Source: Ectothiorhodospiraceae bacterium (GTDB lineage Bacteria; Pseudomonadota; Gammaproteobacteria; Nitrococcales; Aquisalimonadaceae). From it: a stretch of 43,825 nt of DNA. Made by a program: the position numbers and the translations under genes. Below the pieces are notes generated by a model that worked only from the letters and a program-made list of their open reading frames with translations, did no database searches and was not told the origin of the DNA. Positions 1-43,825 of this stretch are shown here, in pieces; within the stretch, counting starts at the first letter, position 1, and each line of letters opens with the position of its first letter. The DNA lies in contig JAFIFU010000028.1 of NCBI GenBank assembly GCA_020831885.1, positions 1-43,825 of the forward strand. The letters run 5' to 3'.

Positions 1-24
1 CCCCGGCTGACCCGTTGCCCGGCC

Positions 25-1791
25 CTACCGGCGTTTGGGGACGTAAAGATCCGTGACCGTACCCTCCGCCACCTCCGCTGCGAAACCCACGGTCTCGCTC
101 AGTGTGGGGTGGGGGTGTACGGTGAGACCGATGTCCGCCGCCTCGGCGCCCATCTCAATGGCCAGGGCCATTTCGCCCATGAGCTCACCGGCGTTGGGGC
201 CGACGGCGGCACCGCCCAGCAGGCGGCCGCTGTCGGCGTCGAACAACAGCTTGGTCATCCCTTCGTCGCGGCCCATGGCCAGCGCACGGCCGCTGGCAGC
301 CCAGGGAAACACGCCTTTTTCGACCTTGATACCCTGTTCTTTTGCCTGTTCCTCGGTGAGGCCCACCCAGGCCACTTCCGGGTCGGTATAGGCCACCGAT
401 GGAATGCAGCGGGCATCGAAGGCCACTTTCCGGCCGGCGGCATGCTCGGCGGCCACCTTGCCCTCGTGGCTGGCCTTGTGGGCCAGCATCGGCTGGCCGA
501 CCACGTCGCCGATGGCGTAGATGTGCGGAACCCGGGTCTGCATGTGCTGGTTCACGGGAATAAAGCCCTTGTCCAACTGCAGGCCGGCGGCGTCGGCATT
601 GATCAGGTCGCCATTGGGGCGCCGGCCCACCGCCACCAGCACGCGGTCGAAGGTGTCGGTTTCCGGTGCGTCCTTCCCCTGGAAGCTCACCTTGATGCCT
701 TTTTTCAGCGCCTCCATGCCGGTGACCTTCGTGTTCAGGTAGATGTGCTCATAGCGCTGCCGGATTCGCTTCTCGTAGGGGCGCACCAGATCCTTGTCGG
801 CGCCCATCATGATGCGGTCCATCAATTCCACTACGGTGACTCTGGAGCCCAGGGCCTCGTACACCGTGGCCATCTCCAGGCCGATGATGCCGCCGCCGAT
901 GACCAGTAGCCGTTTCGGAATGTCGTCCAGTTCCAGCGCACTGGTGGAATCCATGACCCGTGGATCGTCCAGGTCCATGCCCGGCGGCGCCACCGGCCGT
1001 GAGCCGGCGGCGATGACGGCCTTGCGGAAACGAATGGTGCGCTTGCCGTCCTGACCGTCCACGGTGAGTGCGTGGGGAGCGCTGAAACCGGCCAAGCCGG
1101 TCACGGTTTCCACCTTGCGCTGTTTGGCCATGCCGGCCAGACCGCCGGTGAGCTTCTTCACTACGCCGTCCTTCCAGTCACGCAGCTTGTTCAGCTCGAT
1201 CGTAGGCTCGCCGAAGCGCACGCCGTGTTCGGCGAACTGCTCGGCGGTGTCGATGATATGGCTGACATGCAGCAGCGCCTTGGACGGGATGCAGCCCACG
1301 TTCAGACAGACGCCGCCCAGGGTGGGGTAGCGTTCCACCAGGATCACTTTCAACCCCAGATCGGCGGCCCGGAACGCCGCGGTATAGCCGCCGGGGCCGG
1401 CGCCGATCACCACCAGGTCGCAGTCAGCGTCGTCCGGTTCCCGGACAGCGGGGGTTGGCGTGGCCCCCGTACGGGGGGCTGGCTCCTCCTCTTCCGGGGG
1501 TGCCTGCTGTTCACTGCGCGTATCTGCGGCCTGCTCGGCGGTCTCCTGGGCAGCAGTCACCTCCAGTTCCAGGATGGCCGTGCCCTCAGCCACCTTATCC
1601 CCTTCCTTCACCAGCACCTTGACCACCTTGCCCGCCTTTGGTGCCGGCACTTCCATGGTGGCCTTGTCGGATTCCAGGGTGATCAGACTCTGTTCGGCGT
1701 CAACGGTATCCCCCTCCGCCACCAGCACCTCGATAACGTCCACCGAGTCGAAGTCGCCGATGTCCGGGACCTTGATCTGTTCAGTTGCCAT
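25..1791 (-). CDS. lpdA: Dihydrolipoyl dehydrogenase (E3) of pyruvate dehydrogenase, with N-terminal lipoyl domain
   Basis: E3 reoxidises the dihydrolipoyl groups of the pyruvate dehydrogenase complex with FAD and NAD+. The 588-residue protein is longer than the usual ~475 because residues 1-78 form a lipoyl domain with the ESDKATMEV motif (lipoyl lysine K43), followed by a Glu/Pro/Ala-rich linker to about residue 122. The flavoprotein then begins: the FAD-binding GAGPGG starts near residue 130, the redox disulfide is C162/C167 in [13 protein letters not shown], and the C-terminal catalytic pair is H561/E566 in HPHPTLSE. It is the last gene of aceE-aceF-lpdA, 30 bp after aceF, with a clear AAGGAA ribosome site. 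A second E3 without lipoyl domain lies at 38939-40366 beside sucAB, so this copy is probably dedicated to pyruvate dehydrogenase. Fused E3s of this type are known in other proteobacteria. Confidence 0.96.
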   Translation of the reverse strand: MATEQIKVPDIGDFDSVDVIEVLVAEGDTVDAEQSLITLESDKATMEVPAPKAGKVVKVLVKEGDKVAEGTAILELEVTAAQETAEQAADTRSEQQAPPEEEEPAPRTGATPTPAVREPDDADCDLVVIGAGPGGYTAAFRAADLGLKVILVERYPTLGGVCLNVGCIPSKALLHVSHIIDTAEQFAEHGVRFGEPTIELNKLRDWKDGVVKKLTGGLAGMAKQRKVETVTGLAGFSAPHALTVDGQDGKRTIRFRKAVIAAGSRPVAPPGMDLDDPRVMDSTSALELDDIPKRLLVIGGGIIGLEMATVYEALGSRVTVVELMDRIMMGADKDLVRPYEKRIRQRYEHIYLNTKVTGMEALKKGIKVSFQGKDAPETDTFDRVLVAVGRRPNGDLINADAAGLQLDKGFIPVNQHMQTRVPHIYAIGDVVGQPMLAHKASHEGKVAAEHAAGRKVAFDARCIPSVAYTDPEVAWVGLTEEQAKEQGIKVEKGVFPWAASGRALAMGRDEGMTKLLFDADSGRLLGGAAVGPNAGELMGEMALAIEMGAEAADIGLTVHPHPTLSETVGFAAEVAEGTVTDLYVPKRR

Positions 1792-1821
1792 GGTCGGTTC
1801 CTTATACGGTATGCCGAGACT

Positions 1822-3189
1822 TCAGAGGATCAGTCGGCGCAGATCGCCCAGCAACCCCGCCAGATGCGTCGTGAATCGCGCCGCGGCGGCGCCGTCGATG
1901 ACCCGGTGGTCATAGGACAGGGACAGCGGCAGCATCAGCCGCGGCACGAATTCCGTGCCGTTCCACTTGGGCTTTATCTCGGAGCGGGACACGCCCAGGA
2001 TGGCCACTTCCGGCGCATTGACGATGGGCGTGAAGGCGGTACCGCCGATACCCCCCAGGCTGGAGATGCTGAAGGTGCCGCCCTGCATGTCGCCGGGGGC
2101 CAGCTTGCCATCCCGGGCCTTGGCGCTGAGTTCCGCCAGGTCGGCGGCAATCTGGTAGATGCCCTTCGTGTCGGCCTCCTTGATCACCGGCACAACCAGG
2201 CCCTGGGGCGTGTCCACGGCAACGCCGATATTGATGTACTTCTTGAGGATGATGGCGTCACCGGTGGGCTTCAGACTGCTGTTGAACTCCGGCATCGCCC
2301 GGAGCGCACCGGCGCAGGCCTTGACCAGGAAGGCCAGCGGCGTGAGTTTCACACCGTGCCGTTCCGCGGCCTGTTTCTCCGCCTTGCGGAAGGCCTCCAG
2401 CTCGGTGATGTCCGCCTCGTCGAACTGGGTGACATGGGGCACATTGAGCCAGCTCCGCTGCAGATGCGGCCCGGAGATTCTCTTGATCCGGGACAGAGGC
2501 TGTTCCTCTATCTCACCGAACCTGGAGAAATCCACGGCCGGGATGGGCGGGATGCCCGCGCCGCCGTCGGCGGCCGGCGCGGCAGCGGTGCCGCCGGTTT
2601 GCATCACGCCCTTCACGAATTGCTGAACGTCATTCTTGAGGATGCGCCCCTTGCGACCGGAGCCCTGCACCTTGGACAGGTCCACCCCCAGTTCCCGGGC
2701 GAAGCGCCGCACCGCCGGCGAGGCATGGGCCTTGCGGAAAAGGCTGCTGTCGATATCGCTGTGGGGCACCGGGGAGCGGTCGGCCTCCACCTGATGGGCC
2801 GGATGGTCGGTGGCCGGGGTTTCCGCGGGCTGTGCCGGTGCTTGTCGGGCAGCCTCATCGTCCTTCGCTCTCCCGGGCGGATCGGGCTCGGTCTCGGCCT
2901 CGGCCGGTGGGGTCTCCGGCTGATCGTCGGCGACCGCCGCGTCGCCGCCTTCGACGGGTTCCAGCTCCATGATCACGGAGCCCTGCTTGACCTTGTCGCC
3001 GACCTTGATCTTGACGCTTGTCACCCGGCCCGCCTCGGGGGCGGGCACCTCCATCGTCGCCTTGTCGGATTCCAGTGTGATCAGGGACTGCTCCGCTTCC
3101 ACGATGTCCCCTTCCGCCACCAGGACCTCGATGACGTCCACCTCATCGAAGTCACCGATGTCGGGCACGGTAATGGTTTTGGTCGCCAT
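1822..3189 (-). CDS. aceF: Dihydrolipoamide acetyltransferase (E2) of pyruvate dehydrogenase
   Basis: E2 core of pyruvate dehydrogenase, moving the acetyl group from lipoate to CoA. The 455 residues show one lipoyl domain (1-78, lipoyl lysine K43), a Pro/Ala/Glu-rich flexible linker, a peripheral subunit-binding domain (about 154-190, [16 protein letters not shown]), and a catalytic acetyltransferase domain ending in SYDHRVIDG (H428, D432). It carries only one lipoyl domain, while the E. coli enzyme has three; the lipoyl domain on the downstream E3 adds another to the complex. The start has an AGGAAG ribosome site 6 bases upstream. It lies between aceE (51 bp upstream) and lpdA (30 bp downstream) on the same strand, as one operon. 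Confidence 0.97.
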
Positions 3190-3240
3190 GGCCTGCTTCC
3201 TGTGTTCGTTGCGCTGTGGCTGTGGGGTTCCGCCGGCCGC

Positions 3241-5901
3241 TCAGACCGTGGTGGGCATGGGCTTGTCCGGATCCAGGTCGTATTTCCTGATGGCCTCGGT
3301 CACGGTTTTCGCCTGGATCTGGCCGTCATCGGCCAGGGCCTTCAGCGCTGCCACGGTGATGTAGTAGCGGTCCACCTCGAAGAAGCGGCGCAATTGCTCC
3401 CGTGTATCGGAGCGGCCGAAGCCGTCGGTGCCCAGCACCACGTAGCGGCGGCCATCCATGTAGGGGCGGATCTGGTCGGCAAAGGCACGCATGTAGTCGG
3501 TGGCGGCCACCGCCGGACCCTTCCGCTTGCCCAGTTGTTCCTGAACCCAGCAGCTCCGGGGTTTCTTGTCCGGGTGCAGCATGTTCCAGCGCTCCACCGC
3601 CATGCCGTCGCGCCGCAGCTCGGTGAACGAGGGACAACTCCACAGGTCGGCGTCCACTTTCCAGTCCTTCTTCAGCAATTCAGCGGCGGCGATGGCCTCG
3701 CGAAAGATGGTGCCGGAGCCCAGCAACTGCACCCGGAGCTTGCCGCGACCGCCTTCCCTGAACAGGTACATACCCTTGCGGATGCCCTCCTCGGCGCCCT
3801 CGGGCATGGCCGGCTGCGGGTAGTTCTCGTTCATCATGGTGATGTAGTAGAAGACGTTCTCCTGCTCCTGGTACATGCGGCGCAGGCCGTCCTGGATGAT
3901 CACCGCCATTTCGTAGGGAAAGGTGGGATCGTAGGAGATGCAGTTGGGAATGGTGGCGGACAGCAGGTGGCTGTGACCATCCTGGTGCTGCAGCCCTTCG
4001 CCGTTCAGCGTGGTGCGCCCGGCGGTACCGCCCAGGAGAAAACCCCGGGCACGCATGTCGCCGGCCGCCCAGGCCAGATCCCCCACCCGCTGGAAGCCGA
4101 ACATGGAGTAGTAGGCGTAGAACGGGATCATGTTCACGCCGTGGTTGGAATAGGCGGTGGCGGCGGCGATCCAGGAACACATGGCGCCGGCCTCGTTGAT
4201 GCCCTCCTGCAGGATCTGTCCGTTCTTGCTCTCCTTGTAGACCATGAGCTGGTCGGCATCCTCGGGCTCGTAGAGCTGTCCCACCGAGGAGTAGATGCCC
4301 AACTGGCGGAACAGGCCCTCCATGCCAAAAGTGCGCGCCTCGTCCGGCACGATGGGCACGATGTGTTTGGCCAGTTGCTTGTCCCGGGTGAGGATGGCCA
4401 GAATGCGCACAAAGGCCATGGTGGTGGACATCTCCCGGTCACCGGACTCCTTGAGCAGCAGCTCGAAGGCGGAGAGTTCCGGTACTTTCAGCGGCTCGGC
4501 GTCGGTGCGGCGCTGGGGCAGATAGCCGCCCAGGGCCTTGCGGCGCTCCCGCAGGTACTGCATTTCGGGGCTGTCGTCCGCGGGCTTGTAGAACGGGGCC
4601 TCCTCCAGCTTGTCGTCGGGTACCGGGATGTCGAAGCGGTCGCGGAATTCCTTCAGCGACTCCATCGCCATCTTCTTCTGCTGGTGGGTGATGTTCTGCC
4701 CCTCCCCGGATTTACCCATGCCGTAGCCCTTGACCGTCTTGGCCAGGATCACGGTGGGCTGGCCGCGGTGATTCACCGCCGCGTGGTAGGCTGCATACAC
4801 CTTGTGCGGGTCGTGGCCGCCCCGGGACAGCCGGGCGATTTCCTCGTCCGACATACTGGCCACCATGTCCTTGAGTTCCGGGTACTTACCGAAGAAATGC
4901 TCGCGGGTGTAGGCACCGCCCTTGGCCTTGAAGTTCTGGTACTCGCCGTCCACCGCCTCTTCCATGCGCCGGCGGAGCAACCCCTTATCGTCCATGGCCA
5001 GCAGTTTGTCCCACTGGGAGCCCCAGATCACCTTGATCACATTCCAGCCGGTGCCGCGGAACTCGCCTTCCAGTTCCTGGATGATCTTGCCGTTTCCGCG
5101 CACCGGGCCGTCCAGGCGCTGCAGGTTGCAGTTGACCACGAACACCAGGTTGTCCAGGCCCTCGCGGGCGGCCACGTCGATGGCGCCCAGGGATTCGGGT
5201 TCGTCCATCTCGCCGTCACCCATGAACGCCCAGATCTTGCGGTTGCCCATGTCGATGACGCCGCGGTCGTGCAGGTATTTCATGAACCGGGCCTGGTAGA
5301 TGGCCATGATCGGCCCCAGACCCATGGATACGGTGGGGAACTGCCAGTAGTCCGGCATCAGCCACGGATGAGGGTAGGAGGTGACGCCGGTGCCGCCCAC
5401 GTCCTGCCGGAAACCCCGCAATTGCTCCTCGGTGAGCCGTCCCTCCAGGAAAGACCGGGCGTAGATGCCAGGGGAGGAGTGGCCCTGGATGAAGATCATG
5501 TCGCCCCCATGGTCATCGCTGGGCGCGTGCCAGAAGTGGTTGAAGCCCACATCGTAGAGCGTCGCGCTGGAAGCGAAACTGGCGATATGGCCGCCGATGC
5601 CCTCCCGGGCCCTGTTCGCCTGTAGCACCATGGCCATGGCGTTCCAGCGGATGATGGAACGGATGCGCCATTCCAGGTTGTGATCGCCTGGCGAACGGGT
5701 CTCCATGTGTGGGGGGATGGTATTGAGGTAGGCGGTGGTGGCCTTGAAGGGAATATGGCCGCCCCGGCGGCGCGCCTTGTCGACCAGGGACTCCAGCAGA
5801 AAGTGGGCGCGCTCGGGGCCTTCCTCCTCGATGACCGCCTCCAGTGCGTCCAGCCACTCCCGCGTTTCCTGTGGATCCACGTCTTGCGGTCGCTCAGCCA
5901 T
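3241..5901 (-). CDS. aceE: Pyruvate dehydrogenase E1 component, homodimeric type
   Basis: Thiamine-diphosphate-dependent decarboxylase that oxidises pyruvate and acetylates the lipoyl domain of AceF. The product is 886 residues, matching the single-chain gammaproteobacterial E1 (E. coli 887). The cofactor motif GDGEMDEPES is visible in the middle of the N-terminal half, and the N-terminus (MAERPQDVDPQETREWLDAL) aligns with the usual start. The reading frame stays open for 58 codons upstream to 6075, but that extension is basic and unlike the family, and a GAGAGG ribosome site 7-8 bases before 5901 supports the chosen start. It is the first gene of aceE-aceF-lpdA. The 265 bp upstream contain no PdhR-like operator that I can recognise. 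Confidence 0.97.
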   Translation of the reverse strand: MAERPQDVDPQETREWLDALEAVIEEEGPERAHFLLESLVDKARRRGGHIPFKATTAYLNTIPPHMETRSPGDHNLEWRIRSIIRWNAMAMVLQANRAREGIGGHIASFASSATLYDVGFNHFWHAPSDDHGGDMIFIQGHSSPGIYARSFLEGRLTEEQLRGFRQDVGGTGVTSYPHPWLMPDYWQFPTVSMGLGPIMAIYQARFMKYLHDRGVIDMGNRKIWAFMGDGEMDEPESLGAIDVAAREGLDNLVFVVNCNLQRLDGPVRGNGKIIQELEGEFRGTGWNVIKVIWGSQWDKLLAMDDKGLLRRRMEEAVDGEYQNFKAKGGAYTREHFFGKYPELKDMVASMSDEEIARLSRGGHDPHKVYAAYHAAVNHRGQPTVILAKTVKGYGMGKSGEGQNITHQQKKMAMESLKEFRDRFDIPVPDDKLEEAPFYKPADDSPEMQYLRERRKALGGYLPQRRTDAEPLKVPELSAFELLLKESGDREMSTTMAFVRILAILTRDKQLAKHIVPIVPDEARTFGMEGLFRQLGIYSSVGQLYEPEDADQLMVYKESKNGQILQEGINEAGAMCSWIAAATAYSNHGVNMIPFYAYYSMFGFQRVGDLAWAAGDMRARGFLLGGTAGRTTLNGEGLQHQDGHSHLLSATIPNCISYDPTFPYEMAVIIQDGLRRMYQEQENVFYYITMMNENYPQPAMPEGAEEGIRKGMYLFREGGRGKLRVQLLGSGTIFREAIAAAELLKKDWKVDADLWSCPSFTELRRDGMAVERWNMLHPDKKPRSCWVQEQLGKRKGPAVAATDYMRAFADQIRPYMDGRRYVVLGTDGFGRSDTREQLRRFFEVDRYYITVAALKALADDGQIQAKTVTEAIRKYDLDPDKPMPTTV

Positions 5902-6101
5902 TGTTTGACCTCTCGGCTTGTTGTGGACGGCGGGTTTGTGCCGTCGCTGTTCGTTCCGGGCGAAACCGCGTGCCGCGGTTCGGCCCCCTCGCCTTTTGGG
6001 CGTTTTCTCCTCCGCATCGTCGGCCATCGACGACAATGCCCAGGACAGGATGTGTCGAGCAGCGCCCCGGTTCAAGTCCGCGGCGGGCGAGCACGCACAC
6101 G

Positions 6102-6127
6102 AAGCGCTCTCCGGTTGGAGAGCGCTT
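6102..6127. repeat. Perfect 11-bp inverted repeat between the DUF502 gene and aceE
   Basis: AAGCGCTCTCC and GGAGAGCGCTT flank a GGTT loop, a fully paired 11-bp stem. It lies 39 bp beyond the DUF502 stop codon and about 200 bp before the aceE start. Its position fits a terminator for the DUF502 transcript, but there is no T-run on the minus strand beyond the two bases of the stem, so an operator or a Rho-independent terminator of poor quality are both possible. The rest of 5902-6166 shows nothing I can identify. Confidence 0.5.
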
Positions 6128-6166
6128 GTCAGTGACAGACTACCAGCACCGTGATGAAACGGGGTT

Positions 6167-6760
6167 TCAATTTCGCGTGGTGGACATGCCGGCGGTCACC
6201 GCGAAACGCATGGCCTGATCGATGGGCATATCGATGGGCTGTACCCGGTCCCGGGGCAGAAATACCGTGTAACCACCGATCTGGTAGCTCATGGGCATGT
6301 ACACGGCGATCTCGTCCTTGCCGCCCAATCCCTGCGGCAACCCGTCGAAGTCCTCCCGGGTGACGAACCCCAGCAGCCGGCCCTCCGTTTCGCCCAGGGA
6401 GATCGTGACCATAACCACCTGACTGCCCTGTTCGCCCTGGGCCTTGCGGATGAAATCCAGCAGGTCCTGCACGGCGCCGTGAATGACCTTGATGCCGGGC
6501 AGGCGCGTGATCAGCCGCTCGCTCCAGTTGAACAGGGCGCGGAAGAGGTAGGCCTGCATCAGTACCCCGAACAGGAAGACCAGACCCAGGGCGACCATGA
6601 GACCCAGACCGGGAAAGTAGAAGGGCAGCAGCACCCGGACAATGGGCCCGATCAGGTTCTCGAACAGGTTGGCCAGCCAGTAGATCAGGTACAGGGTGAC
6701 CACGATCGGCAGGATGGCGCCGAGGCCTTTGAGGAATGTCTTGGAAATGTAGCTGGTCAT
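6167..6760 (-). CDS. DUF502 family integral membrane protein
   Basis: Conserved membrane protein of unknown function, 197 residues from the chosen start. Two strongly hydrophobic segments are visible in the N-terminal half (around residues 13-35 and 53-77), followed by a soluble C-terminal domain with the GxKVIHGAVQDLLDF and VTREDF segments typical of the DUF502 family. The frame extends 13 codons upstream to 6799, but an AAAGGA ribosome site precedes the ATG at 6760 by about 9 bases and the family normally starts at this TSYISKTFLKG segment. It stands alone between the PDH operon and a DUF4197 gene. The 171 bp upstream include a GATAAT that could be a -10 element at 6783-6788, with no good -35. 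Family assignment is solid; no function is inferred. Confidence 0.85.
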   Translation of the reverse strand: MTSYISKTFLKGLGAILPIVVTLYLIYWLANLFENLIGPIVRVLLPFYFPGLGLMVALGLVFLFGVLMQAYLFRALFNWSERLITRLPGIKVIHGAVQDLLDFIRKAQGEQGSQVVMVTISLGETEGRLLGFVTREDFDGLPQGLGGKDEIAVYMPMSYQIGGYTVFLPRDRVQPIDMPIDQAMRFAVTAGMSTTRN

Positions 6761-6931
6761 GGCGGTCGTTCCTTTGTACCGGATTATCAATACTGCCACG
6801 AGTCCGGGAGGCGTGAGGCAATGTCGTGGTTACCCGACATAGGTAGGGCATGGCTGTCGGGGGGCGGAGATTGCCGCACCGTCGTGGCAGCTTCCGAGCC
6901 GGCTCATTGAGCCCATGGGGCGAAATCTTGC

Positions 6932-7636
6932 CTAATCCCGCCCGAAAATCTCCCGCAGCAAATCCGTGGTCCGCGACATCGGGTCCTCACGAATGCGTCT
7001 CTCCTCCTCCGCCAGTACAGTGAACAGGCCGTCCAGGGCCTGCTCCGTGACGTACCGGTCCAGGTCCACCGTTAGTGGCTCAACCAGCGGCAGGCGGTTC
7101 CAGGCCCGCGCCAGTTGCTGGTAGTGGGCGTAACCGTTCACCGACTCCAGGCGGCTGGCGACGATGGGTTCGTAGCGCGCCCGCAGGGAGTCCTCCGATT
7201 GGTTGCGCAGGTAGCGGGTGGCGGCATCCGGACCGCCGGTGAAGACGGCCTGTACGTCCCCGGGCCGCATGCTGGCGATGGCGTCCACGAAGATGGCCCG
7301 GGCCTCCTCGGCCGCCTGCTCGGCCGCCCGGTTCATGGCCAGTTCCAGCGCGTCCACCTGCGCCCCCAGGCCCAGCTGGCGCAAGCGGCTGCTGGCCGAT
7401 TGCAGCTCTTCCGGCAAGGCGATACGGATGGCTTCATTGGCCAGGTAGCCATCCACGCGGTGCGTGCGTTCCACGGTGCGTTCCGTGCCCAGGCGGAGCG
7501 CTTCCCGCAGCGCTTCGGCAACACGGTGATCGCCGCTACGGTCCGGGTCGCCGGCCGCCTCCTGCTGGCTGGGCAGAGTGACACAGCCGGACAGCAACAC
7601 CAGCAGTATGGGAAGGATTCGGGTGATCCGGTGCAT
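6932..7636 (-). CDS. DUF4197 family lipoprotein
   Basis: Predicted lipoprotein of unknown function, 234 residues. The N-terminus is a short type II signal peptide (MHRITRILPILLVLLSGC) with a lipobox LLSG-C, so Cys18 should be lipidated. The mature part has the DUF4197 features: a VAEALREALRLGTERTV helix, a GYLANEAIRIALPEEL segment, and a C-terminal TEQALDGLFTVLAEEE...IREDP region. A strong GGAGGAA ribosome site lies just before the ATG. It sits only 12 bp after hemF on the same strand, so it is probably cotranscribed with hemF, though the association says little about function. Confidence 0.88.
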   Translation of the reverse strand: MHRITRILPILLVLLSGCVTLPSQQEAAGDPDRSGDHRVAEALREALRLGTERTVERTHRVDGYLANEAIRIALPEELQSASSRLRQLGLGAQVDALELAMNRAAEQAAEEARAIFVDAIASMRPGDVQAVFTGGPDAATRYLRNQSEDSLRARYEPIVASRLESVNGYAHYQQLARAWNRLPLVEPLTVDLDRYVTEQALDGLFTVLAEEERRIREDPMSRTTDLLREIFGRD

Positions 7637-7648
7637 GGCGTTCCTCCG

Positions 7649-8581
<933 letters not shown>

Positions 8582-8592
8582 CTAAGGATCCC

Positions 8593-9153
8593 TCAGCCTT
8601 GTCGCAGCACGCGCCCGCTGCGCCCATCGCGGATTTCGCTGGGGCGGTTCAGCCCGCCGGTGGGGCCGGGCACCACCAGGTCCACGCGCCTGCCGAGACG
8701 GCATCGGGCCTGCAAGGCCGTGCGTGCCGGCGGGTGTCCGCTGCGGTTCGCGCTGGTGGACACCAGGGGCCCGCCGTAGGCGCGGCACAACGCTGCGGCT
8801 CCGGAATGGGCCGTCACCCGTACCGCCAGGGTGTCCCGGCTGCCGGTCAACCAGCGGGGAACCCAGGGTTGCACTGGAAGCACCCAGGTGACCGGTCCCG
8901 GCCAGGAGGCCGCCAACCGGTCTTCCAGCGCCGGAGGGACGGGTTGCAGCCACGGGTTCAGTGATGCGCGGTCATGGCTGATCAGAATCAGGCCCTTGTC
9001 CGCGCTGCGCCCCTTGATGGCCAGTAGACGCGCTACGGCCTCCGCGTTCAACGGATCACAGCCAAGGCCGAACACGGCTTCGGTGGGGTAAGCGATGACG
9101 CCCCCGGTCTGCAGGCAGCGCAGCGCGGGAACCAGGCGGTGATTGGCCATCAT
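8593..9153 (-). CDS. tsaC: Threonylcarbamoyl-AMP synthase (YrdC/Sua5 family)
   Basis: Makes threonylcarbamoyl-AMP from threonine, bicarbonate and ATP, the first step of t6A37 modification of ANN-decoding tRNAs. The 186 residues match the short TsaC form (E. coli 190) without the Sua5 C-terminal domain. Visible signatures are GGVIAYPTEAVFGLGCDP near the N-terminus, KGRSADKGLILI, PGPVTWVLP and STSANRSGHPP. Its start abuts the topA stop exactly: the topA TGA ends at 9154 and the ATG begins at 9153. Two consecutive ATG codons make the exact start uncertain by one residue. The GAAGAG at the end of topA can serve as its ribosome site, suggesting translational coupling. Confidence 0.95.
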   Translation of the reverse strand: MMANHRLVPALRCLQTGGVIAYPTEAVFGLGCDPLNAEAVARLLAIKGRSADKGLILISHDRASLNPWLQPVPPALEDRLAASWPGPVTWVLPVQPWVPRWLTGSRDTLAVRVTAHSGAAALCRAYGGPLVSTSANRSGHPPARTALQARCRLGRRVDLVVPGPTGGLNRPSEIRDGRSGRVLRQG

Positions 9154-11511
9154 TCAGCTCTTCGCGGTGCGCTTCTTCGGAGCCGCCTTGCGGCGTGCCT
9201 TGCGCTCCGGTGCCTTGGCAAGCAGCTCGCGGCAGGTTTCCAGATCCAGCGATTCCGGCGCCTGATCCTTGGGTATGCGGGCGTTCTTCTTGCCGTTGGT
9301 GATGTAAGGTCCGTAGCGTCCGCGCAGTATCTGGATGCCATCCTCGCCGAAATCCCGGATCACACGGTTGGCGTCCAGTTCCTTTTTCTCCGCGATCAGT
9401 GTCTTGGCACGCTCCAGCGTGATGGTGTACGGGTCGTCGTCGCGGATTGACACGTATTTGCTGCCGTATTTCACGTACGGCCCGAACCGGCCGATATTCA
9501 CCTGGATCTTCTCACCCTCGTCCGTCTCCCCCAGCTCACGGGGAAGATCGAACAGCGCCAGCGCCTCCTCCAGAGTGATGGTGTCCATCTTCTGGCCAGG
9601 ACGCAGGCCGGCGAAACGCGGTTTTTCCGCGTCATCCTTGGTGCCGATCTGGACGAAGGGCCCGTACCGCCCGACGCGAACCTGGACCGGCTTGCCCGAC
9701 TTCGGGTCGGTGCCCAGCTCGCGGGCCTGCACCACCTTCTCGCGGGAGATGTCCTTTTTCTCTTCCACCGTTTTCCGGAACGGTTCCCAGAACTCCCGGA
9801 GCAGTGGCACCCACTCCTTCTCGCCCAGCGAGACCTGGTCCAGCTCGTCCTCAAGCCTGGCGGTGAAGTCGTAGTCCACATACTGGGTGAAGTGATCGGT
9901 CAGGAATTTGTTCACCACCCGACCCACCGAGGTGGGTTTGAAGCGGCGGTTGTCCAGGATCACGTACTCCCGGTTGAGTAGCGTGGAGATGATATTGGCA
10001 TAGGTGGACGGGCGGCCGATGCCGTAATCCTCCAGTGCCCGCACCAGGCTGGCTTCACTGTAGCGCGGAGGCGGTTCGGTGAAGTGCTGCTCCGGGCGCA
10101 CCCGGCGCAGATCCACCACGTCGCCTTCCTCCATGGGCGGAAGGATACGGTCGTTGTTGTCCGCCTTGGCGTCGTCCACGCCTTCCTGGTAGACCGCCAT
10201 GAAGCCGGGGTCGGCCACGGTGGAGCCGGTGGCCCGGAATACATTGCCTTCCCCGCAGGCCATGTCCACGGCCACGGTGTTGATGGTGGCGTGGATCATC
10301 TGGCAGGCCACGGCACGCTTCCACACGAGATCGTAGAGGCGGTACTGCTCGTCGCTCAGGTAGGCTTTCATCTCGTCCGGATGGCGCGTGGCCGCGGTGG
10401 GCCGGATCGCCTCGTGGGCTTCCTGGGCGTTCTTCGCCTTGGTCTTGTAGGTTTGCGGCGATTTCGGCAACTTGTCCTCGCCGAAACGCTGGGCGATCAT
10501 CGCGCGGAGTTCCTGCACCGCCTCCCCGGCCAGGTTCACGGAGTCGGTCCGCATGTAGGTGATCAGGCCCACCGTGCCGCCGCCGATGTCGATACCCTCG
10601 TAGAGCTGCTGGGCGACCCGCATGGTGCGCTGGGCGCCGAAGCCGAGCTTCCGCGATGCCTCCTGTTGCAGTGTGGACGTGGTGAACGGCGGCGCCGGGT
10701 TGCGACGGCGCTGCTTGCGCTCCACCTTGCTGACAACCAGTGCGCCGGCCGCGTCTGCCGGCGTCTCATGGCCGGCCTGCGCGGCGGCCTGACGCAGCAG
10801 TACCTGTTCCACCTCGGTGGCGCGGGTCTCGTTGTCGATGGTGAACTGCTCGAGTTTCTCGCCCTGGAAGTGGGAGAGCTTGGCCTGAAAGGCCTGCCCT
10901 GCTTTCTCCAGGTCGGATTCGATGGTCCAGTATTCGCGGGGCGTGAAGGCTTCGATCTCCTCCTCGCGCTCCACGATCATCCGCAGGGCCGGCGACTGCA
11001 CGCGCCCGGCGGACAGCCCGGAATGGACCTTGCGCCAGAGCAGGGGCGAGAGATTGAAACCCACCAGGTAGTCCAGGGCCCGGCGCGCCTGCTGGGCATT
11101 GACCAGGTCCATGGACAGGTCGCGGGCGTTCTCGATGGCCTCCTGGATCGCCCGTTTGGTGATCTCATGGAACACCACGCGTCTGACCGGCTTGTCACGG
11201 AGCAGGCCCCGCTCCTTCAGCAGTTCATACAGGTGCCAGGAAATGGCCTCGCCTTCCCGGTCCGGGTCGGTGGCCAGGTAGAGAGCGTCGGCATCCTTGA
11301 GTTCCCGCGCGATGGCATCCACGTGCTTCTTGTTCCGTTCGATCACCGTGTACTTCATGGCGAAGTCGGTATCGGGGTCGACGGCACCTTCCTTGGGGAC
11401 CAGGTCCCGCACATGCCCGTAGGAGGCCATGACCTTGAAGTCCTTGCCCAGGTACTTGTTGATGGTCTTGGCCTTCGCGGGCGATTCAACGATGACGAGT
11501 GACTTGCTCAT
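9154..11511 (-). CDS. topA: DNA topoisomerase I (type IA)
   Basis: Relaxes negatively supercoiled DNA through a 5'-phosphotyrosine intermediate. The 785-residue protein begins with the family's usual MSKSLVIVESPAKAKTI. The TOPRIM acidic triad is in TDPDREGE (D82, D84, E86) and the active-site Tyr is Y319 in GLITYMRTDS. After the catalytic core come three topoisomerase C-terminal repeats with the pattern VGRYGPF, IGRFGPY and RGRYGPY, then a Lys/Arg-rich tail of about 20 residues. The four-cysteine zinc ribbons of the E. coli enzyme are absent, so the tail architecture is of the repeat type. The frame is open 59 codons upstream but that segment is unlike the family. No Shine-Dalgarno sequence precedes the ATG; see the hairpin at 11522-11540. 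Confidence 0.97.
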   Translation of the reverse strand: MSKSLVIVESPAKAKTINKYLGKDFKVMASYGHVRDLVPKEGAVDPDTDFAMKYTVIERNKKHVDAIARELKDADALYLATDPDREGEAISWHLYELLKERGLLRDKPVRRVVFHEITKRAIQEAIENARDLSMDLVNAQQARRALDYLVGFNLSPLLWRKVHSGLSAGRVQSPALRMIVEREEEIEAFTPREYWTIESDLEKAGQAFQAKLSHFQGEKLEQFTIDNETRATEVEQVLLRQAAAQAGHETPADAAGALVVSKVERKQRRRNPAPPFTTSTLQQEASRKLGFGAQRTMRVAQQLYEGIDIGGGTVGLITYMRTDSVNLAGEAVQELRAMIAQRFGEDKLPKSPQTYKTKAKNAQEAHEAIRPTAATRHPDEMKAYLSDEQYRLYDLVWKRAVACQMIHATINTVAVDMACGEGNVFRATGSTVADPGFMAVYQEGVDDAKADNNDRILPPMEEGDVVDLRRVRPEQHFTEPPPRYSEASLVRALEDYGIGRPSTYANIISTLLNREYVILDNRRFKPTSVGRVVNKFLTDHFTQYVDYDFTARLEDELDQVSLGEKEWVPLLREFWEPFRKTVEEKKDISREKVVQARELGTDPKSGKPVQVRVGRYGPFVQIGTKDDAEKPRFAGLRPGQKMDTITLEEALALFDLPRELGETDEGEKIQVNIGRFGPYVKYGSKYVSIRDDDPYTITLERAKTLIAEKKELDANRVIRDFGEDGIQILRGRYGPYITNGKKNARIPKDQAPESLDLETCRELLAKAPERKARRKAAPKKRTAKS

Positions 11512-11521
11512 AAAATGACAG

Positions 11522-11540
11522 GCCCGCGAATGGCGCGGGC
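11522..11540 (-). terminator. Hairpin with U-rich tail immediately before topA
   Basis: On the minus strand GCCCGCG-CCATT-CGCGGGC forms a 7-bp GC stem, followed by CTGTCATTTT and then directly the topA ATG at 11511. It could be a weak Rho-independent terminator for the upstream smg/dprA transcript, an attenuator of topA, or a translational block, since it occupies the place where a ribosome site should be. Confidence 0.5.
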
Positions 11541-11585
11541 GCTTCCGGTTAGACGTTTGTGCAAGACGGGAGGCCGGGTGGGCGG

Positions 11586-12059
11586 TCAGTGCACCAGGTG
11601 CACCGGGTTGTCGAACAGCAGGTTCTCCATCCAGGCATATGCCTCCTCCTGGCCGGGCTGATTGTAGAGCACCATCAGCGTCACCCACTTGACCAGGTCC
11701 AGGTCCGCCTCTTCCTCATCCAATGCCATCAGCCGGTCGATGATCAGCTCCCGGCTTGCCGGCGCAATCACACCCGCCTGCTCCAGGAACAGCAGGAAGC
11801 CCCGGCACTCCGTATCCAGCTTGGCCGATTCCTGTTCGCTGAACACGCGGATCGCATGGCTATTGGCCATGAGGCCTTCCGGAAGTTCCCGGGACTTGGC
11901 GAGTGCGTCGAGCCAGTCGAAGGCCTTGCGGATCTCGATTTGCTGGAAGCCGGCCTCGAACAGCTCTGATTCCAGGGACTCGCGATCGGGCTGCGGTTCG
12001 TCGTCATAGATATAGTTTTCGAACAGGTACATCAGGACGTCGAACACGTTCTCTTTCAT
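11586..12059 (-). CDS. smg: Smg protein (DUF494 family)
   Basis: Conserved proteobacterial protein of unknown function, 157 residues, matching the Smg/DUF494 family in length and sequence: MKENVFDVLMYLFENY at the start, an acidic DDEPQPDRESLESEL segment, AKSRELPEG, and the C-terminal DLDLVKWVTLMVLYNQPG. Its ATG overlaps the dprA stop by 4 bp (ATGA), indicating translational coupling. The smg-dprA neighbourhood, next to topA and tsaC on one side and def-fmt on the other, is widely conserved in gammaproteobacteria. No motif points to an enzymatic activity. Confidence 0.93.
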   Translation of the reverse strand: MKENVFDVLMYLFENYIYDDEPQPDRESLESELFEAGFQQIEIRKAFDWLDALAKSRELPEGLMANSHAIRVFSEQESAKLDTECRGFLLFLEQAGVIAPASRELIIDRLMALDEEEADLDLVKWVTLMVLYNQPGQEEAYAWMENLLFDNPVHLVH

Positions 12060-13171
12060 TTCCGGTCCTCTGGCCAGCTCCGCGCGTAGCGTCCGCCGGG
12101 CGCGGCGGTCACATGGCCCTGCAATTCAAGTATGAGCAGGATGGAGGAAACCGCTTCGGGCGTCAATCCGGTGCGCTGCAACACGGTGTCCAGCGTCACC
12201 GGATCGTGGCCCAGGGCCTCCAGAACCGCGGTATGGTCTGGATCCGGCATTGCGGAATCAACCCGGCTGCGCCCGGTGGTCTCGGTCTCGGGCAGACTCA
12301 ACTGGGCGGGAATCTCCTCCAGAATATCGGCGGCCTGCTCCACCAGTTTGGCCTGACCCAGCCGGATCAGGCGGTGACAGCCCTTGGCAAGCGGGTTGTG
12401 GATGGAGCCGGGGATCGCGAAGACCTCCCGCCCCTGGTCAAGCGCGTAGCGGGCGGTTATCAGCGAGCCGCTGCGCAGCCCGGCCTCCACCACCAGCACA
12501 CCCAGGCCGAGCCCGCTGATGATCCGGTTCCGGCGTGGGAAGTGGTCCGGCCGTGCCGTGACCCCGGTGGGAAACTCGGTGACGATGGCGCCATTACCAC
12601 GGATGCGGCGCGCCAGATCCCGGTTCCGTGCCGGATAGAGGCGATCCGGTCCGGTGGCCGTGACGGCGATGGTATAGCCGCCGCCGTCCAGGGCGCCGTC
12701 GTGGGCGGCGCTGTCCACGCCCAGCGCCAGGCCGCTGGTGATGCCGAGTCCGGCTGTTGCGAGGTGGGCGGCGAAGTCATGGGCGGTCTGTCGGCCGCCC
12801 GCTGTGGGCTTGCGGCTTCCCACGATGCCCAGTTGGGGGTAGGCGAGCAGCTCCCGGTCGCCCACCACGAACAGAACCGGGGGTGCCGCCGGGATCTCCG
12901 CCAGCCGCGACGGATAGTCCGGGTGCTCCGGAAACAGGATGGCATGGTCCTCTGCGGACCGCTCCCAGGCCAGGTCCCGGTCGGCACCGGCCCAGTCCGG
13001 TGCGGCGAGCGCCTGTCGGAGCCGGTCGTCCAGGCCCATGGATTGCCACCCGAGAGGGCCGGCAGCAAGTGCTGCCCGCGCGCTGCCGAATCGCTCCATG
13101 AGCGCCTGGTAGAGTTGGGGGCCAATACCGGGTACGCGCCATAGCGCCAGTCGGGCGCGGGTGTCCGACAT
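12056..13171 (-). CDS. dprA: DNA processing protein DprA
   Basis: Binds incoming single-stranded DNA during transformation and loads RecA. The 371-residue protein has an N-terminal SAM-like region (LALWRVPGIGPQLYQALMERFG), the Rossmann-type DprA core with GIVGSRKPT, SGLALGVDSAAH, FPRRNRIISGL and VVEAGLRSGSLITARYALDQGREVFA(I)PG, and a C-terminal winged-helix domain (about residue 310 on). An ATG 12 codons upstream at 13207 is in frame, but the one at 13171 has an AGGAG 10 bases upstream and gives the usual N-terminus. It overlaps smg by 4 bp and follows the LysM gene by 45 bp. Presence of dprA alone does not show natural competence. Confidence 0.95.
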   Translation of the reverse strand: MSDTRARLALWRVPGIGPQLYQALMERFGSARAALAAGPLGWQSMGLDDRLRQALAAPDWAGADRDLAWERSAEDHAILFPEHPDYPSRLAEIPAAPPVLFVVGDRELLAYPQLGIVGSRKPTAGGRQTAHDFAAHLATAGLGITSGLALGVDSAAHDGALDGGGYTIAVTATGPDRLYPARNRDLARRIRGNGAIVTEFPTGVTARPDHFPRRNRIISGLGLGVLVVEAGLRSGSLITARYALDQGREVFAIPGSIHNPLAKGCHRLIRLGQAKLVEQAADILEEIPAQLSLPETETTGRSRVDSAMPDPDHTAVLEALGHDPVTLDTVLQRTGLTPEAVSSILLILELQGHVTAAPGGRYARSWPEDRK

Positions 13172-13216
13172 GGAGGCGGGCTCCTGCCGCCGGGTGGGCG
13201 GCGGCACCGATGATGA

Positions 13217-14242
13217 TTACGGGTTGCGCACGATGTCCGCGATGGCCATGTGGCGGTTGGCACGCATGACCAGCCCGAAGCTCACCTTGTCGAAGGTGCG
13301 GAAGATGATCAGTTCCCCGGCGCGTTCCTCCGGCAGGGTGACCCGGTCTCCGGTGACCTGGTCCCGGACACGCCGGCCGGCCTTGTAAACCGCGAGCACG
13401 TCGCCCACCTCGGCACCCTGTTCCTCGCCCAGGTTCAGGACGACCACATCGAACTGGCCGATCTGTGTCACCCCGTCCAGTACATGGATGACCTGGCCTT
13501 CCAGGTCGCCGTCCGGGGCTTTGGGGAAAAAGTTCGCGGACGCGGGTTCCCGAGGTATCCGCATCAGGCGGTCGCCGCTGAGCACCTCCCGATTACTGGA
13601 CAGCACCTGGGCTGTGGCCGGATCCCCGCCGCGCATCAGATCCAGTTCGCCGACGTGGGTGGCCTCGATACCCAGGATCTCGCCGGTTTGCAGGTCCCGG
13701 AACGGGCTCCCCTCGCGCACCACCGAATAGCCGCCCTGTTCTTCGCCATCGGCAAGCCGGCGCACGTAGACGCGGTCGCCCTGGCTGGCCATCACGCGCT
13801 CGTCCTCGCCGGCGACGATGTACGGTGCCCGATTGAAGAAATCCCGGTCCACCACATGGCTGCGGTTCAGGAACGGGCGGATGGCGTCCATGGGGATGGC
13901 GTCGATGGCGGCAGGCAATTGCTCCTCACGGATACCGGGAGACAACCGGACCTCGCGGACGCCGCGCTCCACGGTCAGCCGTGGCTCACCATCCACGTAG
14001 ATCAGCGTGATCACGTCTCCGGGATAGATCAGGTGCGGGTTTTCGATCTCCGGGTTGACGTGCCAGATCTCCGGCCAGTACCAGGGGCTGTTCAGAAACC
14101 GGGTGGAGATATCCCAGAGCGTGTCCCCCCTGACCACCGTGTATCGATCCGGGTGATCTCCCCGGAACATCTCGCTGGCCGCCAGCACGGGGAGGCAGAT
14201 AACCAGGCCGATGAAGAGTCCAAGCAGCTTCCTGATGCGCAT
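13217..14242 (-). CDS. Exported LysM-domain protein
   Basis: Secreted or periplasmic protein, 341 residues, with a Sec signal peptide ([21 protein letters not shown], cleavage expected after VLA) and one LysM peptidoglycan-binding domain at about residues 33-85 ([16 protein letters not shown] ... [23 protein letters not shown]). The remaining ~250 residues have no family I can name, though LysM proteins of this type are regularly found upstream of dprA in gammaproteobacteria. A GAGGGA ribosome site precedes the ATG. It is transcribed divergently from def. Likely a cell-wall-associated accessory protein. Confidence 0.9.
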
Positions 14243-14301
14243 GTTGTTGTTCCCTCGATGGCGGGCCGGAGTTCCGCGACGACGGCAGGCCGTGATTCCG
14301 T

Positions 14302-14307
14302 TATACT
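14302..14307 (+). promoter_or_regulatory. Possible -10 element for def
   Basis: TATACT in the 132-bp divergent region between the LysM gene and def matches the sigma70 -10 consensus at 5 of 6 positions. The hexamer 17 bp upstream (ACGACG) is a poor -35. It is the best promoter candidate for the def-fmt-rsmB operon that I can see. Confidence 0.35.
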
Positions 14308-14340
14308 TTCGCCGAGTATTCTGTTAATGAGCCAAAGGCT

Positions 14341-14360
14341 ACCCCGATCCACCCCGATCC
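14341..14360 (+). repeat. Tandem decamer ACCCCGATCC x2 before def
   Basis: ACCCCGATCC occurs twice head to tail at 14341-14360 and a third time inside def at 14400-14409, where it encodes part of HYPDPRL. It ends 14 bp before the def ATG, in the place where a Shine-Dalgarno sequence would be expected; none is visible. Confidence 0.8.
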
Positions 14361-14374
14361 GCAACGAACTGAAC

Positions 14375-14908
14375 ATGGCAAAACTCGAGATCCTGCATTA
14401 CCCCGATCCGCGCCTGCGTACCGTCGCCAGGCCGGTGGAACGCGTCGACGACCGCATCCGCCGGCTGGTGGATGACATGTTCGAGACCATGTACGACGCG
14501 CCGGGCATCGGCCTGGCGGCCACCCAGGTCAATGTGCACGAGCGCGTGATCGTGATCGATGTCTCCGAGGAGCGTTCCGAGCCCAGGGTGTTCATCAATC
14601 CGGAGATCCTGGAGATGGACGGGGTGGAGCAGATGCAGGAGGGCTGCCTGTCGGTTCCCGGCTACTACGATTATGTGGCGCGGGCCGACCGGATCCGTGT
14701 GCGGGCACTGGACCGGGACGGGAATGCCTTCGAGCTGGAGGCCGACGGTCTGTTGTCCATCTGCATTCAGCACGAAATGGATCACCTGGCCGGCAAGCTG
14801 TTCGTGGATTACCTTTCCGAACTCAAGCGCAAGCGCCTGCGCAAGAAACTGGAGAAGCAGGCGCGGCAACAGCAGGTGCCGGCCGGCACTCCTGAAACCG
14901 TTGGTTGA
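14375..14908 (+). CDS. def: Peptide deformylase
   Basis: Fe2+/Zn2+ hydrolase removing the formyl group from nascent peptides. The 177-residue product has all three signature motifs: GIGLAATQ (44-51), EGCLS with metal ligand C91, and HEMDH with ligands H133 and H137 and catalytic E134. A Lys/Arg-rich C-terminal tail ([11 protein letters not shown]) follows. The start is set by the conserved [15 protein letters not shown]; no ribosome site is obvious. It opens the plus-strand run def-fmt-rsmB-DUF4390-ntrY-ntrX-trkA-trkH and precedes fmt by 10 bp, joining formylation and deformylation functions. Confidence 0.97.
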
Positions 14909-14918
14909 GGGCGGGCAC

Positions 14919-15860
14919 ATGGCGCCCCGACCGCGGCTGGTTTTCGCCGGCACGCCGGAGTTCGCCGTGCCTGCCCTGCAGGTGCTGCTGGATCGGGGGC
15001 GTGCGCCGGTGGCCGTGTACACGCAACCGGATCGTCCCGCCGGCCGGGGGCGGCGTCTGCGTCCCTCGCCGGTGAAACAGTTGGCCCTGGCACACGGCTT
15101 GCCGGTCCGACAACCGCAGAGCCTGCGCGAGGCCGGGGAGCAGGCGGCGTTGGCCGCGCTCCGGCCGGATCTGATGATCGTGGTGGCGTACGGGCTGCTG
15201 CTGCCACCGGCGGTGCTGGATATCCCGCGGCGCGGTTGCGTCAATGTTCACGCTTCTCTGCTTCCGCGTTGGCGGGGCGCTGCCCCCATCCAGCGCGCGG
15301 TACTGGCCGGCGATCGGGAAACCGGCGTGTGCCTGATGCAGATGGAAGCCGGGCTGGATACCGGCCCTGTCCTGGCACGGGCGGTGACCCCGATCCATCC
15401 GGAGGACACCGGTGCCACCCTGCACGACCGGCTGGCCGCCATGGGTGCCGGCCTGCTTGCCGAGAACCTGGATGCCCTGATCAACGGCGAACTGGTGGCC
15501 GAACCCCAGGATGGAGCGGAGGCCACCTACGCCACCAAGCTGGACAAGGCCGAGGCGCGCATCGACTGGAGCCTTCCGGCCGCGGAGCTGCAGCGCCGGG
15601 TGGCTGCCTTCAATCCCTGGCCGGTGGCGGAGACCCGCTGGCACGACCAGGTGTTGCGGATCTGGCGTGCGGAGGCGGTTGGCGGTACGGATGACGCCGC
15701 AGCGGGCACTGTGCTGGCGGCCGGTGACCAGGGGATCGATGTCGCAACCGGGCATGGCGTTCTGCGCCTGCTGGAGTTGCAGCCACCCGGAAAGCGCCCC
15801 ATGGGTGCTGCCGAGTTCCTGCGCGGACGCCGTCTCACCCCGGGTGAACGACTTGGCTAG
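14919..15860 (+). CDS. fmt: Methionyl-tRNA formyltransferase
   Basis: Transfers a formyl group from 10-formyl-THF to initiator Met-tRNA. The 313-residue protein shows [14 protein letters not shown] at the N-terminus, the folate-binding/catalytic segment [19 protein letters not shown], and the C-terminal OB-fold region (AFNPWP...AETRW, then PPGKRPM...FLRGRRL). The GAGGGCGGGCAC before the ATG can act as ribosome site. It lies 10 bp after def and overlaps rsmB by 17 bp. Confidence 0.97.
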
Positions 15861-17187
15861 GCGGGGCCGGGGCGGGCCGCCTCGGCGGCCTGAGGCCCGG
15901 GGCCAGGCCGCGCGCGCGGTGCTGGAGGTTGTACGCAACCGCCGTTCCCTGTCGGATTGCCTTCCCCCGCTGTTGGCCGAGTTCCGGCAGCCGGAGGAGC
16001 GCGCGCTCGCCCAGGAACTGGCTTACGGCACGCTGCGCTGGCACCCGCGGCTGGATTTCTGGCGCCGGCGCCTGCTGGATCGACCGCTCAGGTCCCGGGA
16101 TGGGATCGTGGAAGCGTTGCTGCTGGTGGGCTTGTATCAATGCAGCGAATCCCGCATGCCGGAGCACGCCGCCGTGTCCACGGTGGTGGACGCTGCCCGG
16201 GCGCTGGCGCCCCCCTGGGCGCCCGGTCTGGTCAATGGTGTGCTGCGCCGGTTCCTGCGGGAGCGGGAATCCCTGGTGGCCGCCGCCGGTGCGGACCGGG
16301 AGGCGACCTGGGCACATCCCGCCTGGCTGCTTGACGCGTTTCAGGCCGATTGGCCGGAACACTGGCAGACCATCACCGCCGCGAACAACGCCCGCCCGCC
16401 CATGGTGCTTCGGGTCAACCGGCGCCAGGGTGATCGCCAGGCTTACCGCGCCCGGCTGGCACAGGCGGGCATCGCCGTTGAATGCCACCCCCATGCACCG
16501 GATGCGCTGGTGTTGCAACAGCCGCTACCCGTCCATCAGCTTCCCGGATTCGCCGACGGCCTGGTGTCCGTCCAGGACGCTGCCGGGCAACTGGTGGTTG
16601 ATCAACTGCAACTGGCGCCGGGGCAGCGTGTGCTGGATCTGTGCGCCGCGCCCGGCAGCAAGACCTGCCATATGCTGGAGCGTGAACCCGCTCTGGCCGA
16701 GGTGGTGGCGGTGGATGTGGAGGCGGGGAGGCTGGAGCGCTTGCGGGACAACCTCCACCGGTTGCAGTTGGCGGCGACGGTGACGCAGGGTGACGGTCTT
16801 CATCCCCGGGACTGGTGGGACGGGCGGCCTTTCTCGCGTATCCTCCTGGATGCGCCCTGCTCCAGTACCGGCGTGATCCGTCGCCATCCCGACATCAAGT
16901 TGCTGCGCCGGGCCGGCGACATTCCATCGCTTGCCATGTTGCAGGGCCGCCTGCTGGAGGCGGTCTGGCCCCTGCTGGAGCCCGGGGGTATGCTGGTGTA
17001 CGCAACGTGCTCCATGCTCCGGGCAGAAAACCGGTCTGTGGTGGATACCTTCCTACGGAGCCGGCCGGACGCGGAGCCGGTTCCGGTGACGGGGTCCTGG
17101 GGCATACCCGAGACGGTGGGCCGCCAGATCGCCGCCGGCGCTGATGGCATGGATGGTTTCTATTACGCGGTTCTGCGCAAACAGTGA
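15844..17187 (+). CDS. rsmB: 16S rRNA (cytosine-967-C5)-methyltransferase RsmB
   Basis: SAM-dependent methyltransferase for m5C967 of 16S rRNA. The 447-residue protein has an N-terminal NusB-like helical domain ([34 protein letters not shown]) and a C-terminal RsmB/Sun catalytic domain with SAM motif [28 protein letters not shown] (C339) and YATCSM (catalytic C389). The start chosen is a GTG at 15844, which overlaps the end of fmt by 17 bp; a TTG three codons later is the alternative. Its stop overlaps the next gene's GTG by 4 bp. Confidence 0.95.
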
Positions 17188-17789
17188 CGGGCACGACGGG
17201 GCGTTATGCAGCGGGGGCAGGTTCCAGGCTGGCAGCGGTGCTGCTGGGCGTCGTCGTCATGCTGGCTGCTCCGGTGTCATCGGTGGTGGCCGCCTCACCG
17301 GGCATTCAACTGGTCACGCACGACCTCCGCGAGCTTCAACGGGAGCTGGTGCTGGATGCACGGTTCCACGTACGGCTCACCGACGACGCCAGCGAGGCGC
17401 TGGCCAGCGGCGTGCCGCTGATCCTGGAGGTGCAGGTACGGGTGACGCGTCCGCGCTGGTGGTGGTTCTGGGATGCCGAGCTGGTGGATGCCACCGCCCA
17501 TTACGAGCTGCGATACCATGCGCTGAGTCGCCGCTATGTGGTGCATGACCGCCAGACGGGCGATCGCCGGACTTTCTTCCGCCGTGAGGTGGCCCTGGAT
17601 GCCTGGGGAACGGTGGATCGGCTCGCGCTCCTGCCTGTTCGCCGGCTGAGCGCCGGGGAACAGTACCACGTGGAGCTCCGGGCGAGACTGGATCTGGATC
17701 AATTGCCTCACCCGCTGCGCACCGTGGCTTTCGTGTCGCCGGAATGGCGCCTGGTGAGTGACTGGTACCGATGGCCGGTGGAACGCTGA
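17184..17789 (+). CDS. DUF4390 domain exported protein
   Basis: Conserved protein of unknown function, 201 residues. A hydrophobic N-terminal segment (about residues 17-36) looks like a signal peptide or membrane anchor ending near VVAAS, followed by a domain with GIQLVTHDLRE, a Trp-rich WWWFWDAELVD strand and a C-terminal FVSPEWRLVSDWYRWPV that fits DUF4390. It starts with GTG in a GTGA overlap with rsmB and overlaps ntrY by 19 bp. Its constant position before an NtrY-type kinase in this kind of operon hints at a role in that signalling pathway, but this is inference only. Confidence 0.85.
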   Translation: MTGTTGRYAAGAGSRLAAVLLGVVVMLAAPVSSVVAASPGIQLVTHDLRELQRELVLDARFHVRLTDDASEALASGVPLILEVQVRVTRPRWWWFWDAELVDATAHYELRYHALSRRYVVHDRQTGDRRTFFRREVALDAWGTVDRLALLPVRRLSAGEQYHVELRARLDLDQLPHPLRTVAFVSPEWRLVSDWYRWPVER

Positions 17790-19987
17790 AGCGGATTCCG
17801 CGAGAGACCCTGCTGCGGGTGCTGCTGTGCGCGCTGCTTCTCGGTTCCCTGTACCTGCTCAGCGTGGCCACGCAGAATTCGGAGCGTTTCAGTCAGCTCC
17901 ATCCCTGGTTGCTGGTGATCAACACCGTCTCGCTGGTGGGCCTGGTGGGGCTTATCATCTGGAACCTGGCGCGACTGATCAATCAGCGGCGGCGTGGCCT
18001 GCCGGGCAGCCGGCTCACCGTGCGCCTGGTGACCATGTTCGTCGTGCTGGCGGTGGTGCCGGTGACGGTGGTGTTCGTGTTCTCCATCCAGTTCCTGGGT
18101 CGTGGCATCGAGACCTGGTTCGATGCCCGGGTGGAGCAGCGGGCCCTGGAAGACGCGCTGAATCTGTCCCAGGCGTCCTTCGACATGCGCATGCGCGAAG
18201 TGCTCCGGCGTATGGAACTGGTGGCTCCGGAGTTCCTGGACGTCCCGGACGCGGTGGCCCAGATCCCCCTGGGGCAGCAGCGGGAGTACGTCGGGGCCAC
18301 GGAGCTGACGCTCATGAATCTGAGCGGCAGTATCATCGCCACCAGCGCGCGGGATCCGTCGGCCGCCCTGCCGCATCGACCGGAACAGGATATTCTGGTG
18401 CAACTGCGGCAGGGTCGGAACTACGTGGGGCTTGATCCCATTGGTGATGCGGGTCTGCACATTCGGGTGCTGGTGCTCGTCCCCGGTGAGGACGGAACGC
18501 CCAATCAGCGACTGCTGCAAGGGGTGTTCCCGGTATCGCCGCGGATGGACACCCTGGCGGAGAGCGTGCAGGAGGCCTACGCGCGTTATCAGGAGCAGGG
18601 GTACCTGCGACGCCCTCTGCAGGACACGTTCATACTCACCCTTTCCCTGGTGTTGTTGATCAGCGTGCTGTTCGCCGTCTGGTCGGCCTTCTACGCCGCG
18701 CGCCGCCTGGTGGCCCCGATTCGGTACCTGGCCGAGGGAACGGAGGCCGTGGCCGCCGGCGAATACGGCAAACAGGTGCCGCCGGCCGGGAGCGACGAAC
18801 TCGGCTTCCTGGTCCGTTCCTTCAACGACATGAGCCGTCGCGTTGCCCAGGCCAGGGATCAGGCCAAGACCAGCCAGGCACAGGTGGAGGCGCAGCGCGC
18901 CTACCTGGAAACCGTGCTGGGCCGGCTCTCCTCCGGGGTGCTGGTGCTGGAGCGGGACGGCACCATCCGGACCCACAATGCGGCTGCGGAACATATCCTG
19001 GGCATCCAGCTCAAGAGCGGCAGTGGGCGGACGCTGGCGGCGCTGGCTGCGGGGCGTCCGGGTCTGGAGCCGCTGGCGGCCCTGTTGGAGCGCCGGCTGG
19101 CGGGGGATGCCGCCGAGTGGCGCGAGGAGGTGGTGCTGCAGCGGACCTCGGGGCGTCAGGTCATCATGTGCAGCGGAGCCAGTCTGCCCGTGGCCGGCGT
19201 GGGGGGGTATGTGATCGTTTTCGACGATGTGACCACCCTGGTCCAGGCTCAGCGGGATGCCGCCTGGGCCGAGGTGGCGCGGCGTCTCGCCCACGAGATC
19301 AAGAATCCGCTGACTCCCATCCAGCTTGCGGCGGAGCGGGTCAGCCGCAAGTGCCTGCCTGTGCTCTCCGGGCGCGAGGCCCAGGTCCTGGAGCGGGCCA
19401 CCCATACGATCATTCAGCAGGTGGATGCCATGAAAACCATGGTGAATGCGTTCGGCGAGTACGCCCATCCGCCACAGCTTCAGATGGTGCCCGTGGATCT
19501 GAACGGACTTATCCGGGAGGTCATGGAGCTCTACCGCAGCGCGCCCGAGCGCCTGGACCTGTCGCTGGATCTGGAAGCGGGGCTTCCAGGTCTCCTCGCC
19601 GACCCGGGGCGCCTGCGGCAGCTACTGCACAACCTGGTGAAGAACGCCCTGGAATCCACGCCTGCCGGGCACCCATGCCGGCTTGAGCTTCGTACCCGCA
19701 AACTGGAAGATGAGCGGTTTTACGGTGTGGAATTGCGGGTGCGCGACCACGGGCCGGGGTTCCCCGACGAGGTGCTGGGGCACCTGTTCGAGCCTTATGT
19801 GACCACCAAGGCCAAGGGGACCGGGTTGGGGATGCCCATCGTCAAGAAAATCGTCGAAGAGCATAACGGCCAGATCATGGCTGAGAATCTGGTCACCGGA
19901 GCGCAGGTCACGGTGCGCCTTCCGGGCCCCGGTCCGATGGTCGTCCATGAGCAGCAAGCCGAGGCCCGTGGGAGGCGGGATCAATGA
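17771..19987 (+). CDS. ntrY: NtrY-type membrane sensor histidine kinase
   Basis: Two-component sensor kinase, 738 residues. Transmembrane segments are visible at about 14-32, 42-64, 79-102 and 283-305, with an extracytoplasmic sensor region between the third and the fourth. After the membrane part come a HAMP linker (RRLVAPIRYLAEGTEAVAAG), a PAS domain (VLGRLSSGVLVLERDG), the HisKA dimerisation domain with phospho-acceptor H508 in RRLAHEIKNPLTPIQ, and a HATPase domain with the N box (LVKNALEST), DHGPGFP and GTGLGMPIVKKIVEEHNG. Domain order matches NtrY. It overlaps its partner regulator by 4 bp. In studied bacteria NtrYX answers to nitrogen state, redox or cell-envelope cues; here it is followed by trkA-trkH, and the signal is unknown. 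Confidence 0.92.
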   Translation: MAGGTLKRIPRETLLRVLLCALLLGSLYLLSVATQNSERFSQLHPWLLVINTVSLVGLVGLIIWNLARLINQRRRGLPGSRLTVRLVTMFVVLAVVPVTVVFVFSIQFLGRGIETWFDARVEQRALEDALNLSQASFDMRMREVLRRMELVAPEFLDVPDAVAQIPLGQQREYVGATELTLMNLSGSIIATSARDPSAALPHRPEQDILVQLRQGRNYVGLDPIGDAGLHIRVLVLVPGEDGTPNQRLLQGVFPVSPRMDTLAESVQEAYARYQEQGYLRRPLQDTFILTLSLVLLISVLFAVWSAFYAARRLVAPIRYLAEGTEAVAAGEYGKQVPPAGSDELGFLVRSFNDMSRRVAQARDQAKTSQAQVEAQRAYLETVLGRLSSGVLVLERDGTIRTHNAAAEHILGIQLKSGSGRTLAALAAGRPGLEPLAALLERRLAGDAAEWREEVVLQRTSGRQVIMCSGASLPVAGVGGYVIVFDDVTTLVQAQRDAAWAEVARRLAHEIKNPLTPIQLAAERVSRKCLPVLSGREAQVLERATHTIIQQVDAMKTMVNAFGEYAHPPQLQMVPVDLNGLIREVMELYRSAPERLDLSLDLEAGLPGLLADPGRLRQLLHNLVKNALESTPAGHPCRLELRTRKLEDERFYGVELRVRDHGPGFPDEVLGHLFEPYVTTKAKGTGLGMPIVKKIVEEHNGQIMAENLVTGAQVTVRLPGPGPMVVHEQQAEARGRRDQ

Positions 19988-21366
19988 GTGCACGCATTCT
20001 GGTGGTGGACGACGAGCCGGATATCCGCTCCCTTGTCCAGGAAATCCTGGAGGATGAAGGTTACCGGGTGCAGGCCGCGGAACATGCGGAGGCTACCCGC
20101 CAGGCCCTGCGCCAGGGTCGGCCGGACCTGATCCTGCTGGATATCTGGATGCCGGATACCGACGGTATCAGCCTGCTGAAGGAGTGGTCGGAAGGTGAAG
20201 GCCTGCCCTGTCCCGTGGTGATGATGTCCGGCCACGGGACGGTGGAGACCGCCGTGGAGGCCACGCGCCTCGGCGCCTATGACTTCATCGAGAAGCCCCT
20301 GTCCCTGGCCAAGCTGCTGCTGGTGGTGGAGCGTGCCCTGCAGGCCGACCGCCTGGCCCGGGAGAACCGCGGCCTGCGGGAGCGGGTTGACGCGGTGGTG
20401 GACCCGGTGGGAAACAGTCGCCGCATGGTGGCCCTGCGGGAACAGGCACGGCGCATTGCCGGCCACGATACCTGGGTGTTGATCACCGGCGAGGCCGGTA
20501 GCGGCAAGCGCACCTTCGCCCATTATCTCCACCGCCACAGCGCCCGCCGGGAAGGGCCGTTCGTGGAGGTGGCAGCCGGCTCCATTGCCGGAGCGAGTTC
20601 GGCACGGGAGCTGTTCGGCTCCGAGGAAGGTGGGCGCGTGGTCTATGGCCGACTGGAGCAGGCCAACGCCGGCACGCTGTTCATCGATGAAGTGGCGGAT
20701 CTGGATATGCCGGCCCAGGTGCGGCTGCTCAGTGCGCTTACCAGCCAACAGTTCCACCGTGTGGGCGGGGCGGAGCCGGTGGAGGTGGATGTTCGCGTCC
20801 TGGCGGCCACCCGGGTGGATCTGGCGGCCGAGGTGCGGGCCGGGCGCTTCCGGGAGGACCTTTACTATCACCTCAACGTGGTTCCGCTGGCGGTTCCACC
20901 GTTGCGGGAGCATGCCGAGGATGTCCCCGATCTTCTGGCCTTTTATCTGGACCGCCTCCAGGAACGGGAGGGGCTTCCGGTGCGCCGCTTCTCCCCCGGG
21001 GCGGAAGAGGCACTGCGTCGCTATCAGTGGCCGGGGAACGTGCGGGAGTTCAAGAACCTGGTGCAGCGGCTGCTGATTCTGGGGGAGAACGGCGAGATCA
21101 GTGTCACGGAAGTGGAAGCCGCCCTGGGGCTGCGAGCCGCCCCGCAACCGACCCCCGAGCAGGGGGCGCAGGCCGGAACGCCTGCGCCCCTGCCCTTCGA
21201 CCGGCCGCTGCGGGAGGCCCGGGAAGCCTTTGAGAAGCTCTATCTGCAGCATCAGCTGCGGGAGGCCGGGGGCAGCGTTGGGGAGCTGGCAAAACTCACC
21301 GGAATGGAAAGGACGCACCTCTATCGCAAACTCAAGGCACTGGGCATTGATCCCAGCGACTACTGA
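19984..21366 (+). CDS. ntrX: NtrX-type response regulator lacking the sigma54 GAFTGA loop
   Basis: Response regulator of the NtrC/NtrX class, 460 residues. The receiver domain (1-120) has the phospho-acceptor D53 in [11 protein letters not shown]. The AAA+ domain has Walker A GEAGSGK (169-175), Walker [12 protein letters not shown] (231-241), and sensor [13 protein letters not shown] (349-359). A Fis-type helix-turn-helix lies at about 428-454 ([21 protein letters not shown]). Between ELFG and the [12 protein letters not shown] strand the usual GAFTGA-bearing L1 loop is missing: the sequence reads [10 protein letters not shown]. This makes classical sigma54 activation unlikely; NtrX proteins without the motif are known in alphaproteobacteria. 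It overlaps ntrY by 4 bp. Confidence 0.93.
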
Positions 21367-21428
21367 AGCGGGCCAAGGCGCGGGCGGAAACCGGCTTGTC
21401 CGGATTCCCCGGGATCAGGAAAACAGGC

Positions 21429-22805
21429 ATGAAAATCATCATACTCGGAGCCGGGCAGGTGGGCAGCTCCCTGGCCGAGAATCTGGCCAGAGAAGCCAAC
21501 GACGTTACCGTGGTGGATACCAACGCGCGGTTACTGCAGGAGTTGCAGGATCGCCTGGACCTGCGCACCGTGGTGGGCAATGCCACTCACCCCCCTGTAC
21601 TGGAGCGGGCGGGCGCCCAGGATGCGGTCATGCTGATCGCCGTGACCAACAGCGACGAGGCCAACATGATCGCCTGCCAGGTGGCCTATACCCTGTACCA
21701 TACCCCCACCAAGATTGCCCGTGTGCGCGCGGTGGAATACCTGAACCACCCACAGCTTTTCTCTCCGGATGCCCTGCCCGTGGACGTGTTGATCAGTCCC
21801 GAACAGTTGGTCACCAAATACGTGAAGCGGCTGATCGAGCACCCCGGTGCGTTGCAGGTGCTGGACTTTGCCGGCGGCAAAGTCCGGCTGGTGGCCGTGC
21901 GGGCCTATTACGGCGGTCCGTTGGTGGGCCAGGAACTGCGGACGCTGAGGGAGCACATCTCCGGCGACCATGCCCGAGTAGCCGCCATTTTCCGTCGTGG
22001 CAAGGCGCTGATCCCGGAGGGCAGCACGGTGATCGAGGCCGGGGACGAGGTGTTCTTCGTGGCCGCCCGAAAGAATATCCGGGCCGTCATGGGGGAGTTG
22101 CGACGGCTGGACAAGCCGGTGAAACGCATCATCCTGGCCGGCGGGGGGAACATCGGCAAGCGGCTCGCCCAGGCACTGGAGAGCCGCTACCAGGTGAAGA
22201 TTGTCGAACGCTCCCCCCAGCGGGCCCGCGCCATCTCGCAGGATCTGCGGCGGACCATCGTGCTGCAGGGCGACGCCGCGGACGAGGAATTGCTGCTGGA
22301 GGAGAATATCGAGAACACGGATGTGTTCTGTGCACTGACCAATGATGACGAGGCCAACATCCTGTCCGGAATGCTGGCCAAGCGGCTCGGGGCACGCATG
22401 GTGATGTCCCTGATCAACCGCGCCGCATACGTGGATCTGGTGCAGGAGAGTCAGGATATCGACATCGCCATTTCGCCGCAGCAGGCCACCATCGGCACCT
22501 TGTTGGCCCACGTGCGCCGGGGTGACGTGGTGATGGTGCACTCCTTGCGCCGGGGGGCGGCGGAGGCCATCGAGGCGGTGGCCCACGGCAGTTCCGGTAC
22601 CTCCAAGGTGGTCGGTCGGCCCATCGAGGATATCAAGCTGCCCAAAGGGGCCACCATCGGCTGTATCGTGCGCGGCGATCAGGTGCTGATGGCACATCAC
22701 GATCTGGTCATCGAGCCCGAGGATCACGTGATCCTGTTCCTGGTGGACAAGCGTCGTATCAACGAGGTGGAGCGCCTGTTCCAGGTGGGCGTCACCTTCA
22801 TCTGA
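21429..22805 (+). CDS. trkA: Trk potassium system peripheral protein TrkA
   Basis: Cytoplasmic NAD(H)-binding regulatory ring subunit that gates the TrkH potassium channel. The 458 residues (same length as the E. coli protein) form two RCK halves: the first with [14 protein letters not shown] near the N-terminus, the second with [15 protein letters not shown] near the middle, each followed by a TrkA-C segment. The frame opens 11 codons upstream, but the [12 protein letters not shown] start is standard. It lies 62 bp after ntrX and 22 bp before trkH. Confidence 0.97.
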
Positions 22806-22827
22806 ATCCGGACGGGGAACGATCCGC

Positions 22828-24279
22828 ATGCATTGGCTTGCCGTGCAACGTGTCCTGGGGCTCCTGCTCATGGTGTTCAGCACCACCATGCTGCCGCCCA
22901 TCCTGGTGTCCATGGTTTACGGCGATAATGCCCTGCAGGCGTTTCTCACCTCGTTCGTCGCCCTGCTGCTGGTGGGGTTCGTTCTCTGGGGTGTGGCCCG
23001 CCGGGATCGGCACGATCTCCGGACCCGTGACGGCTTCCTGATCGTGGTGATGTTCTGGTCAGTGCTCGGACTGGCGGGCGGCGTGCCCCTGTATCTTGCC
23101 GAGGAGCCGTCGGTCTCGCTCACCGATGCCGCCTTCGAGAGCCTGTCGGGGCTGACCACCACCGGCGCTACGGCACTGACCGGAATCGATCACCTGCCGG
23201 AATCCATCCGCTTCTACCGCCAGCAACTGCAATGGCTGGGCGGTATGGGCATCATCGTGCTGGCGGTGGCGATCATGCCCATGCTGGGGGTCGGCGGCAT
23301 GCAGCTTTACCGTGCCGAGACGCCCGGGCCGGTGAAGGATAACAAGTTCACGCCGCGCATCGCCGAAACCGCCAAAGCCCTGTGGTACATCTACCTCTCC
23401 CTGACCATCGCCTGCGCGCTGGCGTACTGGCTGGCCGGCATGAGCGCTTTCGATGCCATCGGCCACAGTTTCTCCACCGTGGCCATCGGCGGATTCTCCA
23501 CCTATGACGCCAGTATCGGCCATTTCGACAGCCCGCTGATCGAGATGATCGCCGTGGTGTTCATGCTCTTTGCCGGACTGAATTTCGCACTGCATTTCTT
23601 CGCCTGGCGCCGACGCTCCCTGCGCCACTACCTGCAGGACACGGAGGCCCGCTGGTTCTTCGGCATCATGGTGACTTCCGGGCTGATCGTCACGGCGACC
23701 CTGATGGTGACGGGGCATTTCGGCGGTTGGGGCGATACGTTGCACCACGCCATTTTCCAGGCCGTGTCCATTGGCACCACCGCCGGATTCACCACCTCGG
23801 ATTTCGCCAACTGGCCGCTGTATCTGCCGGTGCTACTGGTAATGACCGCCTTTATCGGCGGCTGTGCCGCCTCCACCGGAGGGGGCATCAAGGTGATCCG
23901 CTTCCTGCTGCTTCTGAAACAGGGGTATCGCGAGGTGTTCCGGCTGATCCACCCCCGTGCAGAGGTGCTGATCAAGGTGGGCGCACGCCCGGTGGATGAG
24001 CGCATCATCAATGCGGTATGGGGGTTCTTTGCGGCCTACATCGCCCTGTTCGCCATCATGATGCTGGTGTTGATGGCCACCGGGCTGGACCAGGTCACGG
24101 CCTTTTCCGCGGTGGCCGCGACGATCACCAATCTGGGACCGGGGCTGGGCGAGGTGGCGGACCACTACGGTGGCATCAGCAACGTGGCGAAATGGGTGCT
24201 GATGCTGGCCATGCTTCTGGGGCGCCTTGAGGTGTTCACCCTGCTGGTTCTGTTCACGCCGGCGTTCTGGCGGCGCTGA
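22828..24279 (+). CDS. trkH: Trk potassium uptake channel TrkH
   Basis: Membrane K+ translocating subunit, 483 residues, the same length as E. coli TrkH. It has the expected array of hydrophobic helices and four pore-loop repeats: TGATALTG, the STVAIGGFST stretch, SIGTTAGFTTSD, and ITNLGPGLG, whose glycines line the selectivity filter. A GGGGA ribosome site precedes the ATG. It is the last gene of the run and converges on the acyltransferase with an 11-bp gap; I see no terminator there. K+ uptake with TrkAH is a general osmoadaptation system and is not by itself proof of halophily. Confidence 0.96.
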   Translation: MHWLAVQRVLGLLLMVFSTTMLPPILVSMVYGDNALQAFLTSFVALLLVGFVLWGVARRDRHDLRTRDGFLIVVMFWSVLGLAGGVPLYLAEEPSVSLTDAAFESLSGLTTTGATALTGIDHLPESIRFYRQQLQWLGGMGIIVLAVAIMPMLGVGGMQLYRAETPGPVKDNKFTPRIAETAKALWYIYLSLTIACALAYWLAGMSAFDAIGHSFSTVAIGGFSTYDASIGHFDSPLIEMIAVVFMLFAGLNFALHFFAWRRRSLRHYLQDTEARWFFGIMVTSGLIVTATLMVTGHFGGWGDTLHHAIFQAVSIGTTAGFTTSDFANWPLYLPVLLVMTAFIGGCAASTGGGIKVIRFLLLLKQGYREVFRLIHPRAEVLIKVGARPVDERIINAVWGFFAAYIALFAIMMLVLMATGLDQVTAFSAVAATITNLGPGLGEVADHYGGISNVAKWVLMLAMLLGRLEVFTLLVLFTPAFWRR

Positions 24280-24290
24280 GCCGGGTGGCC

Positions 24291-25187
24291 TCAGGCAGCC
24301 GAGGCCCTGCGATACGGATTCGGCTGGCCTTCCGGTCGTCGGCGGAACCGGCGGTAGGTCCACTGGTACTGGGCCGGCACCTGGCGGACGCAGGCCTCAA
24401 TGCCCGCATTCATGGCGGTGGCGGCCACTACGGGGTCCTCATCCGCAATGCGCGGATCCGCCCGGCGGACGTGCAGGCGGAACCCACGCCCCCGGGGCAG
24501 CCGTTCACAGAAAACGAAGGCCACCGGGGCGCCCGACTTGCGCGCCATCTGGCAAAGCAGGGTCATGGTCAGCGCGGGGCGGCCGAAGAAGGGAGCGAAC
24601 ACCCCGCTGCGGCCCGGGGTCTGGTCCGGCAGAATCCCCACCATCTCGCCCTTGCGCAGCGCCTTGTACAGGTTGCGGATACCGCTTGCGGTGGCCGGGA
24701 AGGAGTGCGCGCCGGTCCGTTCACGGAAGGCAACGAGCAGGGGCTCCAGTGCCGGGTCCCGCGGAGGCCGGTACAGGCTGTTGATGGGAAAGCGCTGGTT
24801 CAGTGCGAGACCGCCAAGCTCCCAGTTGCCCAGGTGGGGGGATGCTATCAGCAACCCCCGATCCCGGTCCCACATGGCGTCCAGTGTGTCCATGGCCTCC
24901 GGGTTGCAGATCATGCGTTCCAGGCGTTCCGGGTCGCCATACCAGACGATGCCGGCCTCCAGTAGCTGCTTGCCGAATTCGCGGAAGCTGCGCCGCTCCA
25001 GCTCCCGCCGTTGCCGGTGGTCCAGTTCCGGAAAGCACAGCGCCAGATTGGTCCGCACGGTATCCCGGGTTTTACCGGCCAGTGCACCGATCAGGGCGCC
25101 GAGGCCGGCACCCAGGGTATGGGCGGCCCGCAGCGGCAGCAGACTGGTGGCCCGCAGCAGGCAGCGAATGATCAGTACGCGAGACAC
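24291..25187 (-). CDS. Lysophospholipid acyltransferase family protein (LpxL/HtrB type)
   Basis: Probable inner-membrane acyltransferase of lipid A or lipid biosynthesis. The catalytic HxxxxE motif is visible in SPHLGNWELGG, followed by NSLYRPP, the RKGEMVGILPDQ segment and a PAPVAFVF-like strand, all typical of the LpxL/HtrB family. The N-terminus is a hydrophobic anchor (SRVLIIRCLLRATSLLPLRAA). Two GTG codons compete as start: 25202 (303 residues) has no ribosome site, while 25187 (298 residues) has GGAG 9 bases upstream and was preferred. It lies alone on the minus strand. Whether it acylates lipid A or another acceptor cannot be told from sequence alone. Confidence 0.87.
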   Translation of the reverse strand: MSRVLIIRCLLRATSLLPLRAAHTLGAGLGALIGALAGKTRDTVRTNLALCFPELDHRQRRELERRSFREFGKQLLEAGIVWYGDPERLERMICNPEAMDTLDAMWDRDRGLLIASPHLGNWELGGLALNQRFPINSLYRPPRDPALEPLLVAFRERTGAHSFPATASGIRNLYKALRKGEMVGILPDQTPGRSGVFAPFFGRPALTMTLLCQMARKSGAPVAFVFCERLPRGRGFRLHVRRADPRIADEDPVVAATAMNAGIEACVRQVPAQYQWTYRRFRRRPEGQPNPYRRASAA

Positions 25188-25304
25188 GGGGCAAGGCTCC
25201 ACTCATCGCTTGTGGGGCCGAGATTGGCAGAAGGTGCCGGCCCGGGTCCAGGAAAAGATTGCGCCACCGGGGCAGGTTTCGGTGCTGCCGTGGTTTCACC
25301 GGAT

Positions 25305-25337
25305 AAACCCGGCCCCGCTGTCGTCGGGGCCGGGTTT
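25305..25337. repeat. Perfect 13-bp inverted repeat in a divergent intergenic region
   Basis: AAACCCGGCCCCG and CGGGGCCGGGTTT flank a 7-base loop. It lies between the divergent acyltransferase (start 25187) and the phasin-like gene (start 25421). It has the look of a terminator stem, but no transcript that would end here is evident and the T-run is only the three bases of the stem. The arm ACCCGGCCCC recurs in the hairpin at 38880-38902. Confidence 0.75.
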
Positions 25338-25420
25338 GCGGCTACACTGATTACGAGCGTTCGGTACGGTCGTGCCGCATCGATCGGCTGCAATCAGCAC
25401 TGGCTCCGGGAGGGTGTGCG

Positions 25421-26119
25421 ATGAACTGGCAAAAGGACATGGAACGGATGGTCGCCGGCTGGACGGAAACCCAGCAGCGGATGTGGGACAGCTGGATGGA
25501 TTCCGTCAGGCAGTTCACCCAGCGCGGTCTCCCGCGGGACGACTGGCGGCAGACCTACGAACAGAATCTGGAAGCCTGGGAACGTTCGGTGCAGCAGGCC
25601 CTGGAGGCGCAGAAGACCTGGGCCCACAAATGGTCGGAGGCCATGGGCGGCGCGCCGGATGCCCCCGAGGCCGCCCGCGCCTACAGTGAACAGGTGCAGA
25701 CCATGATGCAGGGCTGGACGGAATCCCAGCGGCAGCTTTGGTCAGCCTGGTTCGAGAGCATGCGCGACATGGATCCCCAGCGGCCCAGCACGGCCTGGGA
25801 GGAGGAAAGCCGCCAGGTCATGGAGGCATGGCAGCAAGCCGCTGAGCGTGCCCGGGAGACGCTGGACAACTGGGCGCGGTCCATGCCGCTGGCCGGGCTG
25901 GATGCCGGCTCGGAGGCGCCCACCGGGCGCGCTGCCGGACACGACCGGAGCAGGCAATCCGCCGGCTCCGGGGACTCCCCCCGCCAGGCCGCATCCAAGC
26001 CAAAGGCCGCCGGTGCGCGAGGTAAACGCAGCACCGGATCCGCCAGCGCTGCAGGGCAGGCTTCGGGTAAATCGGGCAAAGCGCCGGGAAAGGGGGCTAA
26101 GGGCAGCAAAAAGCCGTGA
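25421..26119 (+). CDS. Phasin/PhaE-like protein with duplicated Trp-rich helices and basic tail
   Basis: I do not recognise a named family with certainty. The 232-residue protein has an N-terminal helical part (1-155) rich in Trp, Gln and Glu and built as an A-B-A-B duplication: residues 10-30 and 95-115 share GWTE-x-Q-x3-W-x2-W-x-S, and residues 46-75 and 126-155 share an EAW ... W segment ending SEAM or ARSM. From about residue 165 it is a low-complexity Gly/Ala/Ser/Lys/Arg tail resembling histone-H1-like C-termini. Trp-rich amphipathic helices recall PhaE of class III PHA synthase and phasins; phasin plus basic tail recalls PhaF. No signal peptide. A GGGAGGG ribosome site precedes the ATG. 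It faces the CsrB-like RNA locus tail to tail. Confidence 0.75.
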   Translation: MNWQKDMERMVAGWTETQQRMWDSWMDSVRQFTQRGLPRDDWRQTYEQNLEAWERSVQQALEAQKTWAHKWSEAMGGAPDAPEAARAYSEQVQTMMQGWTESQRQLWSAWFESMRDMDPQRPSTAWEEESRQVMEAWQQAAERARETLDNWARSMPLAGLDAGSEAPTGRAAGHDRSRQSAGSGDSPRQAASKPKAAGARGKRSTGSASAAGQASGKSGKAPGKGAKGSKKP

Positions 26120-26153
26120 GCCGCGGGTGTGGCCAACTGGGAAAGGTGATGGG

Positions 26154-26185
26154 AAAAAAGTGACCGGCACATCCGCTGTGCCGGT
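26154..26185 (-). terminator. Rho-independent terminator of the CsrB-like RNA
   Basis: On the minus strand ACCGGCACA-GCGGA-TGTGCCGGT makes a 9-bp perfect stem (26163-26185), followed by CAC and six T (26159-26154). In the plus direction the same stem is followed by GTGTGGAGTG, so it is mainly a minus-strand terminator, although it could weakly end the convergent phasin-like transcript too. Confidence 0.85.
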
Positions 26186-26382
26186 GTGGAGTGTTCACTT
26201 AGCTGAAGGTGATCTGCGCGTTGGCCTTTCCCAGGCCTTCCCTTCCAGATTCCCTGACCCGCGCATGCAGTCCCTGCATTTTCCCTGTGGGTCGTCCCTG
26301 GCTGGTTCTGCGCTCGTCCCTGTTGTTTTCGGCGCTTCCTGCGACCGTCCCTGGTGATGGTGCTTCCTGCAATCCGATCACG
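26154..26382 (-). ncRNA. Candidate CsrB/RsmZ-type regulatory RNA (CsrA/RsmA sponge)
   Basis: On the minus strand twelve GGA triplets lie between 26375 and 26229, eight as CAGGA or CAGGGA, the core of the CsrA/RsmA site. Several are in loops of short perfect hairpins: TGC-AGGAA-GCA (26371-26361), ACC-AGGGAC-GGT (26355-26344), CGC-AGGAA-GCG (26343-26333), ATGCAG-GGA-CTGCAT (26279-26265), CAG-GGAAT-CTG (26256-26246) and GGCCT-GGGAA-AGGCC (26237-26223). The region ends in a Rho-independent terminator (26154-26185) and is preceded by a GacA-box-like dyad at 26439-26456. Known CsrB/C and RsmX/Y/Z RNAs have this plan and 100-370 nt length; this one would be about 230 nt. The 5' end is inferred from a weak -10. 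The only frame here, 26199-26468 on the minus strand, has no recognisable protein features. Confidence 0.85.
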
Positions 26383-26388
26383 GTTTCC

Positions 26389-26416
26389 ATCATGCCATGT
26401 CTGTTCGTCCCGGGAA
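26389..26416 (-). promoter_or_regulatory. Possible promoter of the CsrB-like RNA
   Basis: Minus-strand CATGAT (26394-26389) matches 4 of 6 of the -10 consensus; 16 bp upstream TTCCCG (26416-26411) matches 3 of 6 of the -35. A weak core promoter is expected for an activator-dependent gene. Transcription would start near 26382, placing the centre of the GacA-like dyad at about -66. The exact start is a guess. Confidence 0.4.
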
Positions 26417-26438
26417 GTCGGTAAATGGCGACAGTGTT

Positions 26439-26456
26439 TGTAAGAATATTCCTACA
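26439..26456. promoter_or_regulatory. GacA/UvrY-box-like 18-bp dyad
   Basis: TGTAAG-AATATT-CCTACA differs by one base from the published GacA upstream activating sequence TGTAAG-N6-CTTACA found before rsmX/Y/Z genes, and is an 18-bp palindrome with a single mismatched pair. It lies upstream of the GGA-rich minus-strand RNA and 23 bp before the dtd start, so it could also touch dtd expression. Confidence 0.8.
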
Positions 26457-26479
26457 CGGAATCCGCAAAGGGGGGAGAA

Positions 26480-26932
26480 ATGATCGCGTTGCTGCAGCGG
26501 GTCAGCCGCGCTTCAGTGACGGAGGCGGGGTGCGTGATCGGCGCCATCGGCCCCGGTTTGTTAGTGCTGCTGGGTGTTCAGCGCGGCGATGAAGAAAGGA
26601 CGGCGCGCCGACTGCTGCAGCGGGTGCTGGGCTACCGGGTCTTTGCGGACGCCCAGGGGAAAATGAATCTGTCGCTCACGGATGTGGGTGGCGGCCTGCT
26701 GCTGGTGCCGCAGTTCACCCTGTCGGCGGACACCCGCAAGGGCATGCGGCCGAGTTTCACGCCGGCGGCGGAGCCGGCGCAGGGGGAACGGCTGTTCGGA
26801 TATGTTCTGCAGCAGGCCAGGTCGGTGCATTCACCGGTTTCGGCCGGGCGCTTCGGCGCCGACATGCAGGTGGAACTGGTCAACGACGGTCCGGTGACGT
26901 TCTGGCTGGAGGTGTCGCCGGGCCGTGCTTGA
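26480..26932 (+). CDS. dtd: D-aminoacyl-tRNA deacylase
   Basis: Hydrolyses D-aminoacyl-tRNAs (and mischarged Gly-tRNA) for chiral proofreading. The 150-residue protein has both signatures: QFTL in [20 protein letters not shown] (77-81 region; Ser is more common than Pro at the first position) and the Gly-cisPro motif NDGPVTF (135-141; G137, P138). A GGGGGAG ribosome site lies just before the ATG. It is transcribed away from the CsrB-like RNA, sharing the intergenic dyad, and precedes the his genes by 179 bp. Confidence 0.96.
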
Positions 26933-27065
26933 GACACTGCGCAAGCGGGGTGTCCGGGGCGGCCCACGAAGCGCGGTGTTCCGGTGGTGGACGGATACCG
27001 GAGCGTTGGTTGTTCCCGCGCGGGGTTCCGGGCAAACGCCGCCGTGATTCGCGTGCTGCCTATGC

Positions 27066-27071
27066 TATGAT
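27066..27071 (+). promoter_or_regulatory. Possible -10 element for the his operon
   Basis: TATGAT, 5 of 6 matches to the -10 consensus, 40 bp before hisB. No convincing -35 is seen at the right distance. The 179-bp region has no run of His codons, so no classical his leader peptide is present. Confidence 0.3.
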
Positions 27072-27111
27072 GCGAGCCCTGTTTCAATGGCATTCCGAGA
27101 GCCGAGCAGTC

Positions 27112-27705
27112 ATGGCCGAACGTACGGCGACCGTCGAGCGAAACACCCTGGAAACGCAGATCAGTCTGAGCATCAATCTGGACGGCACCGGCAGGTCCGA
27201 TATCCATATCGGTGTGCCGTTCCTGGAGCATATGCTGGATCAGATCGCCCGCCACGGGCTGATCGATCTCACCATTCGCGCCACCGGGGATACACATATC
27301 GATGACCATCATACGGTGGAGGACGTGGGGATTACCCTGGGGCAGGCCCTGAAGCAGGCGCTGGGGGACAAGAAGGGCATTCGCCGCTTCGGTCATGCCT
27401 ACTGCCCGCTGGATGAAGCCTTGTCCCGTGTCGTGGTGGACTTCTCCGGCCGGCCGGGGCTGCAGTTTCACGTGGACTATCCGCGGGCCCGGGTCGGAGG
27501 CTTTGACGTGGACTTGTTCCAGGAATTCTTCCAGGGCCTGGTCAACCATGCCTTTATGACCATTCATGTGGACAACATCCGGGGTGTGAACACCCACCAC
27601 ATCATCGAGACCGTATTCAAGGCCACGGGGCGTGCGCTTCGCATGGCGGCGGAGCAGGATCCGCGGATGGCGGACGTGACCCCCTCCACCAAGGGCTCGC
27701 TGTAG
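27112..27705 (+). CDS. hisB: Imidazoleglycerol-phosphate dehydratase
   Basis: Dehydrates imidazoleglycerol phosphate to imidazoleacetol phosphate. At 197 residues it is the monofunctional form without the histidinol-phosphatase domain of the enteric enzyme. Signatures: N-terminal [12 protein letters not shown], metal-binding [15 protein letters not shown], and the second metal site with [17 protein letters not shown]. The frame extends 61 codons upstream but those residues are unlike the family, and the [12 protein letters not shown] start is standard. First gene of hisB-hisH-hisA-hisF-hisI-hisE; hisG, hisD and hisC are not in the window. Confidence 0.97.
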
Positions 27706-27715
27706 GCGCCGGCGC

Positions 27716-28360
27716 ATGGGTACGATTGCGGTTATCGATTACGGCATGGGCAACCTGCGCTCGGTGGCGAAGGCCCTGGAGCATGTGGACGATCGTCTCC
27801 GCGTGGAAATCACCCATGAGCCAGAGCGCATACTGGGCGCCGATCGCGTGGTGTTCCCGGGGCAGGGCGCTATTGGTGTCTGCATGAGCGAGTTGCAGCG
27901 CCTGGAGTTGCGCGATGTGGTCCTGGAAGTGGCCCGCAGCAAGCCGTTCCTTGGCATCTGTCTGGGTCTCCAGGCGCTGTTGGAGTTCAGCGACGAGAAC
28001 AGTGGGGTGGCCGGACTGGGTCTGCTCCCCGGGCGCGTACGGCATTTCAGCGAGGGGTTCCGGGCAGCCGGCGTCGCGCCACCGGGGAAGGTGCCCCTGA
28101 TGGGCTGGGTCCCGGTGCGCCAGGTTGCGGAGCACCCGCTCTGGGCAGGAATTCCTGACGGCCAGTGGTTCTATTTCGTCCACAGTTACTATGTGGAGCT
28201 GCTGGAAGGCGTTACCGTGGGCACAAGCCGTTACGGGTTGGAGTTTACTGCCGCGGCGGCGCGGGAGAATATATTCGCGACCCAGTTCCACCCGGAGAAA
28301 AGCCAGCGGGCCGGGTTGGAATTACTGGCCAATTTCACCCGCTGGGACGGCACGCGCTGA
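27716..28360 (+). CDS. hisH: Imidazole glycerol phosphate synthase, glutaminase subunit
   Basis: Class I glutamine amidotransferase that feeds ammonia to HisF. The 214-residue protein shows IDYGMGNLRSV at the N-terminus, the nucleophile C82 in FLGICLGLQ, and the His/Glu pair H192/E194 in FHPEKSQ. It follows hisB by 10 bp and precedes hisA by 75 bp. The ribosome site is weak, consistent with coupling to hisB. Confidence 0.96.
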   Translation: MGTIAVIDYGMGNLRSVAKALEHVDDRLRVEITHEPERILGADRVVFPGQGAIGVCMSELQRLELRDVVLEVARSKPFLGICLGLQALLEFSDENSGVAGLGLLPGRVRHFSEGFRAAGVAPPGKVPLMGWVPVRQVAEHPLWAGIPDGQWFYFVHSYYVELLEGVTVGTSRYGLEFTAAAARENIFATQFHPEKSQRAGLELLANFTRWDGTR

Positions 28361-28435
28361 AGCTTCTGCCTCCGGATACCGGGCGGGGGCCTACGGTCGC
28401 AATCCTGAAAACATCGCATTCATACGAGACCCGAT

Positions 28436-29176
28436 ATGCTTCTGATCCCTGCCATCGACCTCAAGGACGGGAAGTGCGTCCGCCTGCGCCAGGGCAACAT
28501 GGACGACGAAACCGTGTTCTCAGACGATCCCGTGGCCATGGCGGCACGCTGGGTGGAAGCCGGCAGCCGGCGGATTCATATCGTGGACCTGGACGGTGCC
28601 GTCCAGGGCTTTCCCGTGAACGCGGACATCATCGGCCGTATCGCGGAAGCCTTTCCGGGTGTGGAGATCCAGATCGGTGGCGGGATCCGGGAGTTCGATA
28701 CCATTCAGACCTATCTGGATGTGGGCGTGGACTATGTCATCATCGGAACCCAGGCGGTGCGGGCGCCCCGCTTTGTCGATGATGCCTGCCTGGAGTTTCC
28801 GGGCCACATCATCGTCGGCCTGGATGCACGCGACGGCAAGGTGGCGGTGGAGGGGTGGTCCAAGCTCTCCCGCCACGATGCGGCGGACATGGCCCGCCGC
28901 TTCGAGGAGGCGGGCGTTGAGGCCATCGTATTCACGGATATCGGCCGGGACGGGATGATGCGCGGCGTGAACACCGGGGCCACCCGGGAACTGGCACGGC
29001 AGGTGGATATCCCCATCATCGCCTCCGGCGGGGTCAGTAGCCTGGAGGACGTGCGGGCGCTGTGCGAAGCGGAGGTGGATGGTGTTTCCGGCGCAATCAT
29101 CGGGCGTGCTCTGTACGAGGGCAAACTGGACCTGGCGGAGGCACAGAAGCTGGCCAATGGCTATGCCGGCGGCTGA
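28436..29176 (+). CDS. hisA: Phosphoribosylformimino-5-aminoimidazole carboxamide ribotide isomerase
   Basis: Amadori isomerase converting ProFAR to PRFAR in histidine synthesis. TIM barrel of 246 residues with catalytic aspartates D8 ([10 protein letters not shown]) and D130 ([12 protein letters not shown]), and phosphate-binding loops with GGGIRE and IASGGVSS. It is between hisH and hisF; the 84-bp gap to hisF is the widest within the his run. Confidence 0.97.
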
Positions 29177-29260
29177 CACGCGGGATTCATCTGGACGTGG
29201 CATAGTTCTCTTACCGGAGTCCGCGGCGGTGGGCGGTGGACGAACCCGAGCCGGAGCGAC

Positions 29261-30067
29261 ATGACGACGAGCACCGACAGCAGCCTTACCAAACGCATCA
29301 TACCCTGTCTGGATGTGGACGGCGGACGCGTCGTGAAAGGCGTGAAATTCGTGGATATCAGGGATGCCGGTGATCCGGTGGAGATCGCGCGCCGCTACGA
29401 TGCCGCCGGTGCGGACGAGATCACGTTTCTGGACATCACGGCCAGTGCCCATGAACGGGAGACCATGGTGCAGGTGGTGGAGCAGGTGGCCGGCGAGGTC
29501 TTCATGCCGCTGACCGTTGGCGGCGGTATCCGCTCCACCGCCGACGTGCGCCGCATGCTTAACGCCGGTGCGGATAAGGTGGGTATCAATACCGCGGCCA
29601 TCCTGGAACCGGACCTGGTCAAGCGCGCCGCCGATCGTTTCGGCGCCCAGTGCATCGTGGTTGCCGTGGATGCCAAGCGGGTCAGCGGCGCGGATGATCC
29701 ACCGCGCTGGGAAGTATTCACCCACGGCGGGCGGCGCCCCACCGGGCTGGATGCCGTTGAATGGGCGGCGAGGATGAGCGCCTATGGTGCCGGCGAAATC
29801 CTGTTGACCAGCATGGATCGTGACGGAACACGGGAAGGCTTCGACCTGGCGCTGACCCGGGCAGTGGCGGATGCGGTGCCGGTGCCCGTGATCGCTTCCG
29901 GCGGGGTCGGCAATCTTCAGCATCTGGTGGACGGGGTGCTCCAGGGGCATGCGGATGCCGTTCTGGCGGCCAGTATCTTCCACTTCGGCGAGCACACCGT
30001 TGCCGAAGCCAAGGATTACATGGCGGTTCGGGGCGTGCCGGTGCGGCGTCCGTGGGAGGCGACATGA
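29261..30067 (+). CDS. hisF: Imidazole glycerol phosphate synthase, cyclase subunit
   Basis: Uses ammonia from HisH to convert PRFAR to imidazoleglycerol phosphate and AICAR. TIM barrel, 268 residues (E. coli 258), with a short extra N-terminus before [18 protein letters not shown]. Catalytic aspartates are D18 and D137 (VAVDAKR), with phosphate loops GGGIRS and ASGGVGN. A GGAG ribosome site precedes the ATG by 4 bases. Its stop overlaps the hisI start (ATGA). Confidence 0.97.
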
Positions 30068-30450
30068 GTGATGATTGGCTGAACGCCCTGGCCTGGAATG
30101 CGGACGGCCTGGTGCCGGCAATCGCCCAGGATGCGGACACCGGCGAGATCCTGATGGTGGCCTGGATGAACCGGGCGGCGCTGGCGGCCACCGTAGAGCG
30201 GGGTGAGGCCGTGTACTGGTCCCGCTCCCGCGGCCGGCTGTGGCACAAGGGCGAGTCCTCGGGCCACACGCAGACCGTGCGCGAGGTGCGCGTGGACTGC
30301 GATCAGGACGTGGTGCTGCTGAAAGTGGAGCAGAAAGGGGGGATCGCCTGTCATACCGGTAGGCGCAGCTGCTTCTTCCGGCGCCTGGAGCATGGGGCCT
30401 GGGTCGAGGTGGCGCCGGTGCTGAAGAATCCGGAGGATATCTATGGCTGA
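30064..30450 (+). CDS. hisI: Phosphoribosyl-AMP cyclohydrolase
   Basis: Opens the purine ring of phosphoribosyl-AMP in the third step of histidine synthesis. The 128-residue monofunctional enzyme has [31 protein letters not shown], the Mg2+ site DCDQD, and zinc cysteines in [10 protein letters not shown]. The start chosen gives a 4-bp ATGA overlap with hisF; a GTG or ATG four codons upstream is less likely. Its stop lies inside hisE (8-bp overlap). In E. coli these two activities are fused; here they are separate genes. Confidence 0.96.
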
Positions 30451-30784
30451 GCAGGGCGATGCCGCCGGGGCCGACGTGCTCCGCGCCCTGGCCCGGGTGC
30501 TGGAGGAACGCAAGGTGGCCGACCCCGGCCGTTCCTATGTTGCGGGACTGTATGACAAGGGTCTGGATGCGATCCTGAAGAAGGTGGGAGAGGAAGCCAC
30601 CGAGACGGTGATCGCCGCCAAGGGCGGCGACCGGGAGCAGATCGTTTATGAGACCGCGGATCTGTGGTTCCATACGCTGGTCATGCTTGCCGCCTGCAAT
30701 CTGGGGCCGGATGATGTGCTCGATGAGCTGGCGCGCCGGTTCGGCTTGTCCGGACTGGACGAAAAGGCAGCCCGCAAGGGCTGA
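30443..30784 (+). CDS. hisE: Phosphoribosyl-ATP pyrophosphatase
   Basis: Hydrolyses phosphoribosyl-ATP to phosphoribosyl-AMP, the second step of histidine synthesis. All-alpha MazG-like protein of 113 residues with [30 protein letters not shown] and the acidic [14 protein letters not shown] helix. It starts 8 bp inside hisI and is followed 32 bp later by tatA. Confidence 0.96.
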
Positions 30785-30816
30785 CGACGACGCGGAATGA
30801 CCGCGGGAGATGAGTC

Positions 30817-31086
30817 ATGGGTATTGGTGGTATCAGTGTAGGTTCTCTGCTTCTGATTCTGGTCATCGTGCTTCTGGTGTTCGGCACAAAGAAGCTGCGC
30901 AACGTGGGCAGCGATCTGGGCGGCGCGATCAAGGGCTTCCGCTCGGCGATGAAGGAAGGGGAGGAAGGCAAGGGTGAGTCGAAGGAGGGTGCCGAGGATG
31001 ACCCGTCCCGGCTGAACCGGGATGAGACCACGGCCCAGTCCACCCAGGCTGAGCAGCAGGAGCGCAGCCAGGACCGCTCCTCCTGA
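30817..31086 (+). CDS. tatA: Sec-independent protein translocase subunit TatA
   Basis: Pore-forming subunit of the twin-arginine translocase. The 89-residue protein has one N-terminal transmembrane helix (about 6-22, [17 protein letters not shown]), the FGTKKLRN hinge, an amphipathic helix ([13 protein letters not shown]), and a charged disordered tail. A GGGAGA ribosome site precedes the ATG. It directly follows hisE, a his-tat arrangement common in proteobacteria. Confidence 0.95.
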
Positions 31087-31110
31087 TCCGGTCCGGAGGC
31101 CTGACGAGCC

Positions 31111-31563
31111 ATGTTTGACGTCAGCTTCCAGGAAGTCTTCCTGATTCTCCTGGTTGCTCTTCTTGTTATCGGGCCGGAGCGGCTGCCGAAGGTGGCGCGC
31201 ACCCTGGGCCTGTGGGTCGGCCGTGCCCGGGCCATGTTCAACACCATGCGCAATGAAGTGGAGCGCGAGATTCAGCTTGATGAGCTCCGCAAGACCGAGC
31301 AACAGCTCAAGCGTGATCTGGATCTGAAAAAGGAAATGAAGGACCTGGATCGTGACCTGAACGAGGAGTTCAAGGAAGACGTGAAGCTGGCCCGCGATCT
31401 GGAGCGGGATCTGACTGGGCCGCTGGAGCAGCCCGCTCAGCGGAAGGCGGGAGGTGGCCGGCAGGCAGAAGAGGGTGGCGGTCAGGACGCGCGGACCGAC
31501 GCAACCTCCGCCGATAAGCAGCGTCCGGCGCGTGCGGAGGGTGAGGATGAGCGAAAGGCCTGA
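31111..31563 (+). CDS. tatB: Sec-independent protein translocase subunit TatB
   Basis: Substrate-receptor subunit with TatC. The 150-residue protein starts [30 protein letters not shown], with Glu in the membrane segment and the GPERLP hinge typical of TatB, then a long charged amphipathic and coiled-coil-like region ([20 protein letters not shown]) and a polar tail. It lies 24 bp after tatA and overlaps tatC by 17 bp. Confidence 0.95.
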
Positions 31564-32308
31564 CCTGGATGAGGACAAGCCCTTCCTCAGTCACCTGTTG
31601 GAGCTGCGCAGCCGGCTGATGTGGTCCGTGCTGGTGCTGCTGGGCGTTTTCCTGCTGATCTTTCCTTTCTACAACCACCTGTTCACCCTGTTCTCGGAGC
31701 CGCTGCGCGCCGTGCTGCCGGAAGGGGAGCTGCAGGCCATCCAGGTGGCCGGCCCGTTTCTGATACCGATGAAGCTGTCGCTGGTGGCGGCGGTGTTCAT
31801 CTCCATCCCGTTCCTGCTTTACCAGTTGTGGTCGTTCGTGGCCCCCGGTCTGTACCGCCATGAGCGGCAGTTGGTCTGGCCGCTGCTCATCTCCAGTTCC
31901 CTGCTGTTCTATCTGGGAGCGGCCTTCGCCTATTTCATCGTACTGCCCCTGGTCTACGCGTTTTTCGCCGGGGTGACACCCCTGGGCGTGGTATATCAGC
32001 CCGATATCGGCGAGTACCTGAACTTCGTTCTCAAGATGCTGATCGTCTTCGGGATCGCCTTCGAAGTGCCCATCGCCACCATGCTGCTGGTGCGGTCGGG
32101 TGCCACCACGCGGGCTGCCCTGGCCTCCAAGCGGCCGTATATCATCGTCGCGGCCTTTTCGGTGGGCATGCTGCTGACACCGCCGGATATGGTGTCGCAG
32201 ATCCTGCTGGCGATTCCGGTCTGGCTGCTGTTCGAGCTCGGTCTGTTCTTCTCCCGCTGGTACGGGCGACCGCTCCAGCGGGACCAGGACGAGACGGCAG
32301 GTTCCTGA
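31547..32308 (+). CDS. tatC: Sec-independent protein translocase subunit TatC
   Basis: Polytopic core of the Tat translocase that recognises the twin-arginine signal. The 253-residue protein has the family's [12 protein letters not shown] at the N-terminus, six hydrophobic segments, the [11 protein letters not shown] loop and [14 protein letters not shown]. The frame is open upstream within tatB; the ATG at 31547 has GGAGG-type sequence upstream and gives the standard N-terminus. It ends 21 bp before the convergent PilZ-like gene, with no clear terminator. Confidence 0.96.
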
Positions 32309-32329
32309 ATCGCCTTGAGGGGCGGGTCG

Positions 32330-34117
32330 TCAGTGTGCCTGTTTCGGGCGGAACCGGAAGCGGGCGAACTGCCGGGTGGTTTCCAGGCGCTCCGTGAGCT
32401 CCACAGTGAGCACCAGGTCCTGGAGGTTTAACCTGAGCACCGATCCCAGGTCGAACACTCCGGCCGGCGTGATCAGGGTGGCCGGTTCGATCAGGGGATT
32501 GACCCGGGGGAGTACCAGGCCGCGCAGGTATTCCGCGCCGAGTCCCGGGCCGCTGATGGCTTTGCAGCCGGCTGCGTATCCGGTCTCCGCCAGTTTCTGG
32601 ATGCCGAGTTCGATCCCGCCCCGGGGGCGGGTGCGCAACCAGCGGATCACGCCCAGCCGCCAGGCCGTTCCGGGCGGCTGGGGCAACGGACTCTCCGTCC
32701 ATGCCACCACTTCCCCGACCCGGGTCCGGGTCCGGCAGCCGCTGGGACAGAACAGGGCCAGGCCGCCGTCGCTCTGGTTCTTGCGGCTCCAGACCTCCGC
32801 CCGGTGGATGGCTACGCCGGGTAGCTCGGGCGCGGGTTCCGCCTGTAGCCGGATGGCCCGGTTCCAGACGTCGTCCACATCCGGGTCATGGGCGCGGAAA
32901 CGGGATCTCCGGCCCTGGTTCTCGCTCAGCCCGTTGCTGTGATCGCTGCCGGCGTGCAACTCCAGACCGCCCTGGTTCCGGTCGTGCATGGAGACCCGGT
33001 CCTGCCACCGCTGCTCATCCTGCTCAGGCGCGAAATCGCGGCCGTCATTCAACATGAAGTGGCAGCCGCTCAGTCCGTCCACCATGCGCAGTTTTGCCAG
33101 GTTTGGCGTCCGTTCACTGTGCCGTTCCTGGCGGCCTCCCAGCGCATGCGCGAAGCGCTCGTACATGTCGCGCTGCATGCGTTCAGAGAATGTGTGACCA
33201 CTGTTCTGGCGTGAAATGGTCTCGTTGAGGCGATCAACCTGTTCGTTGAGTACCCGGACCAGGTCGTCCAGTTCCAGCACGCGCGGATTGCGTGCCGGCA
33301 ACTGGCGCTGTTGCCGCGGGGCATAGCGGGGAGGGAGCTCGGAGTCCAGATCCACCAGGAATCGACCCAGTTGATGCCGCGGTGACTCCGGAATGGAAAT
33401 GCGCACGAAATGCACCCAGCGCCCGATGCGCCGGTAGAGTTCCTCCGCCTCCCCCAGAGCCAGATGGTATGGGTTGGACAGGGACAGGATCACCGCACGC
33501 AGGTAGGCCTGTTTGATGGAGAGGGAGGTTTCCTCGGTATCCGGCATCGCCTCCACCGGCAAGGCCTGCAGGCGCAGTGCCTCGGCATTGCGGTAGAGCT
33601 GGTGCAGGTCGGGCCAGAGCCGGGGCGACTCCGGGGCGTAGACCCGGTAGGACTCCAGCAGTTCACGGCCGAGTGCCAGCAGTGAACGCTGGCTGGCCAG
33701 CAGAAGATCCTTGCGCTCCCCGGAACCGATGCGCCGCCGCTGCGCCGTCTGGTTGAGCGCCAGTTTGTACGCATTCGCCAGTTCCTCATAGAGCTGGCGC
33801 ACCAGTTGAGACAGAGCGTCCTCATCTTCGGACAGGGGCAGGGGTTTGCGGGCGTACTTCAGTGCCAGCGCCTCGCAGGTTTCGTAGACCGTGCGGCGCA
33901 GCGCTTCCGCGAACGCCAGGCGCGGCATCCGGTTCAGAGGCGCCCGGTTGGTGGCCTGTAACACCTCCAGCAACTCCCGGCCGCTGGCCCCGGGGTTCGC
34001 GCTGGGCAGTGCGGACAACCAGATGCGCACGCGGGAAGGTTCGGCGTCGCTGAACAGCGCCTTTCCGGCCGCGATGGCGGGGACCTGAAGTGGACTGATT
34101 GTGGTTGTTTTGTCCAT
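32330..34117 (-). CDS. Large PilZ-like domain protein, candidate cyclic di-GMP effector
   Basis: 595-residue cytoplasmic protein without signal peptide or membrane segments. The N-terminal ~300 residues are helical (LLEVLQATNRAPLNRMPRLAFAEALRRTVYE; RWVHFVRISIPES). The C-terminal part looks like a beta-rich PilZ-type barrel: NQSDGG (N447, matching the NxSxxG half of the PilZ c-di-GMP motif) in SRKNQSDGGLALFC, then RVGEVVAWTE, TAWRLGVIRWLR and GIELGIQKLAE. A possible RxxxR element (RRSRFR) lies unusually far upstream, so binding of c-di-GMP is uncertain. It is convergent with tatC and transcribed away from sucA. Related PilZ-type proteins are known in gammaproteobacteria, but I cannot name the family. 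Confidence 0.7.
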   Translation of the reverse strand: MDKTTTISPLQVPAIAAGKALFSDAEPSRVRIWLSALPSANPGASGRELLEVLQATNRAPLNRMPRLAFAEALRRTVYETCEALALKYARKPLPLSEDEDALSQLVRQLYEELANAYKLALNQTAQRRRIGSGERKDLLLASQRSLLALGRELLESYRVYAPESPRLWPDLHQLYRNAEALRLQALPVEAMPDTEETSLSIKQAYLRAVILSLSNPYHLALGEAEELYRRIGRWVHFVRISIPESPRHQLGRFLVDLDSELPPRYAPRQQRQLPARNPRVLELDDLVRVLNEQVDRLNETISRQNSGHTFSERMQRDMYERFAHALGGRQERHSERTPNLAKLRMVDGLSGCHFMLNDGRDFAPEQDEQRWQDRVSMHDRNQGGLELHAGSDHSNGLSENQGRRSRFRAHDPDVDDVWNRAIRLQAEPAPELPGVAIHRAEVWSRKNQSDGGLALFCPSGCRTRTRVGEVVAWTESPLPQPPGTAWRLGVIRWLRTRPRGGIELGIQKLAETGYAAGCKAISGPGLGAEYLRGLVLPRVNPLIEPATLITPAGVFDLGSVLRLNLQDLVLTVELTERLETTRQFARFRFRPKQAH

Positions 34118-34690
34118 GATCGAATGGTGCCTGCCCGGCGGTTCGTTCTTCCGTTTCGGCCGAAAACGACAGTAACACAGGACCCGGCGGAACGCTCTCG
34201 TGGGATGTGTTCAGTCCCGGTCCGGCTTGCCCTGAAACCGGCTGCCGCGGTACATTAAGGTCCCTCGACCGGCCGGGGTCGGATGGTTTCGCCGTGTCTT
34301 GCGAATCGCGCACATCCGGTGAAGCCGAGCCGGTCTTTCCAGGTTCGCGTGTCGGGAACAAGCAATGCTGCGCAAGCGGTCGGAGGCGCATAGTTCGTCA
34401 CATGCCTGACGCTTCCAGAAGTGGGCTGCCCCTGCCGGAGGCGCCCGCCCCACTCCGGTCCGGCGGTCGTGACGGCCGCCCCGATGGGGTGGTTCCGCCG
34501 CCCGTGGAGTTCGGTGCATGAGTCTGGGTGCCACCTGGTCTTTCTCTGCTTCCCGCCGCCGCCACGCCCCCGTCCGGGCCGTTTTCCCGTATCGTTGTCT
34601 TCTCCCGCAGGCACTTCCTGCCACCGGTTTCCCTGGCCTGTGCCGGGGACCGAATGATCGGACGCCTACCCTCTGCAAGGTGACGCATCC
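34118..34690 (+). other. 573-bp intergenic region upstream of sucA; no gene seen
   Basis: No convincing gene in either strand; the frames here are short and rich in Arg, Pro and Gly. It contains a 12-bp perfect palindrome TTTCGGCCGAAA (34154-34165) just upstream of the PilZ-like gene, a possible sucA promoter (34227-34256), and a short hairpin CGACC-GGCCGG-GGTCG just after it (34266-34281). The remainder is G/C-rich with several small dyads that I cannot resolve into a known riboswitch. The sucA ribosome site is AAGGTGA, 7 bases before the ATG. Confidence 0.6.
34227..34256 (+). promoter_or_regulatory. Possible sucA promoter
   Basis: TTGCCC (34227-34232) and TACATT (34251-34256), 18 bp apart, each match sigma70 consensus at 4 of 6 positions. 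A start near 34263 would give a leader of about 430 nt before sucA. Weak evidence. Confidence 0.3.
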
Positions 34691-37528
34691 ATGAAAGCTT
34701 CATTCGAGAAACTGCAGCGCAGTTCCTACCTCAGCGGCGTCAACGCGACGTTCATCGAGGATCTGTACGAGATCTATCTCCGGGATCCGGCTCAGGTCTC
34801 CCATGAGTGGCGTGCCTACTTCCAGGGCCTGGAACATGGTGACCCACGGCCGGTGCGGGAGATCCCCCACAGCCAGGTGCGTGAGGAATTCCTGCGCCTG
34901 GCGCGCTCCAACGGTGGCGCCGCAGCGCGCGCTCCCGGCGTCGCCGGGGGACTGTCGCCCCAGGATGCGGAGAAGCAGGCGGCGGTCCTGCGCCTGATCA
35001 ATGCCTGGCGGGTTCGCGGTCACCAGGCCGCCGATATCGACCCGCTGGATCTGCGCGAGCCACCGGACGTGCCTGATCTGGATCCGGGTTTCCACCATCT
35101 CAACGAGGCGGACATGGACCGGGAGTTCAATACCGGTTCGCTGTTCACCGCGGATCAGATGCGGCTGCGGGACATCATCGCCTTCCTCAGGTCCACCTAT
35201 GGCGGGACCATCGGTTCCGAGTACATGCATATCACCGATACGGTGCAAAAGCGCTGGATTCAGGAACGTCTGGAGCGCCCGCAGGCCCGCCCGAACCTGG
35301 ATGCGGAGACCAGGCGGCGCCTGCTCCGGCGACTGACCGCGGCGGAAGGGATCGAGAAATACCTTCATTCCAAGTACGTGGGGCAGAAACGCTTTTCCCT
35401 GGAAGGCGGCGAGAGCCTGATCCCCCTGCTGGACGAGCTGCTCCAGCGGGGTGGCGCCCAGGGCGTGAAGGAAGTTGTCATGGGCATGGCGCACCGTGGT
35501 CGCCTGAATGTCCTGATCAATATTCTGGGCAAGTCTCCCGGCGATCTGTTCCAGGAATTCGAGGGCAATTTCAACGTGGAGAATGCCGGTTCCGGGGACG
35601 TGAAGTACCACTTGGGGTATTCCACGGATATCCAGACCGAGAGCGGCGCCCTGCACCTGGCCCTGGCCTTCAACCCCTCGCACCTGGAGATCGTCGACCC
35701 GGTGGTGGTGGGCTCGGCCCGGGCGCGCATGCAGCGGCGGAAAGACAAGAAAGGCGAGGAGGTGCTGCCCATTGTGATTCACGGCGATGCGGCCTTCGCC
35801 GGACAGGGCGTGGTGATGGAAACCTTCCAACTGTCCCAGGCCCGGGGCTTCTATACCGGAGGCACGGTGCATGTCATCGTGAACAACCAGATCGGGTTCA
35901 CCACCTCCAATCCGCTGGACACCCGGTCCACCCTGTACTGCACCGAAGTGGCGAAAATGGTGCAGGCCCCGATCTTCCACGTGAACGGGGATGATCCGGA
36001 AGCGGTGTTGTTCGTCTCCCAACTGGCTCTGGATTACCGTCAGCGCTTTCGTAAGGACGTGGTCATCGACCTGGTCTGCTACCGCCGGCACGGACACAAC
36101 GAGGCCGATGAGCCGGCGGCAACCCAGCCCGTGATGTACAGCAAGATCAAACAGCGCCCCACCACCCGCCAGCTCTATGCGGAGCGCCTGGAGCAGGAAG
36201 GTGTGCTGGAAGAGGGGCAGGCCCAGACGTTTGCAACGGCCTACCGTGATGCGCTGGATAATGCGGAGGTGGTGGCGCCCCATATCCTCACCGGCGTGCG
36301 CAACGACTATGCGGTGGACTGGAAGCCGTATTTCCAGGGGGACTGGAGTGACGCCGTGGATACCGCTATTCCCATGGCGGTGATCAAGGAGCTGGCCGAG
36401 AACCTGCAGCAGTTGCCGGAGCGGTTCGAGCTCAATCCGCGGGTGGCGGCGATCATGGAAAGCCGGCGGAAGATGGGGGCCGGTGCCCTGGCACTGGATT
36501 GGGGGTTCGCGGAGACGCTGGCCTACGCTGGCTTGATGCGGGACGGTTTCAAAGTGCGCCTGACCGGGCAGGACAGCGGGCGGGGCACGTTTTCCCACCG
36601 GCACGCGGTGCTGCATAACGCCCAGGACGGCAGCACCTACGTGCCGCTCAAGAGCGTAACCACCGATCCGGATGATTTCGTGGTCATCGACTCGCTGCTG
36701 TCCGAGGAGGCCGTGCTGGGTTTCGAGTACGGTTATGCCACTAATGATCCGCACACCATGGTGATCTGGGAAGCCCAGTTCGGCGATTTCGCCAACGGCG
36801 CCCAGGTGGTTATCGACCAGTTCATTACCTCCGGTGAAACCAAGTGGGGCCGGCTGGCGGGGCTGACCATGTACCTGCCCCACGGCTACGAGGGCCAGGG
36901 GCCGGAACACTCCTCGGCCCGCCTGGAGCGTTTCCTCCAGCTCTGTGCGGATCACAACATCCAGGTCTGCGTGCCCAGCACCCCGGCGCAGTTCTTCCAC
37001 ATGATCCGTCGGCAGATGCTCCGGAATTACCGCAAACCACTGGTGGTGATGACGCCCAAGAGCCTGTTGCGGCACAAGTTGTCCACATCCTCGCTGGATG
37101 ATCTCACCGAGGGCCGCTGGCACAACGTCATTGATGAGGTGGACGACATCAAGGCGCGGGAGGTGGAACGGGTGATCCTGTGCAGCGGCAAGGTCTATTT
37201 CGATCTACTCGCCGAGCGCCGCAAGCGGGAACTGGGCAATGTGGCGATCATCCGAATCGAGCAGCTCTACCCGTTCCCGGAGGAGGAGCTGAGCGCGCTG
37301 TTGCGGCGTCGGTACACCAAAGCCTCGACCGTGGTCTGGTGTCAGGAGGAACCGAAGAATCAGGGGGCCTGGTATTCCAGCCAGCACCACTTCCGCAACT
37401 GCATGAAGGACGGCCAGGAGCTCTGTTATGCGGGCCGGGAAGCCTCGGCCTCCCCCGCCGTGGGTTATCCACGGTTGCACCACGAACAGCAGCGTCAGCT
37501 GGTTGAGGAGGCCCTGGGCGCGGGTTAG
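34691..37528 (+). CDS. sucA: 2-oxoglutarate dehydrogenase E1 component
   Basis: Thiamine-diphosphate-dependent decarboxylase of the TCA cycle, 945 residues (E. coli 933). Visible features are the N-terminal GVNATFIEDLYEIYLRDPAQVS, EKYLHSKYVGQKRFSLEGGESLIPLLD, GMAHRGRLNVL, the cofactor region IHGDAAFAGQGVVMETF ... VNNQIGFTT, SHRHAVLHNA, and the C-terminal CQEEPKNQGAW. Start is set by an AAGGTGA ribosome site. It heads sucA-sucB-lpd; sucC and sucD are not in the window. Confidence 0.97.
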   Translation: MKASFEKLQRSSYLSGVNATFIEDLYEIYLRDPAQVSHEWRAYFQGLEHGDPRPVREIPHSQVREEFLRLARSNGGAAARAPGVAGGLSPQDAEKQAAVLRLINAWRVRGHQAADIDPLDLREPPDVPDLDPGFHHLNEADMDREFNTGSLFTADQMRLRDIIAFLRSTYGGTIGSEYMHITDTVQKRWIQERLERPQARPNLDAETRRRLLRRLTAAEGIEKYLHSKYVGQKRFSLEGGESLIPLLDELLQRGGAQGVKEVVMGMAHRGRLNVLINILGKSPGDLFQEFEGNFNVENAGSGDVKYHLGYSTDIQTESGALHLALAFNPSHLEIVDPVVVGSARARMQRRKDKKGEEVLPIVIHGDAAFAGQGVVMETFQLSQARGFYTGGTVHVIVNNQIGFTTSNPLDTRSTLYCTEVAKMVQAPIFHVNGDDPEAVLFVSQLALDYRQRFRKDVVIDLVCYRRHGHNEADEPAATQPVMYSKIKQRPTTRQLYAERLEQEGVLEEGQAQTFATAYRDALDNAEVVAPHILTGVRNDYAVDWKPYFQGDWSDAVDTAIPMAVIKELAENLQQLPERFELNPRVAAIMESRRKMGAGALALDWGFAETLAYAGLMRDGFKVRLTGQDSGRGTFSHRHAVLHNAQDGSTYVPLKSVTTDPDDFVVIDSLLSEEAVLGFEYGYATNDPHTMVIWEAQFGDFANGAQVVIDQFITSGETKWGRLAGLTMYLPHGYEGQGPEHSSARLERFLQLCADHNIQVCVPSTPAQFFHMIRRQMLRNYRKPLVVMTPKSLLRHKLSTSSLDDLTEGRWHNVIDEVDDIKAREVERVILCSGKVYFDLLAERRKRELGNVAIIRIEQLYPFPEEELSALLRRRYTKASTVVWCQEEPKNQGAWYSSQHHFRNCMKDGQELCYAGREASASPAVGYPRLHHEQQRQLVEEALGAG

Positions 37529-37636
37529 CCGGGGTGGCGTCCACGCGCCATGCCGCTACCCTTAACGACCAGTGTGAACGATCCACCGCGGGCGCCTCGC
37601 GGCGCCTGTTGTCGACAGTCGAAGAGTGAGGGTTGG

Positions 37637-38872
<1,236 letters not shown>

Positions 38873-38879
38873 TCCGATA

Positions 38880-38902
38880 GGGGCCGGGTCCGACCCGGCC
38901 CC
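38880..38902 (+). repeat. 10-bp perfect hairpin between sucB and lpd
   Basis: GGGGCCGGGT and ACCCGGCCCC with a 3-base loop begin 8 bp after the sucB stop. No T-run follows, so it is more likely an RNA-stabilising or partial-terminator element within the operon than a full terminator. Its arm is identical to the one in the inverted repeat at 25305-25337. Confidence 0.7.
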
Positions 38903-38926
38903 ACCGCCATTCCGGAGAACCCCTGA

Positions 38927-40366
<1,440 letters not shown>

Positions 40367-40371
40367 GGGAT

Positions 40372-40399
40372 GACGGGGCCACAGCCGGCCGGCCCCGTC
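40372..40399 (+). terminator. Probable terminator of sucA-sucB-lpd
   Basis: GACGGGGCC and GGCCCCGTC form a 9-bp stem around a 10-base loop, starting 6 bp after the lpd stop, followed by GTTGTATGTCTG, a T-rich but imperfect tail. Confidence 0.65.
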
Positions 40400-40427
40400 G
40401 TTGTATGTCTGATCACTGGTGCCCCTG

Positions 40428-40444
40428 AATTATTAACAATAATT
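40428..40444. promoter_or_regulatory. AT-rich dyad upstream of acuI
   Basis: AATTATT-AAC-AATAATT, a perfect 7-bp inverted repeat, within an AT-rich stretch (about 40428-40530) that stands out against the GC-rich surroundings. It is about 145 bp before the acuI start and could be an activator or repressor site, or the curved DNA of the promoter region. Confidence 0.45.
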
Positions 40445-40526
40445 ATAGATGTGGCCGGCTAGGCTTCTCCTTTTTCAATCTTTCGGTCTCGCGATTTCAT
40501 TTCTATATATTTGATTTTAAAAACAT

Positions 40527-40556
40527 TTGGGAACGGCATTCCGGTTGCGCTAGACT
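40527..40556 (+). promoter_or_regulatory. Probable promoter of acuI-prpB-prpC
   Basis: TTGGGA (40527-40532) and TAGACT (40551-40556), 18 bp apart, match sigma70 consensus at 4 of 6 positions each. The start would be near 40563, 27 bp before acuI. Confidence 0.45.
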
Positions 40557-40560
40557 AGCG
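40548..40560. promoter_or_regulatory. Palindrome over the -10 region of acuI
   Basis: CGCTAG-A-CTAGCG, a perfect 6-bp inverted repeat with one central base, covers the proposed -10 hexamer and the expected start site, the classical place for a repressor. The regulator is not encoded in the window. Confidence 0.5.
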
Positions 40561-40589
40561 TCGGCCGGACAAGCGGCAGAGGGGGTAGC

Positions 40590-41579
40590 ATGAGTTCCTT
40601 CAAGGCTTTGCGGGTGTATCAGAGCGAGTCGGGTCTGGAGCCACGGGTGGAATCCATGACGGTGGACCAGCTCTCCGATGGCGCGGTGGTGATCCGTTCG
40701 GCGTGGTCCGGCATCAATTTCAAGGATGCCCTTGCGGTTACCGGCAAGGGCAAGATCATCCGGCAGTTTCCGCTCAATGCCGGTATCGATGTCTCGGGCA
40801 CTGTGGAAACCTCCGAAGACCCGCGCTTCCGCCCTGGTGACCCCGTGGTGGTGACCGGGTGCGGCATGGGCGAGAACCACGACGGCGGCTTCGCGCAGAT
40901 GGTGCGTGTGCCCGGCGACTGGGTGGTGCCATTGCAGGATCCGCTGGATCTGCGAACCGCCATGGCCGTGGGGACGGCGGGATTCACCGCGGCCATGGCC
41001 CTGGTGCGGATGGAGGCGAACGGTCAGCGACCGGAACAGGGCCCGATCCTGGTCAACGGGGCTACCGGGGGGGTGGGCAGCTATGCGATCCGGCTGTTCA
41101 GCCATGCGGGATACCGGGTCACCGCCCTCACCGGCAAGCCGGAGGCCGCCGATTATCTGAAGTCCCTCGGCGCCGAGGAGGTGCTGGATGCCGGCGAGCT
41201 GGAATTCGGAACGCGGCCCATGGAGAAGGGGCTCTGGGGCGGCGCGGTGGACAGTCTGGGCGATGAGAGTCTGGCCTGGCTCACTCGCACCGTGAAACCC
41301 TGGGGGAATATCGCGGCCGTCGGACTGGCCCAGGGCATCAAGCTGAACACCACCGTGATGCCCTTCATCATCCGCGGCGTCAGCCTGCTGGGGATCGATT
41401 CCGTGCTGTGCCACCGGGATATACGACTGGCCACCTGGAAACGCGTGGCCGAGCTGCTGAAACCGGAGGATGTGGATGCAATCGTGACCCGCGAAGTGGG
41501 TCTGGACGGGGTGGTGAAGGCTGCCGAAGCGCTGATGGAGCGCCGGCAGCAGGGCCGCACCCTGGTGAACCTGGCCTGA
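40590..41579 (+). CDS. acuI: Acrylyl-CoA reductase AcuI / YhdH family quinone oxidoreductase-like protein
   Basis: NADPH-dependent medium-chain reductase; characterised AcuI/YhdH members reduce acrylyl-CoA to propionyl-CoA. The 329-residue protein has [16 protein letters not shown] at the N-terminus, [20 protein letters not shown], and the cofactor loop [10 protein letters not shown], and ends with GRTLVNLA, all family-typical. A GAGGGGG ribosome site lies before the ATG. It is followed by prpB and prpC, which consume propionyl-CoA, so the AcuI function fits the context well. Substrate is inferred from family and neighbours. Confidence 0.9.
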
Positions 41580-41629
41580 GGCCACCGCCTCCGGGTGATT
41601 CGGGGGCGACAAGCATGAGGAGTGAAGAG

Positions 41630-42511
41630 ATGTCCGTGTCTTCCGCCGGTCGCCGTTTTCGCGATGCCCTGGCAGCGGAGAAACCGTTGCAGATCGCTGG
41701 TACCATCAATGCCTATTCCGCCCTGCTGGCGGAACGGGCGGGTTTCCGCGCCATCTATCTGTCCGGGGCCGGCGTTGCCAATGCCTCCTACGGCTTGCCG
41801 GATCTGGGTATCACTCAATTGGCCGACGTGGTGGAAGATGCGCGCCGCATCACCGCCGCCACCCAGGTGCCGCTGCTGGTGGACGTGGATACCGGTTGGG
41901 GGAGTGCCTTCAATATCGCACGCACGGTACGTGAAATGGAGCGCGCCGGCGTGGCCGCCATCCACCTGGAGGATCAGGTCCAGGCCAAGCGCTGCGGTCA
42001 CCGGCCCAACAAGGCGCTGGTCAGCAAAGAAGAAATGGTGGATCGCGTGAAGGCTGGTGTGGATGCACGGCAGGACGAGAACTTCGTGTTCATGGCCCGC
42101 ACCGACGCCCACGCCTCCGAGGGGATGCAGGCGGCGGTGGATCGCGCCAACGCCTATGTGGAAGCCGGTGCCGACGCCATTTTCGCGGAGGCGCTGCACA
42201 CCCTGGAGGAGTTCGAGGCCTTCACCCGGGTTGTTCCGGTGCCGGTGCTTGCCAACATCACGGAGTTCGGCAAGACGCCTCTGTTCACCGTGGATGAACT
42301 GCGGGACGCCGGCGCCGGCATGGTGCTTTATCCGTTGTCCGCCTTCCGTGCCATGAGCCGCGCCGCGGAGGCAGTGTACGGCGCGATCCGCAAGGAGGGG
42401 ACGCAGCAGTCCGTGGTGGACCGCATGCAGACCCGGACCGAACTCTACGAGGTGCTGGACTACCATTCCTACGAAGACAAGCTGGACCAGCTGTTCCAGG
42501 GCGAGCAGTGA
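41630..42511 (+). CDS. prpB: 2-methylisocitrate lyase
   Basis: Cleaves 2-methylisocitrate to pyruvate and succinate, the last step of the methylcitrate cycle. The 293-residue protein (E. coli 296) has [16 protein letters not shown], metal-binding VDVDTGWG (D86, D88), and the active-site loop KRCGHRPNK with catalytic C122. Two in-frame ATGs compete; the one at 41630 has AGGAG 7 bases upstream and was chosen over 41615. It lies 50 bp after acuI and 60 bp before prpC. The CGHRPNK loop and the absence of isocitrate-lyase insertions favour PrpB over AceA. Confidence 0.95.
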
Positions 42512-42571
42512 TCCCTGCCGTCGTATCCGCGGCGGAACGACTTCGAGACAACGACTGGCTGTGAGGAGCTT

Positions 42572-43699
42572 ATGAGCGACAAGAAACAGGGTGGCGCCGG
42601 CCTGCGGGGAACTTCGGCGGGCGAGACGGCGCTCTGCACCGTGGGCAAGGAAGGTACCGGACTGACCTATCGCGGCTACGATGTGCGGGATCTGGCCGAA
42701 AAGGTCAGCTTTGAGGAAGTGGCCTACCTGCTGCTGTACGGTGAACTGCCGACCCGGAAGCAGTTGGACGATTATCGTCGGCGCCTGCAGGGCCTGCGCG
42801 ACCTTCCCCAGCCCCTGAAGGAGGTGCTGGAGCGTATTCCCGCCAGCGCCCATCCCATGGACGTGATGCGCACCGGCTGTTCCATGCTGGGCAACCTGGA
42901 GACGGAAACGGATTTCTCGCAGCAGCACGATGTGGTGGATCGGTTGCTGGCGGCGTTCCCGTCCATCATCACCTACTGGTACCGCTACAGCCACGACGGT
43001 GTGCGCATCAACCCGGTGACCGACGACGAATCCATTGGCGGGCACTTCCTGCATCTGCTGCGGGGCGAGCCGGCGAATGCATTGCATGCCAACGTGATGA
43101 ACGTCTCCCTGATTCTCTACGCGGAACACGAGTTCAACGCCTCCACGTTCACCGCCCGGGTCTGCGCCTCCACGCTGTCCGACATGCACTCGTGCATTAC
43201 CGGCGCCATCGGTTCCCTCCGCGGTCCGCTGCACGGCGGAGCCAACGAGGCGGCCATGGAGATGCTGGAGCAGTGGTCCGACCCGGATGAGGCGGAGCGT
43301 GAACTCATGGGCATGCTGGAGCGCAAGGAGAAGGTCATGGGCTTTGGCCATGCCATCTACCGGGAGTCCGATCCGCGCAATGCCGTCATCAAGGAATGGT
43401 CACGCAAGCTGGCACAGGAAGTCGGGGACAAAACGCTGTTCCCGGTGTCCGAGCGTGTGGACCAGGTGATGTGGCGGGAGAAAAAGCTGTTCCCCAACGC
43501 CGATTTCTATCATGCGTCCGCCTATCACTTCATGGGCATTCCCACCAAGCTGTTCACGCCCATCTTCGTGATGTCGCGCCTGACCGGCTGGGCGGCCCAT
43601 GTGATGGAACAGCGGGCGAACAACCGCATCATCCGACCCAGTGCGGACTACACCGGGCCGGAACTGCGCAAGGTCGTGCCCATCGCCGAGCGCGGCTGA
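42572..43699 (+). CDS. prpC: 2-methylcitrate synthase
   Basis: Condenses propionyl-CoA with oxaloacetate to 2-methylcitrate. The 375 residues match PrpC in length and N-terminus (AGETALCTVGKEGTGLTYRGYDV), with catalytic histidines in LHGGANEAAM and GFGHAIYRESDPR and the C-terminal GWAAHVMEQR and NRIIRPSADYTGP. The short form and GLTYRGYD favour methylcitrate over citrate synthase, and it follows prpB. An AGGAG ribosome site lies directly before the ATG. prpD or acnD/prpF would be expected beyond the window end. Confidence 0.95.
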   Translation: MSDKKQGGAGLRGTSAGETALCTVGKEGTGLTYRGYDVRDLAEKVSFEEVAYLLLYGELPTRKQLDDYRRRLQGLRDLPQPLKEVLERIPASAHPMDVMRTGCSMLGNLETETDFSQQHDVVDRLLAAFPSIITYWYRYSHDGVRINPVTDDESIGGHFLHLLRGEPANALHANVMNVSLILYAEHEFNASTFTARVCASTLSDMHSCITGAIGSLRGPLHGGANEAAMEMLEQWSDPDEAERELMGMLERKEKVMGFGHAIYRESDPRNAVIKEWSRKLAQEVGDKTLFPVSERVDQVMWREKKLFPNADFYHASAYHFMGIPTKLFTPIFVMSRLTGWAAHVMEQRANNRIIRPSADYTGPELRKVVPIAERG

Positions 43700-43710
43700 G
43701 TCACCGGCAG

Positions 43711-43825
43711 CGCCCCCCCCCCCCCCCCCGCGGGGGGGGGTGGGGGGGGGGGCCCCCCCCGCCCCCGCCCGCGCCCCCCGCCCCCCCCCCCCCGGCCCCG
43801 GCCCCCCCCCCCCCCCCCCCCCGGG
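43711..43825. other. Low-complexity C/G run at the window end, probable artefact
   Basis: After the prpC stop the sequence degenerates into long C-runs and G-runs with hardly any other base. Natural GC-rich DNA around it has normal complexity. It is most likely a sequencing or assembly artefact at a contig end and should not be annotated. Confidence 0.85.

Follow-up and report, generated by a model that had tools for sequence, protein, structure and literature searches.

A putative GacA-boxed, GGA-rich RNA gene beside dtd with a 3′ block complementary to the csrA mRNA leader

As judged from its sequence, the minus strand from 26382 to 26154 of the window (the whole stretch of DNA analyzed here, 43,825 nucleotides in length) is a conserved, GGA-rich putative RNA gene with a GacA-type box and a terminator. 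This RNA is probably a sponge of CsrA under the control of GacS/GacA (BarA/UvrY) that additionally carries a 3′ module for pairing with the csrA mRNA. We also consider it rather likely that a single GacA-driven RNA would act on CsrA at two levels, namely on the protein by means of its GGA array and on the message by means of a co-evolving 3′ antisense segment. CsrB/Rsm sponges are known chiefly as protein decoys, and to our knowledge no csrA-pairing second module is known for this class. A sponge tail that is complementary to the mRNA leader of the sponged protein, and on average co-varies with it, would close a new regulatory loop; if true, one sponge would sequester a protein and also target the gene for that same protein.

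Organization of the Locus

The features of the locus are the following, in positions of the window:

26480 to 26932, plus strand: dtd, D-aminoacyl-tRNA deacylase (PF02580, 4.2e-52), the conserved neighbor
26439 to 26456, no strand assigned: GacA/UvrY-type 18-nt inverted repeat TGTAAGAATATTCCTACA, one mismatch to TGTAAGNNNNNNCTTACA, centered at about −65 from the presumed start
26389 to 26433, minus strand: conserved promoter region, TGTCG..TTTACCGACTT and the −10-like GGCATGAT (hexamer 26394 to 26389), from alignment A3
26154 to 26382, minus strand: putative sRNA gene of about 229 nt, GGA-rich, divergent from dtd, presumably transcribed
26222 to 26382, minus strand: putative CsrA-titrating array, 12 GGA, 8 of them in CAGGA or CAGGGA
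26193 to 26218, minus strand: conserved 3′ block CGCAGATCACCTTCAGCTAAGTGAAC, from sequence alignment and comparison with the csrA leader
26209 to 26194, minus strand: csrA-complementary part of the 3′ block, CCTTCAGCTAAGTGAA; partner in the csrA leader at G000:C94:3320-3305 (minus strand)
26154 to 26185, minus strand: intrinsic-terminator-like site with a 9-bp stem, the loop GCGGA and six U, strongly conserved (alignment A1)
25421 to 26119, plus strand: phasin-like gene, convergent with the sRNA gene (PF09361, 5.2e-05, 23.8 bits, just below the cut-off of 24.9)

A first-pass annotation of this DNA had proposed a sponge RNA of the CsrB/RsmZ kind with ends at 26154 and 26382, and these ends agree with the putative transcript, which is delimited by the −10-like CATGAT (26394 to 26389) and the end of the U-run (26154). 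The proposed terminator with a 9-bp stem and U6 is likewise present on the minus strand: the stem ACCGGCACA-GCGGA-TGTGCCGGT comprises nine pairs, the six T begin three bases past the stem, and a GGA sits in the loop, while shuffles of the 601-base stretch contain a mean of 0.6 terminator-like sites. As for the flanking genes it had named, dtd is confirmed by its Pfam match, and the other neighbor can be called phasin-like on the strength of a match just under the cut-off.

The box at 26439-26456 had not been mentioned in that annotation. Excerpts of PMC4682653 give TGTAAGNNNNNNCTTACA as the 18-nt UvrY/GacA consensus, and boxes of the same form precede rsmY and rsmZ in Pseudomonas according to excerpts of PMC4353343. 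After the box, alignment A3 (11 sequences) shows TGTCG..TTTACCGACTT and a −10-like GTGGCAnTAT, so that the box and the start-proximal elements are conserved in relatives. From these conserved elements the start is placed near 26382, which brings the center of the box to about −65; a simple sigma-70 scan of 26000-26600 returned no promoter. When the genome was searched with the pattern TGTAAGNNNNNNCYTACA, allowing at most one mismatch, the box was the sole match. However, the same pattern read backwards matched 12 times, and TGTAAGNNNNNNCYTACA allows C or T at the position at which site and consensus differ, a choice made after the site had been seen. The weight of the box therefore rests on its place and its conservation rather than on its rarity, and taken alone it would be a weak argument for GacA control.

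An Accessible GGA Array

Twelve GGA triplets, eight of them within CAGGA or CAGGGA, had been counted in the first-pass annotation, and both numbers were borne out for a 150-nt stretch of the minus strand. The raw GGA count is nevertheless not unusual, as 12 per 150 nt are also reached at +25434 and −7067 in the window, and raw density was for this reason dropped as evidence. The CAGG(G)A motif, in contrast, occurs 8 times per 150 nt at the locus and at most 4 times anywhere else in the window, which makes the locus the densest site by a factor of two. A triple CAGGGA array has four overlapping matches in the 4,134,570-base genome, all of them at the sRNA locus, against two matches for its backwards control in the same genome. 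The trimmed transcript contains 13 GGA, compared to a mean of 7.7 in dinucleotide shuffles.

Both hairpins singled out in the first-pass annotation (ATGCAG-GGA-CTGCAT and GGCCT-GGGAA-AGGCC) are present as sequence. Its statement that at least six GGA are presented in loops holds only in part: the minimum-energy fold places just 4 of the 13 in hairpin loops, yet the GGA are more accessible than in shuffles, with a mean unpaired probability of 0.67 versus 0.47 ± 0.10 in dinucleotide-shuffled sequences (predicted fold). The overall stability of the fold is mildly above chance (z −1.9). Among 19 homologues, the GGA count exceeds the shuffle mean in all 19 and GGA accessibility exceeds it in 18, being equal in one, with an excess below two standard deviations in most; in this set the trimmed transcripts of G040 and G014 are too short, since the box finder took a wrong site. 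The consensus fold of the 11-sequence full-length alignment contains only the terminator and one helix of four pairs, with a covariation term of 0.02, and conserved array hairpins are accordingly not proven. By eye, two genomes of the alignment read GACCC/GGGUC and three read GACUC/GAGUC.

The genome encodes the partners that a Csr sponge would be expected to have. csrA is present in one copy (G000:C94), and the GacA homologue, which shares 57% identity with E. coli UvrY, is encoded directly upstream of a uvrC-like gene (so labeled from its sequence and position), an arrangement as in E. coli. With many, largely accessible GGA, a GacA box upstream together with GacA, and csrA in the genome, the putative RNA shares several features of the CsrB/Rsm class; it looks like CsrB/RsmZ and probably works in the same way. 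The first-pass annotation had called it undescribed, which is true of Rfam: a scan of the window and 20 loci (the 19 homologues and L058) with Rfam models including CsrB, CsrC and RsmX/Y/Z gave none at cut-off, and the RsmY model scored 12.6 bits on the locus versus a cut-off of 57.

Recurrence Beside dtd and Association With GacA

Comparison of the dtd region among relatives, as the first-pass annotation had proposed, revealed that the box, the GGA array and the terminator recur beside dtd. At the DNA level, homologues turned up in 10 relatives, which makes 11 of 59 genomes when the window's own is counted. A model of the 3′ 66 positions of the RNA, R1, matched 25 of the 54 genomes of the order at E ≤ 0.01, 17 of them above 60 bits and eight more weakly; six of the weaker matches lie beside dtd (G006, G023, G025, G035, G038, G045) and two elsewhere (G044, G046). 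Divergent boxes with GGA arrays were moreover read upstream of dtd in G015, G020, G038, G045, G022, G019, G025, G031, G033, and G035. When the locus was defined by a box that has at most four mismatches and begins no more than 120 nt from dtd, together with at least five GGA per 150 nt, with the box and GGA thresholds fixed after the loci had been read, it was present beside dtd in 28 of the 52 testable genomes of the order; G011, whose contig piece lacks dtd, and G052, which has no dtd match, were left out.

That the locus is GGA-rich by chance, or lies within a gene for a small protein, is, against this background, the least credible of the readings weighed here. Its raw GGA density is equalled elsewhere in the window and an 89-codon open reading frame overlaps the locus, but that frame matched no Pfam family, the 3′ end is near-invariant in 11 sequences, and box and array lie beside dtd in more than half of the genomes.

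The presence of the locus closely follows that of GacA (matches at E ≤ 1e-50). Among the 52 genomes, 27 have both, one has the RNA only, four have GacA only and 20 have neither (Fisher 1.6e-9, phylogeny not corrected for); with a limit of three box mismatches, the respective numbers are 23, 1, 8, and 20 (Fisher 4.8e-7, likewise not corrected for phylogeny). The genome with the RNA only, G013, is an 82%-complete draft, and those with GacA only (G037, G039, G041, G043) are drafts that are 77-83% complete. Genera g4 (G012 both; G005, G008, and G010 neither) and g14 (G036, G040, and G042 both; G049 and G053 neither) are concordant, and genus g10 is mixed (G019, G025, G031, G033, and G035 both; G027 and G029 neither; G041 and G043 GacA only). 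In family f5, the GacA matches are only 45-54% identical and may not all be orthologues. CsrA, on the other hand, is found in 50 of the 54 genomes, being missing from G008, G023, G049, and G051. An RNA that tracks GacA while CsrA is nearly universal is tied to its expected activator. In G005 and G008, both without GacA, dtd adjoins a phasin-like gene (by eye) with no array between them. The first-pass annotation had held that loss of the array in close relatives with the flanking genes retained would speak against a sponge; the 24 dtd loci without an array turned out to belong to 20 genomes without a GacA match and four incomplete drafts with one.

Taken together, the GacA-type box, the presence of csrA and GacA in the genome, the recurrence beside dtd and the link with GacA lend comparative support to the reading of this putative RNA as a Csr/Rsm sponge, and the dtd-linked locus offers a route to Csr RNAs of this order that escape Rfam models.

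Several further observations concern the distribution of the RNA. Among 369 genomes of the class, a set that includes the in-order G000, G014, and G016, R1 gave no match above 34 bits outside the order, and the out-of-order matches L127-L129 were, by reading, unlike the RNA. G007, whose full locus lies on C292, has a second, partial R1 match at a contig edge (G007:C99:1-42, L124; 32.7 bits, model positions 24-66), which is either a second copy or an assembly duplicate. The dtd-upstream sequence of L058, an Ectothiorhodospiraceae MAG, is by eye the same as that of G035, a relative from the same order as the window, which assigns the window to a gammaproteobacterium from that neighborhood. In a Lysobacterales MAG (L041), which belongs to a different order, a GacA-like box with one mismatch, TGTAAGCCGTTTCCTACA, lies upstream of dtd at 1844 and is followed by GGA in hairpin-like contexts (by eye) and a terminator-like T-run beside dtd, which suggests that a dtd-linked Csr RNA may predate the order studied here. 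A Granulosicoccaceae MAG (L053) has a symmetric GacA-like box, TGTAGGAATTTTCCTACA, upstream of its dtd at 4001, at a distance of about 30 nt from the gene; the stretch after the box is GGA-poor. The 14 genomes of genus g9, which belong to the same order and measure 1.2-2.2 Mb, gave no GacA match at E ≤ 1e-50; the RNA locus is absent in the 13 of them with a dtd match, and csrA is kept in 13 of the 14.

Complementarity of the 3′ Block to the csrA Leader

The sponge reading of the first-pass annotation is incomplete in one respect, as it misses a 3′ block complementary to csrA. Conservation along the RNA is highest in CGCAGATCACCTTCAGCTAAGTGAAC and the terminator that follows, rather than in the GGA array. 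The csrA leader of the window's genome carries, 168 nt ahead of the start codon, the sequence TTCACTTGGCTGAAGG, which can form 16 pairs with the block, one of them G·U. The complementarity was first seen on reading the csrA leader; an earlier target search with a 20-nt pattern of the block and three mismatches had missed the csrA element and returned the sRNA gene itself and three weak matches, each at three mismatches.

Fifty genomes have a csrA match, and from 40 of these the region upstream of csrA was retrieved. In the 17 block-bearing genomes among the 40 (G023, in which no csrA was found, and G006, which has no block, were left out), the longest uninterrupted duplex between the block and the 309-nt csrA leader was compared to 200 dinucleotide shuffles. 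By this run score, at most 4 of the 200 shuffles were as good in 15 of the 17 genomes; G034 is marginal (12 of 200), and G012, with 180 of 200, has a block that lacks an uninterrupted match. When duplex energy is used instead, 11 of the 17 stand at no more than 1 in 200, four (G009, G003, G016, and G014) at 13-14, and G013 (102) and G012 (138) do not stand out. The run score of the window's block against its own csrA is 15.3. Its best run on the remainder of the 43.8-kb window, both strands included, reaches 11.0, and with the csrA leaders of the 21 block-less genomes it attains 10.0 at most (next 8.3). When the sRNA is scanned along its length, no stretch pairs better than the block in 16 of the 17 genomes, the exception again being G012.

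In 14 genomes, the csrA element lies 114-254 nt upstream of the start codon, and in 13 of them the stop codon of a gene that we take to be lysC-like, from its C-terminal sequence, precedes the element, which is therefore intergenic in those 13. The element is presumably transcribed. The predicted fold of the sRNA engages part of the block in base pairs (mean unpaired probability 0.36), which counts against pairing with csrA, and single folds of the csrA leaders showed no consistent effect on the start region. In ten genomes that bear the array without the block, csrA complementarity was not above shuffles (60 shuffles each), so the module is not universal; the sponge seems to be more widely distributed than the module, which would be specific to a clade. 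G045, whose csrA start was not recognized, is missing from this comparison and from that of leader variants.

Block and leader co-vary on average. Over the 17 genomes, the mean run of own pairs is 12.3 versus 9.4 for permuted pairs, with 0 of 20,000 permutations as good, and with one genome per genus (9) the values are 11.9 and 8.7, again with 0 of 20,000. Matched variants, given as block/leader, are CUAUG/CAUAG in G004 and G007, CACAGUGAACC/GGUUCACUGUG in G016, GUGAUAU/GUAUCAC in G001, UCCAGCC/GGCUGGA in G017 and, with G·U pairs, GUGUAAGUCA/UGACUUGCAU in G014. G006, which has box and array and lacks the block, has GCTTGACTGATGG in its csrA leader where its genus-mate G009 has GCTTAGCTGAAGG. 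The signal is one of averages: just 6 of the 17 blocks (G001, G004, G009, G011, G014, and G016) pair best with the leader of their own genome, and the blocks of G003, G012, G017, G034, and G042 score higher with the leader of another genome. G053, which has lost the RNA, counts against co-variation too, since its leader reads CACGTGGCTTGAT compared to CACTTGGCTTGAT in G042, a change of one base in 13. Co-variation could also be imitated by gene conversion between the two loci, which seems unlikely for segments of 10-18 nt. A conserved complementarity to one mRNA that co-varies on average is the mark of a base-pairing sRNA, and the natural variants of block and leader make pairing with csrA directly testable.

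These data bear on three other explanations of the block. According to the first, the RNA is a plain sponge of the CsrB/RsmZ type, the block being kept as RNA structure or as a flank of the terminator with its csrA complementarity unused. Array, box and synteny by themselves would fit an ordinary sponge, as would the block-less relatives without a csrA match above shuffles and the preference of so few blocks for their own leader; the 15 of 17 genomes whose complementarity greatly exceeds that of shuffles, the permutation result and the position specificity of the block in 16 of 17 argue against it, and we regard it as unlikely, at something under one chance in five. A second explanation takes the shared element to be a DNA site of a common regulator, present in opposite orientation in the two genes. 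Both loci belong to one expected regulon, and a shared site could drift together, but the sRNA gene has its element at the 3′ end, after the array and before the terminator, a long way from the promoter. It further keeps a single antisense orientation, shows G·U-compatible differences in G000, G009, and G014, and has no equal copy elsewhere within the 43.8-kb window, all of which leaves this explanation very improbable.

The third explanation, a mimic of the 16S rRNA 3′ tail GAUCACCUCC with either the GTPase Era or Shine-Dalgarno sequences as its partner, was ranked low after the csrA complementarity had been found, and we give it even less credence than a DNA site. Excerpts of PMC10582724 describe GAUCACCUCC as the sequence recognized by Era, and it occurs exactly in 6 of the 19 homologues (G014, G017, G034, G036, G040, and G042). 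GAUCA is, however, changed to GAGCA in G003, G009, G011, and G013 and to UUUCA in G016, and all five keep csrA complementarity by run score. The exact tail sequence GATCACCTCC in these 6 of 19 is probably a by-product of complementarity to csrA.

Relation to Known Csr/Rsm RNAs

The putative RNA resembles Pseudomonas RsmY, RsmZ, and RsmX (RF00195 and relatives) in its GGA in and between predicted hairpins, its intrinsic-terminator-like site and its intergenic gene, as well as in the GacA box upstream (excerpts of PMC4353343). It differs from them in its position beside dtd, in scoring below the Rfam cut-off and in its csrA-complementary 3′ block. We know of no such block in Pseudomonas RsmX/Y/Z. 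E. coli CsrB, which is longer than the approximately 229 nt of the present RNA, and CsrC share with it multiple GGA sites and are set apart from it by the csrA-complementary block. They also share the UvrY-type 18-nt inverted repeat, which in E. coli lies at about −183 instead of about −65 (excerpts of PMC4682653), and they contain 22 (CsrB) and 14 (CsrC) GGA compared to 13 in the trimmed RNA here (excerpts of PMC11882849).

A combination of CsrA binding through GGA with base-pairing to mRNAs is described for E. coli McaS in excerpts of PMC10729762, according to which McaS has four GGA motifs, targets csgD and flhD and sequesters CsrA less than CsrB/C do. Unlike McaS, the RNA studied here is GGA-rich, has a GacA box and is complementary to csrA itself. 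The Csr sponges Pf1, Pf2, and Pf3 of Pseudoalteromonas fuliginea have predicted imperfect pairing to a few mRNAs; the predicted partner of csrA mRNA in that species, however, is not one of the sponges but a separate antisense RNA, sRNA0654 (both from excerpts of PMC11882849). Our literature search, covering such partial texts, found no Csr/Rsm sponge pairing with csrA mRNA, which is not to say that none is in print.

Possible Mode of Action

In the preferred reading, a sponge with a csrA-pairing 3′ module, phosphorylated GacA would bind the box and turn on the RNA of about 229 nt. The GGA array would then titrate CsrA off its mRNAs, a step suggested by the design of the RNA, which presumably binds CsrA. 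At the same time, the 3′ block would pair in the cell with the leader of the csrA mRNA. Such pairing might lower CsrA synthesis or the stability of the csrA mRNA, so that CsrA would be antagonized at the levels of both protein and message. This direction is the least certain part of the proposal: given that pairing occurs, that it lowers csrA output is a guess with about even chances of being right.

Conversely, the csrA mRNA could capture or destabilize the sponge, a feedback that would protect CsrA when csrA mRNA is abundant. Complementarity is symmetric and thus equally compatible with this direction, and the csrA leaders of genus g2 contain, by eye, a GGA in hairpin-like sequence after the element. 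Induced CsrB is more abundant than csrA mRNA, and the sRNA would presumably outnumber its partner in the same way once induced, making capture by the mRNA less effective; we put this reverse direction at about one chance in five. The GGA concerned is found in the leaders of G009, G011, G003, G013, and G006 (L201-L205) and is possibly a CsrA autoregulation site beside the sRNA pairing site; in genus g2, pairing could then, speculatively, compete with CsrA autoregulation.
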